Source: Brachybacterium squillarum M-6-3
GTDB lineage: Bacteria; Actinomycetota; Actinomycetes; Actinomycetales; Dermabacteraceae
DNA length: 64,000 nt
Assembly (NCBI RefSeq): GCF_000225825.1
Contig: NZ_AGBX01000006.1
Location: 62,001-126,000, forward strand
Direction of reading: 5' to 3'
A program made the translations under genes and the position numbers. Each line of letters opens with the position of its first letter. Position 1 is the first letter of the stretch. The notes below the pieces were generated by a model. The model searched no databases and was not told where the DNA came from. It worked only from the letters and a program-made list of their open reading frames with translations. Of this stretch, positions 1 to 64,000 are shown piece by piece.

Positions 1-2
1 AC

Positions 3-1964
3 GTGCGGGCCCTGCTCACCGCCGCCCACGACCCCTCCCGCGGGGACGCCCTGATGCGTCTGCTCACCGGGCCCCGCTTCCGCCTCGGCGCCCGGGACCT
101 CGCCGTGCTGGGTCGCTGGCGCGACCGTCTCGCCTCCCGCCTGCGCGGCGGGGAGGGCATCGCGAAGGATCCGGCCCGCCAGGTCTCCCTGGTCGATGCC
201 GTGGACGACCTGCCGCCCGCCGACTGGGAGGACCCCGACGGCCGCGCGCTCGGCGCCACCGGCCGCGAGCGGCTGCGGCAGCTGCAGGGGATCCTGCGGG
301 AGCTGCGTCGCCTGCTGCCGCTGCCCCTGCCGGACCTCGTCACCGCCGCCGTCCGTGCCCTCGACGTCGACCTCGCCCTGCTGGAGCAGGATCCGGGGAG
401 CTCCGCCCTCGCCGACCTGGAGGCCCTGCGCGACCATGCCGCCGCCTTCGACCGCTCCGCCGTGCGCGGCGGCCTGGGTGCCTACCTCGACCTGCTGGAG
501 ATCAGCGAGGACGAGGAGGCCGGGCTGGCCGTCACCGCCGCGGCCGCCGCCGAGGCCCCGCCCGAGGCGGTCACCATCGTCACCATGCATTCGGCCAAGG
601 GCCTGGAATGGGACCTGGTGGCCGTCGCCGGGCTCACCGAGGGCACCGTGCCCTCCTACGACCTGCGCCGCGCCCGCACCGACGAGTCCGGCCGGGTGCG
701 AGTCCCCGCGAGCGGCTGGCTGGGCCCGCTGGCCTCCGCGAGCGTGCCCACCGCGCTGCGCGGGGACGCCGAGACCCTGCCGGAGTTCGCCTGGGCCGAA
801 GCCGACACCCAGGTCGACGCCGAGGGCCTGCTCGAGGACTTCCGTTTCGCCCAGGGCGAGGAGTCGCTGCGGGAGGACCGACGGCTGATGTACGTCGCGG
901 TGACCCGGGCCCGTCGCCGTCTGCTGCTGACCTCCGCAGCCTGGCGGCTGGGCCTGCGCGCCCCGCGCCCCCGCTCCCGCTACCTCGCCGAGGCCGAGCC
1001 CCTGGTGCCGGAGGCCTTCCGTCGCCGCGAGGAGGTGGGGGAGGAGAACCCGCTGGAGGCCGAGCGCCCCACCGCGATCTGGCCCCCGCCGCCCGGCGTG
1101 GAGGAGCACGCCCGGGACCGGGCCGCCGCGCTGCTGGAGGCCGCCGCCCCCGCGGGCGAGGGGCCCGGCGGCCCGGAGGGCACCGACGACGCCGAGGAGC
1201 GCGATCACCCTGGTGACCCGCACGAGCCGGGGGGCCCTGACGACTCCTCCGGGTCTGACGACCCCGCCGGCCCGGCGGATCCCGAGCTGGCGCGGCTGCT
1301 GGAACGGGCGCTCGCGGACCTCGCTGCCCGCCGGGCCGCGCCCGTCGTCCATGCCCCCGCCCGGCTCTCCGCCTCCCAGGCCGTCGCCCAGGCCCGCGAC
1401 CCGGAGGCCGCGGCCCGCGACCTGCTGCGCCCGCTGCCGCGCCGTCCCTCCCCGGCGGCCACCCGCGGCACCGCCTTCCACGCCTGGCTGGAGCACCGCT
1501 TCGATGCCGGCACCCTGCTGGACCTCGAGGACATCGCCGAGCTGGCCGACGCCGAGGACGAGGAGACCACCGGCGCCACCGCCTCACTGCGCGAGACCTT
1601 CGCGGGATCCGCCTGGGCGGGACGCACCCCGATCGCGGTGGAGCAGCCCGTGCACACCCGTCTCGGTGAGGTCGCGGTGCGCGGCGTGATCGACGCCGTC
1701 TTCCCCGATCCCGACGGCGGGGACGGCGTGATGATCGTGGACTGGAAGACCGGCGCGGTGCCGCCGCCGGCCCGCCTGCGGGAGCTGTCCCTGCAGCTCT
1801 CCCTGTACCGCCTGGCCTGGGCCGAGCGCAGCGGACTGCCGCTGGGCAGCATCCGCACCGCCTTCCACTACGTGGCGGCCGACCACACCCACGAGGTGCG
1901 GCGGCACCCCTCCCGCGCGCGGATCGAGGCGATGCTCACGCCCGGGGAGGACACCGGGGACTGA
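3..1964 (+). CDS. adnA: AdnA-type ATP-dependent helicase-nuclease, C-terminal part (5' truncated by window)
   Basis: This is the C-terminal part of a UvrD/RecB-like DNA motor fused to a RecB-family nuclease, which in actinobacteria forms the AdnAB double-strand-break resection machine. The frame is open to the window edge, so the Walker A part lies outside. Helicase motif V (TMHSAKGLEWD, about residue 195 of the visible part) and motif VI (LMYVAVTRARRR, about 296) are present. An acidic Gly/Asp/Pro-rich linker at about 385-430 follows. Then comes a PD-(D/E)XK nuclease with GVIDAVF, VDWKTG (about 580) and QLSLYRLAW. In mycobacteria adnA is followed by nudC and uvrD2, as here, which favours AdnA over AdnB. 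An unrelated AddA/UvrD fusion is the alternative. Confidence 0.85.
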   Translation: MRALLTAAHDPSRGDALMRLLTGPRFRLGARDLAVLGRWRDRLASRLRGGEGIAKDPARQVSLVDAVDDLPPADWEDPDGRALGATGRERLRQLQGILRELRRLLPLPLPDLVTAAVRALDVDLALLEQDPGSSALADLEALRDHAAAFDRSAVRGGLGAYLDLLEISEDEEAGLAVTAAAAAEAPPEAVTIVTMHSAKGLEWDLVAVAGLTEGTVPSYDLRRARTDESGRVRVPASGWLGPLASASVPTALRGDAETLPEFAWAEADTQVDAEGLLEDFRFAQGEESLREDRRLMYVAVTRARRRLLLTSAAWRLGLRAPRPRSRYLAEAEPLVPEAFRRREEVGEENPLEAERPTAIWPPPPGVEEHARDRAAALLEAAAPAGEGPGGPEGTDDAEERDHPGDPHEPGGPDDSSGSDDPAGPADPELARLLERALADLAARRAAPVVHAPARLSASQAVAQARDPEAAARDLLRPLPRRPSPAATRGTAFHAWLEHRFDAGTLLDLEDIAELADAEDEETTGATASLRETFAGSAWAGRTPIAVEQPVHTRLGEVAVRGVIDAVFPDPDGGDGVMIVDWKTGAVPPPARLRELSLQLSLYRLAWAERSGLPLGSIRTAFHYVAADHTHEVRRHPSRARIEAMLTPGEDTGD

Positions 1965-1997
1965 CCCGCGGCCGCTCCCGAGCAATCAGTGGCGGGA

Positions 1998-2960
1998 TCA
2001 GCGCTGCTCGTCCTCGCCGTGCAGCTCGGCGTAGGTGCGCTCGGCCTCCTCCCGCGCCATCTGGGCGAGGTCCTGGTCGAGGTCGTGGATCATGCCGCGG
2101 GCATCGGCCACGATGTCCTCGTCGTCGGTGTCCAGACCGTGCAGCAGCCACTCGCAGACGGCGAACTCGCCGAGGGCCTGGGCGCGCTCCAGCAGCCGCG
2201 GGTGCACCGCGGTGGGCAGCTCCTCGCGGTAGGCGGCGTACAGCTCGTCGAAGCGCTCCGCGTCCAGGGAGGACACCAGCCAGGCGAGGTCGGTGGCCGG
2301 GTCGCCGATGCGGGCCGAGGACCAGCCCTGCACTGCACTGATCCTGTCCCCGCTGCGCAGCAGGGACTCCTCGGACAGGTCGGCGTGGACGAACTGCGGG
2401 GTGAAGTCCCACAGCTCGTCGTCCTCCAGCAGGGTCTCCCAGCGCTGGGCGACGGCCGCGGGCAGGTGCTCGCCGGCGCGGGCGCGCTGCACCCGGGCGC
2501 GATGCTCCTCGTGCAGGGTCGCGGCGGTGAAGGACTCCACCCCGGCGGCCTCCGCGGCGTAGCGCGGCACGGTGTGGATGCGCGCCAGGATCGTGCCCAG
2601 CGAGCGGGCCAGCTCGGCGGAGGCCTGCAGGCGGTCCAGCATCAGCGGCTGCCCGATCGCGGCCTTGGAGGCGACGGCGCGGCCGCCCTCGGGCAGCTTC
2701 ACGAAGCCCAGCACGGGCGGCGTCACGGCCGACAGCGGGGTGCCGCCGAGGGCGTCGCTCACGGCCACGTCACGCTCCAGCCGCACCCCGGCGGAGGTGG
2801 TGGCGGGGGAGCGGACCACGAAGCGGCGGTCGTCCTCCCCGACCACCCCGGCCACGTCGAGATCCTCGGCGGGGGTGATGATCAGCGTGGTCCGCACGGG
2901 CACCAGCCCGGGGACCGCGGCGGCGGCGAGGGCGGCCAGCGAGAAGGAATTGCGATGCAC
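1998..2960 (-). CDS. Aminoglycoside/macrolide phosphotransferase-fold protein, probably without kinase activity
   Basis: This is an APH-fold protein of about 320 residues, convergent with adnA. I chose the GTG at 2960 because an upstream start at 3032 would run into the divergent nudC start at 3011. The catalytic-loop region reads HADLSEESLL (about residue 192) where the family has HGDLxxxNLL. The Asp is kept but the Asn metal ligand is Ser. The following segment reads VQGWSSARIGDPATDLA where family members have V-I-D-W/F, so the second metal-binding Asp is Gly. The trailing GDPATDLA is typical of the family. Relatives in this position are usually annotated as macrolide 2'-phosphotransferases. 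Without both metal ligands, I infer a pseudokinase or an altered function rather than drug resistance. Confidence 0.75.
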   Translation of the reverse strand: MHRNSFSLAALAAAAVPGLVPVRTTLIITPAEDLDVAGVVGEDDRRFVVRSPATTSAGVRLERDVAVSDALGGTPLSAVTPPVLGFVKLPEGGRAVASKAAIGQPLMLDRLQASAELARSLGTILARIHTVPRYAAEAAGVESFTAATLHEEHRARVQRARAGEHLPAAVAQRWETLLEDDELWDFTPQFVHADLSEESLLRSGDRISAVQGWSSARIGDPATDLAWLVSSLDAERFDELYAAYREELPTAVHPRLLERAQALGEFAVCEWLLHGLDTDDEDIVADARGMIHDLDQDLAQMAREEAERTYAELHGEDEQR

Positions 2961-3010
2961 GGGCCCCACCGTACCCGCCGCACCCCGGCCTCCCGCGTAG
3001 GCTCCCGGGC

Positions 3011-3925
3011 ATGGCGACGCTCCGTGGACCACACCTGCACACGCCCCTGGCCTCGGGGCTCAGCGACCGGGACGCCCTGGACCGGGCCGACCCCGCGATC
3101 CTCGACCCGGGGGAGGACGCCCGCTACGTGGTCACCCGCGCCGGCACCGTCGCCCTCACCGAGGACGCGGACGGCACCCTGCGCCTGCTGCTGGAGACCG
3201 AGGACCCCCGCGGCTCCTCCACCCAGCCGGCCGTGCTGCTGGGCCGACGCGGCGGCCTGCGGGTGATCGGCGTCGAGGTGCCCGAGCCGCGCGCGGAGCT
3301 CGACGACCCGGGCCGTGACCTGCGCGAGCTGCGCCGCGTCGCCGACCGCCTGGACCCGGCCGACGCCGGCTTCGCCCTGGCCGCCGTCGCCATGGGTTCC
3401 TGGCACCGGGTGACCCGGCACTGCCCCCGCTGTGGGGCCCTGCTGGACCCGGAGACGGCCGGCTGGGTGCTGCGCTGCCGCGAGGACCGCTCCGAGCACT
3501 TCCCCCGCACGGACGCCGCCGTGATCATGGCGGTGCGCGACGACGCCGACCGGCTGCTGCTGGCCCGCAACGCCCATTTCCCCAGCCGCTTCCACTCGGT
3601 GCTGGCCGGCTTCGTGGAGCCGGGGGAGACCCTGGAGGCGGCCGTCGCCCGCGAGGTCGCCGAGGAGGTGGGCCTGGAGGTCGAGGAGGTCGAGTACGTC
3701 GGCTCCCAGCCCTGGCCCTTCCCGCGCTCGCTGATGCTGGGCTACCGCGCCTGGGTGCGCGGGGACACCGCGCTGACCCTGCAGGACGAGGAGATCGCCG
3801 AGGCCTCCTGGTACACCCGCGAGGACCTCGCCGCCGCTGTCGAGGCGGAGGAGATCGGCCTGCCCGGCCCCGCCTCGATGGGCCGCGCCCTGATCGACGA
3901 CTGGATCGCCGGCCCCGCCGACTGA
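3011..3925 (+). CDS. nudC: NADH pyrophosphatase / NAD-capped RNA hydrolase NudC
   Basis: It hydrolyses NAD(H) to NMN(H) and AMP and is known in bacteria to remove NAD caps from RNA. A zinc-ribbon segment starts at about residue 138 (CPRCG ... RCRED). The fourth Cys of the E. coli type is missing; a nearby His (SEHFPR) might substitute. The Nudix box follows at about 203-225 (GFVEPGETLEAAVAREVAEE). Directly after it comes SQPWPFPRSLM, the signature that separates NudC from other Nudix enzymes. The length of 304 residues is normal for actinobacteria. It is divergent from the APH-like gene, with 50 bp between starts, and lies 93 bp before uvrD2, in the mycobacterial order. Confidence 0.93.
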   Translation: MATLRGPHLHTPLASGLSDRDALDRADPAILDPGEDARYVVTRAGTVALTEDADGTLRLLLETEDPRGSSTQPAVLLGRRGGLRVIGVEVPEPRAELDDPGRDLRELRRVADRLDPADAGFALAAVAMGSWHRVTRHCPRCGALLDPETAGWVLRCREDRSEHFPRTDAAVIMAVRDDADRLLLARNAHFPSRFHSVLAGFVEPGETLEAAVAREVAEEVGLEVEEVEYVGSQPWPFPRSLMLGYRAWVRGDTALTLQDEEIAEASWYTREDLAAAVEAEEIGLPGPASMGRALIDDWIAGPAD

Positions 3926-4018
3926 CGTCCGCCCGCGGTGGTCCTCCTCACCGTCGCCCCTCCCCAGCGCCCCGGCGGCGGCCTCGTCCGTCGGCCCCCG
4001 CTGGCAGGATGACCGGTG

Positions 4019-6190
4019 ATGACCGCGACCCCTCAGCACACCCCGAGTTCCGGCCCCGACGGCGCCCCCGTCGAGCCGGAGGAGATCCTGCACGCCCTGG
4101 ACCCGGAGCAGCGGCAGGTCGCCGCGACCTTCGGCAGTCCCGTCTGCGTGCTCGCGGGCGCCGGCACCGGCAAGACCCGCGCCATCACCCACCGCATCGC
4201 CTACGGCATCGCCACCGGACGGATGGACGCCCGCCACGTGCTGGCCGTGACCTTCACCGCGAAGGCAGCCGCCGAGATGCGCTCGCGGCTGCGGGACCTC
4301 GGGGTGCCCGCCGTGCAGGCCCGCACCTTCCACGCGGCCGCCCTGCGGCAGCTGCGCCACTTCTGGCCGCGCGTCGTCGGCGGGCCGATGCCCGAGATCA
4401 TGCCGAACAAGTACCCGGGCATCGCCGAGGCCTGCCAGCGCCTGCACATGAGCGTGGACCGCGCCGCCCTGCGCGACATCGTCGCCGAGGTGGAGTGGGC
4501 GCGGGTCTCGATGCTCACCCCCGAGAGCTACCCCCGCGCCGCCGAGCGCGCCCGCCGGCCCGGGGTGGCCGGCTTCGACGCCCGCTCGATCTCCCGGATC
4601 CTCACGCAGTACGAGGAGGTGAAGAAGGAGCGCGGCGTCATCGACTTCGAGGACGTGCTGCTGCACATGGTCGGCTTCCTCACCGAACGGCCCGACGTGG
4701 CCCGCGAGGTCCGCTCCCAGTACCGCCACTTCGTGGTCGACGAGTACCAGGACGTCTCCACTCTCCAGCACGCCCTGCTGCGGCTGTGGCTGGGCAGCAG
4801 CGACGACCTCTGCGTGGTGGGTGACGCCGCCCAGACCATCTACACCTTCGCCGGGGCACGCGCCGCCTTCCTGCTGGACTTCCCCCAGGAGTTCGGCCGC
4901 GCCCGCATCATCCGCCTGGAGCGCAACTACCGCTCCACCCCGCAGGTGGTGCGGATCGCCAACACGGTGCTGGACGGCGCCCGCGGCCGCACCCGCGATT
5001 CCCGCCTCACCCTGGTCTCCCAGCGCGAGGACGGCCCGCCGCCGCTGATCGAGTCCTACCCGGACGACCCCGCCGAGGCGGAGGGCGTCGCCTCCCGCAT
5101 CGCCGAGCAGGTCCGCGAGGGCCGCCCCGCCTCCGACATGGCGGTGCTGTTCCGCACCAACGGCCAGTCCGAGGCCCTCGAGCAGGCCCTCACCGGCCGC
5201 GGCATCGGCTACCTGGTGCGCGGCGGGGACCGCTTCTTCGAGCGCCAGGAGGTGCGGCGGGCGATGGTCGCGCTGCGCGCCGCCACCCGCGTCGAGCAGG
5301 TCGAACCCGACCGGGCCGTGCGGGACGTGCTCGCCCCGCTGGGCTGGGCACCGCAGGCCCCCGAGACCACCGGCGCCGTCCGCGAGCGCTGGGACTCCCT
5401 GAATGCCCTGGTGATGCTCGCCGACACGGTCCTGTCCCGGCCCGGCACCGGGCTGCCGGAGCTGGTGCGGGAGCTGGAGGAACGCGCCGAGGCGCAGTCC
5501 GCCCCCGTCGTCGACGGCGTCACCCTCGCCTCCGTGCACGCCGCCAAGGGTCTGGAGTGGCCCGCGGTGTACCTCATCGGCGCCAGCGAGGGGCTGCTGC
5601 CCATCTCGATGGCCTCCACCGCCGCCGAGGTCGAGGAGGAGCGGCGCCTGCTGTACGTCGCCCTCACCCGCGCCAAGGACCTGCTGACCATCTCGTGGTC
5701 CGCGGCCCGCACCCCCGGGGCGCGCGGCTCCCGCAAGCTCTCCCGCTTCCTGGACGGGGTGCGCACCACCGACGGTCCCGAGGGCTCCCGCGGCCCGGCG
5801 CCGCGCCGCACCGGACGGCGCAGCGCCACCGTGTACAGCGAGTGCCGCGTCTGCGGGCAGGGCCTGGTGGCCGCGGCCGACCAGCGCCGCGGGCGCCACG
5901 CCGGCTGCCCCGCCACCGGCCACGAGGCCGCGGCCGCCGCCCTGCGCAGCTGGCGCGAGGAGCGCGCCCGGGAGCTCGGTGCGCCGCCCTTCGCGGTGCT
6001 CACCGAGGCCGCCGTCGAGGCGATCGCCGAGCGCGACCCGCGCACCGAGGCTGAGCTGATGGCCGTGCCCGGGGTCGCCGAGCGGGTGCTGGCCCGCCAC
6101 CGGGAGGACGTGCTGGCGGTGCTCGCCGCACATCGCAGCGGGGCGGCGACGTCCTCCGGATCGGGAGCAGAACCGCAGGTCAAAAAATGA
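4019..6190 (+). CDS. uvrD2: ATP-dependent DNA helicase UvrD2
   Basis: Superfamily 1A 3'-5' helicase with a C-terminal HRDC domain, the actinobacterial UvrD2 architecture. Visible motifs in order: Walker A AGAGTGKT (about residue 46), Walker B VVDEYQDVS (about 240), QTIYTFAGA, LERNYRSTP, SVHAAKGLEWP (motif V) and LLYVALTRAKD (motif VI). A Cys cluster (CRVCG ... CP, about 607-628) links to the HRDC domain (about 650-700). Mycobacterial UvrD2 has a full tetracysteine here, and only three Cys are visible. The ATG at 4019 overlaps a GTG at 4016, either of which could be used. Its last codons form the A-rich tract that appears to be part of the whiB7 promoter. Confidence 0.92.
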   Translation: MTATPQHTPSSGPDGAPVEPEEILHALDPEQRQVAATFGSPVCVLAGAGTGKTRAITHRIAYGIATGRMDARHVLAVTFTAKAAAEMRSRLRDLGVPAVQARTFHAAALRQLRHFWPRVVGGPMPEIMPNKYPGIAEACQRLHMSVDRAALRDIVAEVEWARVSMLTPESYPRAAERARRPGVAGFDARSISRILTQYEEVKKERGVIDFEDVLLHMVGFLTERPDVAREVRSQYRHFVVDEYQDVSTLQHALLRLWLGSSDDLCVVGDAAQTIYTFAGARAAFLLDFPQEFGRARIIRLERNYRSTPQVVRIANTVLDGARGRTRDSRLTLVSQREDGPPPLIESYPDDPAEAEGVASRIAEQVREGRPASDMAVLFRTNGQSEALEQALTGRGIGYLVRGGDRFFERQEVRRAMVALRAATRVEQVEPDRAVRDVLAPLGWAPQAPETTGAVRERWDSLNALVMLADTVLSRPGTGLPELVRELEERAEAQSAPVVDGVTLASVHAAKGLEWPAVYLIGASEGLLPISMASTAAEVEEERRLLYVALTRAKDLLTISWSAARTPGARGSRKLSRFLDGVRTTDGPEGSRGPAPRRTGRRSATVYSECRVCGQGLVAAADQRRGRHAGCPATGHEAAAAALRSWREERARELGAPPFAVLTEAAVEAIAERDPRTEAELMAVPGVAERVLARHREDVLAVLAAHRSGAATSSGSGAEPQVKK

Positions 6191-6219
6191 TGGGCGGATT
6201 CTCGGGGGCTGTGTAGACT
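6182..6219 (+). promoter_or_regulatory. Putative WhiB7-responsive promoter of whiB7
   Basis: An A-tract (AAAAAATGA, 6182-6190) sits directly upstream of a poor -35 region (TGGGCG, 6191-6196). A 17-bp spacer leads to TAGACT (6214-6219), a fair -10. WhiB7 is known to activate promoters by using its AT-hook on AT-rich DNA just upstream of the -35 hexamer. This layout in a GC-rich genome therefore suggests autoactivation. The tract overlaps the 3' end of uvrD2. Confidence 0.6.
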
Positions 6220-6287
6220 GCCACTCGTCCATCGTCACAGTCGTGGCCCGGCAGGCCGGGGTACGCGCACCAGAAAGGAGGGGAACC

Positions 6288-6395
6288 ATGATCGATCAGG
6301 AGAATCTCGCGGTCGACGGCGGCGCCCCTCGCGGTGCGTCCTCCCTGTCCCACCGCTACCGGGGCTTTACTGCCCAGGTGCCGACCCGACACTGA
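6288..6395 (+). CDS. whiB7 leader peptide (upstream ORF, 35 aa)
   Basis: A short ORF with an almost ideal ribosome-binding site (AGAAAGGAGGGG, 6272-6283) 4 nt before ATG 6288, ending in TGA 6393-6395. Its predicted product starts MIDQENLAVDGG and ends QVPTRH. It lies in the 5' leader of whiB7. In mycobacteria and Streptomyces a translated uORF senses ribosome inhibition and controls attenuation of whiB7. Its ribosome-binding site is far stronger than that of whiB7 itself. The stop codon touches the first of three hairpins. The peptide resembles nothing I know beyond this arrangement. Confidence 0.72.
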   Translation: MIDQENLAVDGGAPRGASSLSHRYRGFTAQVPTRH

Positions 6396-6454
6396 CGAGG
6401 TTCGACCTCGCTGCGGGGCGGCACCATCGCCGCCCACGGAGCCGTTCCGGCTCC
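6396..6454 (+). promoter_or_regulatory. whiB7 leader attenuator: three consecutive hairpins
   Basis: Immediately after the uORF stop lie three perfect inverted repeats: CGAGGT/ACCTCG (6396-6401 with 6405-6410), GGGCGGC/GCCGCCC (6416-6422 with 6429-6435) and GGAGCCG/CGGCTCC (6438-6444 with 6448-6454). Such hairpins fit a ribosome-mediated attenuator. A stalled or absent ribosome on the uORF would change which hairpins form. No clear U-tract follows the last stem, so whether it terminates transcription is uncertain. Confidence 0.65.
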
Positions 6455-6479
6455 CCACGACTTTCGAAGCAGCGAGACG

Positions 6480-6752
6480 ATGACCTCCACCACCTTCCCG
6501 TTCCCCATCACGGCGGCGGCGATGCTGCCCTGCCACGAGGCCGAGGCGGCCGACCTCTTCTTCTCCGAGCGGCCCGCGGACCTGGAACAGGCCAAGCAGC
6601 TCTGCACCGGCTGCCCCCTGATGCAGGAGTGCCGCCAGGGAGCCTTGGACCGCGCCGAGCCCTGGGGCGTCTGGGGCGGGGCGATCTTCGAGGCCGGGCA
6701 GATCATCGCGGTCAAGCGCGGCCGTGGACGCCCCCGAAAGAACGCCGCCTGA
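6480..6752 (+). CDS. whiB7: WhiB7-family iron-sulfur transcription factor
   Basis: Small redox/antibiotic-stress regulator that works with the primary sigma factor to switch on intrinsic resistance genes. The 90-residue product has four Cys for a [4Fe-4S] cluster (C18, C42, C45, C51), the G-V-W-G-G turn at 63-67, and the C-terminal AT-hook RGRGRPRK at about 80-87 that marks WhiB7 within the Wbl family. The position next to uvrD2 is the same as in mycobacteria. The ATG at 6480 has only a weak Shine-Dalgarno (GCGAG), consistent with control through the structured leader. It should be monocistronic. Confidence 0.93.
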   Translation: MTSTTFPFPITAAAMLPCHEAEAADLFFSERPADLEQAKQLCTGCPLMQECRQGALDRAEPWGVWGGAIFEAGQIIAVKRGRGRPRKNAA

Positions 6753-6915
6753 GCCCGGGCCTCCCCCTCTCCGCCCTCACCCCTCACCACACCCGGGCCT
6801 GCCCCTCCCACGTCGAGCTCTTCATGGTTGCGTCCGAGGCGGCCCGAAGGCGCACTCTCGAAGAGCTCGACGCGGTGGCCGAGGAGGGGCCGTGAGGGCG
6901 CGGGGCCCTGGACCA

Positions 6916-6971
6916 CGAGATCCACGTTCGGGTTGCCCTGTCGCCTCAGGGCAACCCGAACGTGGATCTCG
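6916..6971. repeat. Perfect 24-bp inverted repeat (long hairpin)
   Basis: The arm at 6916-6939 (starting CGAGATCCACG) is exactly complementary to 6948-6971, with 8 nt between the arms (GTCGCCTC), whose outer G and C could pair as well. It lies about 165 bp downstream of whiB7 and 76 bp before the next palindrome. It could be a transcription terminator without a T-tract, or a dispersed palindromic repeat. No second copy was seen in this window. Confidence 0.8.
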
Positions 6972-7046
6972 GCACCCGGCACGGGAAAGGCCTCCCCGCG
7001 GCCGGGTCGGGTGGCGCCTCGGCATTCGGAAGGGCCCGGACAGCGA

Positions 7047-7084
7047 GAACGGGGCGGAGCACCCGCAGGTGCTCCGCCCCGTTC
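7047..7084 (-). terminator. Perfect 17-bp hairpin, terminator of the zinc-ribbon gene
   Basis: The arms at 7047-7063 and 7068-7084 are perfectly complementary around a CGCA loop. It starts 28 bp past the stop of the minus-strand zinc-ribbon gene and probably ends that transcript. It could act on both strands. There is no strong T-tract, which is common in high-GC actinobacteria. Confidence 0.7.
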
Positions 7085-7111
7085 CGGAACCGGTCGTTCA
7101 GGCCGTGGAGA

Positions 7112-7270
7112 TCAGGCCTTGCCGAGGATGCGGTTCAGCTTGGTGCCGCACACCGGGCACACCGCCTTGGCCATGCGCCGGCCGTTCGAGACGACGACGT
7201 CGCCCTCGGCCTCCCGCTTCTCGCGGCACTTGACGCAGTAGAACTCTCCGGCATAGGTCTCGTCGGCCAT
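7112..7270 (-). CDS. Small zinc-ribbon protein, DUF5679-like
   Basis: A 52-residue protein built around two Cys pairs (C12-x2-C15 and C38-x2-C41, the second as CPVCG), a rubredoxin-like zinc ribbon. It resembles the DUF5679 family, which is widespread in actinobacteria and has no assigned function. The start is fixed by a clear AAGGAG 6 nt before ATG 7270. An upstream in-frame extension lacks such a site. It has its own terminator and no operon partner. Confidence 0.8.
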   Translation of the reverse strand: MADETYAGEFYCVKCREKREAEGDVVVSNGRRMAKAVCPVCGTKLNRILGKA

Positions 7271-7759
7271 ACCTGCTCCTTGTGAAGGTCGATCATTCGG
7301 ATACCCGCGGGACACCGTCGGTGACCTGCGGGGGCCGTTCACTGTAACCCGTCCGAGGGGCGGCCCGTCGCACGCTTCGGGTCGTGGGGGCTCACGGGGA
7401 GCCGAGGAAGTGCGTGCGACGGGCCGGCGTCGGAGTCCGTCCGGCGCCCGCGATGGGCCGGAGGACCGTGGAACCCCGGGGGCGCTCAGCACCACGCGCA
7501 CCTTCCCCGTGTGCGTCCTGCTAGTTATCCCGGGGTCCCACGTCTCGGAGAACGTAGCCCCTGCCCGTGGCACCGGTCAAAGGCGTCCCGGGGATGGGCT
7601 GTGGACAAGCGGCGTGGCGGTGTGGACATCACGGGGGAGGCGGTGAGGACGCTGTGGAGGAGCATGTGCATTTCCCCTCCACGATGCTGTGACCTGTGAT
7701 GATGCAGCGCACACGTGTGGATGAACTTTTTTCCGTCGCCCCGTGCCAGGCTGTGTCCT
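7271..7759. other. Intergenic region with DnaA-box-like motifs
   Basis: About 490 bp between divergent genes without a credible ORF. It must hold the promoters of both neighbours. TGTGGACAA (7600-7608) is an exact match, on the reverse strand, to the actinobacterial DnaA box TTGTCCACA. Looser copies follow: TGTGGACAT at 7621, TGTGGAGGA at 7653 and TGTGGATGA at 7716. GTGGAGG (7654-7660) pairs with CCTCCAC (7676-7682) to form a 7-bp hairpin. No RNA gene was recognised. Confidence 0.5.
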
Positions 7760-8338
7760 ATGTCCGGTTCCCGCTCCCAGACCACCACCGTGCTCAGCGA
7801 TCAGCGGGGTCCGCGCGGGGAGCCGGTGTGGGTGCGGCGCTCCACCCGACGACGTCGGACGGTCTCGGTCACCCGTCGCGAGGGCGAGCTGGTGGTGGCG
7901 ATCCCCGGCAGCTTCTCGACGCGTCAGGAGCGGGACTGGGTGACCCGCATGATCCGCCGCTACGCGGAGGGTCGCGAGGCCGAGGCCCCGGCGCGTCGCA
8001 GCGACGAGGATCTTGTCCGCCTGGCTCGGCAGCTCGGCGAGCGCCACCTGGACGGGAAGGCCGTCCCCACCTCGATCCGCTGGACCTCCCGGCAGCAGCA
8101 GCGCTGGGGCTCCTGCACTCCCGCCGAGGGCAGCATCCGCATCTCCGACCGGCTGCAGGGGATGCCCGAGTGGGTGCTGGCCTCCGTGGTGATGCACGAG
8201 CTGGTCCACTTGCTGGTGCCCGGCCACGGCTCCCACTTCCAGGCCCTGATGGCCCGCTACCCGGAGGCGGAGCGGGCCCGCGGCTTCCTCGAAGGCGTCA
8301 CCTTCGCCCGCGACGAGCCGGCCCCGGCCGAGGAGTGA
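7760..8338 (+). CDS. M48/YgjP-like (DUF45) zinc metallopeptidase
   Basis: Cytoplasmic protein of 192 residues with the conserved W-G-S-C-T followed by HELVH (about 146-150) and a third His in the GHGSHF stretch. This is the arrangement of the YgjP/SprT-like metallopeptidase group. It is usually annotated as an M48 family metallopeptidase, and the substrate in this family is unknown. I chose ATG 7760 (MSGSRSQ). A further in-frame start at 7715 would add a Phe/Pro-rich extension that overlaps the likely promoter. It has no signal peptide and is convergent with the PadR-type gene. Confidence 0.82.
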   Translation: MSGSRSQTTTVLSDQRGPRGEPVWVRRSTRRRRTVSVTRREGELVVAIPGSFSTRQERDWVTRMIRRYAEGREAEAPARRSDEDLVRLARQLGERHLDGKAVPTSIRWTSRQQQRWGSCTPAEGSIRISDRLQGMPEWVLASVVMHELVHLLVPGHGSHFQALMARYPEAERARGFLEGVTFARDEPAPAEE

Positions 8339-8344
8339 GACGGC

Positions 8345-8740
8345 TCAGGTGATGAGCTCGGCCTCGATGCGCCGCAGGTAGATCCGCCCCGCGGGAGTGA
8401 GGCGGAAGTCCTGTCGCTTCGCGCCGGTGCGGGGCACCTCCACCTGGGCCGTCGTCAGCAGTCCGCTCTGGGCCAGGCGCCGCAGCGTCCGGTAGAGCCC
8501 GCGTTCGCTGATCGACCAGCCGGAGGCCTCGGTGAACCGCTCGGCCGCCTCCCCGGCCGCCACGGGGCCGTGGTCCCGCACGATCCGCAGCAGCACCAGG
8601 GTGGTCGCGCTCTTCTTGTAGACCTCGACCCAGGAGCGGCCGAGCTCGGCGACCCATTCGGCGTCCTCCGCGGACAGGGGGGCGGCCTCCTCCGGCTCAC
8701 CCGGACCGGTCTCCGCGTCGACGGGGGTCCCGCTGCTCAC
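8345..8740 (-). CDS. PadR-like winged-helix transcriptional regulator
   Basis: A 131-residue protein. The central part (ATTLVLLRIVRDHGPVAAGE, then SISERGLYRTLRRLAQSGLL) reads as a winged-helix DNA-binding domain like PadR/DUF24 regulators, with a wing-like stretch and a C-terminal helix. The GTG at 8740 overlaps the TGA of the upstream membrane-protein gene (GTGA), so the two are translationally coupled. The pair is probably controlled by this regulator through the palindrome at 9275-9285. The ligand is unknown. A MarR-type regulator is the alternative. Confidence 0.75.
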   Translation of the reverse strand: MSSGTPVDAETGPGEPEEAAPLSAEDAEWVAELGRSWVEVYKKSATTLVLLRIVRDHGPVAAGEAAERFTEASGWSISERGLYRTLRRLAQSGLLTTAQVEVPRTGAKRQDFRLTPAGRIYLRRIEAELIT

Positions 8741-9213
8741 GCGCGTTCCCGCTCGAAGCCGCGGGAGAGCACGGCGCCGATTCCGTGGCAGAGCAGGCCC
8801 AGGCCCCAGAAGCTCGCCATCGCGAACGTCGCGCCGAACCAGCCGCCGTCGATGGGCAGTCGGCCCTCGCCGGCGACGGCGGGGGAGCCGGAGGCGATCA
8901 GCAGGTTCGCGTGCAGCAGGAAGCCGGTGTTGATCGCCGCGTAGGTGATCGCGTGGGCGGTGAACAGGCCGTAGCGCACCCGCGCCAGGCGTCGTCCGGC
9001 GGTGAGCAGATAGACGGCGTATCCCACGCCGACCAGCGCGGTGAGCAGCGCGATCCACGCGGTGATGTGGCTCCCGGTGGCGAGGACGACCGCCTGGATC
9101 GCGATGCTGGATCCGGTGATGGCGAGGGCGAAGGGCAGCAGGGTGCGGTGGGCGGCGGCGCCGTCCCCTTCGGCGCTCAGGCCGTGGTCGGTGGTCTCGA
9201 TGTGTGCGGTCAT
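8737..9213 (-). CDS. Four-helix integral membrane protein of unknown function
   Basis: A 158-residue protein with four predicted transmembrane helices: about 24-44, 49-70, 78-103 (with a short break) and 125-147. An acidic, soluble N-terminus precedes them. I do not recognise the family. It is the first gene of a two-gene operon whose second gene is a PadR-like regulator. Such pairs often respond to membrane-active compounds or drugs. The ATG at 9213 has a modest GGACGCC upstream. Function is not assigned. Confidence 0.7.
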   Translation of the reverse strand: MTAHIETTDHGLSAEGDGAAAHRTLLPFALAITGSSIAIQAVVLATGSHITAWIALLTALVGVGYAVYLLTAGRRLARVRYGLFTAHAITYAAINTGFLLHANLLIASGSPAVAGEGRLPIDGGWFGATFAMASFWGLGLLCHGIGAVLSRGFERERA

Positions 9214-9274
9214 GGCGTCCTCCCGGTCGCTCGGCGTCCCTGCGGCGGGGTCGGTGACTCCGCTCCGGACACTT

Positions 9275-9307
9275 GGTACTGTACCGATGGTGCACTGCTG
9301 ATGTGAA
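9275..9307 (-). promoter_or_regulatory. Promoter with overlapping operator palindrome for the membrane protein/PadR operon
   Basis: On the minus strand TTCACA (9307-9302), an 18-bp spacer and TACAGT (9283-9278) make a good sigma-70-type promoter, stronger than most in this window. The palindrome GGTACTGTACC (9275-9285) covers the -10 box, an ideal place for repressor binding. I infer autorepression by the PadR-like protein. Confidence 0.6.
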
Positions 9308-9463
9308 GGGGTGCTTCCCGGAGGAACGGGGTAGGGGATTCCCCGGTGCCTCCGGGGTGCAGCATGCCCCTGGACGAGTGGGGAGGACGGCGGGGCGGTC
9401 GCGCGCCGAAGCCACGGAGCGATCACGGTGCCCTGGGCCCGGAGTCACCCGCGCCGCGGCGCC

Positions 9464-10120
9464 TCAGGTCCGCCGGGGGTGCGCGGCGAGGTGCTCGGCC
9501 AGCTCCGCGAGCTTGTCCGGCATGTCCTCCACGGTGCCCGGGGGCAGGTGCGCGACCGAGCGGGCGGGCCCCTCGCCGAGCAGCGGCCAGGGTACCCAGA
9601 CCACCTCGGGGGACTCCTCGCTGGCCCGCAGCGGCAGCTCCGGGGCCGGGAGCGCGGTGCGCAGCAGGTACTGCACGTCCCAGTGCTCGTGGCAGGCGCC
9701 GAAGGCCGCGTCCAGGGCATGGCGGTGCAGCACGGCGGGGCCGGGCCCCACCCGTTCCAGCTCCTCCAGGCCGATCTCCTCGGCGACCTCCCGGCGCGCG
9801 GCGGCCTCCAGGTCCGCGTCGTCGACCTCCAGGTGCCCGCCGGGCTGCACCCAGAAGCTCCCCTTGCGGTGCCACACCAGCGCCAGGTGGTCGCCGTCAC
9901 GGTCGATCACCACGGCGCTCGCCGTGAGGTGGTGGGGCCCGCCCTCCCGGAACAGGGCGCCCGGCTCCGCCTCCAGCACCGCCAGGTAGTCCGCGGCGGC
10001 GGCGCTCCCGCTCGCGGCGAGCTGGGTGCGGGCCGCGGCGAGCAGCCCGGACGCGGGGGCGGCCCCGGGAATGGTCCCCGGGGCCGCCGCGCCGTCCGCC
10101 TGCGGGGAGGTCCCGCTCAT
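9464..10120 (-). CDS. NUDIX hydrolase
   Basis: A 218-residue protein with an Ala/Pro-rich N-terminus and a Nudix domain from about residue 65. The box reads GGHLEVDDADLEAAARREVA followed by EEIGL, the G-G-H-x-E variant with one extra residue before R-E. The substrate cannot be told from sequence. Its ATG overlaps the TGA of the zincin_2 gene (ATGA at 10117-10120), so the two are translated together. The mid-protein HEHWDVQYLL is typical of Nudix enzymes of the same subgroup. Confidence 0.85.
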   Translation of the reverse strand: MSGTSPQADGAAAPGTIPGAAPASGLLAAARTQLAASGSAAAADYLAVLEAEPGALFREGGPHHLTASAVVIDRDGDHLALVWHRKGSFWVQPGGHLEVDDADLEAAARREVAEEIGLEELERVGPGPAVLHRHALDAAFGACHEHWDVQYLLRTALPAPELPLRASEESPEVVWVPWPLLGEGPARSVAHLPPGTVEDMPDKLAELAEHLAAHPRRT

Positions 10121-11649
10121 CGGGACCCGTCGCCCGCGGCGGAGTCGTCCCCGTCCGAGGGGCCGTCGTCGCCCGAGTCGTCGTCCCCCGCGATGCGGCC
10201 CTGCTCGTCCTCGTGCGGGGCCGAGCCCGCGCCGTCGCCGTCCAGCAGCCGCTGCAGCTCCGCGTCGAAGTCGCTGGGCAGCTCGGCCTGCACCTCGGCG
10301 GTCAGCTCCTGAGTCTCCTCGCCGCCCGCCCGCGGGGCCTGCGGGGTGCCGGAGAGCACCTCGGCGGTGGGCAGCAGGTCGGGGTGCTCCCACTTGGCCT
10401 CGCGGCCCGCGATGCCCTCGGTGGCCAGCACGCTGTCCCACCAGGCCAGGGCCTCGCGCACGCGGCGCGGCCGCAGCTCGATGCCGACGGTGCTGGCGAG
10501 CATCTGCTCGGCGGGGGAGCCGGTGGCGCGTCGGCGCCGCAGCACCTCGCGCAGCGCGTCCAGCTGCGGCAGCTTGCCCTCCAGTGCCTGCGTGGTCACG
10601 TGGTCCACCCAGGCCTCCACCAGGGCCAGCAGCGTGGCCAGCTCCTCCAGAGCGCGCTCCTGGGAGGCGCGGCGGGTGAAGACGAACAGGTCCTCGGGGC
10701 GCTTGGCCTGCAGCGCCTCCGGATCGGAGATGTCCAGGTCCCGCACCATCTCGTCGAGGGCGTCGAGGTCCAGGGTGATGCCGCGGGCGTAGTCCTCCAC
10801 CGCGGAGAACAGGGTGCGACCCAGCCACGGCGCCGCCGTGAACAGGGCGGTGTGCGCCAGCTCCCGGGCGGTGAGGAAGATGCGGGCGGCGTCCGGGTCG
10901 AGGTCGTGGTCGGCGATGAGATCGGCGACGTTCACGGCCACCATCGCCGGCTCGCCCTCGCGGCCCAGCGGCAGCGAGAGGTCGGTGGTGCCGAAGACCT
11001 CGCGGGACAGCGAGCCGATGGCCTGGCCGAACTGGATGCCGAACAGGGTGCCGCCCACGCGCTCCATCATCGCGGCGGGGTCGCCGGGCATCGGCATCGG
11101 CGCCTCGGCCATCTGCGAGGTGATCGCCTCGCCGATCGCGCCGGCCATGTACTTGGCCACGGGCTCCACGGTCGACTTCCAGCGGGGCAGGGTGCGCACC
11201 ATCCAGGTGCCGCGGCTGTAGACGCCGAGCTCCTTGGCGGGCACGTCCACGCCGAGCTCCGGGTCCAGCCACAGGCTCGCCACCTGCGCGGCCTGGCGCA
11301 GCTCCTGGATCTGCTCCGGGGTGGGGTTCGGGTCGCCGGGGGTGCCGGTGGGCTCGGGGGCGCCGGGGATCGGGGTGGAGCCGGCCGAGACGCGGCGCGC
11401 GATGTCCTCGGCCATGGTCCAGTTCACCGGGCCCTCCCCCTGGGCGTCGAACAGGTGCTGCATCTGTGCCGCCGCGGCCCGCAGCTGCGCCGGGTCCTGC
11501 GGGACGTTCGCCTGCTGCGCGAGGGCGGACAGGTCCAGACCGTCCAGCGCCCCTTCGGGCAGGGCCTCGCCGAAGGCCTCCTTCAGCAGGCGCTTCAGCG
11601 CCTCCTCGTCCATGTTGCCGGATCCTCCGGCCACGGGGTTCTCGCTCAT
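10117..11649 (-). CDS. Zincin_2-type (DUF2342) putative metalloprotease
   Basis: Actinobacterium-specific protein of 510 residues. The middle carries the family's R-E-x-A-H motif (RELAHTALFTAAPWLGR), a short form of the zincin signature, followed by an acidic metal-ligand region (SAVEDYARGI). The N-terminus starts with a helical segment and a Pro/Gly-rich linker; the C-terminus is acidic and low-complexity. ATG 11649 has GGAGGAG at good spacing. It lies divergently 70 bp from the PDZ-Lon gene, the same association as Rv3195 with Rv3194c. Protease activity is inferred from the family, not proven. Confidence 0.82.
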   Translation of the reverse strand: MSENPVAGGSGNMDEEALKRLLKEAFGEALPEGALDGLDLSALAQQANVPQDPAQLRAAAAQMQHLFDAQGEGPVNWTMAEDIARRVSAGSTPIPGAPEPTGTPGDPNPTPEQIQELRQAAQVASLWLDPELGVDVPAKELGVYSRGTWMVRTLPRWKSTVEPVAKYMAGAIGEAITSQMAEAPMPMPGDPAAMMERVGGTLFGIQFGQAIGSLSREVFGTTDLSLPLGREGEPAMVAVNVADLIADHDLDPDAARIFLTARELAHTALFTAAPWLGRTLFSAVEDYARGITLDLDALDEMVRDLDISDPEALQAKRPEDLFVFTRRASQERALEELATLLALVEAWVDHVTTQALEGKLPQLDALREVLRRRRATGSPAEQMLASTVGIELRPRRVREALAWWDSVLATEGIAGREAKWEHPDLLPTAEVLSGTPQAPRAGGEETQELTAEVQAELPSDFDAELQRLLDGDGAGSAPHEDEQGRIAGDDDSGDDGPSDGDDSAAGDGSR

Positions 11650-11719
11650 CGTCTCCTCCTGCACGGGGTCGCCCGCCAGCGTACCGAGGCCGCCTGGGGG
11701 ATTACGGCACAATGGCCCG

Positions 11720-12844
11720 GTGACCGCGAACGACGAGCCGACCCCCGCCCCGCCCGGACGGAGGAGCCGTCTGCGATCCCGGATCGACGCCATCGAGGTG
11801 CCGCGCCCCCGCCTCGCCGTCGGCGCCCTGGCCGGTATGTGCGTGATGATCCTGGGGGCCTCGATGCTGCCGGTGCCCTACGTCGTCGAGCGGCCCGGCC
11901 CGGCCATCGACGTGCTGGGGGAGTACCAGGACGAGCAGATCCTCACCATCGAGGGCGCCGAAACCTACGAGACCGACGGCGAGCTGATGATGACCACCGT
12001 CTCCGTGGACGGCGGCCCTGGCTACACCGTCACCCCCGTCGAGGTACTGGTGGGCTGGTTCGACCCCTCCCAGGCGGTGTTCCCCCGCGAGCTGCTGTTC
12101 CCCGAGGACCAGACGCAGGAGCAGACCGACCTGCAGAACACGGTGCAGATGAGCACCTCCCAACAGGGTGCCGTCGCCGTGGCCCTGGACGAGCTCGGCG
12201 TCGCCTACGAGGACACCGTGATGGTCGCGGGCATCCAGGCCGGCGCCCCCGCCGAGGGGCAGCTCGAGGGCGGGGACGTGATCCTCGCCGTCGACGGCGA
12301 GGAGGCCGCGGACGTCGAGGGCTACCAGGCGCTGGTCGCCGACCGCGAGCCCGGCGAGGACGTCACCGTCACCGTGCTGCGTGACGACGAGGAGCGGGAC
12401 GTCACGATGGCCACGGCCGACGTCGACGGCACGGCCCGCCTCGGCATCGTCCTCGGCGCCGGCTACGACTTCCCGATGGACGTGCGCCTCACCGTCGGCG
12501 ACGTCGGCGGGCCCAGCGCCGGCACCATGTTCTCCCTGGCCGTCTACGACGAGCTGACCCCCGGGGCGCTCACCGGTGGCGAGGCCGTCGCCGGCACCGG
12601 CACCATCTCGGCCGACGGCGAGGTCGGATCCATCGGCGGCATCCGCCAGAAGATGATCGGGGCCCGGGACGCGGGCGCCGAGTTCTTCCTGGCCCCCGGC
12701 GCGAACTGCGAGGAGGTCGCCGGGAACGAGCCGGACGGCCTGCAGGTCGTCGCCGTGGACACCTTCGACGAGGCCCTCGAGGCCACCACCACGATCGCCG
12801 AGTCCGGCACCGCGGACTCCCTGCCCACCTGTGAGGACCGATGA
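11720..12844 (+). CDS. PDZ and Lon-like (S16) membrane-anchored protease, YlbL type
   Basis: One N-terminal transmembrane helix (about 34-55) after a basic cytoplasmic stretch. A long beta-rich region follows, then a PDZ domain (about 165-235; GAPAEGQLEGGDVILAVDGE) and a Lon-type S16 protease domain. The catalytic Ser sits in GGPSAGTMFSL (about 263) and the Lys in RQKMIGARDAG (about 307). This is the YlbL/Rv3194c architecture; the protein faces the outside. The GTG start has no Shine-Dalgarno, and a CACAAT box (11708-11713) lies just upstream, so the mRNA may be nearly leaderless. The stop overlaps the next start (ATGA). Confidence 0.88.
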   Translation: MTANDEPTPAPPGRRSRLRSRIDAIEVPRPRLAVGALAGMCVMILGASMLPVPYVVERPGPAIDVLGEYQDEQILTIEGAETYETDGELMMTTVSVDGGPGYTVTPVEVLVGWFDPSQAVFPRELLFPEDQTQEQTDLQNTVQMSTSQQGAVAVALDELGVAYEDTVMVAGIQAGAPAEGQLEGGDVILAVDGEEAADVEGYQALVADREPGEDVTVTVLRDDEERDVTMATADVDGTARLGIVLGAGYDFPMDVRLTVGDVGGPSAGTMFSLAVYDELTPGALTGGEAVAGTGTISADGEVGSIGGIRQKMIGARDAGAEFFLAPGANCEEVAGNEPDGLQVVAVDTFDEALEATTTIAESGTADSLPTCEDR

Positions 12845-13527
12845 GCCGCCGCCGCACCGCCCCCCGCCGCCCCACCGTCGCCCTGGACTTCGGGGGCGTG
12901 CTCAGCGCCGGGCACGACCCCGCGCCCGAGCTGCACGAGCTGCTCGGCGGCGACCTCGACACCCTCCGCGCCGCCTGGCTGGAGCACCGCCCGCCCTACG
13001 ACGCCGGGCAGATCGACGCCGCCGACTACTGGGGTCGGGTCGCGGCCGCCGTCGGCGTCGAGCAGCTGAGCGCCGAGGAGGTCACCGAGCTGCAGGAGAC
13101 GGACGACCGCTACTTCCTGCAGCTGGACCCCGACGCCCGCGCCCTGCTGCACGACCTCGCCCGCAGCGGCACCCGCCTGGTGCTGCTGTCCAACGCCTCC
13201 CTCTCCTTCGGCCAGGCGGTCCGCCGCGCCGACTGGTTCGAGGCCTTCACCCTCGCCGTGATCTCCGCCGAGGAGCGGGTCTCCAAGCCCGACCGCGAGA
13301 TCTACGAGATCCTGCTGGAGGTGCTGGCCCACGAGACCGGCGGTGTCGCCCGCCCCGGGGAGGTCGTCTTCTTCGACGACCGCGAGGAGAACGTGGCCGC
13401 CGCCCGTTCCCTCGGCATCGACGCCCACCACTGGCCGCGCAACGGCGAGGACCACCCCGAGGGCACCGAGCACGGCACCGTCACCGCGCGCCGCGTGCTG
13501 GCCGACCGGGGCGTCGTCCTGGACTGA
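12841..13527 (+). CDS. HAD-superfamily hydrolase
   Basis: A 228-residue HAD enzyme. Motif I is ALDFGGVLS, where the usual second Asp of D-x-D is Gly, as in the epoxide-hydrolase-like and YihX-like branch. Motif II is LVLLSNAS, the motif III Lys is in VSKPDREIYE, and motif IV is VVFFDDREENV. A helical cap lies between motifs I and II. It is translationally coupled to the PDZ-Lon gene by an ATGA overlap. The likely substrate is a small phosphorylated or halogenated compound and is not predictable. It converges with the next gene across 13 bp. Confidence 0.85.
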   Translation: MSRRRTAPRRPTVALDFGGVLSAGHDPAPELHELLGGDLDTLRAAWLEHRPPYDAGQIDAADYWGRVAAAVGVEQLSAEEVTELQETDDRYFLQLDPDARALLHDLARSGTRLVLLSNASLSFGQAVRRADWFEAFTLAVISAEERVSKPDREIYEILLEVLAHETGGVARPGEVVFFDDREENVAAARSLGIDAHHWPRNGEDHPEGTEHGTVTARRVLADRGVVLD

Positions 13528-13540
13528 GGGACGCGGCGGC

Positions 13541-14221
13541 TCAGACCGCACCGATCGTCAGCAGCGGGATCACCACTGCGGCATGGACCGAGACCAACCG
13601 AGACCAGCAGGGCACTGCCCCGACCACGGTCAGCGACGCCGCCGCGCCCGCCAGCAGCATCCCCGCCCAGTCGTCCCTGCGGGCGATCGCGAAGACCAGC
13701 CCCAGCAGCAGCGTCACCGCCGCCAGGGCGCCCAGAGCCGTCGCCCCGAGGAAGAAGACCGCGCCTCCGGCGAACCCCAGGGTGACCAGGGTCAGCAGCA
13801 CCACCGCTCCGGCGTCGAGCCCGGCCAGGACCAGCGCGCCGCCGACGGCGGCGATCCGCGGTCCGCGGGGGATCCGGCTCGGCAGCAGGACCACGGCCGC
13901 CTGGGCGGCCACGGCGAGCAGCCCGGCCAGCAGCAGGGCGGCGATGGCGAGGTCGCCGAGCAGCCCCGGGTCCGGCTCGCCGTAGTCCGCGTACTGCGGG
14001 TCGGAGAAGAGGCCGTGGAACGAGAGCGGGGCGAGGACGGTCGCCAGCAGCTGGGCGATCACGACGGCCGGCCCCGACCAGGGCGGCGGGGGAGCGGCGG
14101 GCGGAGGGGAGGTCGCGGCCCCCGGGTGGACGGCGGGGTAGCCCGCCGCCGGGTGCCACTCCTGCTCGCCCGCGCCGTCGCTCCAGGACGGTGCCTGCGG
14201 ATGCGGACGCGGATGGGTCAT
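13541..14221 (-). CDS. Multi-pass membrane protein of unknown function
   Basis: A 226-residue protein with a Pro-rich cytoplasmic N-terminus (about 1-48) followed by five likely transmembrane helices (about 50-68, 86-112, 120-145, 150-175 and 185-205). I do not recognise a family. Pro-rich tails before small helix bundles are common in actinobacterial envelope proteins. It is transcribed alone, convergent with the HAD gene. Confidence 0.65.
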   Translation of the reverse strand: MTHPRPHPQAPSWSDGAGEQEWHPAAGYPAVHPGAATSPPPAAPPPPWSGPAVVIAQLLATVLAPLSFHGLFSDPQYADYGEPDPGLLGDLAIAALLLAGLLAVAAQAAVVLLPSRIPRGPRIAAVGGALVLAGLDAGAVVLLTLVTLGFAGGAVFFLGATALGALAAVTLLLGLVFAIARRDDWAGMLLAGAAASLTVVGAVPCWSRLVSVHAAVVIPLLTIGAV

Positions 14222-14414
14222 GGTCGATCCCCCTGTCGTCCAGTGCCGCGAGGATCCCCCGATCCCCTGTGACGGCGGTCAAGCCCCGTCCCGCGTCGGA
14301 CCGGCACGCTGGGAGGAACCGGATCGCGGTGGGTAGAGTGCACGGGGCGCGCCCCTCCGCGAGGAGCCGGGCCCCTGCGCCGCTCCACCCCCATCAAACC
14401 ACCCAGGAGATGCT

Positions 14415-16097
14415 TTGGCAGAGTTCATCTACACGATGTACAAGGCCCGCAAGGCCGTCGGGGACAAGGTGATCCTCGACGACGTCACCATGAGCTTCTA
14501 CCCGGGCGCCAAGATCGGCATGGTCGGCCCGAACGGCGCCGGCAAGTCCACGATCCTGAAGATCATGGCCGGCCTGGACCAGCCCTCCAACGGCGAGGCC
14601 CGCCTCAGCCCCGGGTACAGCGTCGGCATCCTGCTGCAGGAGCCCCCGCTGGACGAGACCAAGACCGTCCTGGAGAACGTCCAGGAGGGCATGGGCGACC
14701 TGTACCGCAAGGTGCAGCGCTTCAACGCCATCGGCGAGGAGATGGCCGAGCCCGACGCCGACTTCGACGCCCTGATGGCCGAGATGGGCACCCTGCAGGC
14801 CGACATCGACGCCGCCAACGGCTGGGACCTCGACTCCCAGCTCGAGCAGGCGATGGACGCCCTGCGCTGCCCACCCGGGGACGAGATGGTCACCCACCTC
14901 TCCGGCGGCGAGCGCCGCCGCGTGGCGCTGTGCAAGCTGCTGCTGGAGAAGCCCGACCTGCTGCTGCTGGACGAGCCCACCAACCACCTCGACGCCGAGA
15001 GCGTGCTCTGGCTCGAGCAGCACCTGCAGCAGTACGAGGGCGCCGTCATCGCCGTCACCCACGACCGGTACTTCCTGGACCACGTGGCCCAGTGGATCGC
15101 CGAGGTCGACCGCGGCCACCTGTACCCCTACGAGGGCAACTACTCCACCTACCTGGAGAAGAAGGAGCAGCGCCTCCAGGTGCAGGGCAAGAAGGACGCC
15201 AAGCTCGCCAAGCGCCTCAAGGAGGAGCTGGAGTGGGTGCGCTCCAACGCCAAGGGCCGCCAGGCGAAGTCGAAGTCCCGTCTGGCCCGCTACGAGGAGA
15301 TGGCCGCGGAGGCCGAGCGCACCCGCAAGCTCGACTTCGAGGAGATCACCATCCCGCCCGGCCCGCGCCTGGGCAACGTGGTCATCAACGCGAAGGACCT
15401 GGAGAAGGGCTTCGGCGACCGCAAGCTCATCGACGGCCTCAGCTTCTCCCTGCCGCCCAACGGCATCGTCGGCGTCATCGGCCCCAACGGCGTCGGCAAG
15501 ACCACGCTGTTCAAGACCATCGTCGGCCTGGAGCCGCTGGACGCCGGTGAGCTGAAGATCGGCGAAACCGTGAAGATCAGCTACGTCGACCAGAACCGCG
15601 AGAACATCGACCCGAACAAGAACCTGTGGGAGGTCGTCTCCGACGGCCTCGACTTCATCCAGGTCGGCAAGGTCGAGATCCCCTCTCGCGCCTACGTCTC
15701 CCAGTTCGGCTTCAAGGGACCCGACCAGCAGAAGAAGGCGGGGGTGCTCTCCGGCGGCGAGCGCAACCGGCTGAACCTGGCGCTGACCCTCAAGCAGGGC
15801 GGCAACGTGCTGCTGCTGGACGAGCCCACCAACGACCTGGACGTGCAGACCCTCGGCTCCCTGGAGAACGCCCTGCTGGAGTTCCCCGGCTGCGCCGTGG
15901 TCGTCTCCCACGACCGCTGGTTCCTGGACCGCGTGGCCACCCACATCCTGGCCTACGAGGGCACCCCCGAGGAGCCCGCGAACTGGTACTGGTTCGAGGG
16001 CAACTTCGAGGCCTACCAGAAGAACAAGGTGGAGCGCCTCGGCGAGGAGGCGGCGCGTCCGCACCGCGTCACCTACCGTCGCCTCACCCGCGACTGA
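14415..16097 (+). CDS. ettA: Energy-dependent translational throttle protein EttA (ABC-F)
   Basis: Cytoplasmic ABC-F ATPase that binds the ribosomal E site and tunes early elongation to the energy state. The 560 residues contain two ABC domains: Walker A GPNGAGKST (about 38) and GPNGVGKTT (about 356). The signatures are LSGGERRRVAL and LSGGERNRLNL, with Walker B LLLDEPTNHLD and LLLDEPTNDLD. An EttA-type arm and a charged linker (about 245-305) lie between. The start is TTG 14415, set by AGGAG 5 nt upstream and by the conserved N-terminus AEFIYTM. No membrane domain is present. A strong terminator follows the stop. Confidence 0.95.
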   Translation: MAEFIYTMYKARKAVGDKVILDDVTMSFYPGAKIGMVGPNGAGKSTILKIMAGLDQPSNGEARLSPGYSVGILLQEPPLDETKTVLENVQEGMGDLYRKVQRFNAIGEEMAEPDADFDALMAEMGTLQADIDAANGWDLDSQLEQAMDALRCPPGDEMVTHLSGGERRRVALCKLLLEKPDLLLLDEPTNHLDAESVLWLEQHLQQYEGAVIAVTHDRYFLDHVAQWIAEVDRGHLYPYEGNYSTYLEKKEQRLQVQGKKDAKLAKRLKEELEWVRSNAKGRQAKSKSRLARYEEMAAEAERTRKLDFEEITIPPGPRLGNVVINAKDLEKGFGDRKLIDGLSFSLPPNGIVGVIGPNGVGKTTLFKTIVGLEPLDAGELKIGETVKISYVDQNRENIDPNKNLWEVVSDGLDFIQVGKVEIPSRAYVSQFGFKGPDQQKKAGVLSGGERNRLNLALTLKQGGNVLLLDEPTNDLDVQTLGSLENALLEFPGCAVVVSHDRWFLDRVATHILAYEGTPEEPANWYWFEGNFEAYQKNKVERLGEEAARPHRVTYRRLTRD

Positions 16098-16107
16098 TCC
16101 CGCCGCC

Positions 16108-16149
16108 CGAGGGCCCGGCACCAGGAGAGATCCCGGTGCCGGGCCCTCG
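16108..16149 (+). terminator. Terminator of ettA (perfect 15-bp stem)
   Basis: The arm at 16108-16122 (CGAGGGCCCGGCACC) pairs perfectly with 16135-16149 around a 12-nt loop, 10 bp after the ettA stop. No T-tract follows, as is usual in GC-rich actinobacteria. Confidence 0.8.
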
Positions 16150-16351
16150 GCGCGTCCGGAGATCGCGCGGTGCCGCGATGGCTCGACGCACCCGACGGCG
16201 GCGACAGGTCGGCGCGACCGGGCGTGTCCGCACCTCGACGAGGACCCCGCACGGGTGCCGCCGGGACGCGATGGTCCGCCCCGAGGTGGTCTGCCCGGTC
16301 CACCCGCCCGGGTGCGGCCGCGTATGCCCGGCCCCGCAGGAAGCAGACCCC

Positions 16352-17008
16352 GTGAGCACACCCTCCTCCGCGCCGCTGATCGACTGGCGCACGAACCCCG
16401 CCACCGAGGCCGAGTCCAGCCTGACGAACATGGTCATCCTCGTGGTCCTGGCGCTCGTGACCATCGCCCTCCTCGCCGGTGCGGTCCTCATGGGCTGGTT
16501 CCTGCTGATCTTCGCGGCGTTGACGGGCCTGGCCACCGCGGTGTGGGCCTCGCTGGTCTACAACTCCTACGCGGTCAGCAAGCTGACCGGCGACGACCTC
16601 ATCACCATCGTCGTGACCGAGGAGGGGCTGACCACACAGGGCGGACGCACCACCACCTGGGACGAGATCGGCGCGGTCGACATCGTCACCGAGCAGGCCT
16701 ACGCCGCCGTGAAGCAGCGCGCCGACACCAAGATGAAGCGTCTGGTGCTCTTCGGCCCGATGATCGGCGATCCGGCGAAGATCGACATCGGCCTGGGCAA
16801 GGTCCGGGCCGCCCAGATCGCCGACCTGGAGGAGGCGCTGCGCCGCGCCGCCCCCGCACGGGGTGATCGTGGACCACGCGGGGCCGACCCGGCCCGACTG
16901 AGCGCCGCCCAGCGGCTGAAAGTTCTTGCGAATTCCGGGGATCGGGACTGTGGGAGTGCTCACCCCGTAGGCCGTCACGCTGCGTCCCTGCAGGCCACGG
17001 GGTTCTGA
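16352..17008 (+). CDS. Two-helix membrane protein with PH-like soluble domain
   Basis: A 218-residue protein. After a polar N-terminus, two adjacent transmembrane helices (about 28-50 and 52-72) precede a beta-rich cytoplasmic part (DLITIVVTEEGLTTQGGRTTTW), as in bacterial PH-like membrane proteins. GTG 16352 has AGGAAG about 8 nt upstream; no better start is visible. The last 40 or so residues are compositionally unlike the rest and may be unstructured. No specific function can be given. It lies between ettA and glgP without clear linkage. Confidence 0.7.
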   Translation: MSTPSSAPLIDWRTNPATEAESSLTNMVILVVLALVTIALLAGAVLMGWFLLIFAALTGLATAVWASLVYNSYAVSKLTGDDLITIVVTEEGLTTQGGRTTTWDEIGAVDIVTEQAYAAVKQRADTKMKRLVLFGPMIGDPAKIDIGLGKVRAAQIADLEEALRRAAPARGDRGPRGADPARLSAAQRLKVLANSGDRDCGSAHPVGRHAASLQATGF

Positions 17009-17034
17009 CTGGTGAGACGCCGCGCTTGTCCGGC

Positions 17035-17073
17035 TTGCAGATGGACTGCAAAGGTCCCGGCCCGCTCGATTAT
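17035..17073 (+). promoter_or_regulatory. glgP promoter with LacI-like operator
   Basis: TTGCAG-ATGGA-CTGCAA (17035-17051) is a perfect 6-5-6 inverted repeat. The right half can serve as a -35 box with GATTAT (17068-17073) as -10 at 16-bp spacing. Sugar-responsive LacI-family regulators of maltose/maltodextrin genes in actinobacteria use similar TTGCA-containing palindromes. Regulation of glgP by carbohydrate supply is therefore inferred. Confidence 0.5.
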
Positions 17074-17082
17074 CGTGGAGGC

Positions 17083-19641
17083 ATGAAACCGATCTCCACG
17101 ATCACGGTCGCCTCCGACCTGCCCCCCGCTCTCGCCCCCCTGCGGGACCTCGCCCTGAACCTGCGCTGGACCTGGCGCCGCCAGACGGTGGACCTGTTCC
17201 GCAGCCTGGACCCCGAGGCCTTCGCCGCCAGCGACGGCAACCCCATCGCGATGCTTCCCTCCGTCTCGGCCGCGCGTCTGGCCGAGGCCGCCCGCGACGA
17301 GGACTTCCTGGCGCGCATGCGCTCCGAGGTCGGCGACCTGCGCACCTACCTCGACTCCGGCCGCTGGTTCCAGCGCACCGTCGAGCCCGCGGCCGGCGCC
17401 CCCACCTCCGTGGCCTACTTCTCCATGGAGTTCGGCATCACCCCCACCCTCCCCATCTACTCCGGCGGCCTCGGCATCCTCGCCGGCGACCACCTGAAGT
17501 CCGCCTCCGACCTCGGCGTGCCCCTGACCGCCATCGGCCTGCTGTACCAGTGGGGCTATTTCTCCCAGTCGCTGGACCGCGAGGGCTGGCAGCAGGAGAA
17601 CTACCGCCTCAACGACCCCTCCCAGCTGCCCGTCGAGCCGGTCCGCACCGCCGCCGGGGAGCAGCTCACCGTGCAGGTCACCCTGCCCGGTGACCGCACC
17701 GTCGACATCGCCGTGTGGGTCGCGAAGGTCGGCCGCATCCCGCTGCTGCTGCTGGACACCAACGTCGCCACCAACGACGAGGACGCCCGCGCCATCACCG
17801 ACCGCCTCTACGGCGGCGACCACGAGCACCGCATCGTGCAGGAGATCGTCCTGGGCATCGGCGGCGTCCGCGCCGTGGAGGCCTACAGCGAGATCACCGG
17901 CGGCACCGCCCCCACCGTCTTCCACCTCAACGAGGGCCACGCAGGCTTCTCCGGCCTGGAGCGCGTGGGCAGCCTGATGCAGGAGGGCCGCAGCTTCGCC
18001 GAGGCCCTCACCGAGGTCCGCGCCGGCACCGTGTTCACCACCCACACCCCGGTGCCCGCCGGCATCGACCGCTTCGACGTCAACGAGCTGCGCCGCTACC
18101 TCGACGCCGACGCCGAGGGCTCCTCCCGCCTGATCCCCGCCCTGCCCGTCGAGGCCGCGCTCGCGCTCGGCACCGAGGAGGGCGGCGAGGTCTTCAACAT
18201 GGCGCACATGGGCTTCCGCATCGCCCAGCGCTCCAACGGCGTGGCCAAGCTGCACGGCGCCGTCTCCCGCGGCATGTTCCAGGAGCTCTACCCGGGCTTC
18301 GACGTGTCCGAGGTGCCCATCGGCTCGGTCACCAACGGCGTGCACCGTCGCACCTGGACCTCCGACCGCATGGACGATCTGTACAAGAAGGCGCTGGGCG
18401 ACGTCGACATCTCCGCGCTGTCCGACTGGAGCCCGCTGGCGACCATCACCGACCACGAGCTCACCCAGGCCCGCGACGAGCTGCGCGCGGACCTGGTGAC
18501 CATGGCCCGTCGCCACGTCAAGGAGTCCTGGCTGCGCCGCGGCGCCGACGACGCCGAGCTGGCCTGGACCGAGACCATTCTCGACCCGAGCGCGCTGACC
18601 ATCGGCTTCGCCCGTCGCGTCTCCACCTACAAGCGCCTCACCCTGATGCTGCAGGACCCCGAGCGTCTGCGCCGCATCCTGAGGGACCCCGAGCGGCCCG
18701 TGCAGTTCGTCATCGCCGGCAAGTCCCACCCTGCGGACCGCCCCGGCAAGGAGTTCCTGCAGCAGATGGTGCAGTTCGCCGACCAGCACGGCGTCCGCGA
18801 CCGCATCGTCTTCCTGCCGGACTACGACATCCGCATGGCCTCCGTGCTGATCGCCGGTTCCGACGTGTGGCTGAACAACCCCATCCGCCCCGAGGAGGCC
18901 TCCGGCACCTCCGGCATGAAGGCGGTCCTCAACGGCGGCCTCACCTTCTCGATCTCCGACGGCTGGTGGGACGAGATGCGCACCGACGAGGCGGGCTGGA
19001 CCATCCCCACCGCCCAGGTCTCCGACCGCGGCGAGCGGGACCGGATGGAGGCCGAGGCCTTCTACGAGATCCTCGAGAACCACGTGGTGCCCACGTTCTA
19101 CGACCGCGACGCCCGGGGCATGTCCGCCCCCTGGCTGGCCAAGGTCCGCAACTCGCTGGTGCAGATCGCCCCGCAGATCACCGCGGCCCGCATGGTGCGC
19201 GACTACGTCACCGACCTTTACGTGCCCGCCGCCCGCGCGGCCGCCGTGTTCGCGAAGGACACCACCGCCGCCACCGCCTTCACCGCCTGGCGGGACCGGG
19301 TGCGCGACGCCTGGTCGCAGGTGTCCGTCACCGACGTCCGCCTCGACGGCGGCCCCGGAAAGGCCGTCGCCACCGGCAGCGAGGTCTCCCTCTCGGCGCA
19401 GGTCGAGCTGGGCGGTCTGGACGACGCGGACGTGCTCGTCGAGGCGATCCTGGGCGAGATCGACGCCGCGGGTGAGATCATCGACGCGCAGCGCATCCCG
19501 CTGCAGCGCGCGCAGGACGGCCGCTTCGCCGCCCGCTTCGCGCTGACCGTCCCCGGCGAGGTCGGCTACACCGTGCGGGTCACCCCGCAGCACCCGGTGC
19601 TCGCCTCCCGCGCCGAGCTCGGCCTGGTCGCCACCGCCTGA
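17083..19641 (+). CDS. glgP: Alpha-glucan (glycogen) phosphorylase
   Basis: It releases glucose-1-phosphate from glycogen or maltodextrins with PLP as cofactor. The 852-residue protein has the N-terminal DUF3417 domain of the actinobacterial/archaeal-type phosphorylases and the catalytic core with YFSMEFG, YSGGLGILAGDH and HLNEGHAGF. EEASGTSGMKAVLNGG holds the PLP Lys at about residue 612. ATG 17083 follows TGGAGG; an in-frame start at 17026 would include the promoter palindrome and is rejected. A solute-binding lipoprotein gene follows after 27 bp and may be co-transcribed. Confidence 0.94.
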   Translation: MKPISTITVASDLPPALAPLRDLALNLRWTWRRQTVDLFRSLDPEAFAASDGNPIAMLPSVSAARLAEAARDEDFLARMRSEVGDLRTYLDSGRWFQRTVEPAAGAPTSVAYFSMEFGITPTLPIYSGGLGILAGDHLKSASDLGVPLTAIGLLYQWGYFSQSLDREGWQQENYRLNDPSQLPVEPVRTAAGEQLTVQVTLPGDRTVDIAVWVAKVGRIPLLLLDTNVATNDEDARAITDRLYGGDHEHRIVQEIVLGIGGVRAVEAYSEITGGTAPTVFHLNEGHAGFSGLERVGSLMQEGRSFAEALTEVRAGTVFTTHTPVPAGIDRFDVNELRRYLDADAEGSSRLIPALPVEAALALGTEEGGEVFNMAHMGFRIAQRSNGVAKLHGAVSRGMFQELYPGFDVSEVPIGSVTNGVHRRTWTSDRMDDLYKKALGDVDISALSDWSPLATITDHELTQARDELRADLVTMARRHVKESWLRRGADDAELAWTETILDPSALTIGFARRVSTYKRLTLMLQDPERLRRILRDPERPVQFVIAGKSHPADRPGKEFLQQMVQFADQHGVRDRIVFLPDYDIRMASVLIAGSDVWLNNPIRPEEASGTSGMKAVLNGGLTFSISDGWWDEMRTDEAGWTIPTAQVSDRGERDRMEAEAFYEILENHVVPTFYDRDARGMSAPWLAKVRNSLVQIAPQITAARMVRDYVTDLYVPAARAAAVFAKDTTAATAFTAWRDRVRDAWSQVSVTDVRLDGGPGKAVATGSEVSLSAQVELGGLDDADVLVEAILGEIDAAGEIIDAQRIPLQRAQDGRFAARFALTVPGEVGYTVRVTPQHPVLASRAELGLVATA

Positions 19642-19668
19642 TCCGCCCTCCGGAAGGACCCCGCCCCC

Positions 19669-20994
19669 GTGCTCTCCCGCCGCCAGTTCGTCACCACCGC
19701 GACCGGGATCGCCCTCGGGGGCGGGGTCCTTTCCGCCTGCGGCGGCGAGGAGGACCCCGAGCTCGCCGAGGGCGAGGTGCTGCGGATGCGGGTCTGGGAC
19801 GAGGCCGCCGCCTCCGCCTACCGCACCGCTCTGGAGACCTTCACCGCCGACACCGGCCTGGAGGTCGAGGTGGAGGTGCTCGCCTGGGAGGACTACTGGG
19901 CGCAGGTCCCGCTCGACGTCGCCGCGGAGACGCTGCCCGACGTGCTCTGGATGAACACCGCGAATCTCGCCCAGCTGGTCGACGGCGAGGACCAGGCCCT
20001 GCTGGACGCCGGTGCCCTGGCCGGGGACGAGGCCTCCGGCTGGGAGGACGCCGCCACCGAGCTGTACCGCCGCGACGGCACCCTGTGGGGCGTGCCGCAG
20101 GTCTTCGACCGCACCGTGCTGCTGGCCCACGACGAGCTGGTCACCGCCGCCGAGGGGAACCCCGACGAGCTGAGCTTCGACCCCGGCGCGGACTCCGACC
20201 CGCTGCGGGAGCTCTCCCGGCAGCTCACCGTCGACGGGGAGGACCGCCACCCCGGCGACGAGGACTTCGACGCCGGATCCCGCAGCGTCATCGGCTTCGG
20301 CGCCCAGCCGGACCGCTCCGCGGTGCTGGGCCCCTTCATCGCCGGCAACGGTGGTGCCTGGCAGGACGACGCGGAGAACTTCGTCTTCGGCTCCGAGCAG
20401 GGCATCGCCGCCGTGCAGTACCTGGCGGACATGGCCACCGGCCACCTCGCCCCCGACGGCACCGCGACCGCCGAGGACCTCGGGCACTGCCGGAGCCTGT
20501 TCATCGACGGCACCCTGGCGCTTCTGCAGACCGGCACCTACGACCTGGGCCCGGTGCTCGAGGACATCGACGGCGGCTTCGGCTGGAGCATCCACGAGGC
20601 GGTCGCCGGCCCCGAGGGCTCCCGGCCGCTGGTGCACGCCATCGCCGCGGTCGCCGCGGAGCCCGAGGACGAGGAGCGCGAGCCCGCCATCGGTCGACTG
20701 CTCGCCTTTCTCGGCACCGCCGACGGCCAGCGGCCGCTCGCCCAGGCGCGTGTCGGCATCCCCGCCCACCGGGACCTGCGCTCGGACTGGGTGGACTCCT
20801 GGGCGGAGGTCGGGGTGGACGTCGAGGCCGTCTCCGAGCTGCCCAACGCCCTGGCGGAGCCCGAGCAGGGGGTGCGCTCCGCGGAGGGCACGGGGGCGGC
20901 GCTGCCGATCATCGCGACCGTCTTCACCGGCGAGGCCGAGGCCGCGGAGGCCGTGCCCGAGGCGCAGCAGGCCGCCCTGGAGGCCAAGGGCTGA
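19669..20994 (+). CDS. Extracellular solute-binding lipoprotein (sugar ABC-type), orphan
   Basis: Lipoprotein of 441 residues. A short basic N-terminus with twin Arg (SRRQF), a hydrophobic stretch and the lipobox LSAC place the lipidated Cys at about 24. The body fits family 1 solute-binding proteins (VEVEVLAWEDYWAQ, LPDVLWMNTAN, GNGGAWQ), which bind oligosaccharides outside the membrane. It is strongly acidic. GTG 19669 has GGAAGGA upstream. No permease or ATPase genes are adjacent, so it depends on a transporter elsewhere or has a sensing role. Its place after glgP suggests an alpha-glucan ligand (inference). Confidence 0.85.
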   Translation: MLSRRQFVTTATGIALGGGVLSACGGEEDPELAEGEVLRMRVWDEAAASAYRTALETFTADTGLEVEVEVLAWEDYWAQVPLDVAAETLPDVLWMNTANLAQLVDGEDQALLDAGALAGDEASGWEDAATELYRRDGTLWGVPQVFDRTVLLAHDELVTAAEGNPDELSFDPGADSDPLRELSRQLTVDGEDRHPGDEDFDAGSRSVIGFGAQPDRSAVLGPFIAGNGGAWQDDAENFVFGSEQGIAAVQYLADMATGHLAPDGTATAEDLGHCRSLFIDGTLALLQTGTYDLGPVLEDIDGGFGWSIHEAVAGPEGSRPLVHAIAAVAAEPEDEEREPAIGRLLAFLGTADGQRPLAQARVGIPAHRDLRSDWVDSWAEVGVDVEAVSELPNALAEPEQGVRSAEGTGAALPIIATVFTGEAEAAEAVPEAQQAALEAKG

Positions 20995-21064
20995 CACCGG
21001 AGGCCCGGGCCGGGCCTGTGGCACGACCGGGCCCCGCGCCGGCGAGGGGAGTGGAGTGGGAGCC

Positions 21065-22003
21065 TCAGCCGCGCTGACCGGCGCGGATCATACCCTCCTG
21101 GGTGACGGTGGCGACCAGGTCCCCGTCGGCCCCGAACACCTGGCCGTGGGTCAGCCCGCGGCCGCCCGAGGCGCTGGGGGAGCGCTCCACGTACAGCAGC
21201 CACTCGTCGGCCGGGACGTGCCGGTGCCACCAGATCGCATGATTGATGGTCGCCATCCGCAGGCCCGGGCTCATCCAGCTCAGCCCCTGCCGCCGCAGGA
21301 TCGGCTCGAAGGGCGTGTAGTCGCTGGCGAAGGCCAGGATCGCGTCGTGCAGCAGGGCCTCGCCGCCCACCGGGGCGACGGTGCGCATCCACACCATCTG
21401 GGTGTCGGTGCCGCTGCCCTCCGGGGCCGGGCCCAGGTAGATCGGGTCGGTGACGTGACGGATGTCGATAGGGCGCTGGGTGGACCAGTACCGCGCGATC
21501 GGATGGTCGATGCCCTCGAGCACCTGCGCGGTCGTGGGCAGGTCGTCCGGGGCGGGCGCCTCGGGGGCGCGCTCCTGGTGCTCCAGGCCGTCCTGCTGCT
21601 CCTGGAAGGAGGCGGTCATCGCCAGGATGGTGCGGTCCTCCCCGGGCTCCCCGTCGCGGCCGGGCTGGGTGGCCAGGACCCGGCGCACCGAGAAGGAACC
21701 GCCGTCGCGCAGGTTCTCCACCTGGAAGCGGATCGGATGGGCCGGGTCCCCGGGCGCCAGGAAGTATGAGTACATCGAGTGGATGCGGCGCTCGGACGAC
21801 ACCGTGCGGCCCACCGCGGTGACGGCCTGCCCCATCACCTGGCCGCCGAACACGTGGCCACCCGGCTGCGGGTTGGAGTCGCCCTCGAAGGCGGCGACCA
21901 CGGCGGGGGAGGCGAGCGCCGGGTCCACGGGGACCTCCCGCAGGTCCAGCAGCTGGACCAGGGCGGCGGTGACGTCGGCGGGATCGGTGCTGGCTGTGGT
22001 CAT
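21065..22003 (-). CDS. tesB: Acyl-CoA thioesterase II (TesB family)
   Basis: It cleaves acyl-CoA to free acid and CoA. The 312-residue protein has a double hot-dog fold. The N-terminal half has GGHVFGGQVMGQAV and SMYSYFLAPGD, and the C-terminal half ends with GLTHGQVFGADGDLVATVTQ. Both are TesB hallmarks. I chose ATG 22003 (MTTASTD); an upstream start adds 13 residues without a ribosome-binding site. It is divergent from a second thioesterase gene, and together they suggest a local acyl-CoA turnover function. Confidence 0.92.
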   Translation of the reverse strand: MTTASTDPADVTAALVQLLDLREVPVDPALASPAVVAAFEGDSNPQPGGHVFGGQVMGQAVTAVGRTVSSERRIHSMYSYFLAPGDPAHPIRFQVENLRDGGSFSVRRVLATQPGRDGEPGEDRTILAMTASFQEQQDGLEHQERAPEAPAPDDLPTTAQVLEGIDHPIARYWSTQRPIDIRHVTDPIYLGPAPEGSGTDTQMVWMRTVAPVGGEALLHDAILAFASDYTPFEPILRRQGLSWMSPGLRMATINHAIWWHRHVPADEWLLYVERSPSASGGRGLTHGQVFGADGDLVATVTQEGMIRAGQRG

Positions 22004-22119
22004 GCGCTCGATGGTAGATGCCGGGGCGAGGTGCGCGGGCACCGACCCCGCCGGCCCGTGGCAGGTCCCTCGCCGGATCGGGCTCCGCGGCGGTGAGCGC
22101 GGCCCCTACGATGTCTGGC

Positions 22120-22620
22120 ATGCCTGACGCCACCCCCGCCGGGGCCCTCGACCTGCCCATCGCCGTGCGCTGGACCGACCTGGACGCCTACGGCCACGTG
22201 AACAACGCCGCGATGATCCGCCTGCTGGAGGAGGCCCGCATCGCCGCCTTCTGGCAGGCGCCCGAGGACCAGGTGGCCCTCGGCGCCGTCGAGCCGCCCG
22301 CGGCGCTCCCCATCAGCGGGGTCGGCGCCGAGGTCAGCACCGTGATCGCCTCCCAGCGCATCGAGTACGCGCGCTCGCTGGGCCACCGCCGCGACGGCGT
22401 GGTGGTGCGGCTGTGGCTCTCACGCCTCGGCGGGGCGAGCCTCAGCGTCGACTACCTGGTGCTCACCCGGGACGACCCCGAGGGCACGGCGCCCTACGCC
22501 CGCGCCCGCACCGTGGTGGTGATGGTGGACGCCGCCACCGGCGCCCCCGTGCGCCTGGACGCGGGGACCAAGCAGCGCCTGGCCGCCCACACCGGGGAGC
22601 CCCTCACCTTCCGCGACTGA
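22120..22620 (+). CDS. 4HBT-type acyl-CoA thioesterase (single hot-dog)
   Basis: A 166-residue single hot-dog protein. It carries VRWTDLDAYGHVNNAAMIRLLEEAR, shown here as the active-site pattern D-x2-G-H-V-N-N, typical of 4-hydroxybenzoyl-CoA thioesterase/YbgC-like enzymes. Two in-frame ATGs lie at 22111 and 22120. TACGAT (22107-22112) looks like a -10 box, and transcription from it would start close to 22120. I therefore favour a leaderless mRNA starting at the second ATG. It sits between tesB and the globin gene, as in other actinobacteria. Confidence 0.85.
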   Translation: MPDATPAGALDLPIAVRWTDLDAYGHVNNAAMIRLLEEARIAAFWQAPEDQVALGAVEPPAALPISGVGAEVSTVIASQRIEYARSLGHRRDGVVVRLWLSRLGGASLSVDYLVLTRDDPEGTAPYARARTVVVMVDAATGAPVRLDAGTKQRLAAHTGEPLTFRD

Positions 22621-22645
22621 CGTCGTCCACCGGAACCATGCAGGT

Positions 22646-22678
22646 GACAGGCGGCGTGCACAGTGCACGCCGCCTGTC
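22646..22678. terminator. Bidirectional terminator (perfect 16-bp inverted repeat)
   Basis: GACAGGCGGCGTGCAC (22646-22661) is followed after one base by its exact complement (22663-22678). It lies between the convergent thioesterase and globin genes, 25 bp and 53 bp from their stops, and can serve both. Confidence 0.78.
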
Positions 22679-22731
22679 GTCTGGATGGCTCGGATGGACA
22701 GGAGCCGGGCGCGCTCTGGTTCGGGGGCGGC

Positions 22732-23208
22732 TCAGCTGAGGTGGTCGGGCACCGTGCCGCCCGGTATGGGGGCCTCGCCGCCGTCCTCGGTGTTCACCAT
22801 GAACTGGGCCGCCCGCTCCAGGTACTCCCAGAGGATCTGCTCGTGGCGCTGCTCCAGCTCCAGCGAGGTGACGGCCGCGCGCATGTGGCCCAGCCAGGCG
22901 TCCCGCGCGGAGGGGGAGACGGGGAAGGGGGCGTGGCGGATCCGGAGCCGCGGATGCCCGCGCTGCTCGCCGTAGGTCTTCGGTCCGCCCCAGTACTGCT
23001 CCAGGAACATCCGCAGCCGCTCCTTCGCCCCGGTGAGGTCCTCCTCCGGGTACATCGGGCGCAGCAGCGGGTCCTCGGCGACGCCCGCGTAGAAGCGGTC
23101 CACCAGCGCGGTGAAGGTGGGGCTGCCGCCCACCGCCGTGAAGAAGCTGCTCTCCTCGCCGGCCGGGGGCTGGGCATCGCCGGTGCGGCGGGTGGGCTGC
23201 AGGTCCAT
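22732..23208 (-). CDS. glbO: Group II truncated hemoglobin (GlbO type)
   Basis: Oxygen-binding heme protein of 158 residues. The globin core begins at about residue 21 ([19 protein letters not shown]). It contains the group II features: [20 protein letters not shown] with the proximal His in LRIRHAPF, then DAWLGHM with the conserved Trp. The start is ATG 23208 (MDLQPTRR), with AGGAGCC about 6 nt upstream. GlbO-type globins are thought to support respiration and NO or peroxide detoxification. It shares a strand with the MscS and pepN genes. Confidence 0.92.
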
Positions 23209-23281
23209 GTCGGGCTCCTGTGGTGAGGGAGGGGGCACGTTGCCCCGGGGGGCCGGTGAGTGCCTCCCGCGGCGTGCGGGG

Positions 23282-24223
23282 TCAGGCCTTGGTGATGTCC
23301 GCGATGCGCGGCAGTGCGAAGCCGATCCCGGCGTCCTGGAAGGCGGTCTGGATGCGGCGGCGCAGCTCCTGCTCGGCGTCCCACTGGGTGCCGGGCGCCA
23401 CCTGGATGATGATGCGCCGCTGGAAGCCGGCGCCGTCCACGCTGAGGATGCCGCTGACGTCAGGCGTACCGATGACGGTGGACTCCCACTCGGGGTCGCT
23501 GGCGAAGGCGGTGGCGGTGCGCTCGAGCACCTCGGTGACCTTCGCGTTGTCGGCGCCGGAGTCGATGTCCAGCACCACCATCGCGTTGGAGTAGCCGCGG
23601 GACATGTTGCCGATGCGGATGATCTCGCCGTTGCGCACGGTCCACAGCACGCCGTCGAGGGCGCGGACCTGGGTGACCCGCAGGTTGATGCCCTCCACGG
23701 TACCGGTGGCGTACTCGAGGTCCACCACGTCGCCCACCGCGACGATGTCTTCGAACAGGATCACCACGCCGGCCACGAAGTCCTTGATGATCGTCTGCGC
23801 GCCGATGCCGGCGGCCAGGCCGATCACCCCGAGGGAGGCGATGACGGGGGCGATGTTCACGCCTACCTCGGACAGGATCATCACGATCGCGACCATCCAG
23901 ATCACGGCGCGGGTGAGGTTGCGGGCCACGTTCGAGAGGGTCTCGGTGCGCTGCTCGCGCCGGGCCTGGGCGGCCTTCTGCAGGCGCGGGTCGCGCTTGA
24001 CCATCGCCCCCGCCATGGAGGTGAGCTTGGTCGAGGATTCGCTCATCGTGCGGAAGAAGCGGCGCAGCAGCCAGCTCGCCACCACCGTCGCCAGCGTCGC
24101 CACCAGCAGGATGATGACGATGCGGACGCCGCTGGACAGCAGCCACTGCACCAGCGTCTCCAGCAAGGTGAGGGCCTCGTCGGTGTCGGGTGCCGCCAGG
24201 GTCGGGAGCAGGTCGTCGAGCAT
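23282..24223 (-). CDS. Small-conductance mechanosensitive channel (MscS family)
   Basis: A 313-residue inner-membrane channel that releases osmolytes on hypo-osmotic shock. Three transmembrane helices (about 28-55, 105-125, 130-155) are followed by the MscS signature: Gly/Ala-rich pore helix ([20 protein letters not shown]), then the beta domain ([20 protein letters not shown]) and a C-terminal alpha/beta domain. ATG 24223. It lies just downstream of pepN, 42 bp apart on the same strand. Confidence 0.92.
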
Positions 24224-24265
24224 GCTCCCGACCCTAACGAAGCGATTCCGGGAAGATCCCGGACC

Positions 24266-26827
24266 TCAGGCTTGATCCGCCTCACGTACCCGCAGCGAGC
24301 GGGCCACGGTGTCGCGGCCCTCGATGATCACGCGGCGCAGGCCGAAGGGCGCGCCCTCGTGCTCGACCAGCCAGGCGTCGGCCAGGTCCAGCACCTCGGG
24401 GCCGCCGTGGGAGGAGGGGAAGTACCCCTGCACCAGGCGGTTCGCGATCTCCGAGGAGCGCTGCGACCAGATCCCGTCGATCGCCTCGAAGTAGCGCCGC
24501 TGGTACGGCGCGATCAGCTCCGGGTCGGTGACACGGCCGAAGCCGAGCACCACCGCGGTGAGGGACTCGTTGGGCAGGGTGTCGCGCTCCACGGTCTCCC
24601 GCCAGGCCGCGGCCTTCGCCTCCGCGGTGGGGGCGGCGGCCTTCGCGGTCAGCGCGGACTTGCGGCCGGACTGGGTGTCGTCGGCGGCGAGCACCGCGGC
24701 GATCCCCTCCTCGTCGATCCCGCCGAGGGCCGACAGCGCGATCACCAGCTTCCAGCGCAGGTCGGTGTCGATGGTGCGGCCCGGCAGGGTGAGCGTTCCC
24801 TCGTGCAGCTCGGAGAGGATCTCGCGGTGCTCGGCCGTGGAGGCGAGGCGTGCGAAGGTCTCCAGGTACTGCAGCTGGGCGTCGGAGCCGGCCTCGGCCC
24901 CGCCTGTGAGCTGCCAGAGGTCGTCGGCGGCGGCCACGCCGCGGGCGGCCCGCTCGGCTTCGGCCGCGTAGGGACCGGCGGCGGTCTCGAGCTGCTGCAG
25001 CAGGGTCCGCACGACGGAGGAGGAGTCCTCCCCGGTGATGTTCGCCAGCACCAGCTCCTGGAAGCGGCGGCTGGGCAGCTCCGCGTCGCGGGTCATGTCC
25101 CAGGCGGCGGACCAGACCAGGGTGCGGGCCAGCGGGTCGGTCATCTCGCGCAGGTGCACGGTGGCGACGGCCAGGGACTCCGGATCCAGGCGCAGCTTGG
25201 CGTAGGCGAGGTCGTCGTCATTGACCAGCCACAGGTCGGCCTGCTTCCCGATCAGCTCGGGCACCTCGGTGAGGGGGCCGTCGACGTCGAGCTCCACCTG
25301 CTCGGTGCGCACGAGCGCCCCGCCCTTGAGGGTGTAGCCGCCGACGCGGAGGCGGTGCGGGCGCAGCTCGGGATGTTCGGCCGGGGCCTCCTGGGCGATC
25401 GCGAAGGCGGTGACGGTGCCGTCCGCGTCCCGCTCGATGCGGGGGCGCAGGGTGGCCACGCCCGCGGTCTGCAGCCACAGTCGCGACCAGCTGGCCAGGT
25501 CGCGGCCGCTGGTGGCCTCGAGCTCGACCAGCAGGTCGCGCAGCTCGGTGTTGCCCCAGGCGTGCTTGGCGAAGTAGGCGCGCAGCCCGTCGAAGAAGGC
25601 GTCCTTGCCGACGTAGGCGACCAGCTGGCGCAGCACCGAGGCGCCCTTGGCGTAGGTGATGCCGTCGAAGTTGGTCTCCACCGCCTCGAGGTCGACCATG
25701 TCGGCGACGATCGGGTGGGTGGAGGGCAGCTGGTCCTGGCGGTAGGCCCAGGCCTTCTCGGAGCTGGTGAAGGTGGTCCAGGCGTCGGTCCAGTGGGTGG
25801 CCTCGACGCTGGCCAGGGTGGAGGCGTACTCGGCGAAGGACTCGTTCAGCCAGAGGTCGTCCCACCAGCGCATGGTCACCAGGTCGCCGAACCACATGTG
25901 GGCCAGCTCGTGCAGGATCGTCAGGTCGCGGCGCTCCCGGATCGCCCCGGAGACCTCGGAGCGGAACACGTAGGCCTCCACGAAGGTCACCGCGCCCGGG
26001 TTCTCCATCGCGCCCATGTTGTACTCCGGCACGAAGACCTGGTCGTACTTGGGGAAGGGGAAGTCCTGGTCGAAGGCGTCCTCGTAGAACTCCAGGCCCC
26101 GCCGGGTGATGTCGATGATGTACTCGGGGTCGAGGTGCTCGGCGAGGGAGGCGCGGGCGTACACGCCCATCGGGATCTCGCGGCCGTCGCGGGAACGCAC
26201 GGACCCCTCGCCGCCGCGGTAGTCACCGGCGATGAGCGCCACCAGGTAGGTGGAGATGGAGACGGTGGGCTCGAAGCGCCAGGTGGCGGTTCCCTCACCG
26301 GCCGCCTCGGGGGCCGGGGTGGGGGCGTTGGAGATGACCCGCCAGTGCTCCGGCGCGGTCACGGCCAGGGTGAAGGTCGCCTTCAGGTCGGGCTGCTCGA
26401 AGCAGGCGAACATGCGTCGCGCGTCGGAGACCTCGAACTGGGTGTAGAGGTAGACCTCCTCGTCCACCGGGTCCACGAAGCGGTGCAGGCCCTCACCGGT
26501 GTTCATGTACGCGCCGTCGGCGAGGATGCGCACCGTGTTCTCCCCGACGCGCAGCGCGGGCAGCTGCACCCGGGCGCCGTCGAAGCGGGAGGCCGGGTCC
26601 TCCAGCAGTTCGCCGTTCAGCTCGATCTCGTGCACCCGCGGGGCGATGAGGTCCACGAAGGTGGGCCGCGCCTCGGTGGAGCGGAAGCGGATCGTGGTCT
26701 CCGTGCGGAAGGTCTCCGGGCCGGTGGTCAGGTCCAGCGCGATCGCGTAGGTGTCCGTGGCCAGGAAGGAGGCGCGCTCGCGGGCCTCGGCGCGGGTGAG
26801 GTTCTCGGTGGGCGTGGGGGAGGTCAT
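24266..26827 (-). CDS. pepN: Aminopeptidase N (M1 family)
   Basis: Zinc aminopeptidase of 853 residues removing N-terminal amino acids from peptides in the cytoplasm. It has the exopeptidase motif GAMENPGA (about 272), the zinc site HELAHMWFGD (about 307) and the downstream Glu in NESFAEY. The long helical ERAP1-like C-terminal domain completes the usual M1 length. I chose ATG 26827 (MTSPTPTENL); an in-frame ATG 3 codons earlier is equally possible. It is followed by the MscS gene. Confidence 0.95.
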   Translation of the reverse strand: MTSPTPTENLTRAEARERASFLATDTYAIALDLTTGPETFRTETTIRFRSTEARPTFVDLIAPRVHEIELNGELLEDPASRFDGARVQLPALRVGENTVRILADGAYMNTGEGLHRFVDPVDEEVYLYTQFEVSDARRMFACFEQPDLKATFTLAVTAPEHWRVISNAPTPAPEAAGEGTATWRFEPTVSISTYLVALIAGDYRGGEGSVRSRDGREIPMGVYARASLAEHLDPEYIIDITRRGLEFYEDAFDQDFPFPKYDQVFVPEYNMGAMENPGAVTFVEAYVFRSEVSGAIRERRDLTILHELAHMWFGDLVTMRWWDDLWLNESFAEYASTLASVEATHWTDAWTTFTSSEKAWAYRQDQLPSTHPIVADMVDLEAVETNFDGITYAKGASVLRQLVAYVGKDAFFDGLRAYFAKHAWGNTELRDLLVELEATSGRDLASWSRLWLQTAGVATLRPRIERDADGTVTAFAIAQEAPAEHPELRPHRLRVGGYTLKGGALVRTEQVELDVDGPLTEVPELIGKQADLWLVNDDDLAYAKLRLDPESLAVATVHLREMTDPLARTLVWSAAWDMTRDAELPSRRFQELVLANITGEDSSSVVRTLLQQLETAAGPYAAEAERAARGVAAADDLWQLTGGAEAGSDAQLQYLETFARLASTAEHREILSELHEGTLTLPGRTIDTDLRWKLVIALSALGGIDEEGIAAVLAADDTQSGRKSALTAKAAAPTAEAKAAAWRETVERDTLPNESLTAVVLGFGRVTDPELIAPYQRRYFEAIDGIWSQRSSEIANRLVQGYFPSSHGGPEVLDLADAWLVEHEGAPFGLRRVIIEGRDTVARSLRVREADQA

Positions 26828-26883
26828 GCCGTCCATCCTGCCACCGGGACGACGGGACCCTCCCAGGTCCCCGTGACGTGCCC

Positions 26884-27537
26884 TCAGCGGCGGGTGAGGT
26901 CGACGTCCCAGGTGTAGTGCTCGGGCAGACGCGGCACGGGCCAGGTGGGGTCCGGGAAGAAGTACTCGTAGCCCGCGGAGAAGGGATAGCTCCACTCGCC
27001 GATGTGCTGCTCGGCGCAGCGGCCCGCCTCCTTGATGTCCGCGATCTCCTGCGGGGAGAAGTAGCCGGTGCGCTCGGCGCCCTCCAGCTCGTCCTCGTCC
27101 TTGTAGTGCCAGTCCTTGCGGGGCAGCACCACCAGGTCCAGCACCAGGTCGCGGGTGCGCACGCCCTCCTCGGTGCGCTCGTAGGGCGTCTCGAGGTTCA
27201 CGTAGTAGCAGCCCAGCGAGCCGTCGTCCTTGTAGAACAGCCACACCGAGTACGGCTTGTCGGGCAGGCCGATCATCAGGATGCCGTTGCCGGTCCACAG
27301 CTGCTTGGACTGCTTGCGGGGCGCGGTGAACATGCCCTCGTCGCCGGCGCGGCGCAGGGCCGCCCCGGATTCGAGCACGGGCAGCAGCACCTCGGTGCCG
27401 GGGGCGATCCACACGGCGATGCCGCGGTCGTCGTCCAGCACGACGGTGCCGGGGCGGACGGTGCGGGTGGGGTGCTGAGGGGTGTAGTACGTCCAGGTCA
27501 CCTGGTCGCCGGGTGACCATCGCGAGATGGGAGGCAT
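26884..27537 (-). CDS. DUF402-domain protein
   Basis: A 217-residue soluble protein with a beta-barrel core (WSPGDQVTWTYYTPQ, GIAVWIAPGTEV) and the acidic DUF402 region (GCYYVNLETPYER, then LVLDLVVLPRKDW and a K-D-E-D-E-L stretch). DUF402 proteins related to FomD act as nucleoside diphosphatases/phosphatases. Assignment of activity here is by family only. ATG 27537 (MPPISRW) was chosen over an upstream in-frame start because the added 39 residues look non-coding. It lies just upstream of pepN on the same strand. Confidence 0.8.
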   Translation of the reverse strand: MPPISRWSPGDQVTWTYYTPQHPTRTVRPGTVVLDDDRGIAVWIAPGTEVLLPVLESGAALRRAGDEGMFTAPRKQSKQLWTGNGILMIGLPDKPYSVWLFYKDDGSLGCYYVNLETPYERTEEGVRTRDLVLDLVVLPRKDWHYKDEDELEGAERTGYFSPQEIADIKEAGRCAEQHIGEWSYPFSAGYEYFFPDPTWPVPRLPEHYTWDVDLTRR

Positions 27538-27694
27538 GGTGGAGGTCCTGGCCGGGTCGGCCTCCACGGACGCCCCGGTCCGTCCGGCCGCAGGGCCGGG
27601 GCTGCACTGCCCGTGAAGGGGTAGGCGTATGGGGCGACCATACCCCTTCGACACGCCGGGGCGGGGAAGGCTCGAGCGCTGGCCGGGCCCGGGC

Positions 27695-27730
27695 CGCCGG
27701 AGATGCCGGACGGCTCCGGCATCTCCGGCG
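27695..27730 (-). terminator. Terminator of the ABC exporter operon
   Basis: A 16-bp perfect stem (27695-27710 with 27715-27730) around loop CGGC, 28 bp downstream of the stop of the second exporter gene. Confidence 0.78.
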
Positions 27731-27757
27731 CGCCGGTCTCTGAGAAGCTCTGGCGGT

Positions 27758-29653
27758 TCAGGCGCTCCAGGCGCTCCACAGTCGGGCGTACACCCCGCCG
27801 CGCTCGACCAGCTCGGCGTGCGGGCCCTGCTCGACGACGTGCCCGCCCTCCATCACCAGGATCCGGTCGGCGTGCATCGCCTGCGAGAGGCGGTGGGCGA
27901 CGATCACGGTGGTGCGGCCGCGGGCGACCTCCAGCGCGGCGCGCTCCAGCACGCGGGCGCCGGAGGAGCCCTCGTCGGCCGTGGCCTCGTCCAGCACCAG
28001 CACCGCGGGGTCCTGCAGGGCGATCCGCGCCAGCGCGAGCTGCTGGGACTGCTCGGCGGTGAGCCTTTCGCCCTTCTCGCCGACCTCGGTGTGCAGGCCC
28101 TGGGGGAGCCGCCGCGCCCAGGGGCCGGCCTCGACCCGCTCCAGCGCCGCCCACAGCTCCTCCTCGCCCGCCTCGGGGCGGGCCAGGCGCAGGTCCTCGG
28201 CGAGGGTGCCGCGGAAGACGTGCACGTCCTGGCTGACGATGCTGGCGTGGCGACGGGCCGCCTCCAGCTCCGCCCGGGCCAGGTCCGCGCCGCCGTGCAG
28301 CACGGCGCCGTGACGCGGCGTGAGGGTGCCGGCGATGATCGAGGCCAGGGTCGACTTGCCCGCCCCGGAGGCACCGACCAGGGCGATCACCTCGCCGGGG
28401 GCGACGTGCAGGTCGATCGGGAACAGCACGGTGCGCTCGCCGCCGTCGGCGCTCTCCCCGTAGGCATGGGAGACCTGCTCCAGCCGGATCGAGGCGTCCG
28501 CGGGCACCTGGTCGCCGGGGGAGGAGGCAGGGTCGATCGCCTCGATCACGCCGACCATGCGGGTCAGCGAGGCCGCCGCGGACTGCACGTCGTCGAGGCT
28601 GAACAGCAGGTTCATCATCGGCCACAGCAGCGTCAGCACGTACATGCCGGCGGCGGTGACGAGGCCGACGGGTGCGTCGGAGACGTGCACCATCGCGTAG
28701 CCCAGCACCAGCACCAGCGCGATGGACAGGTTCTCCGGCCACACCACGACCTTCACCACCCGCGTCACCAGGGTCATCACCCGCATGCCGAGCACGGCGG
28801 CGGCCTCGGAGAGCACCGCCACGTGGCGGGTCTCGCGGCGCTCGATGCCGTAGGCGTGCACGGTGGGGATGCCGTGGATCGCGGAGAGCAGGCCCTGGGC
28901 GCGTGCGCCCATCGCCACCCGCTCGCGGCGGTAGATCGGGGCGGTGCGGCGCAGGTACCAGCGGCCCGCCAGGATGTACATCGGGGCGACGAGGACCACC
29001 AGGATCAGCAGCCACGGGGACAGGGTGACCATGCCGATCATGGTCACCACCACGTAGAAGCCCATCTGGATCAGGTTCGGCACCACGTTGTTCACGGCGC
29101 GCGCGGTGACGTCCACGTCGTCGGCCACGCGGGAGAGGGCGTCGCCGATGCCGGTGATCTCCATGGTCTGCGCGGGAAGGTCCAGGGCGCGGTCGATGAC
29201 GTCCTCGCGCATCCCGGCCAGCACCCGCTGCCCGAGCCCGGAGACCAGCGACCAGCCGATCGCGGAGAACAGGGCCTGCAGGATCCCGGCCAGCAGGATC
29301 AGGGCGCCCTGGCGGTACAGGGCGTCGGTGTCGGCCCCCTGCTGCACCAGGTCCACCACGCCGCCGATGAGGCGCGGCAGCCAGGCGGCGGCCGCGGCCC
29401 CGGCGGTGACGACCAGCGCGGTCAGCGCCGTCATCCACGGCATCTGCGCGAGGCGTCCGCGCAGGTGCCGGGCGGTGGTGGGCACGTCGGCGATCGGCAG
29501 GATCGAGGCGTGCTCGGCGAGCTGGCGGCGCGCGGTGGCGTCCGAGGCCAGCAGCTCCTCGGGGGAGACGTCCCAGGCGATCTGCCGGGTGGGGTGGCGC
29601 GGTGTCTGCGGGGTCTGCGCAGTCGCCGTGTCCGCGGGGTGGGGGGCGGTCAT
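27758..29653 (-). CDS. ABC exporter half-transporter, catalytic-ATPase subunit of a heterodimer
   Basis: A 631-residue half-transporter. An N-terminal soluble stretch precedes a six-helix exporter membrane domain (about 70-365) and an ATPase domain. Walker A is intact (GASGAGKST, about 430) and Walker B reads VLVLDEATADEG with the catalytic Glu. The signature reads LTAEQSQ instead of LSGGQ, and the D-loop is altered. These defects complement those of the upstream subunit. Its ATG overlaps that gene's stop (ATGA, 29650-29653), so both are made together and should form a heterodimer. The substrate is unknown; drug or lipid export is usual for the class. Confidence 0.88.
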   Translation of the reverse strand: MTAPHPADTATAQTPQTPRHPTRQIAWDVSPEELLASDATARRQLAEHASILPIADVPTTARHLRGRLAQMPWMTALTALVVTAGAAAAAWLPRLIGGVVDLVQQGADTDALYRQGALILLAGILQALFSAIGWSLVSGLGQRVLAGMREDVIDRALDLPAQTMEITGIGDALSRVADDVDVTARAVNNVVPNLIQMGFYVVVTMIGMVTLSPWLLILVVLVAPMYILAGRWYLRRTAPIYRRERVAMGARAQGLLSAIHGIPTVHAYGIERRETRHVAVLSEAAAVLGMRVMTLVTRVVKVVVWPENLSIALVLVLGYAMVHVSDAPVGLVTAAGMYVLTLLWPMMNLLFSLDDVQSAAASLTRMVGVIEAIDPASSPGDQVPADASIRLEQVSHAYGESADGGERTVLFPIDLHVAPGEVIALVGASGAGKSTLASIIAGTLTPRHGAVLHGGADLARAELEAARRHASIVSQDVHVFRGTLAEDLRLARPEAGEEELWAALERVEAGPWARRLPQGLHTEVGEKGERLTAEQSQQLALARIALQDPAVLVLDEATADEGSSGARVLERAALEVARGRTTVIVAHRLSQAMHADRILVMEGGHVVEQGPHAELVERGGVYARLWSAWSA

Positions 29654-31455
29654 CGCTGCACCATCTCCCGGTAGTCGGCGCGCTCCATCAGCGCGGTGTG
29701 GGTGCCGCGCACGGCGGGGCCGTCGGCGGGCAGGAACACCACCTCGGGGGCCTCCCGCAGCAGGGCGGGGGCGCGGGTGATCAGCAGGGTGGAGCGGTCC
29801 GGCAGGCTGCGCGCCGCGATGAGGGCCTCGGCGATGTGCTGCTCGGTGACGGCGTCCACCGCGGTCGTGGGGTCGTGCAGCACCAGCACGGGGGCGTCGG
29901 CGGCGACGGCGCGGGCCAGGGCGATGCGCTGGCGCTGTCCGCCGGAGAGGTTCGCGCCGCGGTCCAGGATCCGGGTGTCGTAGCCCTCGGGCAGGATGCC
30001 CAGCAGGTCCTCGGCGCCGGCGGCGTGCAGGGCGTCGTCGGCCCAGCCGTTCCCGGCCTGCACCGCGGCGGCGGGGGCGCGGGTGGCGAGCTGCTCGCGC
30101 AGGGTGCCGTCGAAGAGGTCCACCACGTGCGGCTCCACCAGCAGGTCGGCGCGGGTCGCGAAGCGTCCCTGCGCGGTGACGGGCTGCTCGCCGAGCTGCA
30201 CGCTGCCCTGCTCGGCGTGCCCGCCGAGCGCTGCGACCAGGGCCTCGGCGCGGTGCGGGGCGGCGCTGGCGACGGCCAGCACCCCGCCCTCGGGCACCGT
30301 GAGGGTGAGGCCCTCCAGCTCGGAGCCGGGGGCGCCGTCGATGCGCAGGCCGCCGACGCCGGGGCGACGCTCGCCGGGGCTCGCCTCGCCGCGGTCGTCA
30401 CGGGCGGTGGCGAGGTGGCCGAGCTGCAGCTCGGGGTCGTCGATGCTGCGGCCGAGGTCGGCCAGCAGGTCGCGCACACGCCGCCCGGAGGTCGACATCG
30501 AGGCCCACCAGATCGGCAGGCCGGACAGGCCCTGCAGCATGCCCATGTTCTGCCGGGCCACGCCCACCACGGCGATGAGGGTGCCGATGGACATGTCCCC
30601 GGCAATGGTGCGCTGGGCGGCGATGATCGCCACCGCCGCCATCATCCCGGCGGTGACCAGGGTGGTCAGGCCGCTGGAGACGCCGGAGTAGCGGGCGTTG
30701 ACGAGCGCCGCGTCCAGCGCGATGCGGGAGCGGCGGCGGTACTGGCTGCGGGCGCGGGACTGCACGCCCAGGCCCTGCAGCACGCGCAGACCGTGCACCA
30801 GGTCGGTGGCGGTGGCGGCGGCATCGGCGGCGCGGGACTGCTGGGCGTCGTAGCGGGCGGAGAGGATCGGGCTGATCACGCGCACCACCAGCACCATCAC
30901 GGCGATGCCGATCAGGGTGGCCACGCCCAGCCAGATGTCCTGCCATCCCAGCCACACGCAGCTCAGCAGCACCACCGCGGAGGCGGGGAACGCCCAGGGC
31001 AGCATGTCCAGCAGGTCCGAGGCCTTGTCGGCGTCGGAGGTGGCGATCGAGAGGACCTCCCCGGCGGGCCGCTGGATGGGCCGTGAGCGCGGGTCCAGCA
31101 CGGCGCCGGTCACGGCCACCCGCACCCGATGCCGCTCCGTCATCCGGGCGCGCTGGGAGGCGGCGAACATCGCCGTCCACAGGTAGGTGGAGAACAGTCG
31201 CACGACGATCACGCCGAGCGCCCCCAGCAGGGTCACCGTGAGGCTGCCGGCGAGAATGCCCCGGTCGATCACCCAGCCCAGCAGCAGCGGCAGCGCCATG
31301 TCCACGAGCTCCACCACGAAGGAGGCGCCCAGGATCCACGGGATCTGGTGGCGGTGCTGGCCCAGCAGCGAGCGCATCACCGGGACCGGGCGCGCGGGGG
31401 GAGGGGGAGAGGAAGGGGGCACCAGGAGATCCAACACCGATCCGGCCGGGGCCAC
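29650..31455 (-). CDS. ABC exporter half-transporter, degenerate-ATPase subunit of a heterodimer
   Basis: A 601-residue half-transporter with six transmembrane helices (about 40-325) and an ATPase domain. The Walker A place reads VASAAPHRAEALVAALGG (about 393), with no G-K-S/T at all. Walker B reads VLVLHDPTTAVD, with His for the Asp and Asp for the catalytic Glu. The signature LSGGQRQRIALAR (about 503) is intact. It can therefore supply only the signature half of the working ATP site with its partner. The start is GTG 31455; a GTG at 31437 is also possible. It is divergent from the DsbA-like gene. Confidence 0.87.
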   Translation of the reverse strand: MAPAGSVLDLLVPPSSPPPPARPVPVMRSLLGQHRHQIPWILGASFVVELVDMALPLLLGWVIDRGILAGSLTVTLLGALGVIVVRLFSTYLWTAMFAASQRARMTERHRVRVAVTGAVLDPRSRPIQRPAGEVLSIATSDADKASDLLDMLPWAFPASAVVLLSCVWLGWQDIWLGVATLIGIAVMVLVVRVISPILSARYDAQQSRAADAAATATDLVHGLRVLQGLGVQSRARSQYRRRSRIALDAALVNARYSGVSSGLTTLVTAGMMAAVAIIAAQRTIAGDMSIGTLIAVVGVARQNMGMLQGLSGLPIWWASMSTSGRRVRDLLADLGRSIDDPELQLGHLATARDDRGEASPGERRPGVGGLRIDGAPGSELEGLTLTVPEGGVLAVASAAPHRAEALVAALGGHAEQGSVQLGEQPVTAQGRFATRADLLVEPHVVDLFDGTLREQLATRAPAAAVQAGNGWADDALHAAGAEDLLGILPEGYDTRILDRGANLSGGQRQRIALARAVAADAPVLVLHDPTTAVDAVTEQHIAEALIAARSLPDRSTLLITRAPALLREAPEVVFLPADGPAVRGTHTALMERADYREMVQR

Positions 31456-31522
31456 AACGCATTTAGTCCGACCGGGGTGACAGAATGGCCGCGATCCCCG
31501 TCACGCCTGCGAAGGAGACCCC

Positions 31523-32131
31523 ATGAGCGCCCGCAGTGTCGAGCTGTTCTTCGATCCGATCTGCCCCTGGGCCTGGATGACCAGCCGCTGGCTGCTGAAC
31601 GCCGCGTCGGTCCGGGACCTCGACATCACCTTCTCGGTGATGTCCCTCGCCGCCCTCAACGAGGGCCGCGACCTCCCCGCCGACTACCGCCGCAGCATGG
31701 ACGAGGCCTGGGGCCCCGCCCGCGTCGCGCTCGCCGTCTCCCAGCAGGGCAGCCAGGCCGACGTCTCCGCCTACTACACCGCCTTCGGCGAGACCTACCA
31801 CGTCGGCGGGGGCGAGGACCGCCGCGCCGCCGCCGAGGCGGGGGTCGCGGCCACCTCCCTGGACGCCTCCGTGCTCGAGGCCTACGACGACGCCTCCCTC
31901 GACGACACCCTCCGCGCCAAGCAGCAGGCTGTCGTGGAGCTGGTGGGCGACGAGGTCGGCACCCCGGTGATCTCCTTCGGCGAGGGCAAGGCCTACTTCG
32001 GGCCCGTCATCTCCCCGGCCCCGAAGGGCGAGGAGGCCGGCGAGCTGTTCGACGGCCTCGAGCTGATGAGCCGCACCAGCGGCTTCTTCGAGCTCAAGCG
32101 CACCCGCACCGTCGGCCCCATCTTCGACTGA
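31523..32131 (+). CDS. DsbA-family protein, Rv2466c-like (mycothiol-linked oxidoreductase)
   Basis: A 202-residue thioredoxin-fold protein with a helical insert and no signal peptide. The N-terminal FFDPICPWAWMTSRW matches the mycobacterial mycothiol-dependent nitroreductase/mycoredoxin-like Rv2466c, whose active site is C-P-W-C. Here the motif is C14-P-W-A17, so only one redox Cys remains. Monothiol chemistry with mycothiol is still possible. The pepN, rpiB and nei neighbours match those of Rv2466c. AAGGAG precedes ATG 31523. Confidence 0.85.
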   Translation: MSARSVELFFDPICPWAWMTSRWLLNAASVRDLDITFSVMSLAALNEGRDLPADYRRSMDEAWGPARVALAVSQQGSQADVSAYYTAFGETYHVGGGEDRRAAAEAGVAATSLDASVLEAYDDASLDDTLRAKQQAVVELVGDEVGTPVISFGEGKAYFGPVISPAPKGEEAGELFDGLELMSRTSGFFELKRTRTVGPIFD

Positions 32132-32171
32132 CCCCGCACACCCCCACACCCTGCGAAAGGCAGCAGCCCCC

Positions 32172-32654
32172 ATGCGCGTCCACATCGGCACCGACCACGC
32201 CGGCTTCGAGCTGAAGAACCGGCTGGTCGCGAACCTCACCGAGAAGGGCCACGAGGTCATCGACCACGGCGCCCACGAGTACGACGCGCTGGACGACTAC
32301 CCGCCGTTCTGCACCGCCGTCGGCGAGGGCGTCGTCGCCGACGCCGGCTCGCTGGGCGTCGTCATCGGCGGTTCCGGCAACGGCGAGCAGATCGCCGCCA
32401 ACAAGGTGCGCGGCGTGCGCGCCGCCCTGGTGTGGAACGAGGACACGGCGCTGCTGGCCCGCCAGCACAACGACGCCAACGTGATCTCGGTGGGCGCGCG
32501 CCAGCACACCGAGGCCGAGCTCGAGCAGCTCATCGACCTGTTCCTGGCCGAGCCCTTCTCCGGTGAGAAGCGCCACCAGCGCCGCATCGACCTCGTGGCC
32601 CGCTACGAGGAGACCGGCGGCTACGACGACCCGGAGGGCGCAGGCGCCGCCTGA
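32172..32654 (+). CDS. rpiB: Ribose-5-phosphate isomerase B
   Basis: It interconverts ribose-5-phosphate and ribulose-5-phosphate in the pentose phosphate pathway. The 160-residue protein opens with RVHIGTDHAGFELKNRL and has the active-site region YPPFCTAVGEGV. VIGGSGNGEQIAANKVRGVR and the stretch NDANVISVGARQ follow; all are RpiB hallmarks. ATG 32172 has AAAGG upstream. Its TGA overlaps the ATG of the next gene (TGATG), so they are coupled. RpiB-LacAB relatives acting on other sugars cannot be excluded. Confidence 0.94.
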   Translation: MRVHIGTDHAGFELKNRLVANLTEKGHEVIDHGAHEYDALDDYPPFCTAVGEGVVADAGSLGVVIGGSGNGEQIAANKVRGVRAALVWNEDTALLARQHNDANVISVGARQHTEAELEQLIDLFLAEPFSGEKRHQRRIDLVARYEETGGYDDPEGAGAA

Positions 32655-33673
32655 TGCCGGAGGGACACACCGTCCACCGGCTCGCCGCCGCGATCCGCAC
32701 CGGCTTCGGCGGCGAGCGGGTCATCACCTCCAGCCCCCAGGGTCGCTTCCCCGAGGCCGACGCCCTGGCCGGCTGGACCCTCGCCGACGCCGAGGCCGCC
32801 GGGAAGCACCTGCTGCTGGCCTTCACGCCGGGCCCCGACGTGGAGGCCGGCGCCCCGGTCACCCGCTACGTGCACGTCCACCTGGGGCTGTACGGCTCCT
32901 GGACCTTCGCGGGTGAGGAGGGATTCGCCTCCGCCCCCGCGATCGGCGCGCCCCGCCTCCGGGTCGGGGAGCGGGAGGACGCCCTCGGCGGCGCCGAGCC
33001 GTGGCGGGAGATCGTGCCGCGCGAGACGGTGCGGCTGCGCATCGTCGGCCCGCGCGGCCTCGCGGACCTCACCGGGCCCACCGCCTGCGAGGAGCTCGAC
33101 GCCGCCGGACGGCAGGCCGTGCTGGACCGGCTGGGCCCGGACCCGCTTCGGGAGGACGCCGAGCCGGAGCGCTTCGTGCGGCGCGTGCTGCGCTCCCGCA
33201 CCGCGATCGGCACCCTGCTGATGGACCAGTCGGTGGTGGCCGGCATCGGCAACATCTACCGCGCCGAGTTGCTGTTCCGCGCCCGCCTGGACCCGACCGT
33301 GCCGGGGCGCGACCTCAGCGAGGGCATGGTGCGGGGGCTCTGGGAGGACCTGGTGCCGCTGATCCGCTACGGCGCCCGCACCGGCCGCATCGTCACCACC
33401 CAGCCCGAGCACCGGCAGATCGAGGCGCGCATCGTGGAGCGCTCCCGCGGCACCCGCCAGAACGGCGACGAGGACCCCACGGTGGTGCCCCGCGAGGAGT
33501 CGTTCTACGTCTACCACCGCCAGACCCTGCCCTGCCGGCTGTGCCGCACCACGGTCCGCTCGGGGGAGATGGCTGGGCGCACCGTGTTCTGGTGTCCTCG
33601 CTGCCAGACCCGCCGCGTCCGCCGCGCCGGCTGGACCCGCGAGCACCCCGCGGAGGCCTGGGCGGTGGCGTGA
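32654..33673 (+). CDS. Fpg/Nei-family DNA glycosylase (Nei2-like)
   Basis: Base-excision repair glycosylase/AP lyase of 339 residues. The processed N-terminus PEGHTVHRLA supplies the catalytic Pro and Glu typical of Nei. The helix-two-turn-helix (QSVVAGIGNIYRAELLFRA) and the C-terminal zinc finger (CRLC ... CPRC) are intact. The position after rpiB matches mycobacterial nei2 (Rv2464c). The oxidised pyrimidine preference is inferred from that relationship. A strong hairpin follows. Confidence 0.92.
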   Translation: MPEGHTVHRLAAAIRTGFGGERVITSSPQGRFPEADALAGWTLADAEAAGKHLLLAFTPGPDVEAGAPVTRYVHVHLGLYGSWTFAGEEGFASAPAIGAPRLRVGEREDALGGAEPWREIVPRETVRLRIVGPRGLADLTGPTACEELDAAGRQAVLDRLGPDPLREDAEPERFVRRVLRSRTAIGTLLMDQSVVAGIGNIYRAELLFRARLDPTVPGRDLSEGMVRGLWEDLVPLIRYGARTGRIVTTQPEHRQIEARIVERSRGTRQNGDEDPTVVPREESFYVYHRQTLPCRLCRTTVRSGEMAGRTVFWCPRCQTRRVRRAGWTREHPAEAWAVA

Positions 33674-33715
33674 GGCGCGGGGCCTGATGGGGCCGACCTC
33701 TCCGCCGCTCGAGCT

Positions 33716-33755
33716 TTCCCCGGCTCACTTCCACTGGTGGAAGCCAGCCGGGGAA
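33716..33755. terminator. Bidirectional terminator-like hairpin after nei
   Basis: TTCCCCGGCT (33716-33725) pairs with AGCCGGGGAA (33746-33755) and, inside a 2-nt bulge on each side, CTTCCAC (33728-33734) pairs with GTGGAAG (33737-33743). It lies 43 bp past the nei stop. Confidence 0.72.
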
Positions 33756-33794
33756 TTCCGCACAGACTCCGGCCCCTGCCCTGCCGCTCCCTAC

Positions 33795-33842
33795 ACTTTT
33801 GCGCGCTCACGAGCCGTGGGTGGTTCGTGAGTGCGCAGAAGT
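33795..33842. repeat. 18-bp inverted repeat next to tspO stop
   Basis: The arm at 33795-33812 (ACTTTTGCGCGCTCACGA) pairs with 33825-33842 around a 12-nt loop. The two mismatches are G-U compatible in the plus-strand RNA. It starts 8 bp past the minus-strand tspO stop and could be its terminator. The sequence is lower in GC than the surroundings. Confidence 0.65.
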
Positions 33843-33850
33843 GCGGGGGA

Positions 33851-34324
33851 TCAGGAGTTGAGGTCCACGATCGCCATGTTCAGGGCGCTCGCGAAGGCGG
33901 TCCACACGGCGTAGGGCGACAGCGCCACCCCGAGACCGCCGCGGGCGCTGCCGACGCGGCGCACCAGATCCGCGCTGGAGACGGCGAGGGCCACCGCGAC
34001 CGGCACGGCGGCGGCGATCTCCCGACGGCCGAAGAACATCCAGCACCACCCGGCGTTCAGCCCCAGGTTCACGCCGAGCGCGACCGCCAGGCGGCGACGC
34101 TGCGCGGGCTCCAGCTCGTCCAGGGCCGCCGCGGTGGTGACGGCGATGTCGGTGTACAGCGCGGTCCAGGCGACGGGGAACGCCCAGGAGGGCGGCTGGA
34201 ACGAGGGCTTGGCCAGGTTCTCGTACCAGTCGGAGTCGACGGAGGAGGCGGTGGCCTTCGAGCCGACGACGGCGCAGGCGGCGGTGGCGAGGGCGGTCGG
34301 GATCAGGTGACGGGCGCTGGGCAC
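33851..34324 (-). CDS. TspO/MBR-family membrane protein
   Basis: Five-helix membrane protein of 157 residues binding tetrapyrroles. The family signature is clear: WYENLAKPSFQPPSWAFPVAW with the W-x-A-x-Y pattern after helix 1, and NLGLNAGWCWMFF in helix 3. It is probably involved in porphyrin or redox-stress handling. ATG 34324. It is divergent from the next hydrolase gene. Confidence 0.9.
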   Translation of the reverse strand: MPSARHLIPTALATAACAVVGSKATASSVDSDWYENLAKPSFQPPSWAFPVAWTALYTDIAVTTAAALDELEPAQRRRLAVALGVNLGLNAGWCWMFFGRREIAAAVPVAVALAVSSADLVRRVGSARGGLGVALSPYAVWTAFASALNMAIVDLNS

Positions 34325-34399
34325 GGGGGCCTCCGGAGGATCGGGGACCGCATCAGCCGTTCCCGCCCGAGGAAGGGCGGCGCTGGATACAGTCCGGGG

Positions 34400-35407
34400 A
34401 TGGACTCGCCCTCGACGCTACCCCCGCTGCTGGAGGAGGGCCGTCTCCCCGTCTCCGGCGGTCACGAGCTGCACTACCAGGTCTCGGGCACGCACGACGG
34501 CGTCCCCGCCCTCTACCTGCACGGAGGCCCCGGCGGCCGTCTCACCTCCGGGTACCGCCGCAAGGTGCCGGGGGAGACCACCCGACTGGTCGGCTTCTCC
34601 CAGCGCGGCGCCGGCGCCTCCACCCCCTCGGCCTCCGAGCCCGCGGGACTTGAGCACAACACCACCGCCGAGCTGGTCGAGGACATCGAGGCGCTGCGCA
34701 TGCACCTCGGCATCGAGGACTGGGTGGTGCAGGGCGTCTCCTGGGGCGCGAGCCTCGCCGTCGCCTATGCGCAGGCGCATCCCGAGCGGGTGCGGGCCGT
34801 GGTGCTGATGGCCGTCACCGCCACCACCCGCACCGAGGTCGACTGGATCACCGAGCACGTCGGCGCGATCTTCCCCGAGACCTGGCAGGAGCTGGCCGCG
34901 CTCGCCGAGGCCCGCACCGACTACCGCCCAGGCGGGGAAATGCGACTGGTCGAGGCCTACCGGCGGATGCTGACCAGCGGCGACCGGGACCTGGAGGACG
35001 CGGCGACCCACGCCTGGATCGCCTGGGAGGACGAGCACATCCGCATCGGCACCGGCGGCTTCGCGCGCGTCACCGCCGACCCCGGCGCGCCCGTCGAGGA
35101 CCAGGCACGGGTCTTCGCCCGATTGGTCACGCACTACTGGGCGCGCGACGGCTTCCTCGCCGACTGGGCGACTGCCTGGGGCGGTGAGCCCGGCAGCGGC
35201 CTGCTGGGCGGGATGCACCGCATCGGCCACATCCCCGCGGTGCTGATCCACGGCCGCCGCGACGTCTCCGGCCCGGTGCGGATCGCCTGGCAGATGCATC
35301 GCGCCTGGCCCGCCTCCGAGCTGATCGTGGTGGAGGACGAGGGCCACGGCGGCGAGGCGATGGTCGAAGCCTGGGCGCAGGCGATGGCCCGCTTCACCGC
35401 GCGCTGA
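34400..35407 (+). CDS. Alpha/beta hydrolase, proline iminopeptidase-like
   Basis: A 335-residue alpha/beta-hydrolase. The oxyanion-hole motif LHGGPGG and the nucleophile elbow GVSWGAS (Ser about 116) match proline iminopeptidases, as does the His in DEGHGG near the end. The usual F-D-Q-R-G motif is FSQRGAGAS, with Ser for Asp. A helical cap lies at about 150-240. It probably removes N-terminal proline from peptides, though the altered motif leaves some doubt. ATG 34400. Confidence 0.82.
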   Translation: MDSPSTLPPLLEEGRLPVSGGHELHYQVSGTHDGVPALYLHGGPGGRLTSGYRRKVPGETTRLVGFSQRGAGASTPSASEPAGLEHNTTAELVEDIEALRMHLGIEDWVVQGVSWGASLAVAYAQAHPERVRAVVLMAVTATTRTEVDWITEHVGAIFPETWQELAALAEARTDYRPGGEMRLVEAYRRMLTSGDRDLEDAATHAWIAWEDEHIRIGTGGFARVTADPGAPVEDQARVFARLVTHYWARDGFLADWATAWGGEPGSGLLGGMHRIGHIPAVLIHGRRDVSGPVRIAWQMHRAWPASELIVVEDEGHGGEAMVEAWAQAMARFTAR

Positions 35408-35429
35408 GACGGGCCGGTAATCTGCCCGC

Positions 35430-35975
35430 ATGTCCGACGATGCACCGCAGCCCGTGATCCACCCCGCCGCCTCCGAGCCCGACCCGGCGACCGGGGCCGT
35501 GCTGCGCCGCGCGCACCTGCGCGACATCGACCCGCGCACCGCGTACCTGCTGGCGAAGCTGCGCCAGGACGTGTTCACGATGGAGCAGGGCGCCACCGAC
35601 CCCGACCTCGACGGCCGCGAGCTGGAGGCGGGCACCACCCTGCTGTGGGTGGAGGTGCCCGGCCCGGAGGCGGAGGCCGCGGGCCTGGACCGCGAGCCCG
35701 CCGCCCACATCCGCGTGCTCACCGAGGCCGACGGCACCATGCGTATCGGCCGTCTCGCCGTGCGCGGCGCGAACCGGCGCGACGGCTTCGGCGGCCGCAT
35801 CATGCGCGCCGCCCTCGACGTCACCCATGAGGTCGCCCCGCAGGCCGAGGTGCACATCGACGCCCAGGCCTACCTCGAGAAGTGGTACCTCGGCATGGGC
35901 TACGTGACCACCGGCCCCGTCTTCCTCGAGGCCGGTATCGAGCACGTGCCGATGGTGTTCCGGCACCCCTCCTGA
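35430..35975 (+). CDS. GNAT acetyltransferase, ElaA-like
   Basis: A 181-residue N-acetyltransferase. The first half holds the ElaA-type start (LRQDVFTMEQGATDPDLDGRE, written here in part as LRQDVFTMEQG), then AHIRVL, the acetyl-CoA pyrophosphate-binding part (IGRLAVRGANRRDGFGGRIM) and YLEKWYLGMGY. The substrate is unknown. It follows the hydrolase gene by 22 bp and is probably co-transcribed with it. Confidence 0.85.
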   Translation: MSDDAPQPVIHPAASEPDPATGAVLRRAHLRDIDPRTAYLLAKLRQDVFTMEQGATDPDLDGRELEAGTTLLWVEVPGPEAEAAGLDREPAAHIRVLTEADGTMRIGRLAVRGANRRDGFGGRIMRAALDVTHEVAPQAEVHIDAQAYLEKWYLGMGYVTTGPVFLEAGIEHVPMVFRHPS

Positions 35976-36006
35976 TTCCGAGGAGCGGCGGCGAGGTTCC
36001 GGGAGG

Positions 36007-36420
36007 TCAGCCCAGCAGCGCGGCGATGTCCTCGCGGCCGAAGTACTGGGCGGTGGCGCGGGCGTCGGGTGTGCCGATGCTGGGGTCGGCGCCGGCGTCC
36101 AGCAGGGCCTTCGCGACGGCGAGGTCGCCCTTGAAGGCGGCGCCCGCGATCGGTGACTGGCCGCGGTCGTTCAGCAGGTCCACGTCGGCGCCGCGCTCGG
36201 CCAGTGCCGTGACCAGCCCGGGGTGGCCGTGGTACGCGGCCAGCATGAGCGGGGTGTTGCCGGAGGGGTCCTGCAGGTTCACGGGGGCACCGGCGTCGAT
36301 GAGGGCCAGCAGCGGCTCCGCCTCGCCCTGGCGGGCGTGGTCGAGGAGCTGATGGGCGAGGGCGAGGACCTCGTCGTCGACGGGGTCGAGAGCAGGAGCG
36401 GCGGGGGAGTCGTCGGTCAT
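36007..36420 (-). CDS. Ankyrin-repeat protein
   Basis: A 137-residue soluble protein with about three ankyrin repeats between residues 35 and 137 (NTPLMLAAYHGHPGLVTALA, GQSPIAGAAFKGDLAVAKAL and a final partial repeat). It has no signal peptide. Small bacterial ankyrin proteins bind partner proteins; some accompany catalases, but no such gene is here. ATG 36420 (MTDDSPAAP). It lies 53 bp downstream of the ECF transporter gene. Confidence 0.88.
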   Translation of the reverse strand: MTDDSPAAPALDPVDDEVLALAHQLLDHARQGEAEPLLALIDAGAPVNLQDPSGNTPLMLAAYHGHPGLVTALAERGADVDLLNDRGQSPIAGAAFKGDLAVAKALLDAGADPSIGTPDARATAQYFGREDIAALLG

Positions 36421-36472
36421 GGGGCCAGCGTATCCAGCGGCACCGACAGTCCCCGCTGTTCCTGGAACGGCC

Positions 36473-38575
36473 TCACAGGGCGAGGGTGAGAACCAGCGGC
36501 AGCAGGCCGAGCGCCACCCCGAGGGCGAGACCCACCGCATCGGCGGCCCGGAAGGGCGGGACGCCCGTCCAGGTGCGGCGGGTGGCCCGGGCGAAGCCGC
36601 GGGCGTCCATCGCCAGGGCCTGCTGCTCCGCTCCGCGCAGGGCGTCGACCAGCAGGGCGAGCGTGGAGCCCGCCACCGCGCGCAGGGAGCGGGTCCCGCC
36701 GAGGCCGCGCAGGCGCCGCACCCGGGTGATTTCGCCCCAGCGCTGTCCCAGGTGGCCGGTGCGCACCAGGGCCGAGACGGACGCGGCGACCGGACGGGCG
36801 GGAAGGCGCAGCCGCGCGCCCAGCGAGTCGCCGAGCGCGGTGACGTCCACGCTGCCGAGCGCCAGCACCCCGGGGGCGACGAACACCGTGATCCGGCAGG
36901 CCTCCTTCAGCCCCAGCAGCCACGCCTCCCCGCTGAGCGGCGGCGCGGTGCCGAGCAGCGCCGTCGTCCAGGCCAGGGTGAGCGCGGAGAACAGGATCGG
37001 GGCCAGCCTCAGCAGGCCGCCGCGAAGGGTCCGCACCGCCAGCGGCGCGAGCAGCACCAGCGGGATCAGCGACAGCAGTCCCACCTGCCAGCTCTGCACG
37101 GCGAAGGAGCCGGCCGCGGTGAGCAGGCCGATCAGGCACAGGGTCAGCGGGTTCAGCCGGTCCGCGGCGACGGGGCGGCCGGTGCGGGGGACCGGGCCGA
37201 TGGTGCGGTCCGGCATGCGATCCGGGCCCGCGGCAGCCTGCGGCGCGGGTGCATCCGCGCGGTCGTGCGACGCCCGACCGGGTTCGTCGACCAGCTCGTG
37301 GCGATGGTCGGCGCGGGCGATGAGATGGGGATCGTGGGTTGCGGCGAGCACCGTGCAGCCCTCCGCTCGGGCGGCATCCAGCAGGGCCAGCACCGCCTCG
37401 CGGCGCTCCCGGTCCAGGCCCACCGTCGGCTCGTCCAGCAGCAGGAGCTCGGGCCGCGGGGCGAGGGCGCCGAGGATCGCCAGGCGTCGCTGCTCCCCGC
37501 CGGAGAGGCGATGCGGGTTCGCCTCCGCCAGGTGCGAGAGGTCGGCGGCGGCCAGCAGCTCCTCGGCGCGAGCCGTGCGCTCGCGCCAGGTGGGGGTGTC
37601 CACGTCGCGGTCCTCGCGCAGCGGCACCATCAGCTCGCCGCGCACCGTCGTCACGACAAAGGAATGCTCCGGGTTCTGCGGCACGTAGCCCGGCCGGGCG
37701 TCCCGGGGTTCGTCGGCGAGGGCGCGCAGCAGGGTGGTCTTCCCGGCACCGCTCGATCCCGTGATCACCGTCAGCGCGCCCGGGACGCGGCGCAGTTCGG
37801 CCTCCGGGACCGGCCCGGATCCCGGCTCGGCCTCGCGCAGCGCGGGATGCGCGGCGAGCACTGTGGCGGGCGGCCCGTCGGCGAGGATCGTCGCGTCCGG
37901 GCCGAGCAGGATGATGCGGTCCAGGTGCTCCAGCCAGGGCTCGATGCGATGCTCGGCGAGCACCAGGGTCCGGCCGGCGGCGGCCGCGAGGATCGCCTCA
38001 CGCACCCGGTCGGCGGTGTCGAGATCGAGCATGCTGGTCGGCTCGTCCAGCAGCAGCGCCCCCGGGTGCAGGGCGAGCGCCCCGGCCAGGGCGATGCGCT
38101 GCTGCTGCCCGCCGGAGGTGCGCAGGGGGTCGCGGGAGGCGTCCACATCCACCCGCGCGGCGTCCAGGGCCGCCGTGACCCGCTCCCGGATCTCGTCCGC
38201 CGGGAGGGCGGCGTTCTCGGGGCCGAAGGCGGTGTCCCGGCCGACGGTCGCGGCGACGATCGCGTGCACCGGGTTCTGCAGCAGCAGGCCGCGCTCCCCG
38301 GGACGCTCCGGGATCGGCTGATCGCCGTCGAGGTCCCCGGCCTCCGGGTCCAGCAGCCCGGCCAGGGCCCGCAGCACCGTGGACTTCCCGGCGCCGCTGG
38401 GGCCGGCGAGCAGCACCCGCTGCCCGGCCGGGATCGTCAGGTCCAGGCCGTCCAGGGTCGGTTCGTCGCGGCCCTGCGGGCGCCAGGTGAGCCCCTGCAG
38501 CCGCAGCTCCCGGGCCTGTCCGGACCTGGCCTCGACGGAGGGGACGGCGACGTCCGACGTCGTCCCCTCCGTCAC
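36473..38575 (-). CDS. Fused ECF transporter: two ATPase domains plus EcfT membrane domain
   Basis: Energising module of an ECF vitamin transporter, fused into one 700-residue chain. ATPase 1 has Walker A GPSGAGKST (about 58), signature TSGGQQQRIAL and LLLDEPTSMLD. ATPase 2 has Walker A GSSGAGKTT (about 280), signature LSGGEQRRLAI and LLLDEPTVGLD. The EcfT-like domain (about 480-700, several helices) contains the coupling motif DARGF. The GTG start at 38575 lies 4 nt after the ykoE-like stop. With that S-component and the TPP riboswitch upstream, it should import thiamine or its HMP precursor. Confidence 0.9.
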   Translation of the reverse strand: MTEGTTSDVAVPSVEARSGQARELRLQGLTWRPQGRDEPTLDGLDLTIPAGQRVLLAGPSGAGKSTVLRALAGLLDPEAGDLDGDQPIPERPGERGLLLQNPVHAIVAATVGRDTAFGPENAALPADEIRERVTAALDAARVDVDASRDPLRTSGGQQQRIALAGALALHPGALLLDEPTSMLDLDTADRVREAILAAAAGRTLVLAEHRIEPWLEHLDRIILLGPDATILADGPPATVLAAHPALREAEPGSGPVPEAELRRVPGALTVITGSSGAGKTTLLRALADEPRDARPGYVPQNPEHSFVVTTVRGELMVPLREDRDVDTPTWRERTARAEELLAAADLSHLAEANPHRLSGGEQRRLAILGALAPRPELLLLDEPTVGLDRERREAVLALLDAARAEGCTVLAATHDPHLIARADHRHELVDEPGRASHDRADAPAPQAAAGPDRMPDRTIGPVPRTGRPVAADRLNPLTLCLIGLLTAAGSFAVQSWQVGLLSLIPLVLLAPLAVRTLRGGLLRLAPILFSALTLAWTTALLGTAPPLSGEAWLLGLKEACRITVFVAPGVLALGSVDVTALGDSLGARLRLPARPVAASVSALVRTGHLGQRWGEITRVRRLRGLGGTRSLRAVAGSTLALLVDALRGAEQQALAMDARGFARATRRTWTGVPPFRAADAVGLALGVALGLLPLVLTLAL

Positions 38576-38579
38576 CGGT

Positions 38580-39182
38580 TCAGGAGACCGCGGCAGGGCG
38601 GCGCTCCGTCCCGGTCAGCGCGCGGTCCCGGCCCGCGGGCAGCGCGTCCAGCGCCCCCGTCGCCGCCAGCGCCCGGGTGGCGGCGCGTCCCAACACCCCG
38701 CCCAGCACGGCCCCGGAGGCCAGGAAGAACGCGAGCATCACCAGCGCGAAGGGCCAGGACATCTCCGGGTAGTAGGCGAAGCGCTCGTAGACCCATTCCA
38801 GGGCGGCCGCGAACACGCCGGCGAGCATCGCCACCGGCAGGGTGAAGCGGCGGTAGGCGAGCAGGGCGAAGCCGAGCTCCACGCCGCCGCCCTGCAGCAG
38901 GCCGGAGATCATCGTGCCCCACGCCCACTGGCCGCCCAGCAGCATCTCCAGGGCGGCGGCGATCAGCTCCGCGAGCAGGGCCGCGCCGGGCTTGCGGACG
39001 ATCAGCGCCGCGAGGATCGCCGGCAGGAACCAGATGCCTGCCAGCAGGCCCTCGGCGGGCTTGAACGCGGCCGTCAGCGGTCCGATCAGCGAGTACAGGG
39101 CGCCGTAGCCCAGGAAGGCCACCCCGAAAGCGGCCCCGATCGCGACCGTGACCAGCAGGTCGATCGTGCGGAATCGTGTCAT
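38580..39182 (-). CDS. ykoE: YkoE-family substrate-binding (S) component of thiamine/HMP ECF transporter
   Basis: A 200-residue integral membrane protein with five or six helices. The segment ALYSLIGPLTAAFKPAEGLLAG and GGQWAWGTMISGLLQGGGVE fit the YkoE family, which binds hydroxymethylpyrimidine or thiamine. ATG 39182 has AAGGAG 5 nt upstream. An in-frame GTG directly before it is less likely. It is the first gene after a TPP riboswitch and is followed at 4 nt by the fused ATPase/EcfT gene. Confidence 0.9.
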   Translation of the reverse strand: MTRFRTIDLLVTVAIGAAFGVAFLGYGALYSLIGPLTAAFKPAEGLLAGIWFLPAILAALIVRKPGAALLAELIAAALEMLLGGQWAWGTMISGLLQGGGVELGFALLAYRRFTLPVAMLAGVFAAALEWVYERFAYYPEMSWPFALVMLAFFLASGAVLGGVLGRAATRALAATGALDALPAGRDRALTGTERRPAAVS

Positions 39183-39267
39183 CACGTCTCCTTCCCTCAC
39201 GGAAAGGGGCGCGGGGCCGGGCAGCGGATCCGCCGGATGGCGGTCGTGCACCGTCCCCACGGATCCC

Positions 39268-39354
39268 GACTCCCTCCGCCGGTGCTAACCGGTTCAGGTT
39301 CGAGGGTCTGCGTCCGATGACGCACTCTCAGCACCCCGCTGGTGCTCCCCTGTC
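39268..39354 (-). promoter_or_regulatory. TPP (thiamine pyrophosphate) riboswitch
   Basis: On the minus strand the conserved thi-box elements occur in order: GGGGAGCACC-AGCG-GGGUGCUGAGAG (P3 hairpin plus CUGAGA), GACCC, ACCUGA, GGUUAGCACC and GGCGGAGGGA closing with GUC. The 87-nt aptamer lies about 85 bp before the ykoE start. When TPP is abundant, it should shut down the transporter operon, by sequestering the ribosome-binding site or by termination. The match is strong. Confidence 0.95.
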
Positions 39355-39381
39355 GTGGATGACCTGCTTACCCTATCGCGC

Positions 39382-39960
39382 TCAGCGCCGCGCGCGGATC
39401 GCCTGGTCGATGGCCGCGGCCGTCGCCTCGGTGTCCGTGGGGGAGAGCAGGTAGTGAACACCGCCGCGGCCGATGATCTCCACCTGCATCCCGGTGCGGG
39501 TGACCAGGGTGCGGTAGGGCGCCCGCGGCTCGCTGAGGGTGTGGATCTTGCGGCTACCGACGGGCCGCAGCTGCTCGGCCGAGGCGGTCAGCGCCCGGCC
39601 GCTGCGCCAGCCCAGACCGCCCACGGCCGCGCTGACGGTCACGTCGCCCAGGTCGCGCAGCTGCACGGTGCGGAAGTCCGCCAGCGGCCACCCCTGCCGC
39701 GGCCAGAAGCCACCCAGGCTCACCGTCACCCCGCGCTCGTCGACCACGAAACGGGTCCACTGGTGGATGAACGTCCAGGCCGCCATGCCGAGGAACAGCA
39801 CCGCGACCAGGGTGATCGTTGCGGGCGTGGCGAGGTCGGGGCGCTGGGACATCAGCGCGATCACCACGCCGCCGATCACCACCGTCAGCAGCACGCGGGT
39901 CCAGCCCACCGCGGAGGGGCGGGTGGCGCCCACGAAGAACGGCATCTCCGGGCGGGCCAT
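39382..39960 (-). CDS. Two-helix membrane protein with PH-like domain
   Basis: A 192-residue protein with two transmembrane helices (about 20-40 and 47-68), then a beta-rich domain (WTRFVVDERGVTVSLGGFW ... GVHYLLSPTD) resembling bacterial PH-like domains. It ends with a helix (ATAAAIDQAIRAR). No specific function is known. ATG 39960, close behind the M13 peptidase gene on the same strand. It is similar in layout, but not obviously in sequence, to the protein at 16352. Confidence 0.7.
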   Translation of the reverse strand: MARPEMPFFVGATRPSAVGWTRVLLTVVIGGVVIALMSQRPDLATPATITLVAVLFLGMAAWTFIHQWTRFVVDERGVTVSLGGFWPRQGWPLADFRTVQLRDLGDVTVSAAVGGLGWRSGRALTASAEQLRPVGSRKIHTLSEPRAPYRTLVTRTGMQVEIIGRGGVHYLLSPTDTEATAAAIDQAIRARR

Positions 39961-39991
39961 CAGCGGCGCCGTCCCTCGGTCGCGGCGACGC

Positions 39992-41974
39992 TCACCAGAT
40001 CCGCACGCGCTGGTCGGGGGCGAGGAACATGCCATCGCCCTCGGTGACCGCGAAGGCCTCGTGGAAGGCGTCCACGTGTCCCAGCGTGGTGTTGCAGCGG
40101 AACTCGGCGGGGGAGTGCGGGTCGGTGGCCAGGCGACGGATCGCCTCCTGCGGGCGGTTCTTCCCGCGCCACACCGTCGCCCAGGACAGGAACACCCGCT
40201 GCAGCCCGGTGAAGCCGTCGATCTCCGCGGCCGCCTCCTCCTCGGAGCGGGTGGCGAGGTACGCCTTCACCGCGATGGACAGGCCGCCCAGGTCGCCGAT
40301 GTTCTCGCCGATGGTGAGCGCGCCGTTGACGGTGTGGGTGTCCTCCAGCTCGCGCGGGGACAGCGTCGAGTACTGGGTGATCAGCGAGGCGGTGCGCTCG
40401 TCGAAGGCGGCGCGGTCCTCCTCGGACCACCAGGAGACCAGGTTGCCGTCGCCGTCGTACTTGGAACCCTGGTCGTCGAAGCCGTGGCCCACCTCGTGGC
40501 CGATCACCGCGCCGATGCCGCCGTAGTTCACGGCGTCGTCGGCCTCGGCATCGAAGAAGGGCGGCTGCAGGATCGCCGCCGGGAACACGATCTCGTTGGC
40601 GCCGGGGTTGTAGTAGGCGTTGACCGTCTGTGGGGTCATGTGCCATTCGGTCTCGTCGATCGGGCCGCCGACCTTCGCGTACTCGAAGGCGGCCTCGAAG
40701 CGGCGGGAGGCACGGACGGTCGCCACCAGGTCGCCCTCGACGATCTCCAGGTCCTCGTACTCGCGCCACTTGTCGGGGTAGCCCACCTTGGGAGTGAACT
40801 TCTCGAGCTTGGCCAGGGCCCGGGTGCGGGTGGCGGGGGTCATCCAGTCCAGCCCGGTGATGGAGACGCGGTAGGCCTCCAGCAGGGCGGCGACCAGCTC
40901 CTGCATCCGCTCCTTGTGCTCCGGCGGGAAGTGGCGGGCGACGTACTCGCGGCCCACCTCGAAGCCGACGACGCCCTCGACGAAGCCGACGCCGCGCTTC
41001 CAGCGCTCCCGCAGCTCCTCGGCGCCGGAGAGCACCGTCCCGGAGAAGGCGAAGTCCTCCTCGACCAGGGCGGAGGACAGGTAGGGCGCGTAGGCGGCGA
41101 CGGCGTGCACGGCCATCCAGGAGCGCAGCACCGCGAGGTCCTCGGCGGCCAGCATCTCGGCCATTGCGGAGACGAACTCGGGCTGGCCGACGCCGGTCAC
41201 CTCGAAGGCCGCGGCGGGGGCGCCGGTGCCCTCGATGAAGGCGTCCCAGGGGAAGGCGGGGGCCAGCTCGGCCCGCTGGACGGCATCCATCGGGTTGTCG
41301 GACTTCTCCCTGTCCCGCAGCCGCACCACGTCGACGTGGCAGGCGGCCAGGCGGGTCTCCAGGCCCATCACGGCCTCGGCGAGGGCCTCCGGGGTGTCCC
41401 CGGCCAGGCCCGCACGGCCCGGCAGCTCGGCCAGGCGGGCCAGGTTCGCCAGGTGCGCGGTGTAGGCCTCACGGATCTCGCCGTAGGCGTCCTCGCGGTA
41501 GTAGGACTCGTCCGGCAGGCCGAGCCCGCCCTGGTGCAGCCGCACCTGGTAGCGGGTGGAGTCGTGGTCGTCGGTCCACACGTAGGACAGCAGCGCCGCG
41601 GTGCCGGCGTCGGGGGCGGCCATCGCCCGTACGATCGCGGGCAGGTCCGCCAGCTCGGCGATCTCGCCGAGCATCGGCTCCAGCGGGCGGAGGCCGGCCT
41701 GCTCGATGGCGGCGGTGTCCATGAACATCGCGTAGAGGGTGCCGATGCGGCTCGGCTCCGCGGAGGCGGCGGCCTCCTCGACGATCTCCCGCACCTGCTC
41801 CTCGGAGCGGTCGCGCAGGGCGTGGAAGGCGCCGTCGGAGGAGCGGTCGGCGGGGATCACGTGCTCGCGCAGCCAGGCGCCGTTGACGTGTCCGAAGAGG
41901 TCGTCCTGGGGGCGGACCGCGTCGTCGCGGTGGGAGAGGTCCAGCCCGGAGGGACGGGCATCGGCGGTGGTCAT
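39992..41974 (-). CDS. M13-family zinc metallopeptidase (neprilysin/PepO-like)
   Basis: Zinc endopeptidase of 660 residues. The M13 features are all present: NAYYNPGANEIVFPAAILQ (about 450), the zinc site VIGHEVGHGFDDQG (about 490), the downstream ENIGDLGG (about 550) with the third ligand, and the C-terminal W-type terminus VRIW. No signal peptide is visible, so it is probably cytoplasmic, degrading peptides. ATG 41974 lies after a weak GGAG. Confidence 0.93.
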   Translation of the reverse strand: MTTADARPSGLDLSHRDDAVRPQDDLFGHVNGAWLREHVIPADRSSDGAFHALRDRSEEQVREIVEEAAASAEPSRIGTLYAMFMDTAAIEQAGLRPLEPMLGEIAELADLPAIVRAMAAPDAGTAALLSYVWTDDHDSTRYQVRLHQGGLGLPDESYYREDAYGEIREAYTAHLANLARLAELPGRAGLAGDTPEALAEAVMGLETRLAACHVDVVRLRDREKSDNPMDAVQRAELAPAFPWDAFIEGTGAPAAAFEVTGVGQPEFVSAMAEMLAAEDLAVLRSWMAVHAVAAYAPYLSSALVEEDFAFSGTVLSGAEELRERWKRGVGFVEGVVGFEVGREYVARHFPPEHKERMQELVAALLEAYRVSITGLDWMTPATRTRALAKLEKFTPKVGYPDKWREYEDLEIVEGDLVATVRASRRFEAAFEYAKVGGPIDETEWHMTPQTVNAYYNPGANEIVFPAAILQPPFFDAEADDAVNYGGIGAVIGHEVGHGFDDQGSKYDGDGNLVSWWSEEDRAAFDERTASLITQYSTLSPRELEDTHTVNGALTIGENIGDLGGLSIAVKAYLATRSEEEAAAEIDGFTGLQRVFLSWATVWRGKNRPQEAIRRLATDPHSPAEFRCNTTLGHVDAFHEAFAVTEGDGMFLAPDQRVRIW

Positions 41975-42040
41975 GGAGGGGAGTTCCTTCGCGTCGAGGA
42001 CGGGGCGGAGCCGGTCGGGTGCGGGTCGGACGGCGGCGGG

Positions 42041-42880
42041 TCAGACGGAGGCGATGCCGAGGATCGCCAGGGCCAGGGTCAGCAGGCCCACCCCGAGCGG
42101 CACGAAGGCCCAGGGGGAGGCGGTGCGGGCGGCCAGCTCGCGACGCTGCAGCACCAGGGTGGACAGGCCCGAGCCGATGGACAGCACGGCGGTGCCGATC
42201 ACCAGCACGGGGGAGAGGATCACCAGCACGGTCGCGCCGATCTGGAAGGCGGCGGTGCCGATCACGTCCAGCACCCGCATCAGGGCGGTGGAGCGCGGGT
42301 TCACCCGCTGGTCCAGCAGGGTGGCGACCGTGTCCGTGGCCCAGGCCGAGGGGCGGGCCAGGCCGCGGCGGGTGGCGACGGTCTGCGCGGTCGCCAGGGT
42401 CATCCACACCAGGGCGGTGCCCGCGCCGATCCACACGCCCAGCTCGGCCCGCGCGTCCAGCGGCCACATCAGCAGCGCCAGCAGCACCGCGGCGACGCGC
42501 AGCACCTCCTCCACGGCGCTGCGCACCGCCAGCAGGCCCGGGTTCACGGCCAGCTGCCGCCGCGTTCGCGAGACGAACATGCTGGTCAGCACCAGGGAGG
42601 CGAGATGGGCGGCACCGAGGCCGATACCCAGCAGCAGCACCAGCGGGCTGGTGGGCGCCATCGGCAGCACCGCCAGCATAATCACCACGGCCAGCGCCGG
42701 GATCACCAGCGCCACCACGGACAGCGCCCGCACCAGCCCCTGGACCAGATCGGCCCCGGTGGGCGGATGGTCGTGCCCGGTGTGGTCGTGCGGGTCGTGG
42801 GGGTCCGTCGCGCAGCCGGCGGAGGACTCCGCAGGGGCCTCTCCGCTGGTGTCGGAGGCGGCGGTGGGGGTGTCGGTCAT
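42041..42880 (-). CDS. Six-helix membrane protein with His-rich N-terminus
   Basis: A 279-residue membrane protein. The soluble N-terminus contains a Cys/His/Asp cluster (CATDPHDPHDHTGHDHP, about 23-39), a probable metal-binding segment. About six transmembrane helices follow. The family is not recognised. Position upstream of the zinc peptidase gene (66 bp, same strand) makes zinc or nickel handling an attractive but unproven idea. ATG 42880 has AGGAG. Confidence 0.65.
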   Translation of the reverse strand: MTDTPTAASDTSGEAPAESSAGCATDPHDPHDHTGHDHPPTGADLVQGLVRALSVVALVIPALAVVIMLAVLPMAPTSPLVLLLGIGLGAAHLASLVLTSMFVSRTRRQLAVNPGLLAVRSAVEEVLRVAAVLLALLMWPLDARAELGVWIGAGTALVWMTLATAQTVATRRGLARPSAWATDTVATLLDQRVNPRSTALMRVLDVIGTAAFQIGATVLVILSPVLVIGTAVLSIGSGLSTLVLQRRELAARTASPWAFVPLGVGLLTLALAILGIASV

Positions 42881-43001
42881 GGGGCTCCTTCTGGTCCCCA
42901 CCAGGGTAGCCGCTGGGACGATTGCGCCCCGAGCCGAACTCGCGGGTAACAATGGTGTGGAACGATGGCCCGGTGACGGCGCCGGCGGGGAGGACGACAC
43001 C

Positions 43002-44018
43002 ATGGCACTGACGCCACCGCAACGAGAGCGGGCCCGAGGAGCCGTGGTCGCCGCGGCGACCGGCGACGCCCTCGGCGCGCCCTACGAGTTCCAGGCCCCG
43101 ATCCCCGACTCCGACGATGTCGAGATGGTCGGCGGCGGCGTGCTGGACTGGCAGCCGGGGGAGTGGACCGACGACACCTCGATGGCGATCGTGGTGCTGG
43201 AGGCCGCGGCCGCCGCACCCGGTCGGCACGACCTCCGCGTCGACTCGGCGCAGGACCAGATCGCCCGCGAGTGGTACAGCTGGTCGCTGGGCACCCCGGA
43301 CATCGGCACCCTGACGTCCGCGGTGGTGCGCCGCGCCGCCGACCGCACTCGCGCCGCCGGGCACTACGCCCCGCACGCCGAGGACTTCCGCGAGGCCGCC
43401 GCGAGCGCCCACGAAGAGCTGCCGCGGATCGCCGGCAACGGCTCCCTGATGCGCACCCACGCCGCGGTGCTGCCCTACCTCGAGGCCAGCGAGGACGAGG
43501 CCGCCGCGGGCATCGACATCGTCTGCCGCCTCACCCACGTCCACCCGGACACCACCGAGGCCTGCCTGCTGTGGGGCCTCGCGGTGCGCCACGCGATCCT
43601 CACCGGCGAGATCGATGTGCGCCGCGGCCTGCACCGGCTCAGCGAGGAGCGCCGCGCCCTGTGGGTCGACCGCATCGAGGAGGCCGAGGGCGGCTACCCC
43701 CACGAGTTCCGCCGCAACGGCTGGGTGGTGCACGCCTTCCAGGCCGCCTGGTCCGCGATCCACCGCGCAGGCCCGATCCCCGAGGACAAGTTCGCCCGCC
43801 GCCAGATGCTGGTGACGGCGCTGGAGGCCGCGGCCCGCGCCGGCTACGACACCGACACGGTCGCCTGCATCACCGGGGCCCTGATCGGCGGGGCGCTGGG
43901 CGTGAAGGCGGTGCCGCCGGAGTGGCGGCGGGTGCTGTTCGGCTGGCCCGGCTACGAGGTCGACGAGCTGATCGCGCTCACCGACCGGGTGATCACGCCC
44001 ACCGAGGCCGAGAGCTGA
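43002..44018 (+). CDS. ADP-ribosylglycohydrolase family protein
   Basis: It removes ADP-ribose from modified proteins or small molecules. The 338-residue all-helical protein has the paired metal sites GDALGAPYEF, WTDDTSM and the C-terminal DTDTVACITGAL, which coordinate two Mg2+ ions. GNGSLMR is also typical. ATG 43002 has GGGGAGG upstream. A DraG-like nitrogenase regulator role is unlikely here; the natural substrate is unknown. It stands alone between divergent and convergent genes. Confidence 0.92.
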   Translation: MALTPPQRERARGAVVAAATGDALGAPYEFQAPIPDSDDVEMVGGGVLDWQPGEWTDDTSMAIVVLEAAAAAPGRHDLRVDSAQDQIAREWYSWSLGTPDIGTLTSAVVRRAADRTRAAGHYAPHAEDFREAAASAHEELPRIAGNGSLMRTHAAVLPYLEASEDEAAAGIDIVCRLTHVHPDTTEACLLWGLAVRHAILTGEIDVRRGLHRLSEERRALWVDRIEEAEGGYPHEFRRNGWVVHAFQAAWSAIHRAGPIPEDKFARRQMLVTALEAAARAGYDTDTVACITGALIGGALGVKAVPPEWRRVLFGWPGYEVDELIALTDRVITPTEAES

Positions 44019-44048
44019 GCCTCGCGCTGAGGGACCCGGCGGCGGGGG

Positions 44049-44813
44049 TCAGCCCCGCAGGCCAGCCCGCAGCGGCACCGCGTCGTCCTGTCCGCCGACG
44101 TGACGGATCCGCACCGTGCCGTCCGCGTCCTGCCCGACGACGGTGAGCTGCGTGCGGTAGCACTCCAGCGCCTTCCGCACGGCGTCCCCGGTCCCCGGCA
44201 GGTCACGCCAGGCGAAGCCCTCGCCCTCGGTGCTGCTGGCGATCTCGATCCGCGGGATGCCGGTGGCCCCGGATGCCTCGCGGGCCAGGTGGTGGGCCTG
44301 CACGTGGTCGGGGTGGCCGTAGGTGCCCTCGTCGTCGTAGCCGAGCAACACGTCGGGGCGGACCACCTCGATCAGCGCCCGCAGATCCGCGAGGGCCTGC
44401 GCGCGCGGGCGGCGGGTGAAGGCGTCCTCGCCGGAGGTCTCGGCCGGGCCGGCCAGTCCCTCCCGCACCCAGCGCATGCCCGAGTCGCGGTAGCGGCGGG
44501 GCGGCTGACCGGCGGCGAGGGCGGGGGCGGTGCCCAGCAGGTGCCGCTCGGCGACGCCGAGAGCCTCGCAGGCGCGGCGCACCTCCTCGCCGCGGATCTC
44601 GTCCAGGGGCCGCTCGTCGCCCGCGGCGATCGCCCCGGCGACGACCTCACCCTCCTCGCCGCGGCTCGCGGTCAGCAGCACCACGCGGGTGCCGCGGCCG
44701 GCCAGGTGGGCGAGCAGGGCACCGCTGGCCAGGGTCTCGTCATCGGGGTGGGCGTGCACCGCCAGCACCGTGCCGGCGTCCTCCAGCAGCTCCCAGGGGC
44801 CCGGAGCGGTCAT
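44049..44813 (-). CDS. PIG-L/LmbE-family deacetylase, MshB-like
   Basis: Zinc-dependent N-acetyl-glucosamine-type deacetylase of 254 residues. HAHPDDE (20-26) gives two zinc ligands and the catalytic Asp, and HPDHVQAHH (about 170) supplies the third ligand. It resembles MshB, which deacetylates GlcNAc-inositol in mycothiol synthesis. That role is strongly suggested by the overlapping (ATGA) upstream mshA. A mycothiol-S-conjugate amidase is the alternative, but Mca is usually longer. Confidence 0.85.
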   Translation of the reverse strand: MTAPGPWELLEDAGTVLAVHAHPDDETLASGALLAHLAGRGTRVVLLTASRGEEGEVVAGAIAAGDERPLDEIRGEEVRRACEALGVAERHLLGTAPALAAGQPPRRYRDSGMRWVREGLAGPAETSGEDAFTRRPRAQALADLRALIEVVRPDVLLGYDDEGTYGHPDHVQAHHLAREASGATGIPRIEIASSTEGEGFAWRDLPGTGDAVRKALECYRTQLTVVGQDADGTVRIRHVGGQDDAVPLRAGLRG

Positions 44814-46042
44814 CGGCGGGCCTGCAGGGTGCTCGCGTACAGGGAGGTGAGGGCCTCGGCGCTGGCCTCCCAGGTGCGGGTGGTGGCGAACGCGCGGGCG
44901 GAGGCGACGGCGGCGGCGTAGCGCTGCGGGTCCTCCAGGAGGGTCTGCACGGCTTCGGCCCACACGTCGGGGTCGCGGCTGGTCAACACCAGGCCGTCGG
45001 GGTCCACGGCCTCGCGCACGCCGCCGGCGCACTGCCAGGCCACCACGGGGGTGCCGCTGGCCTGCGCCTCGAGCGCCACCAGGCCGAAGGTCTCCGACCA
45101 GCTGGTCAGGAGCAGCACCCCGGCCGAGCGCATCGCCGCGGCCAGCTCGCCGCGGTTCAGGGCGCCGACCAGCTCCACCCGGTCCGCGACGCCCAGCTGC
45201 TCGGCGCGCTCGCGCAGCTCGGCGAGGTAGTCGGCGAAGTCGGCGGAGGAGCCGCCGGCCAGCACCAGCCGCGCCCCCAGGGCCGGGTCCAGGTGGGCGA
45301 GGACCTCCAGCGCCAGGTCGGGGGCCTTCAGCGGCTGCAGACGCGCGGTGAACAGCAGCGTCGGCCGCTGCCGCCGGTCCTCGGCGGTGTGCTCGCCGGG
45401 GTGGAAGCGCTCCACGTCGACGCCGGGGCGCACCACGGCCAGGCGCTCCCCGGGCACGCCGTAGCGCTCGCCGACGGTGCGGGCCTCGGCCTGGGAGACG
45501 GCGACCACCAGGTCGGAGTCCTGCGCCGCGAGGCGCTCGCCGGGGATGCGGCCGGCGGACTCGGCCGGCTCCCCGTTCTCCAGCGAGCCGGCACCCTCGG
45601 GCGCGGCCACCGAGTGGAAGGACTGCAGGTGGGGCACGCCCAGCTCCCGGGCCACGGGCAGGGCGGCGACCCCGCTGAACCAGTGGTTCGAGTGCATCAG
45701 GTCGATCTCGAGGGGCTCGCCGAGGGCGTCGGTGCCGGCCAGGCGGGCCCGCAGGGTCGCGGTGAACGGCTCGATGGCCTGCTCCATCGCGCTCTTGGCC
45801 AGCGGCGTCGCCGGCCCGGCGTCCAGATGGTGCAGGCGCAGGTTCTCGGCCACCTCGACCACGTCGGGGGAGTCCGGGTGGGCGCGGCGGGTGAACAGCT
45901 CCACGCGGTGCCCGGCGCGGGCCAGCGCCAGGGACTCCTCGAGGACCACCACGTTCATGCCCCCGGCGTCGTCACCCCCGGGCTCCTCGAGCGGGGAGGT
46001 GTGCAGGCAGATCGCGGCGATCCGCAGGGGGGTGTCGAGCAT
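44810..46042 (-). CDS. mshA: D-inositol-3-phosphate glycosyltransferase MshA
   Basis: First enzyme of mycothiol synthesis, transferring GlcNAc from UDP-GlcNAc to inositol-3-phosphate. The 410-residue GT-B protein (GT4 family) has the MshA N-terminal HTSPLEEPGGDDAGGMNVVV, NHWFSG, the nucleotide-binding TARLQPLKAP and the E-x7-E stretch SETFGLVALEAQASGTP. ATG 46042. The stop overlaps the deacetylase start. Together with the deacetylase it supplies the first steps; cysteine ligation and acetylation genes must be elsewhere. Confidence 0.9.
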   Translation of the reverse strand: MLDTPLRIAAICLHTSPLEEPGGDDAGGMNVVVLEESLALARAGHRVELFTRRAHPDSPDVVEVAENLRLHHLDAGPATPLAKSAMEQAIEPFTATLRARLAGTDALGEPLEIDLMHSNHWFSGVAALPVARELGVPHLQSFHSVAAPEGAGSLENGEPAESAGRIPGERLAAQDSDLVVAVSQAEARTVGERYGVPGERLAVVRPGVDVERFHPGEHTAEDRRQRPTLLFTARLQPLKAPDLALEVLAHLDPALGARLVLAGGSSADFADYLAELRERAEQLGVADRVELVGALNRGELAAAMRSAGVLLLTSWSETFGLVALEAQASGTPVVAWQCAGGVREAVDPDGLVLTSRDPDVWAEAVQTLLEDPQRYAAAVASARAFATTRTWEASAEALTSLYASTLQARR

Positions 46043-46160
46043 GGCTCCATCCTAGGCGGGCGTGACGTGACGCCTCTCCTGTTCGCCCGTGACGAAAATG
46101 CGCGCGGCCTGGGTCACGGGGAGTTGAAACTATGCCCCCGCATTCGACAGCCTGAGCGGC

Positions 46161-46766
46161 ATGGATACCGCGGAAATGGTGGATTGGGCGGCCCTGAACG
46201 CCCATGCAGCGGGCCGTCCTGCCCGGCGGCTGGTGTCGAAGGCGATCACCGCGGCCGGAGGGGACCGCCACGCGCAATCCGGTGTGGTCCTGGATCTCGG
46301 AGCCGGCGCCGGCGCCGACTCGCTGCAGTTCGCCCGCCACGGCTGGACCGTGCACGCCTACGACGCCGACGACACCCTGGCCGCGCGGCTGGTGGAGAAC
46401 GAGCGCATGAGCGGCGACGTGATCTTCCATCACACCGACCTGGCGGAGGTCGAGGAGTTCCCGGCCGCCCGCATCATCTACTCGACCTACACCCTGGGCC
46501 TGCTGGGCCCCGAGGGCCTGGCCGCGATCTGGCCGAAGCTGGTGGGTGCCCTGCCCGTCGGCGGCGTGATGGCCGTGGACCTGTTCTCCACGAACGACTC
46601 CTGGGCCGAGCGCCCGGACATCGCCACCCCCAGCCGCGAGCAGATCGACGAGATGTTCCGCGGCTTCCAGATCGTGGAGCGCAGCGAGCGCGACGAGGAC
46701 GGTCGCTTCCTGGCCGACCGCAAGCACTGGCACGTCATCACGACCCTGGCGCGGAAGCGGGGCTGA
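46161..46766 (+). CDS. Class I SAM-dependent methyltransferase
   Basis: A 201-residue methyltransferase. Motif I is VVLDLGAGAGADSLQFAR (about 42-59), then VHAYDADD, HTDLAEVEEFPAARIIYSTY and the final beta strands. The compact form with no extra domain resembles tellurite-resistance/TehB-like methyltransferases, but I cannot name a substrate. ATG 46161. The last 29 bp overlap the convergent FAD monooxygenase gene. Confidence 0.85.
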   Translation: MDTAEMVDWAALNAHAAGRPARRLVSKAITAAGGDRHAQSGVVLDLGAGAGADSLQFARHGWTVHAYDADDTLAARLVENERMSGDVIFHHTDLAEVEEFPAARIIYSTYTLGLLGPEGLAAIWPKLVGALPVGGVMAVDLFSTNDSWAERPDIATPSREQIDEMFRGFQIVERSERDEDGRFLADRKHWHVITTLARKRG

Positions 46767-47805
46767 GCGCCCCGAGGGTGCGCAGCCGCCGATCTCGGGC
46801 GGGCGCGGCGCGATCCGCGAGGGCGAGGTTGGCCATCGCTGCAGAGCCCACACGCCAGGCCTGACCCGCGATGCCTCGCCGTGCGGCGTAGTCCCGCAGG
46901 GCGCGGCGGAGGTCCGCGTGGCGGGCGAGGCTCGCCGTGAGGGCCGCGGCGTCCACCAGCGCCGTGTTCGCGCCGTGGCCGAGATTCGGCGCCATCGCAT
47001 GGGCGGCGTCCCCGATCAGCACGACGTTCTCCCGCACGGGCCACGGCATCGGCGGGGCGGTGTGCATGCCGTGCACCAGGGTCGTCTCCGCACGGGCCGC
47101 CTCGAGCACCCTGTCGATCGGTGCGCGACGTTCACCGAGGACGCCGCGCAGATGCGTGAGGGCCGCGGCGACCGTGGGGGAGCGGTGCTCGGGGATCACC
47201 GCGAACCAGTTGGTGCGCTCCCCGGGCAGCGGCGTGATGCCGAACAGCCAGCCCCCGCCCCAGGTCTCGGAGACCTCCGGCGGCGGGATCTCCGCGGTGC
47301 CCCGCAGGATCGTCACCCCGTGCGAGCGGGCCCGGCCCCTCCCGGGCCAGCCGGAGGCGCGGACCAGGGAGTGCACCCCGTCGGCTCCCACCAGGAGGTC
47401 GGCACCCTCGCGCAGCGGGCGGACGTCCGCGATCCGCGCCGTGCGCCGGGCCACCTGATCGGGCAGGGCGTCGAGCAGGAGCCGCACCAGCTCGGAGCGG
47501 GGGATCAGCAGGGCGCCGCCCGCGGGCAGCTGCGCGAGCGTGCGGCCGTCGGCGCCGACGAGCCGTCCGGACCGGGGCGCGGCAGCGCGGTTCCGGACGT
47601 CCTCCAGCAGTCCCAGCTCGGCGAGGACCCGCTGCGCCGGGCCGAACAGACCGAGGGCGGTGCCCACGGCGGGCACGGCGAAGGCCTCGTCGACGATCTC
47701 GATCTCGTGACCCCGACGGGCCAGCAGGCCGGCGGCGGCGAGGCCGGCCACCCCGGCGCCGAGCACGCGGACCCGCAGGGATCGGGTGGCCGCCGCGTCG
47801 CTCAT
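46738..47805 (-). CDS. FAD-dependent monooxygenase (PHBH fold)
   Basis: A 355-residue flavoprotein hydroxylase. The dinucleotide-binding GAGVAGLAAAGLLARRG (about 17-33), the D-G motif LLVGADGVHSLVR and the G-D motif VVLIGDAAHAMAPNLGHGAN (about 265-285) are all present. These define the group A flavin monooxygenases, acting on aromatic or polyketide-like compounds. It is convergent with and overlaps the methyltransferase gene by 29 bp. The substrate is unknown. Confidence 0.9.
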   Translation of the reverse strand: MSDAAATRSLRVRVLGAGVAGLAAAGLLARRGHEIEIVDEAFAVPAVGTALGLFGPAQRVLAELGLLEDVRNRAAAPRSGRLVGADGRTLAQLPAGGALLIPRSELVRLLLDALPDQVARRTARIADVRPLREGADLLVGADGVHSLVRASGWPGRGRARSHGVTILRGTAEIPPPEVSETWGGGWLFGITPLPGERTNWFAVIPEHRSPTVAAALTHLRGVLGERRAPIDRVLEAARAETTLVHGMHTAPPMPWPVRENVVLIGDAAHAMAPNLGHGANTALVDAAALTASLARHADLRRALRDYAARRGIAGQAWRVGSAAMANLALADRAAPARDRRLRTLGALSPASAPGS

Positions 47806-47852
47806 GGGCCGACGGTACCGTCACGCCCCGACGAATGATGAGGCGGGGTGGA

Positions 47853-48494
47853 TCACCGGCCCTGCAGGGTGAGCACGGCGGTCACGCGCCGGTGCACGCT
47901 CGCATCGGCCTCGAGCCCGAGCTTCGCGAACAGCCGCTGGGTGTGCTTCTCGACCGCGCCGCCGCTGATCATCAGCCGCTCGCCGATCGCCACGTTCGTG
48001 AGACCCTCGCCCTTCAGCTCCAGCACCTCGCGCTCGCGGGCGGTGAGGTCGTCCAGCGGGGTGCGGCGGCGGGAGGCGATCACCTGGCCGACGACGTCCG
48101 GATCGATCGCGACCCCACCCTCGGCGACCCGCTCGATCGAGGCCAGGAAGGTGGGGATGTCGAACACGCGGTCCTTCAGCAGGTACCCCGTCGCGCGGGT
48201 CCCGGACTCGATGAGCTCGGTCGCGTAGCCGATCACCACGTACTGACTGAGCAGCAGCACCGGGGCCTCGGGCCAGGAACGGCGGATCTCCTGGGCGGCG
48301 CGCAGTCCCTCGTCGGTGTGGCTCGGGGGCATCCGGATGTCCGCGATCACGAGGTCCGGGCGCAAGGAGAGAGCACGGGTCACCAGGCCCGGACCGTCGG
48401 CCGCGGCGGCCTCGACCTCGTGGCCGGCCTCCTCGAGCAGCAGACGCAGCCCCTCGCGCAGCAGGGCCGAGTCGTCCGCGATCACGATCCGCAC
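47853..48494 (-). CDS. NarL/LuxR-type response regulator
   Basis: A 213-residue two-component regulator. The receiver domain has the acidic pair in VIADDSALLREG, the phosphorylated Asp in LVIADIRMP (about 54) and the conserved Lys in YLLKD. A LuxR-type HTH follows (LTAREREVLELKGEGLTN, about 145-205). GTG 48494 is inside the end of the kinase gene (13-bp overlap), so the pair is co-translated. The signal is unknown. Confidence 0.93.
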   Translation of the reverse strand: MRIVIADDSALLREGLRLLLEEAGHEVEAAAADGPGLVTRALSLRPDLVIADIRMPPSHTDEGLRAAQEIRRSWPEAPVLLLSQYVVIGYATELIESGTRATGYLLKDRVFDIPTFLASIERVAEGGVAIDPDVVGQVIASRRRTPLDDLTAREREVLELKGEGLTNVAIGERLMISGGAVEKHTQRLFAKLGLEADASVHRRVTAVLTLQGR

Positions 48495-49861
48495 GGGATC
48501 ACCGCCTCCAATCGGGTGCCCCCGCCGAGCGGGGATTCGATCCGCAGCTCGCCCTCGAGGGCCGCCACCCGGCCGACGAGCCCCGCGAGTCCGCCGCCCG
48601 GACTGGTCGCCGCACCGCCGCGCCCGTCGTCCACGACCTCCACGTGCAGCATGTCGGCCCGCCGGAGGACCTGCACACGGACGGCCTCGGCCCCGGAGTG
48701 CTTGGCGACATTCGTGAGGGCCTCGGAGACCACGTAGTAGGCGCCGATCTCCACGTGTTCGGGCAGGTCGAGGTCGGGACACTCCACCTGAGCGGGCACC
48801 GGACAGATCGCGGCGAGCTCGGCCAGCGCCCCGGGAAGCCCCCGGTCCACGAGGACGGGCGGCGCGATCCCGCGGGAGAGGCGACGCAGCTCGTCGAGCG
48901 TCTCCGCGAGCTGGGTGCGGGTGCCGCGCAGCATCTCCTGGGTGCGCTCCGGGTCCGTGCCGGCGGCCTGCTCGGCCCTGGCCAGATCCATCGAGGCGCG
49001 CACCAGACGCTGCTGGGGACCGTCATGGAGGTCCCGCTCGAGGCGGCGCAGCGCTGCGGACTCGGCGAGACGGCCCGCGGCACGGGACCGCTCGGCGCGC
49101 TCGAGCTGCTGCTGCTCGGCGTAGCGCGAGCTCAGCAGTCCACGGGCGATCCCGCGGTGGACCGCGGTGAGGCCGCGCGTCACGGGGACCACGGTGAGCA
49201 GGAACAGCAGGCCGATCAGCACCTGCCCGCCCAGGTCGACCACCAGGGCAGGTGTCCCGGTCATGCCCATCAGCTCGGGCAGGCCGGAGCGCTGCTCGGC
49301 GGGAAGCACCTGTTCCAGGATGAGGGTCGCGACCGGCCCGGCGACGGTGCCGATCGCCCCGAGCGTCCATGCCAGGGCGATCGGGAAGGTCGCCAGCACC
49401 GCGACCAGGTTCACGGGGGTCCACAGGCAGTTCATCCAGGACTGCGGGTCCGCGAGCGGGGTGAGCATCCTGCGCACCCAGCCGGCTTCCTCTGCGGCCC
49501 TCCGCGGTCGCGGGGTGGGGAGGTCGGTGCCGAGCAGGCTGTGCTGGAGGGAGCGCTCGGCGGCGGCGAAACCGCGGGCCACCAGCACCCCGGCGACGAG
49601 GATCGGCAGGCCGATCCAGATCACCACGGTGACGGCACCGGCCGCGAGCAGGGTCAGGACGAGGGAGAACGCGAGGAGCCCGAGGACGAGAGCGAGGAGG
49701 GAGTACAGCAGGAAGCGGCCCACGTCCCCGGCACCGCGGGTCAGGCGGTGGCCGGTCCGGGCCGGCGCCTCCGTGGAGGGCGACCGGGTCGCGAGGTCGT
49801 CGAACGGGTCGGGGAGGGACAGGGAGGCCGCGTTGTCGGAGGCAGGGGTCACGGTGCTCAT
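48482..49861 (-). CDS. Membrane sensor histidine kinase (HisKA_3)
   Basis: A 459-residue kinase partnering the downstream regulator. Several transmembrane helices (about 50-95, 150-200, 220-240) form a sensor part of the DUF1707/PspC-less type seen in actinobacteria. A HisKA_3 region follows with the phosphorylated His in RRLERDLHDGPQQRL, then an N box SEALTNVAKHSGA and a G box DDGRGGA ... GGGTRLEAVIP. ATG 49861. Such pairs often respond to cell-envelope stress, which is inferred, not shown. Confidence 0.92.
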   Translation of the reverse strand: MSTVTPASDNAASLSLPDPFDDLATRSPSTEAPARTGHRLTRGAGDVGRFLLYSLLALVLGLLAFSLVLTLLAAGAVTVVIWIGLPILVAGVLVARGFAAAERSLQHSLLGTDLPTPRPRRAAEEAGWVRRMLTPLADPQSWMNCLWTPVNLVAVLATFPIALAWTLGAIGTVAGPVATLILEQVLPAEQRSGLPELMGMTGTPALVVDLGGQVLIGLLFLLTVVPVTRGLTAVHRGIARGLLSSRYAEQQQLERAERSRAAGRLAESAALRRLERDLHDGPQQRLVRASMDLARAEQAAGTDPERTQEMLRGTRTQLAETLDELRRLSRGIAPPVLVDRGLPGALAELAAICPVPAQVECPDLDLPEHVEIGAYYVVSEALTNVAKHSGAEAVRVQVLRRADMLHVEVVDDGRGGAATSPGGGLAGLVGRVAALEGELRIESPLGGGTRLEAVIPCGS

Positions 49862-50328
49862 GGTTCCAGTCTGGGAAGGAGGACGAGGGTTCCCTATCCG
49901 GCGGGCACCCGGGTGGACGTCGGGCCAGCCCGACACCCACGGTCCGGCGGCACGCGTAAGGGTGCAGGGGGCTCGATGTCGGCACGCCTGGTGCCGGGCG
50001 TGGGTGGCGCGGAGGGCGCGACCGGTGTGGCGTACGCGGCAGCCGACGCGGAGGTCCAGCGTTCGCTGATGCCCCCGAAGCGCCTGTTTCGCAGCCTCGC
50101 GGGGGAGTCGCCCGTGCAGGCGGCGGAGCGGATCTGGATGCCACTCGTCCGAGCCGGGGAGTGCCATCGACAGGGCTGCCGGACCACCGCGGGGTCGCAA
50201 GGCCCTGATAATCCCCGCGCGTCCATCCTGATCGGATCCGAGCGGAGGGGACGGGGGCGTCATTGCAGGGTAGCGGTGCACCTCCTTGCGCCTCTGCTTT
50301 CACCGTCCAGGTCTGGCTCGACAAGAAA
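49862..50328. other. Intergenic region, no recognisable gene
   Basis: About 470 bp between the kinase start and the end of the CGNR-type gene. It must contain the kinase promoter. Several open frames exist on both strands, but none has homology I recognise or a good ribosome-binding site. Base composition becomes less biased toward 50.2 kb, at the border of the IS island. Confidence 0.5.
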
Positions 50329-50853
50329 TCAGTCGCGACGGCTCCGTGCGCGGTGGCGGCGGACGGCGTCTCTGCTGGCACCCCGTGGAGAGCAGCAGCG
50401 CTGGGTCCCGTTGCGCGAGGTATCGACGATCACGCGCCGACAGGGCGTGGAGCCGCAGCGTCCGAGGCGGGTGATGCCGCGCGTGGTCAGGTGGATCGCC
50501 GTGCCCACGGCGATCACCGAGCGCAGGACCACCGGGAGGTCGTCATCGATGTCGCGGTAATGCAGGTGCCATCCCTCTCCGTCGTGGTCGGTCAGTCGCG
50601 GGTAGGCGGTGACGACCGCCATCTGCTCGTTCAACAGGGCGGCGCGGGCCTCGGCACTCGGAGCATTGACGATGAGCAGCCACTGGTCGATGATGTCCCG
50701 GCAGCGGGCGTGATCTCCCGGCTGCGCGGGAAAAGGCATGGACATGCCGTGTTCGCGGGTGCGGTCGACGATGCCAGAGCGGTTCGCCGGCCAGTCGTCG
50801 GACAAGGACTGTGCGAGGCGGACCGCGTACTCACCGTAAGGGTTGAGATGCAC
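50329..50853 (-). CDS. CGNR/ABATE-domain zinc-finger protein with degenerate finger
   Basis: A 174-residue probable transcription regulator. The N-terminal ABATE-like part (HLNPYGEYAVRLAQSL, then LLIVNAPSAEARAALLNEQ) precedes a C-terminal CGNR zinc finger with the very typical CRRVIVDTSRNGTQR. The following part reads CCSPRGASRDAVRRHRAR where the family has C-S-P-R-C-A/G-N-R, so the last Cys and the Asn are lost. The first pair is C-x4-C rather than C-x3-C. The gene begins with GTG 50853 and is divergent from the broken LysE gene 25 bp away; such regulator/transporter pairs are common. It may be decaying. Confidence 0.75.
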   Translation of the reverse strand: MHLNPYGEYAVRLAQSLSDDWPANRSGIVDRTREHGMSMPFPAQPGDHARCRDIIDQWLLIVNAPSAEARAALLNEQMAVVTAYPRLTDHDGEGWHLHYRDIDDDLPVVLRSVIAVGTAIHLTTRGITRLGRCGSTPCRRVIVDTSRNGTQRCCSPRGASRDAVRRHRARSRRD

Positions 50854-50878
50854 AAGGCCATTACATCAGGGTCGTCCC

Positions 50879-51027
50879 ATGATGACTCCAGCGACGATGT
50901 TCCACATTTCCGCGCAGGCCGTGATCGGGAGGGCGGCGGCGCAGGCGATGGTGCTCACCCCGGGACCGAACATGATGTACCTCGCCTCTCGCAGCATCGG
51001 GCAGGGCCGACGCGCTGGGCTGGTCTC
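50879..51027 (+). pseudogene. LysE/RhtB-family exporter, cut after about 50 residues by IS3
   Basis: The N-terminus MTPATMFHISAQAV and then VLTPGPNMMYLASRSIGQGR, followed by RAGLVS, is the start of a LysE-type amino-acid exporter. The reading frame is broken where the IS3 left end begins (51028). No continuation of the gene was found on the other side of the island, so its 3' part is lost. It is divergent from the CGNR regulator that probably controlled it. Confidence 0.8.
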
Positions 51028-51119
51028 TGAAGCGCCCCGGGTCACTTTCCATGGCTAGGAAGCCGCCGGCACGGTGAACCGTCCCGGGTTTGATGCCGCT
51101 GCTGTTTGAGTCCGGAAGG

Positions 51120-51413
51120 ATGGACAGCATGCCGAAGAAGATCGATCCCCAGCTGCGCGCGAGGTGCGTGCGGCTCGTCAGGGAGCACCAGCAGGAGTAC
51201 CCCACCCTGACGGCCGCTGTCGCCGCGGTGGCCCGCCAGGAGGGCGTCTCGCGGGAGTCCGTGCGCCGCTGGCTGGCCGAGGCCGAGGTCGACGACGGGA
51301 CCCGCCCCGGCATCACGAGTGAGGAGTCTGCCGAGGTCAAGCGTCTGAAGGCCGAGAACAAGCGGCTGCGGGAGGACAACGAGATCCTCCGCCGGGCCTC
51401 GATTTTCTTCGCG
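51120..51413 (+). pseudogene. IS3 orfA transposase subunit, interrupted by IS110
   Basis: The 5' portion encodes an HTH protein (MDSMPKKIDPQLRAR ... SRESVRRWLAEAEVD) with a leucine-zipper-like region (EVKRLKAENKRLREDNEIL), the normal IS3 OrfA plan. The frame is broken after ASIFFA. The missing tail (ELDPRGR and TGA at 52776-52778) is found right after the IS110 copy. Confidence 0.85.
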
Positions 51414-51428
51414 TCAGTACCAGACTGA

Positions 51429-51624
51429 GGGTGTCCCGGCGGGGCTGGCTCGTTTATTCGCTGCTTTCGTAGCTTGTCCGCGATGTGCCGTCCCGCCGGG
51501 GCCCGCGGTGCTGGAAGTGGGCGTGGCCTGATAGGAGCCTGCTGGATCGAATGCCCAACTGAGTCGTGCCCGTCTGCGTTCGGCACCGCAGCTCGAGCAG
51601 TACCGGACTGGGAAAGGGACTGTC
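51429..51624 (+). ncRNA. Candidate IS110 bridge-RNA region
   Basis: The non-coding left end of the IS110 element, upstream of the recombinase ATG. IS110 elements are known to express a bridge RNA from this position whose loops pair with target and donor DNA. A near-repeat is visible: AGTACCAGACTGAGGG at the left border (51417) and AGTACCGGACTGGGAAAGGG (51599), which may reflect donor-end pairing. I could not fold it. Borders and strand of the RNA are inferred. Confidence 0.4.
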
Positions 51625-52725
51625 ATGACTGTCATCGGGATCGACGCTCACAAGGACTGGCACACGCTCGTCGCGGTGGACGAGGTGGGCCGGAGGATCA
51701 AAGAGCTCACGGTCGAAGCACGTGCCGTGGGGCATCGGAAGATCTTGACCTGGCTGGAAGGCTTCGAGACCGTCACCGTCGCGGTCGAGGACTGCCGCCA
51801 CCTGACCCGTCGGCTCGAGGCTGACCTGCTCGAGGCCGGCCATCGAGTCGTTCGCGTGCACACCAGGTTGATGGCTGGCATGAGGCGCAGCAGCCGGGAA
51901 CGCGGCAAATCGGATCCTATTGATGCGGAAGCCGTGGCCCGGGTAGCACTTCGCGAAGAGGGATTGCCGACCGCTGAGCTGCCGGGCACTTCCCGGGACA
52001 TCAAGCTTCTGTCGGACCATCGCAGGAGCCTGGTTGCACGGCGCACAGCGATGCAGTCCAAGGCACGCTGGTTCCTCCACGAAATCGATCCTGAGCTGGA
52101 GATTCCCTCTCGTGCTCTGCGCCGGTACCACCTCCTGGACGAGCTGGTCGAGTACCTGGCGACAGCTGACGGAGCGGTCGCCGAGATCGCTCGCGACCTG
52201 CTGGTCGATATTCGCGAGCTGACAGTCAGGATCAACACGCTCGAGAGCCGCTTGAGCCGGCTGGTGCGGGCCGACCATCCCTCACTGGTCGCTGTCCCGG
52301 GCATGGGTACCTTGGGCGCAGCGATGATCATTGGCGAGACAGCGGGGATCGCCAGGTTTCGCTCCCGCGATGCCTACGCAAGATTCAACGGCACTGCGCC
52401 GATCCCGGTCTGGTCAGGGAACAAGGTGCGTGTTCGACTCTCGCGTGGAGGGAACCGCACGATCAACACCGCCCTGCACATGGCTGCCCTCACTCAGATT
52501 CGAATAGGCGCGGAAGGCGCCACCTACTACGACAAGCTCATTGCCGCCGGCAAGACTCGCAAAGAGGCGCTGCGGCTCCTACGACGTCGACTCTCAGATC
52601 GCATCTACGCCGCGCAGAGGGCCGACCTGGCCCCTGTCACCCAGACGCCCGAGGGTGGTGCCCCATTGGAGGAGCAGTCGCCGATCGAGCATCCTGCGTC
52701 GTCGATGCCGCTCATGGCCGCCTGA
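51625..52725 (+). CDS. IS110-family DEDD recombinase (transposase)
   Basis: A 366-residue protein with the RuvC-like DEDD domain (GIDAHKDWHTLVAVD at 5-19; VAVEDCRHLTRRL at about 52). The C-terminal transposase_20 domain reads LVAVPGMGTLGAAMIIGETA, then FNGTAPIPVWSGN and LSRGGNRTINTALH with the catalytic Ser. It looks intact. Together with a bridge RNA it would cut and rejoin donor and target sites. Confidence 0.92.
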   Translation: MTVIGIDAHKDWHTLVAVDEVGRRIKELTVEARAVGHRKILTWLEGFETVTVAVEDCRHLTRRLEADLLEAGHRVVRVHTRLMAGMRRSSRERGKSDPIDAEAVARVALREEGLPTAELPGTSRDIKLLSDHRRSLVARRTAMQSKARWFLHEIDPELEIPSRALRRYHLLDELVEYLATADGAVAEIARDLLVDIRELTVRINTLESRLSRLVRADHPSLVAVPGMGTLGAAMIIGETAGIARFRSRDAYARFNGTAPIPVWSGNKVRVRLSRGGNRTINTALHMAALTQIRIGAEGATYYDKLIAAGKTRKEALRLLRRRLSDRIYAAQRADLAPVTQTPEGGAPLEEQSPIEHPASSMPLMAA

Positions 52726-52798
52726 GCGATCCAACTTGACATAGGAGCATCGGGGAGCTCGACCCCCGCGGCCGCTGATCTGTGCCTTCATCGACGAG

Positions 52799-53443
52799 AT
52801 GCGCCCCGAAGGCTATGCAGTCGAGTCGATCCTGAGGGTCCTGCGCCAGCAGGGCCTCGTGATCGCTGCACGCACCTACCGGGCCTGGAAACGCCCGGCC
52901 CGGATCGCGGCCCGCACCGTCACCGACGCCCTGGTCGAGAACAAGATCCGCGACCTCGCCTGGATGCCCAACCCGGTCACCAGGCAGGTCCAGATGACGC
53001 CGGAGGGCCTGTATGGCCGCCGGAAATGGACCGCTCTGCTGCGTCGCCAGGACGGCCTCGCGGGCACGTCCCGTGGGGCAGTGGACCGGGCGATGCGGAC
53101 CCTCGGCCTCGAGGGCATCCGACGGGCGAAGAAGCTCCGCACCACCATCCCCGACCCTGACGGGAAACGGGCAGGTGACCTGCTGAACCGAGACTTCACC
53201 GCAGCGGCCCCGAACCGGGTCTGGGTCACAGATTTCACCTACGTCCGCACCTGGGCAGGGTTCGTCTACGTCGCGTTCATCGTGGACGTCTTCGCCCAGC
53301 GGATCATCGACTGGCACGCCAGCTCCAGCAAGAAGGTCGACCTGGTGATGACCCCGCTGCGCATCGCCCTGTGTCAGCGGGAACGAGAGGGAAACCGGGT
53401 CTCACCAGGTGATTTGATCCATCACAGCGATGCCGGATCTCAA
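52799..53443 (+). pseudogene. IS3 orfB transposase, 5' fragment
   Basis: In-frame from about 52.77 kb (RPLICAFIDEMRPEGY) with the HTH_21 region, then an integrase core: VWVTDFTYV (first Asp) and LIHHSDAGSQ (second Asp). It is broken at 53443 by the IS30 insertion, before the catalytic Glu. The start is normally provided by a -1 ribosomal frameshift from orfA. Confidence 0.88.
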
Positions 53444-54940
53444 GGCGGATTCAACAGGTCGTCGCAACACCTTGATGTCGGAGGTGTTCGAGCATGGCCA
53501 CAAAGGACTGGACCAAGAAGACGAGCGACGCGGCAGAGGAGCTTCGTCGGCAATGGCGTGCTGACCGGGCGCTGAGACCGCCGATGCGCTCGCCCGGACG
53601 TCCAGACCCGTCCCGGGAGGTGCAACGGCAGTTCTGGCGTCTGATCGCCACGGGCATCACGTCGGCAGAAGCGGCGCTCGCGGTCGGCGTGTCCGTGCCG
53701 GTCGGGTCCCGCTGGTTTCGCCACGCTGGCGGCATGCCGCCCATCTCGCTTGCTGAGCCCACCGGCCGATACCTGAGCTTCGAGGAACGCGAGGAGATCG
53801 CCATCCTGCACGCCCAGGACAAGGGCGTTCGCGAGATCTCCCGCGTGATCGGGCGTGACCCCGGAACCGTCTCACGCGAGCTGCGCCGCAACGCGGCGAC
53901 TCGTGGCGGGAAGCTGGAGTACCGGGCCACGGTCGCCCAGTGGAAGGCGCAGCAGGCGGCCAAGCGGCCCAAGGTCGCGAAGCTTCTCAAGAACGAGAAC
54001 TTGCGCCAATACGTCCACGAGCGGCTCGCCGGCGATGTTCGCCGGCCCGACGGCACGATCGTCACGGGCCCCACCCCGGCCCCGTGGAAGGGGCTGAACA
54101 AGCCGCACCGAGCGGACCGGCGGTGGTCGCTGGCCTGGAGCCCGGAACAGATCTCTCAGCGCCTGAAGCTCGACTTCCCCGATGATGAGTCCATGCGCAT
54201 CAGCCACGAGGCGATCTACCAGTCGCTGTTCATCGAGGGCCGGGGGGCGCTCCAGCGAGAACTGGTCACCTGTCTTCGCACCGGTCGCGCGTTACGGCGT
54301 CCCCGGGCCCGGTCACGGAACAAGCCCGGTGGGCATGTCACGGCCGATGTGATCCTCAGCGAACGCCCCGCGGAAGCCGAGGACCGCGCCGTGCCCGGTC
54401 ACTGGGAAGGCGACTTGATCATCGGCACAGGCAGGTCGGCGATCGGGACGATCGTTGAGCGCAGCAGCCGCTCAACGATCCTGGTCCACTTGCCCCGCAT
54501 GGAGGGCTGGGCAGAGAAACCCCATGTAAAGAACGGGCCATCGCTGGGCGGCTACGGGGCCGTCGCGATGAACGCGGCGCTGAGTGCATCGATCACCACG
54601 CTGCCCGAACAGCTGCGCAAGACCCTAACCTGGGATCGCGGGAAGGAGCTCTCGGGGCACGCGCAGTTCGCGATGCAGACCGGCACGAAGGTGTTCTTCG
54701 CAGACCCCCATTCACCGTGGCAGCGACCGACGAACGAGAACACCAACGGCCTGCTCCGCCAGTACTTCCCCAAAGGCACAGACCTCTCGCGATGGTCCGC
54801 CGGGGACCTCGAGGCCGTCGCTCACGCACTCAACAACCGCCCCCGAAAGGTCCTCCAGTGGAAGACACCCGCCGAAGTTTTCGAAGAGCAACTACGCTCG
54901 CTACAACAACCCGGTGTTGCAACGACTGGTTGAGCCCACG
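53444..54940 (+). mobile_element. IS30-family insertion sequence (copy 1), intact
   Basis: 1497 bp flanked by a 3-bp target duplication CAA (53441-53443 and 54941-54943). Removing it joins the HHSDAGSQ codons to YTAIRLTE and restores IS3 orfB. The ends form imperfect inverted repeats (about 21 of 28 bases; both with the core TCAAC ... GTCG and GCAACACC). The length is rather long for IS30 because of an N-terminal extension of the transposase. Confidence 0.9.
53494..54933 (+). CDS. IS30-family transposase
   Basis: A 479-residue DDE transposase. After a basic N-terminal extension with an extra HTH-like segment, the IS30 HTH (LSFEEREEIAILHAQDKGVR, about 92-111) is followed by the core: HWEGDLIIG (first Asp), TWDRGKEL (second Asp) and PTNENTNGLLRQYFPKG (Glu). 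All catalytic residues are intact. It lies 50 bp from the left inverted repeat. Confidence 0.93.
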   Translation: MATKDWTKKTSDAAEELRRQWRADRALRPPMRSPGRPDPSREVQRQFWRLIATGITSAEAALAVGVSVPVGSRWFRHAGGMPPISLAEPTGRYLSFEEREEIAILHAQDKGVREISRVIGRDPGTVSRELRRNAATRGGKLEYRATVAQWKAQQAAKRPKVAKLLKNENLRQYVHERLAGDVRRPDGTIVTGPTPAPWKGLNKPHRADRRWSLAWSPEQISQRLKLDFPDDESMRISHEAIYQSLFIEGRGALQRELVTCLRTGRALRRPRARSRNKPGGHVTADVILSERPAEAEDRAVPGHWEGDLIIGTGRSAIGTIVERSSRSTILVHLPRMEGWAEKPHVKNGPSLGGYGAVAMNAALSASITTLPEQLRKTLTWDRGKELSGHAQFAMQTGTKVFFADPHSPWQRPTNENTNGLLRQYFPKGTDLSRWSAGDLEAVAHALNNRPRKVLQWKTPAEVFEEQLRSLQQPGVATTG

Positions 54941-55290
54941 CAATACACCGCCATTCGACTGACCGAGCTTCTCGCCCTTGAAGGGATCGCCCCGGCGATC
55001 GGGACCGTCGGCGACGCCTTCGATAACGCGCTGATGGAGACGATCAACGGGCTCTACAAGACCGAGTGCATCCGCACCACCGTCTTCCACGCCGGCCCCT
55101 TCCGCACCCTCGCGGACGTCGAGTTCGCAACCGCCGGCTGGGTCAACTGGTACAACAACCGCCGCCTCCACGGCTCCCTCGGAATGCTCACCCCGGTAGA
55201 GTCCGAGACGCTCCACTACGAGGCCCTCACCCGAGAGCCCCACCCCGCAAAGTCGCGGCAGAGAACCCGGGCCGATTCAGAAGACGCCGG
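54941..55290 (+). pseudogene. IS3 orfB transposase, 3' fragment
   Basis: It continues the orfB frame with AIRLTELLALEGIAPAIGTV, ALMETINGLYKTE (catalytic Glu) and the C-terminal WVNWYNNRRLHGSLGMLTP. The last visible IS3-like residues are around HPAKSRQRTRAD. The end runs into IS256 sequence without a proper IS3 terminus. Confidence 0.85.
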
Positions 55291-55301
55291 GTGGGCCTTC
55301 G

Positions 55302-56612
55302 GGCCAGGACCTGGTCGAGCAGTTGAAGGAAGCGGGGCAGCTGGACGCGCCGTTCGCTCAGATCGACGCCGGCCAGGTCGAGCTGACCGGGGACGGTGGG
55401 TTCGTGCCCGCGCTGGTCAAGGCCGCGCTCGAGCGGGGCCTGCAGGCGGAGCTGAGCAGCCATCTCGGCTACGAGTAGGGCTCCGACGACGCGTCGAAGC
55501 ACGCCAACTCGCGTAATGGGACGACGCAAAAGACGATGGATTACGAGGTCGGGCCGATCGCGCTGGACGTCCCCAGGGACCGTGCTGGCTCGTTCACGCC
55601 ACGCCTGGTTCCGAAAGGCCAGCGGCGCCTGGGAGGCCTCGATGACATGATCATCAGCCTCTACGCCAGCGGGATGACGAAGCGGGACATCCAGCACCAT
55701 CTGGCATCCACGCTGGGCACGGACCTGTCGCACGAGACGATCTCGAACATCACCGACGCGGTCCTCGAGGAAGTCGCCGCGTGGCTAGCGAGGCCGCTGG
55801 AGGAGTTCGATCCCGTCCTTTACCTCGACGCGATCCGGATCAAGATCCGGGAGAACAGCCAGGTCATCAGCCGCGCGGCGAATATCGCGGTCGGCGTGGA
55901 CCTCGACGGGATCAAGCACGTGCTGGGGATCTGGGTCCAGGACGCCGAGGGGTCGGCGTTCTGGGCCCAGGTCTGCGCTGACCTGGCCAATTGCGTTGTG
56001 CGGGACGTGCTGATCGTGTGCTGCGACGGCCTGAAGGGCCTGCCGGAAGCGGTCGAGGCGACGTGGCCGGACTCGATGGTCCAGACCTGCGTGGTCCACC
56101 TGATCCGCGCCGCCACGCGGTTCGTGGCCTACCAGGATCGCAAGAAGGTCGCTGCCGCGTTGAAGCCGATCTACACCGCCGCGAGCGAGGACGCGGCCTG
56201 GACGGCGCTGGTGGAGTTCGAGGCTTCGCCGCTGAGGCAGAAGTACCCCCAGGCGGTGATGACCTGGAAGAACTCGTGGGACCGGTTCACCCCGTTCCTC
56301 CAGTTCCCGCCGATGCTGCGGAAGGTCATCTACACGACCAACGCCATCGAGTCGTTGAACTACCAGCTGCGGAAGGTCACGAAGAACCGGGGCCACTTCC
56401 CCTCGACGGACGCGGTCGTGAAGCTGCTCTGGCTGGCGATCTGCAACATCGAGGACAAACGCGCCGCCGGTCGTGCCAGGGACCGCGGCGAGCCCGCGAA
56501 CGAGCGGAAGGCCCAGGGGCGGCTCGTCGAGGGCCAGGTCGTCACGAAGTGGAAGCAGGCCCTCGCCCAACTTGCCGCTGCCTACCCCGACCGGATCACC
56601 CCCTACCTGTGA
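55302..56612 (+). pseudogene. IS256-family transposase with internal TAG stop
   Basis: Mutator-type transposase: QDLVEQLKEAGQLDA at the start, then HLGYE followed by TAG (55476-55478) where relatives have Lys, then the long intact part from 55536. Catalytic motifs are present: LYLDAIRIKIRE (Asp), VCCDGLKGLPEAV (Asp) and TTNAIESLNYQLR (Glu). The 5' end is fused to the IS3 remnant, and no start or left inverted repeat is visible. Translation from an internal start (ATG 55536, 358 residues) would lack the N-terminal region, so activity is unlikely. Confidence 0.85.
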
Positions 56613-56889
56613 ACACCCCGCTTACACAGACAAATTGACAAGCCCCCTGGCTGCGACACAGAACGGAACCCAGAGCGCTTCAACCCGAAAGTCACGTCGA
56701 CCGGGAGTGTTGCTTCGGCACCGTGAGACGATCGAGTGTAGATACACGCTACTAAGCGATAGTCAAGCCTTCAAATATTCAATCGATACACACCTCCGAG
56801 AAAAAGTCAAGCCTTTACATGTCCGATCGGCAGATGCAAGCTTCGAGCAGCAGAACCTTCCCAGCATCACTTCCATGAAAGTTGAAAAA
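56613..56889. other. Junction region between IS256 and the cargo genes
   Basis: It contains the IS256 right end (TTACACAGACAAATTGACAA, about 56621-56640), the IS30 end relic at 56698-56729 and an AT-richer stretch (56740-56880) that should hold the promoter of the secreted-protein gene. No other gene was seen. Confidence 0.5.
56698..56729. mobile_element. Relic of an IS30 right end
   Basis: The first 17 bases (CGACCGGGAGTGTTGCT) are identical to the right end of IS30 copy 2 (59452 on) and about 11 of the next 17 also match, in the same orientation. No transposase remains beside it. It suggests that a related IS30 once lay to the left of the cargo genes. Confidence 0.6.
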
Positions 56890-57867
56890 ATGAGAAAAGC
56901 TAGAATTGCATGCCTGACACTTGTCGGGGTCATGGCGACGACCACGATGGGCCTTGGGGTCGCGAGTGCAGAGCAACCGGAGGTGACTGATCAAGTCCTC
57001 GCCGCGGTTGGTGGAGGCGTCATCGACGGTAATATTGACGTAAAGAGTGAAGCCAACAGTTTCTCAGGCGAGGCAGGCGATGGTTCCACAGTGCACATCC
57101 CAATCAAGGGCGAGGAGGGTATTGTTCTGAGCTCCGCCGACGAGGACCTGTCTGATCTAGCCCTTGTTCTTCCCGACGGTGACAATGTTGATTCAGCAGA
57201 AGAGTCCGACCTTGGAGGCGTGAGATTTGAGAACAGTGATGGCACTAGCAGTACCGTACTTCCAAAGGATGATGGATCAGTTCAGGTTGCTACCGTCATT
57301 CCAGACTCGAATTCTCCACGTAGCTTCACCTATGAGATTCACGGCAGCTCTGGAGGCTCCCTCGTCCTCGAGAGCGACGGTAGCGTTTCTGTGCTAGATG
57401 CCAGCGGCGAATGGGAGGGTGGGGTGAGTGCGCCATGGGCCACGGATGCGGATGGAAATTCCGTGCCAACCAGTTACACGGTGGACGGGAATCGGCTTAC
57501 TCAGCACGTGGAATTTTCAGAGGAAACGGCGTTTCCGGTTGTTGCTGACCCTTGGTTGGGTAAGGCTCTCATAAAGAAGGCCGTTTGGGCCAATGGCCTA
57601 TGGAAGTATAGTCCCACCCTCAAGGTGTACCCGACAACGTGGGGCCGCTGGACCGGAGCCGGGGCGCGGTGGTCAGCCTGGAAAGAGACCCTTGATAAGA
57701 CACCTCGCAGAGGGCACCCGAATCCCAACACTACCACAATGAAACTGCAATTCTACTGCCATTTCGACGTCGTTCGATACCGAGCCCCGAACAAGGAAAG
57801 TTGGAATCTGGACACCAAGATCCCTAATCGTGGATACACGGGTTTTGTTAAGAATGGATGCAACTGA
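56890..57867 (+). CDS. Secreted DUF2599-like protein, island cargo
   Basis: A 325-residue exported protein. The signal peptide (MRKARIACLTLVGVMATTTM ..., cleavage after about VASA) leads into an acidic, Ser/Asp/Gly-rich beta-type region (about 30-220). A C-terminal domain of about 100 residues follows (LKVYPTTWGR, TTTMKLQFYCHFDVVRY, APNKESWNLD, ending VKNGCN), with two Cys. This resembles the actinobacterial DUF2599 domain, whose function is unknown. The gene is clearly AT-richer than the chromosome and uses different codons, so it was acquired. An earlier in-frame ATG (56875) is possible. A small membrane protein gene begins one base after its stop. Confidence 0.78.
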   Translation: MRKARIACLTLVGVMATTTMGLGVASAEQPEVTDQVLAAVGGGVIDGNIDVKSEANSFSGEAGDGSTVHIPIKGEEGIVLSSADEDLSDLALVLPDGDNVDSAEESDLGGVRFENSDGTSSTVLPKDDGSVQVATVIPDSNSPRSFTYEIHGSSGGSLVLESDGSVSVLDASGEWEGGVSAPWATDADGNSVPTSYTVDGNRLTQHVEFSEETAFPVVADPWLGKALIKKAVWANGLWKYSPTLKVYPTTWGRWTGAGARWSAWKETLDKTPRRGHPNPNTTTMKLQFYCHFDVVRYRAPNKESWNLDTKIPNRGYTGFVKNGCN

Positions 57868-57868
57868 C

Positions 57869-58204
57869 ATGAATACAGTCCGCCGAATCCCTTTATTTCT
57901 CGGTGCTGCCGCGGGAGCCTCTCTCGTGATACTCAATGTAGTCACCGCCACTTTTTACCTGCTCTGGATGGGTGCTGACCAATGGTTGGTTAATCGGTCT
58001 GAAAGTGGTGGCGGATTCGACCCCAGTCAACTTCCTCCGTACACTCATGCTACTTGGTTCGCCGCACATGCCACCATGCTTTCGCTCGTGGTCCTGGATG
58101 TAATTGCCGTCGCGGCAGTCGTTCTTCTCATTCGTGGAAACCGAAGGCAAGCAGATGCCCCGGCAGCTGTCAATCTCCCACATCCTTCTGTGCACCAGGC
58201 CTGA
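57869..58204 (+). CDS. Small two-helix membrane protein, partner of the secreted protein
   Basis: A 111-residue protein with two transmembrane helices (about 8-33 and 63-87) joined by an extracytoplasmic loop (MGADQWLVNRSESGGG...). The ATG at 57869 is one base past the stop of the secreted protein, so translation is coupled. The base composition is similarly low in GC. No family is recognised. The gene order, secreted product then small membrane protein, matches bacteriocin/immunity or exporter-helper pairs; this is inference. Confidence 0.7.
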   Translation: MNTVRRIPLFLGAAAGASLVILNVVTATFYLLWMGADQWLVNRSESGGGFDPSQLPPYTHATWFAAHATMLSLVVLDVIAVAAVVLLIRGNRRQADAPAAVNLPHPSVHQA

Positions 58205-58380
58205 TGAAGGCTGAAGGGGAGTTGGGGTGTCACTCTCTAGTGAAGGCGTCCGTGATGACTGTGAATTACTCCGACTCCGATGGGGTTTTGATCCCACGAG
58301 ATATCTTGGTGTGACATCTTGGGGCATCGTTCGCTGATGTCTCGGAACATCGTTCATGAAGAAGGGCCCCGACTCCTGCC

Positions 58381-59488
58381 GGGTGGTGTCAAAGCGTCGA
58401 AGCAACATGGGGCTCGCCGGCCAGTAGTCGAGTGAATGATTCTGTCGGTGTCAGGAAGCCGAGCCGGCGGCGGGGGCGGTTGTTGATCTCCTCCGCGATC
58501 GTGGTGAGGTAGGGCTGGTGATCGGGGATCGCGGTTCCCTTGGGCAAGTACTCGCGGTAGAGCCGGTTGGTGTTCTCGTTGGACGGTCGTTGCCACGGGG
58601 AGTGGGGGTCGGCGAAGTAGACCGGCATCGACGTGGCCAGGGAGACCTTCGCGTGCTGAGCCATTTCGCTGCCCTGGTCCCAGGCCAGCGAGGTTCGCAT
58701 CATCTCGGGCAGCTCGTTGAAGTACTCGATGACCGCGTCCGCTGTCGTCTCGGCGTGCTTCGAGGGCAGGGCCAGCAGGCCGGTGAACCCGCTCATCCGC
58801 TCCACCAGCGTCGCCGCGCATGAGGTGCCGTTCTTCCCGATGATCAGGTCGCCCTCCCAGTGCCCGGGCACGCGTCGCTCAGCGGCGTCCTCGCCCCGCT
58901 CGCTCAGCGGCACCATCCCCACGATCGGCCCGCCCCGAGACCGGCCGGTCGTGCGGGGCTTGCGCCGAGTGCGCTTGGACTGCAGGAAGATGCCGCGCCG
59001 GGCGAGCTCGCCTTTGGGGATGGCGTAGATGTACTGGTAAATCGCTTCGCCGGAGACCGTGCGGCCCTGCGCGTCGGGTGAGTTCGCCACACGGCCAACA
59101 GTCGGGTCTGTGGCTTCCAGACGCAAGCGACCCGCGATCTCGTTCGGCGTCCACGACGCGGCCAGATCCGCCTCCACCCGCGCCTTCAGCACCGGATCTC
59201 TGGCGACCTTCCGCTGCTGCGGACGCGCCCGGCGACGCTGCGCGGCCACGTCCGCGGTGACGGCCTGATAGCCGCGGGTCTTCGTCGTGTTCCGCCGGAT
59301 CTCCCGCGAGACCACAGACGGACATCGGCCCAGGTGACGAGCGATTCTCCGCACGCCCCACCCTGCCTTCGACGCGGTGGAAATCTCCGACCGCTCACCA
59401 AACGACAACCCCACCCGCGCCATCAGCACCCTCACCCGTCGATACCCCCACCGACCGGGAGTGTTGCTACGACGCTATGACACCGCCC
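58381..59488 (-). mobile_element. IS30-family insertion sequence (copy 2), intact
   Basis: 1108 bp bounded by 27-bp inverted repeats (58381-58407 and 59462-59488) with three mismatches; the shared core is GGTGTCA, then AGCGTCG and AGCAACA. It carries one transposase gene on the minus strand. It lies within the loop of a terminator-like palindrome (58358-58371 with 59489-59502). No certain target duplication was identified. Confidence 0.9.
58389..59435 (-). CDS. IS30-family transposase
   Basis: A 348-residue DDE transposase of normal length. The N-terminal HTH (GVRRIARHLGRCPSVVSREI) and the core HWEGDLIIGKNG (first Asp), LAWDQGSEM (second Asp) and PSNENTNRLYREYLPKG (Glu) are intact. It is only distantly similar to the IS30 transposase at 53494. 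The C-terminus reaches into the left inverted repeat region. Confidence 0.93.
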   Translation of the reverse strand: MRVLMARVGLSFGERSEISTASKAGWGVRRIARHLGRCPSVVSREIRRNTTKTRGYQAVTADVAAQRRRARPQQRKVARDPVLKARVEADLAASWTPNEIAGRLRLEATDPTVGRVANSPDAQGRTVSGEAIYQYIYAIPKGELARRGIFLQSKRTRRKPRTTGRSRGGPIVGMVPLSERGEDAAERRVPGHWEGDLIIGKNGTSCAATLVERMSGFTGLLALPSKHAETTADAVIEYFNELPEMMRTSLAWDQGSEMAQHAKVSLATSMPVYFADPHSPWQRPSNENTNRLYREYLPKGTAIPDHQPYLTTIAEEINNRPRRRLGFLTPTESFTRLLAGEPHVASTL

Positions 59489-59510
59489 CGGGGTCCTTCT
59501 TCTTTGGCTG

Positions 59511-59837
<327 letters not shown>

Positions 59838-61321
59838 GGGCTCTTCGCAGATGAGGGTGTAGGAGCTGTCGGCGCGGCAGTGTCGGGATAGGCGTCGAGG
59901 CCTCCCGATGATGGAAGTTCTCAAGCTGCCCATCTGGAAGACCTCGACGTGGACAACGCTACCTTCAGCTCGCCGGATCTCGACGCGTTCTGCATGCTCG
60001 ACCGCCTCGGCCTCACAGCCCCCGGACAACGCCTCGAACAAGACCAGGCTGTGCTGCAGTGCCGCTCCCGCGAGCCCGACCCGTGGTGCCGAGCCTGCGG
60101 GACCAAGGGCGTCGCAGTGGGCATGGTCCCTCGTCCCCTCGCTCATGGCCCTCTGGGGTGGCGACCCACGCTCCTGCAAGTCAGGGTCCGCCGCTACCGC
60201 TGCGAGCACTGCCAGCTGGTCTGGCGCGAAGACCTCGACCAGGCCGCTGCTCCCCGCTCGAAACTGACCCGCCACGCAGTCCTGTGGGCGCTGAAAGCAC
60301 TGGTCATGGACCGCATGTCGATCTCCCGGATCGCCACGGCACTTGGCGTTGCCTGGCACACCGTGAACACTGCCGTCCTCGACCTCGGCCACCAGCTGCT
60401 CATCGATGACCCGTCCCGGTTCGACGGGGTCCGAGTGATCGGCGTGGACGAGCACGTGTGGCGCCACGCCCCGGGCAGGGACCGCTTCGTCACCGTCATC
60501 ATCGACCTCACCCCTATCCGCGAGGCGACCGGCCCCTCCCGGCTGCTGGACATGGTGCCGGGCCGCTCGAAGAAGGTCCTCGCGACCTGGCTGAACGAGC
60601 AACCGCCCGGGTTCCGGGACGGGGTCGAGGTGGTCGCGATGGATGGGTTCACGGGCTTCAAGACCGCCGCGGCTGAGCAGCTGCCCGCTGCGGTCGCGGT
60701 GATGGACCCCTTCCACGTGGTCGCACTGGCAGGGGATGCCCTGGACCGGTGCCGGCAACGCATCCAGCAACAGACGCGCGGGCATCGGGGGCGTTCCGGG
60801 GACCCGCTCTACGGCATCCGCCGCACGCTACGGACCGGGGTGGACTTGCTGACCGGCCGGCATTGCGACCGTCTTACCAGCGTCTTCGCGACGGATCAGC
60901 ATGCGGCGGTGGAGGCGACCTGGGGGATCTACCAGAGGATCGTGCAGGCCAACCGCCGCGACAACCGCGCGACAGGGAAGCAGGAACTGAGTTCGGTGAT
61001 CAGTGCCCTCGCCAAGGACGTCCCGGCCGCGCTGAGCGAGGTCACCACGCTGGGCCGGACCCTGAAACGCCGAGCCGAGGACGTCCTGGCCTACTTCGAC
61101 CGTCCCGGCACCAGCAACGGCCCCACGGAGGCGATCAATGGCCGGCTCGAGCACCTCCGCGGCACCGCCCTGGGCTTCCGCAACCTCGCCCACTACATCA
61201 CCCGCGCCCTGCTCGACACCGGAGGCTTCAGACCCGCCCAACACCCTCAATTGCGATGAGCCCGTATAGGCACCCGCCGACACCGCACCTGCAAACCCCT
61301 TCCACCTCTGGGGTGAATCCC
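59838..61321 (+). mobile_element. ISL3-family insertion sequence
   Basis: An ISL3 transposase gene with about 110 bp before and 60 bp after it. The left end GGGCTCTTCGCAGATGAGGG resembles known ISL3 termini. The right end, read on the other strand, starts GGGATTCACCCCAGAGGTG, an imperfect inverted repeat. An 8-bp target duplication was not found, so the borders are provisional. Confidence 0.78.
59949..61259 (+). CDS. ISL3-family transposase
   Basis: A 436-residue transposase. The N-terminal zinc-finger (CRACG ... CEHC, about 47-81) and HTH (SISRIATALGVAWHTVNTAV) precede the DDE core: VIGVDEHVW (first Asp), VVAMDGFTGFKTAA (second Asp) and SNGPTEAINGRLEHLRG (Glu). It looks complete. Confidence 0.93.
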   Translation: MDNATFSSPDLDAFCMLDRLGLTAPGQRLEQDQAVLQCRSREPDPWCRACGTKGVAVGMVPRPLAHGPLGWRPTLLQVRVRRYRCEHCQLVWREDLDQAAAPRSKLTRHAVLWALKALVMDRMSISRIATALGVAWHTVNTAVLDLGHQLLIDDPSRFDGVRVIGVDEHVWRHAPGRDRFVTVIIDLTPIREATGPSRLLDMVPGRSKKVLATWLNEQPPGFRDGVEVVAMDGFTGFKTAAAEQLPAAVAVMDPFHVVALAGDALDRCRQRIQQQTRGHRGRSGDPLYGIRRTLRTGVDLLTGRHCDRLTSVFATDQHAAVEATWGIYQRIVQANRRDNRATGKQELSSVISALAKDVPAALSEVTTLGRTLKRRAEDVLAYFDRPGTSNGPTEAINGRLEHLRGTALGFRNLAHYITRALLDTGGFRPAQHPQLR

Positions 61322-61415
61322 ATCTTGACCCCGGCAGAACTGCATGAGAACGGCAGCGCGAATCCGCGGTGTGCCGCGCCGAAAGAAGGGAGGGCCGAGC
61401 ACGCGTGCCGGGCGC

Positions 61416-61835
61416 CTAGCTCAAGGAGGAAACCTGTCGGCCGAGCTCCGCGAGGTCCGCGGCGACGGCGTCGATGTCGGAGGCGAACTCCTCCTCGCTC
61501 ATGGTGCCGCGGCGGATGGTGAAGACGGCCTCGCTGCGTCCCTCGTCCAGCGGCAGCACCCGCAGCGGGTTCAGCACGGACTCGCCGGAGGGTAGCGTCA
61601 CCGTGTGGTCAAGCACGCCGTAGGGGTTCTCGGGGACGAAGCTGACCAGGACCTTGCCCATCGGGGAGGTCATCGACCACTGCTCGACCTCTCGCTGCAC
61701 CTCTCCGCCGGCGAGCCCAGCGGCCCACCGCGGCAGGTTCCGCGGGTCCACGGCGAAGGCGTACACCTCCTGCCAGGGGGCGTCGATCACCTGGGAGACG
61801 TGACGGCTGACGGGGCTCTGCGATGCGTCGCTCAT
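61416..61835 (-). CDS. SRPBCC-family lipid-binding-fold protein
   Basis: A 139-residue single-domain START/SRPBCC protein: VSRHVSQVIDAPWQEVYAFA at the start, PRNLPRWAAGLAGG after it and a long C-terminal helix (ASDIDAVAADLAELGRQVSSL). These proteins bind hydrophobic ligands or act as aromatase/cyclase-like enzymes. The ligand is not known. Its ATG overlaps the stop of the upstream gene (61832-61835). Confidence 0.85.
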   Translation of the reverse strand: MSDASQSPVSRHVSQVIDAPWQEVYAFAVDPRNLPRWAAGLAGGEVQREVEQWSMTSPMGKVLVSFVPENPYGVLDHTVTLPSGESVLNPLRVLPLDEGRSEAVFTIRRGTMSEEEFASDIDAVAADLAELGRQVSSLS

Positions 61836-62158
61836 GGCCCGACCGTAGCAACCCTGCTGGGCCCCGCGGCCCGCAGCTCCTCGAGCACGGCGGCCACCAG
61901 GGCGGGGATGCTGCGCGGCTCGCGCACCCGGACACGATCTCCTTGCGGCACGACGATCACCCAGCGGGCGGCGCCGCGGCGGGGCAGGCGCCCCACCTCG
62001 AGGCTGCGCCCGTCGGGCAGCGGCACGATCAGTGCGCCGCTCGGGCCGGCGACGACGCGCCGGGCCAGCTCGGGACGTTCCCGGGCGAGCAGCGCATGGA
62101 TGCGTTCGCGTTCGTGGTGCACGCGGTCTGGTGGGGCGGTCGGTGCGGTCAGCGTCAT
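61832..62158 (-). CDS. Small protein of unknown function
   Basis: A 108-residue soluble protein with a helical N-terminus (HERERIHALLARERPELARR) and a beta-rich middle (GALIVPLPDGRSLEVGRLPRR). I do not recognise a family. ATG 62158 has GGAGGAGGAA at good spacing. It overlaps and precedes the SRPBCC gene (ATGA), so the two form an operon. Confidence 0.7.
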   Translation of the reverse strand: MTLTAPTAPPDRVHHERERIHALLARERPELARRVVAGPSGALIVPLPDGRSLEVGRLPRRGAARWVIVVPQGDRVRVREPRSIPALVAAVLEELRAAGPSRVATVGP

Positions 62159-62318
62159 GGTTCCTCCTCCCCGGCGCTTCCCCGGTCCCGGTGGTCCGGG
62201 CTCGGTCCCGACGCTAGGAGAGGGCTCCGACGAACGAACGAGCCGTGGAGCAGTTCCTCCGTGGTCAGGACGTCAGCGATCACCGCGCGAATCTCTCGGT
62301 GTCTCGTAGGATCGACGA

Positions 62319-62825
62319 ATGCGTGATACTCGCTCATCCTCTGCCGATGGTGGAGAGCTCTCGACCCCCGTAGTACTTGGCCTCGCTGACGCAGGCGAGG
62401 TCCTCACGCTTCAGCGCGCGGCGTATCTCACCGAAGCCGCTGCGCATCACGACTTCAGCCTCCCGCCGCTGACGCAGACCCTTGCGGAGCTCGAGGAGGA
62501 GCTGACCGACTCCGCGGTGACGGCGCTCGGCATTCGCGTCGTCGGCCGACTCGTGGGAGCAGTACGCGTGCGCCGTGCTGCGAGCGTGGTCGAGCTCGGT
62601 CGGCTCATCGTCGCGCCTGACTGGCAGGGTCACGGCGTCGGGACCCGGCTCCTGCTCCGCGCCGAGACCGTGCATCCCGAGGCGAGCGAAATGCGTCTCT
62701 TCACCGGTGAGCACAGCACCGCCAATATTCGTCTCTACACGCGCCATGGCTACCACGAGACGCGCAGAACTCCGGCGGGTAGTTACCACCTCGTCCACTT
62801 CGCCAAGGTGCTCCCATCACGCTGA
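62319..62825 (+). CDS. GNAT-family N-acetyltransferase
   Basis: A 168-residue acetyltransferase with the acetyl-CoA-binding segment VELGRLIVAPDWQGHGVGTR (about 91-110; Q-x2-G-x-G) and the C-terminal YTRHGYHETRR. The substrate is unknown. ATG 62319 directly follows the divergent promoter region of the unknown gene at 62158. Confidence 0.86.
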   Translation: MRDTRSSSADGGELSTPVVLGLADAGEVLTLQRAAYLTEAAAHHDFSLPPLTQTLAELEEELTDSAVTALGIRVVGRLVGAVRVRRAASVVELGRLIVAPDWQGHGVGTRLLLRAETVHPEASEMRLFTGEHSTANIRLYTRHGYHETRRTPAGSYHLVHFAKVLPSR

Positions 62826-62976
62826 TGTGCCGGTAGTCCCTCACGACTCCCGACGTTCCGCGATCTGCAAGAATCCCAGAAGCAATCCGTTCACGACCGG
62901 ACGACGACCTCTTGCGCCCCACGCTGAGTGCGTCCAGAACGTCGAGGCGGAAGTCCTCGACTCGAAGGAGAGCATC

Positions 62977-63396
62977 GTGAAGCTGCGCTGGTACACCGTC
63001 GTCATCGACTGCCTGGACCCCCACGCCCAGGCCCGCTGGTGGGCCGGGGCTCTCGACGGGCAGATCGTCTACGAGGCGGACGACGAGGTCGTCGTGATCC
63101 CGGGTGGCCTGCCCGAAGGCTACGACCACACCGTCCCGATCCCCGCCGAGCAGTGGCACCGCCAGCAGCCCGGCCTGGTCTTCGTGACCGTGCCCGAGGG
63201 CAAGGAGGTCAAGAACCGCCTGCACCTCGATCTCGCCCCGCACACCGAGGACGACCGCGAGGCGCAGATCCGGCGGCTGCTGGACTCCGGGGCCACGCGG
63301 GTCGACGTCGGACAGGACGAGCAGCAGGTCGGGTGGACGGTGCTCGCGGACCCCGAGGGCAACGAGTTCTGCGTGCTCTCCTCGCGGAGCACCTGA
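62977..63396 (+). CDS. VOC (glyoxalase-like) family protein
   Basis: A 139-residue protein of the vicinal-oxygen-chelate superfamily (Glyoxalase_6 type): LRWYTVVIDCLDPHAQARWW at the start, KNRLHLDLAPHTEDD with the metal-site-like His, and GWTVLADPEGNEFCVL at the end. It could be an enzyme or a resistance/binding protein. GTG 62977 has GAAGGAG at 6-nt spacing. It lies 151 bp after the GNAT gene. Confidence 0.87.
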   Translation: MKLRWYTVVIDCLDPHAQARWWAGALDGQIVYEADDEVVVIPGGLPEGYDHTVPIPAEQWHRQQPGLVFVTVPEGKEVKNRLHLDLAPHTEDDREAQIRRLLDSGATRVDVGQDEQQVGWTVLADPEGNEFCVLSSRST

Positions 63397-63448
63397 GCGG
63401 ACGTCCCCGGGACGGCTGACGTCGGGTCGGGGCCGTTCGCGGCCCGCG

Positions 63449-64000
63449 TCAGCGCAGCCGGGAGGCCGCGAGGGCGGCGGAACCCTCGGGGTCCAGCACC
63501 GCGGCGGGATGCGGGCCGGCCGCGCGCCAGCGCGCGGCCATGTCCTCGACTGCGGGGGTGCCCAAGGCGCCTCCGGCCAGCAGCACCATGTTCCCGTCCG
63601 CGGGATGCTCCAGCAGCGGGGCATGGGTCAGCATCCACACCCCCGCCGTGCCGCACTCCTGCGCCGCAGATTCCAGCTCCCGCAGCTGCCGCGCCAGGAA
63701 CCGCTGCCCGGCGTCGTCGCCGACGTTGACCAGCAGCAGGCCTTCCGCCGTGAGGTGGCCGAGGGCCTCACGGTAGAAGTCGGCCGCGGCCAGGTGCGGC
63801 GGCGACTCCTCACCGGAGAACACGTCCAGCACGATCGCATCGAAGAGCCGCTCCGGCATGCCGGTCAGGGCCTCGCGGGCATCACCGATCACCACCTCCA
63901 CCTGCGCCCCCGCGGGCAGCGGCAGGGCGCCGGTGACCAGGCTCGGCAACTCCCGCTCGATCTCCACGACGAGCTGCGGCGAGCCCGGCCGGGTGGCCTG
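63449..64000 (-). CDS. Spermidine-synthase-like protein (partial, 5' end outside the window)
   Basis: The visible C-terminal 183 residues carry the polyamine-synthase fold: VEVVIGDAREAL, DAIVLDVFSGEESPPHLAAA and AEGLLLVNVGDD. The frame is open to the right edge (ATRPGSPQLVVEIERELPSL), so the start lies beyond. In actinobacteria such genes are often annotated as spermidine synthase or fused MFS/spermidine synthase. Real polyamine activity is uncertain. Confidence 0.82.
   Translation of the reverse strand, partial: QATRPGSPQLVVEIERELPSLVTGALPLPAGAQVEVVIGDAREALTGMPERLFDAIVLDVFSGEESPPHLAAADFYREALGHLTAEGLLLVNVGDDAGQRFLARQLRELESAAQECGTAGVWMLTHAPLLEHPADGNMVLLAGGALGTPAVEDMAARWRAAGPHPAAVLDPEGSAALAASRLR

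Follow-up and report, generated by a model that had tools for sequence, protein, structure and literature searches.

What is the function of two adjacent genes of low GC content lying among insertion sequences in Brachybacterium squillarum M-6-3? An earlier note, made from the DNA alone, had described a pair AT-richer than the chromosome, coding for an exported protein with a two-Cys C-terminal DUF2599-like domain and for a small two-helix membrane protein starting one base after it. In the window (the whole 64,000-nt stretch that was analysed), the first gene (56890..57867, + strand) encodes a predicted secreted proprotein of 325 aa, P0001, identified by its ORF and a Pfam DUF2599 match; if translation began instead at the in-frame ATG at 56875, the protein would be five residues longer. 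The second gene (57869..58204, +) begins one base past the P0001 stop codon. It encodes a 111-aa protein, P0002, with two hydrophobic segments on the Kyte-Doolittle scale, which we predict to be an immunity protein from its ORF, these segments and the co-occurrence documented below; an alternative start at 57854 would give 116 aa and a 14-nt overlap with the P0001 gene. GC fractions are 0.549 and 0.548 for the two genes; the window as a whole has 0.721, and its first 50 kb have 0.738. Composition, signal-type start, two-Cys DUF2599 end and downstream two-helix gene were thus all found as first described.

P0001 can be divided into four parts. A predicted Sec signal peptide (residues 1-27, ..VASA/EQ; 56890..56970, +) was recognized by eye from the sequence, and most of its residues have a pLDDT below 50 in the AlphaFold2 model. 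It is followed by an acidic pro-region (56971..57549, +; pI 4.05) including the N-domain shared with other proteins (residues ~60-221), as judged from an N-domain HMM, the charges and a beta-supersandwich-like model. At the VADP junction (57541..57552, +), conservation and the start of predicted mature CLB (see below) lead us to predict a cut between D220 and P221. The predicted mature effector (57550..57864, +) is a DUF2599 domain of 105 aa, 12.2 kDa and computed pI 10.2: Pfam PF10783 matches residues 230-325 with E 1.1e-17 and 64.8 bits for a cut-off of 25. This end contains 18 K+R for 5 D+E, eight Trp and two Cys, and the net charge passes from -26 in the front part of P0001 to +13 at its C-terminal end.

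The N-terminal part of P0001 has no family in Pfam or NCBIfam. NCBIfam gave no match for P0001, P0002 or ten relatives, PADLOC none for P0001 and P0002, and PHROGs none for these two and the Microbacterium phage Min1 protein, the Paenibacillus phage BN12 protein having a single weak hit, to a family of unknown function. Genome contigs gave no relative with a single-protein query, and viral contigs gave none either; a three-row alignment searched against the genome contigs gave 50 loci. With an HMM built on residues 60-222 of P0001, 96 distinct ORFs were collected in 155 loci, a few of them weak, from Actinomycetota, Bacillota, one Paenibacillus phage and one Microbacterium phage. After filtering on completeness, C-terminal length, score and flank or domain length, 87 were used for the partner test, 78 for charge and 76 for clustering. 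These 76 compared proteins have in common the region of about 160 aa that precedes DUF2599 in P0001.

The ends carried by the N-domain are of many kinds. BLAST at E 1e-3 sorted the 76 proteins into 18 C-terminal clusters (ten singletons), or 17 without one broken gene, an upper estimate since such clusters can split distant relatives; the singleton L106 is an out-of-frame stretch. The DUF2599 cluster has 20 members, linked by an ad hoc sequence signature beyond BLAST: L003 and L008 were taken as DUF2599 by this signature, Pfam being weak (24.3 bits at the L003 locus, under the cut-off, and none listed for L008). Closticin-like helical ends number nine, including the phage 'putative closticin', and DUF4258 ends two, one above the Pfam cut-off (L082) and one below (L076). 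The end of L090 has an EndoU-like match, also below the cut-off. Among plasmid proteins, those under N-domain matches are annotated DUF4258, and TNT appears under a partial N-domain match.

N-domains carrying unlike ends can be close. Those of L057 (DUF2599) and L076 (DUF4258) are 50% identical, and that of P0001 shares 40-41% identity with both L076 and L108 (DUF2599), and 47-52% with its two closest DUF2599 relatives. Median pairwise N-domain identity is 34% within a C-terminal cluster and 30% between clusters. Such close N-domains with unlike ends, and such similar medians, are the pattern expected from domain swapping; a shared N-terminal part with exchangeable C-terminal domains, as in polymorphic toxins, was found across the 76 proteins.

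Two further groups were observed. Streptomyces proteins of about 900-1020 aa (L117, L119, L123, L144) carry the N-domain followed by closticin-like or other small ends; small TM genes lie behind three of the four, and similar plasmid proteins are annotated DNRLRE. In Nonomuraea and relatives (L127, L130-L132, L134-L136, L138, L139, L148), N-domain proteins have a conserved Cys-containing end. At most of these loci, what begins 65-123 nt downstream is not a small immunity-like gene but one for a protein of about 1,700-1,770 aa.

We then considered the junction between N-domain and end. In 14 aligned sequences P216, A219 and D220 are invariant and P221 nearly so, the N-domain typically ending in P[VI][VI]ADP. 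According to excerpts of a published study (PMC10888436), closticin 574 is made as a preprotein of 309 aa and trimmed to a peptide of 82 aa; for mature CLB, predicted to have 83 aa, the primer codes for PDWSKIAA. In the closticin-like ends collected here, the residue after ..ADP is N, D or S and the next one is W; counted from behind this P, 83 residues remain in L114 and 82 each in L143 and L154. Compared by eye, the CLB start predicted in these excerpts appears to be the P of VAD|P, as proposed for P0001, which by the same rule would release 105 residues.

Asp-Pro bonds are acid-labile, so that self-cleavage at the conserved bond of VAD|P is conceivable. The two sides of the junction also differ in charge: in 78/78 proteins the C-terminal part has a more positive charge than the N-domain (medians +9 versus -13). 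DUF2599 ends behind an N-domain are positive in 18 of 20 cases (median +5.5), whereas those lacking an N-domain are mostly negative (median -5; p 7e-9 for the difference).

The AlphaFold2 model of P0001, based on 25 sequences, has a mean pLDDT of 84.8 and a pTM of 0.79. Its N-domain is beta-rich and of the supersandwich kind by VIA fold comparison, the matches including the GLMP luminal domain (Z 11.4, rmsd 3.5, 181 aligned), the YidC periplasmic domain (Z 10.3, rmsd 3.1, 148 aligned), lyases and mutarotases. In the model, this likeness to beta-supersandwich proteins shows a fold class rather than a function. Foldseek found no match at E 0.001 or better for the whole P0001 model, nor for the 105-aa DUF2599 model against the pdb and viral sets, and a PDB sequence search gave no significant match. 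The best VIA match of the DUF2599 model is at Z 2.6, rmsd 4.5 and 75 aligned; a weak or missing match does not imply a new fold.

Whether a membrane gene accompanies DUF2599 elsewhere was examined with one fixed partner test: a start -35 to +60 nt from the stop codon, a length of 40-180 aa and at least one hydrophobic segment, TM segments being taken from a Kyte-Doolittle window rather than a dedicated predictor. A small TM gene lies directly behind 16/20 N-domain DUF2599 genes (15/19 without a near-duplicate), compared to 20/355 among the remaining long ORFs in these loci and in the window, these controls being mechanical ORFs and not verified genes. With a stricter control, filtered on codon-position GC, 17/312 passed, and 4/81 among members with a signal-like start. 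Two of the four failures have a single-TM gene slightly further away, at +84 nt (L003) and +95 nt (L008); L062 has a lipoprotein-like neighbour and L058 no neighbour. Taking N-domain genes of every cargo type, 51/87 passed and 36/87 failed, and for DUF2599 genes without the N-domain only 4/40 passed and 36/40 failed. Behind the DUF4258-type gene the neighbour is a soluble DUF2283 protein in 3/3 loci examined, that is, in three of the four plasmid or genome carriers seen (all but H5).

Partners of different DUF2599 loci are mostly alike in topology, with sequence likeness mostly undetectable. All nine distinct two-TM partners have a negative loop between neutral to positive ends; by the positive-inside rule, this would place the acidic loop outside, facing the mostly basic secreted protein. 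In the P0002 type of partner, this predicted outer loop carries the motif NR.E..GFDP. Homologues of P0002 itself are rare: they occur in 2/198 genomes of the order, its own included, and in 9/213 genomes of the family of the second one, and none was found in plasmids. Three of these nine further genomes, all Actinomyces, have the homologue behind a DUF2599 gene. In G768 and G800 a single copy lies behind, and overlaps, a gene 47-48% identical to P0001. Actinomyces israelii (L106) carries two tandem copies behind a DUF2599 gene (6004-7007) whose N-domain and end are in two frames, with the break at the junction. N-domain and DUF2599 end are likewise in separate frames in L065, split at or near the VADP junction. 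The co-occurrence of DUF2599 with a small membrane gene, put forward by the earlier note as the point to verify, therefore exists beyond B. squillarum, as a layout in 16/20 loci and at the sequence level in three genomes.

In the other six of the nine genomes the partner stands alone, and no match to the effector alignment was found anywhere in these genomes (including G213), in a search that covered the nine partner-bearing genomes among the 213 of that family. Five of the six orphan partners have an intact frame of 104-146 aa, and the sixth (G789) is truncated. Candidate protectors directly downstream, together with orphans and duplicates, are another trait of polymorphic toxins, protection itself being predicted here. 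Duplication of a protector gene, or its persistence without an effector, is what one would expect if it confers immunity, but not if it helps in export. An export role for P0002 was considered and set aside, as it fails to explain the orphan partners and the soluble partners of DUF4258 cargo. The proposal of a secreted effector or antimicrobial with a membrane partner, left undecided between immunity and export in the earlier note, is thus supported in its immunity version: the type of partner shifts with the C-terminal type, it was duplicated once, and it is kept without an effector.

From the sequence evidence, we estimate at about 75% the probability that the pair encodes an antibacterial protein, secreted and activated by cleavage, together with the cognate immunity protein in the membrane. 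The preproprotein of 325 aa would leave the cell via the Sec route, its acidic beta-rich pro-region keeping the cationic DUF2599 end harmless or soluble until the cut. Cleavage at the conserved VAD|P would free a 105-aa, 12.2-kDa basic protein rich in Trp, which would act at the envelope of related bacteria. On the producer, the membrane protein, with both ends inside and its acidic loop outside, would bind or shield the effector or its target. What the sequences show directly is the anatomy of a secretion-type protein, its family membership, the polymorphism of the C-terminal ends, the coupling of the two genes, their opposite charges, and partners that are duplicated or orphaned; export, cut, killing, envelope target and immunity are what we infer for this pair.

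DUF2599 also exists outside this architecture. We analysed 56 of 57 DUF2599 places, the other one being the second piece of the same G207 gene. Loci L013-L051 (for example L013, L017, L030) form a separate class without the N-domain, mostly lipoprotein-like and with mostly acidic ends; a lipobox-like motif is present in 34/40 of the N-domain-less proteins. They are common in one family of the order (31/55 genomes with a match) and are probably a housekeeping relative. They share with P0001 and with HvnA the C-terminal position of PF10783, and differ from it in lacking the N-domain, in their mostly acidic ends and, for 36/40, in having no small TM gene in the test window. A side case is L060 (G247): this 205-aa secreted-type DUF2599 protein lacks the N-domain, a three-TM gene begins 12-18 nt behind it, and it may represent a reduced version of the secreted DUF2599/membrane-partner system.

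It can be asked whether the DUF2599 protein is instead secreted for binding or signalling at the envelope of the producer itself, with the membrane protein as receptor, anchor or export helper. The frequency of the mostly lipoprotein-like N-domain-less class points in this direction, as do two published observations known to us from excerpts, which suggest non-toxic roles: Pseudomonas HvnA has DUF2599 as its C-terminal part (PMC3510237), and the domain stands at the top of a table listing the 50 Pfam categories with the greatest expansion in mycobacteria (PMC3388012). Given HvnA and the N-domain-less proteins, DUF2599 is probably not always an antibacterial effector, and it is possible that a binding role was adapted here. 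Cargo swapping on the same N-domain, the soluble DUF2283 neighbours of DUF4258 cargo and the retention of the partner in six genomes without an effector-alignment match all argue against an own-envelope protein in this locus, and we regard it as unlikely.

An antibacterial protein could also work differently, the C-terminal end entering the target cytoplasm and DUF2599 acting as an enzyme instead of attacking membrane or wall. The same N-domain bears DUF4258, EndoU-like and closticin-like ends, of which nuclease-type variants would need to enter the cytoplasm, and the invariant Q, C, H and N residues of DUF2599 could be catalytic. The division of neighbours, soluble for DUF4258 (3/3) and in the membrane for DUF2599 (16/20), speaks rather for an effector acting at the envelope; that no enzyme fold was matched is a weak argument on the same side. 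We consider cytoplasmic entry quite improbable, and keep the envelope-directed antibacterial protein with its immunity partner as the preferred reading.

This reading was compared with known systems. Like closticin 574/CLB, P0001 has a signal-type start, a long proprotein and a C-terminal, presumably active part of about 80-105 residues (compared via CLB and BN12). The phage BN12 'putative closticin' also has a small TM gene next door, and tblastn with P0001 finds it at E 2e-13 over residues 64-221, with 117 bits by the N-domain HMM. A signal-type start with a related pro-region is hence shared with the BN12 protein, rather than established against closticin 574 itself. Homology does not extend to the C-terminus, the DUF2599 end of P0001 and the closticin ends being in separate clusters; the former carries CH and CN residues and is not a helical hydrophobic end. 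CLB synthesized in vitro showed no activity against either of two indicators, as stated in excerpts of PMC10888436. In the excerpted closticin literature, we found no immunity gene described for the N-domain family.

With polymorphic toxins, as presented in excerpts of a review (PMC3482391), the family shares a constant N-terminal part, exchangeable ends and adjacent, orphan or duplicated candidate protectors. Differently from them, P0001 and ten relatives show no repeat, T6SS, T7SS or releasing-peptidase domain in Pfam; instead of toxin-delivery domains, P0001 has nothing more than a signal-type start and a single domain for which Pfam has no model. DUF4258 was not found in the 300,000 characters of this review that were covered, nor is the review among the open-literature mentions of DUF2599. 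A type VII toxin was rejected, the Pfam scan giving no such domain and the protein having a signal-type start. Lactococcin 972 is likewise a secreted bacteriocin locus type of Gram-positive bacteria, and one N-domain gene (L069) lies close to a Lactococcin_972 gene. Membership of that family was rejected for P0001, which at E up to 1 matches only DUF2599 and not Lactococcin_972, and P0001 has a two-TM protein as its neighbour in place of a large multi-TM protein. The statement of the earlier note that no described system is of this kind has thus to be narrowed: closticin 574-type bacteriocins and polymorphic toxins share this proprotein plan, and what was not found described, in the excerpted open literature, is DUF2599 as a bacteriocin cargo or the N-domain family.

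The pair was also said to be enclosed by IS elements, and transposase genes do lie on either side. Upstream is a Mutator/IS256-type transposase gene (55536..56612, also given to 56609; +; Pfam Transposase_mut, E 7.1e-94), and downstream an IS30-type one (58389..59435, -; Pfam HTH_38 and rve) followed by an ISL3 transposase gene (59949-61256, +; Pfam), with IS110 and further rve/IS30-type genes at 51.6-55.5 kb. Taken as a whole, the 10 kb at 51625-61259 is a pile-up of IS-type transposases (IS110, rve/IS3-like, IS30-type twice, IS256-type, ISL3). A 32-nt stretch (56698..56729, +), 81% identical to 59452-59483 at the end of the downstream IS30-type element, is a putative IS30-type end remnant. 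Next to it, upstream of the P0001 gene, sequence comparison revealed a 44-nt imperfect tandem repeat (56741..56828, +; copies 70% alike), both copies of which contain AGTCAAGCCTT. From its sequence the repeat may represent candidate regulatory sites or an operator; a sigma-70 consensus scan found no promoter-like site upstream of the pair.

Composition and IS context point to a pair that was acquired. Among 38 Brachybacterium genomes searched, P0001 is matched in seven, its own included, at eight places, three of which run beyond residue 236 and five end at residues 225-236. There is no close copy in the other 37, the best relative in the genus being 39% identical.

That the pair is a decayed, IS-trapped remnant, ancestrally antibacterial and now unexpressed, would agree with its packing between IS elements, with the negative promoter scan and with the existence of related genes that are split in A. 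israelii and G115, yet both frames, the QxxCH and CN residues, VADP and the gene spacing are intact, which makes it very improbable.

Other members are carried by mobile DNA. In B. nesterenkovii the pair sits on a contig of 6,133 bp whose termini overlap by 55 bp and which also encodes Relaxase, MobC and Replicase; judging by these features, this is the setting of a small bacteriocin plasmid. N-domain genes are also found in 23 plasmid records. Two phages encode N-domain proteins, Microbacterium phage Min1 (L155, orf64/orf65) and Paenibacillus phage BN12 (L154), in both cases with adjacent small TM genes and annotated holin genes close by, which suggests bacteriocin cargo in phages.

Extended from this locus to the family, the proposal is that the N-domain marks an uncatalogued, cross-phylum class of Sec-secreted polymorphic bacteriocins. 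Their acidic beta-supersandwich pro-region would mask interchangeable cationic effectors, released at an Asp-Pro bond, perhaps by self-cleavage; the genes would travel on small mobilizable plasmids, phages and IS-rich islands, and DUF2599 would be a new antibacterial fold neutralised by two-helix membrane proteins. For this broader proposal we see the balance as even. It would give a testable function to DUF2599, present in many actinobacteria, and to a pro-region without a Pfam or NCBIfam family, and would bring scattered hypothetical proteins of Actinomycetota, Bacillota and phages under one secretion-and-release plan with about 17 cargo clusters in our sample. As a candidate immunity gene lies beside many of the cargoes, new antibacterial proteins and their protectors may be readable directly from genomes.
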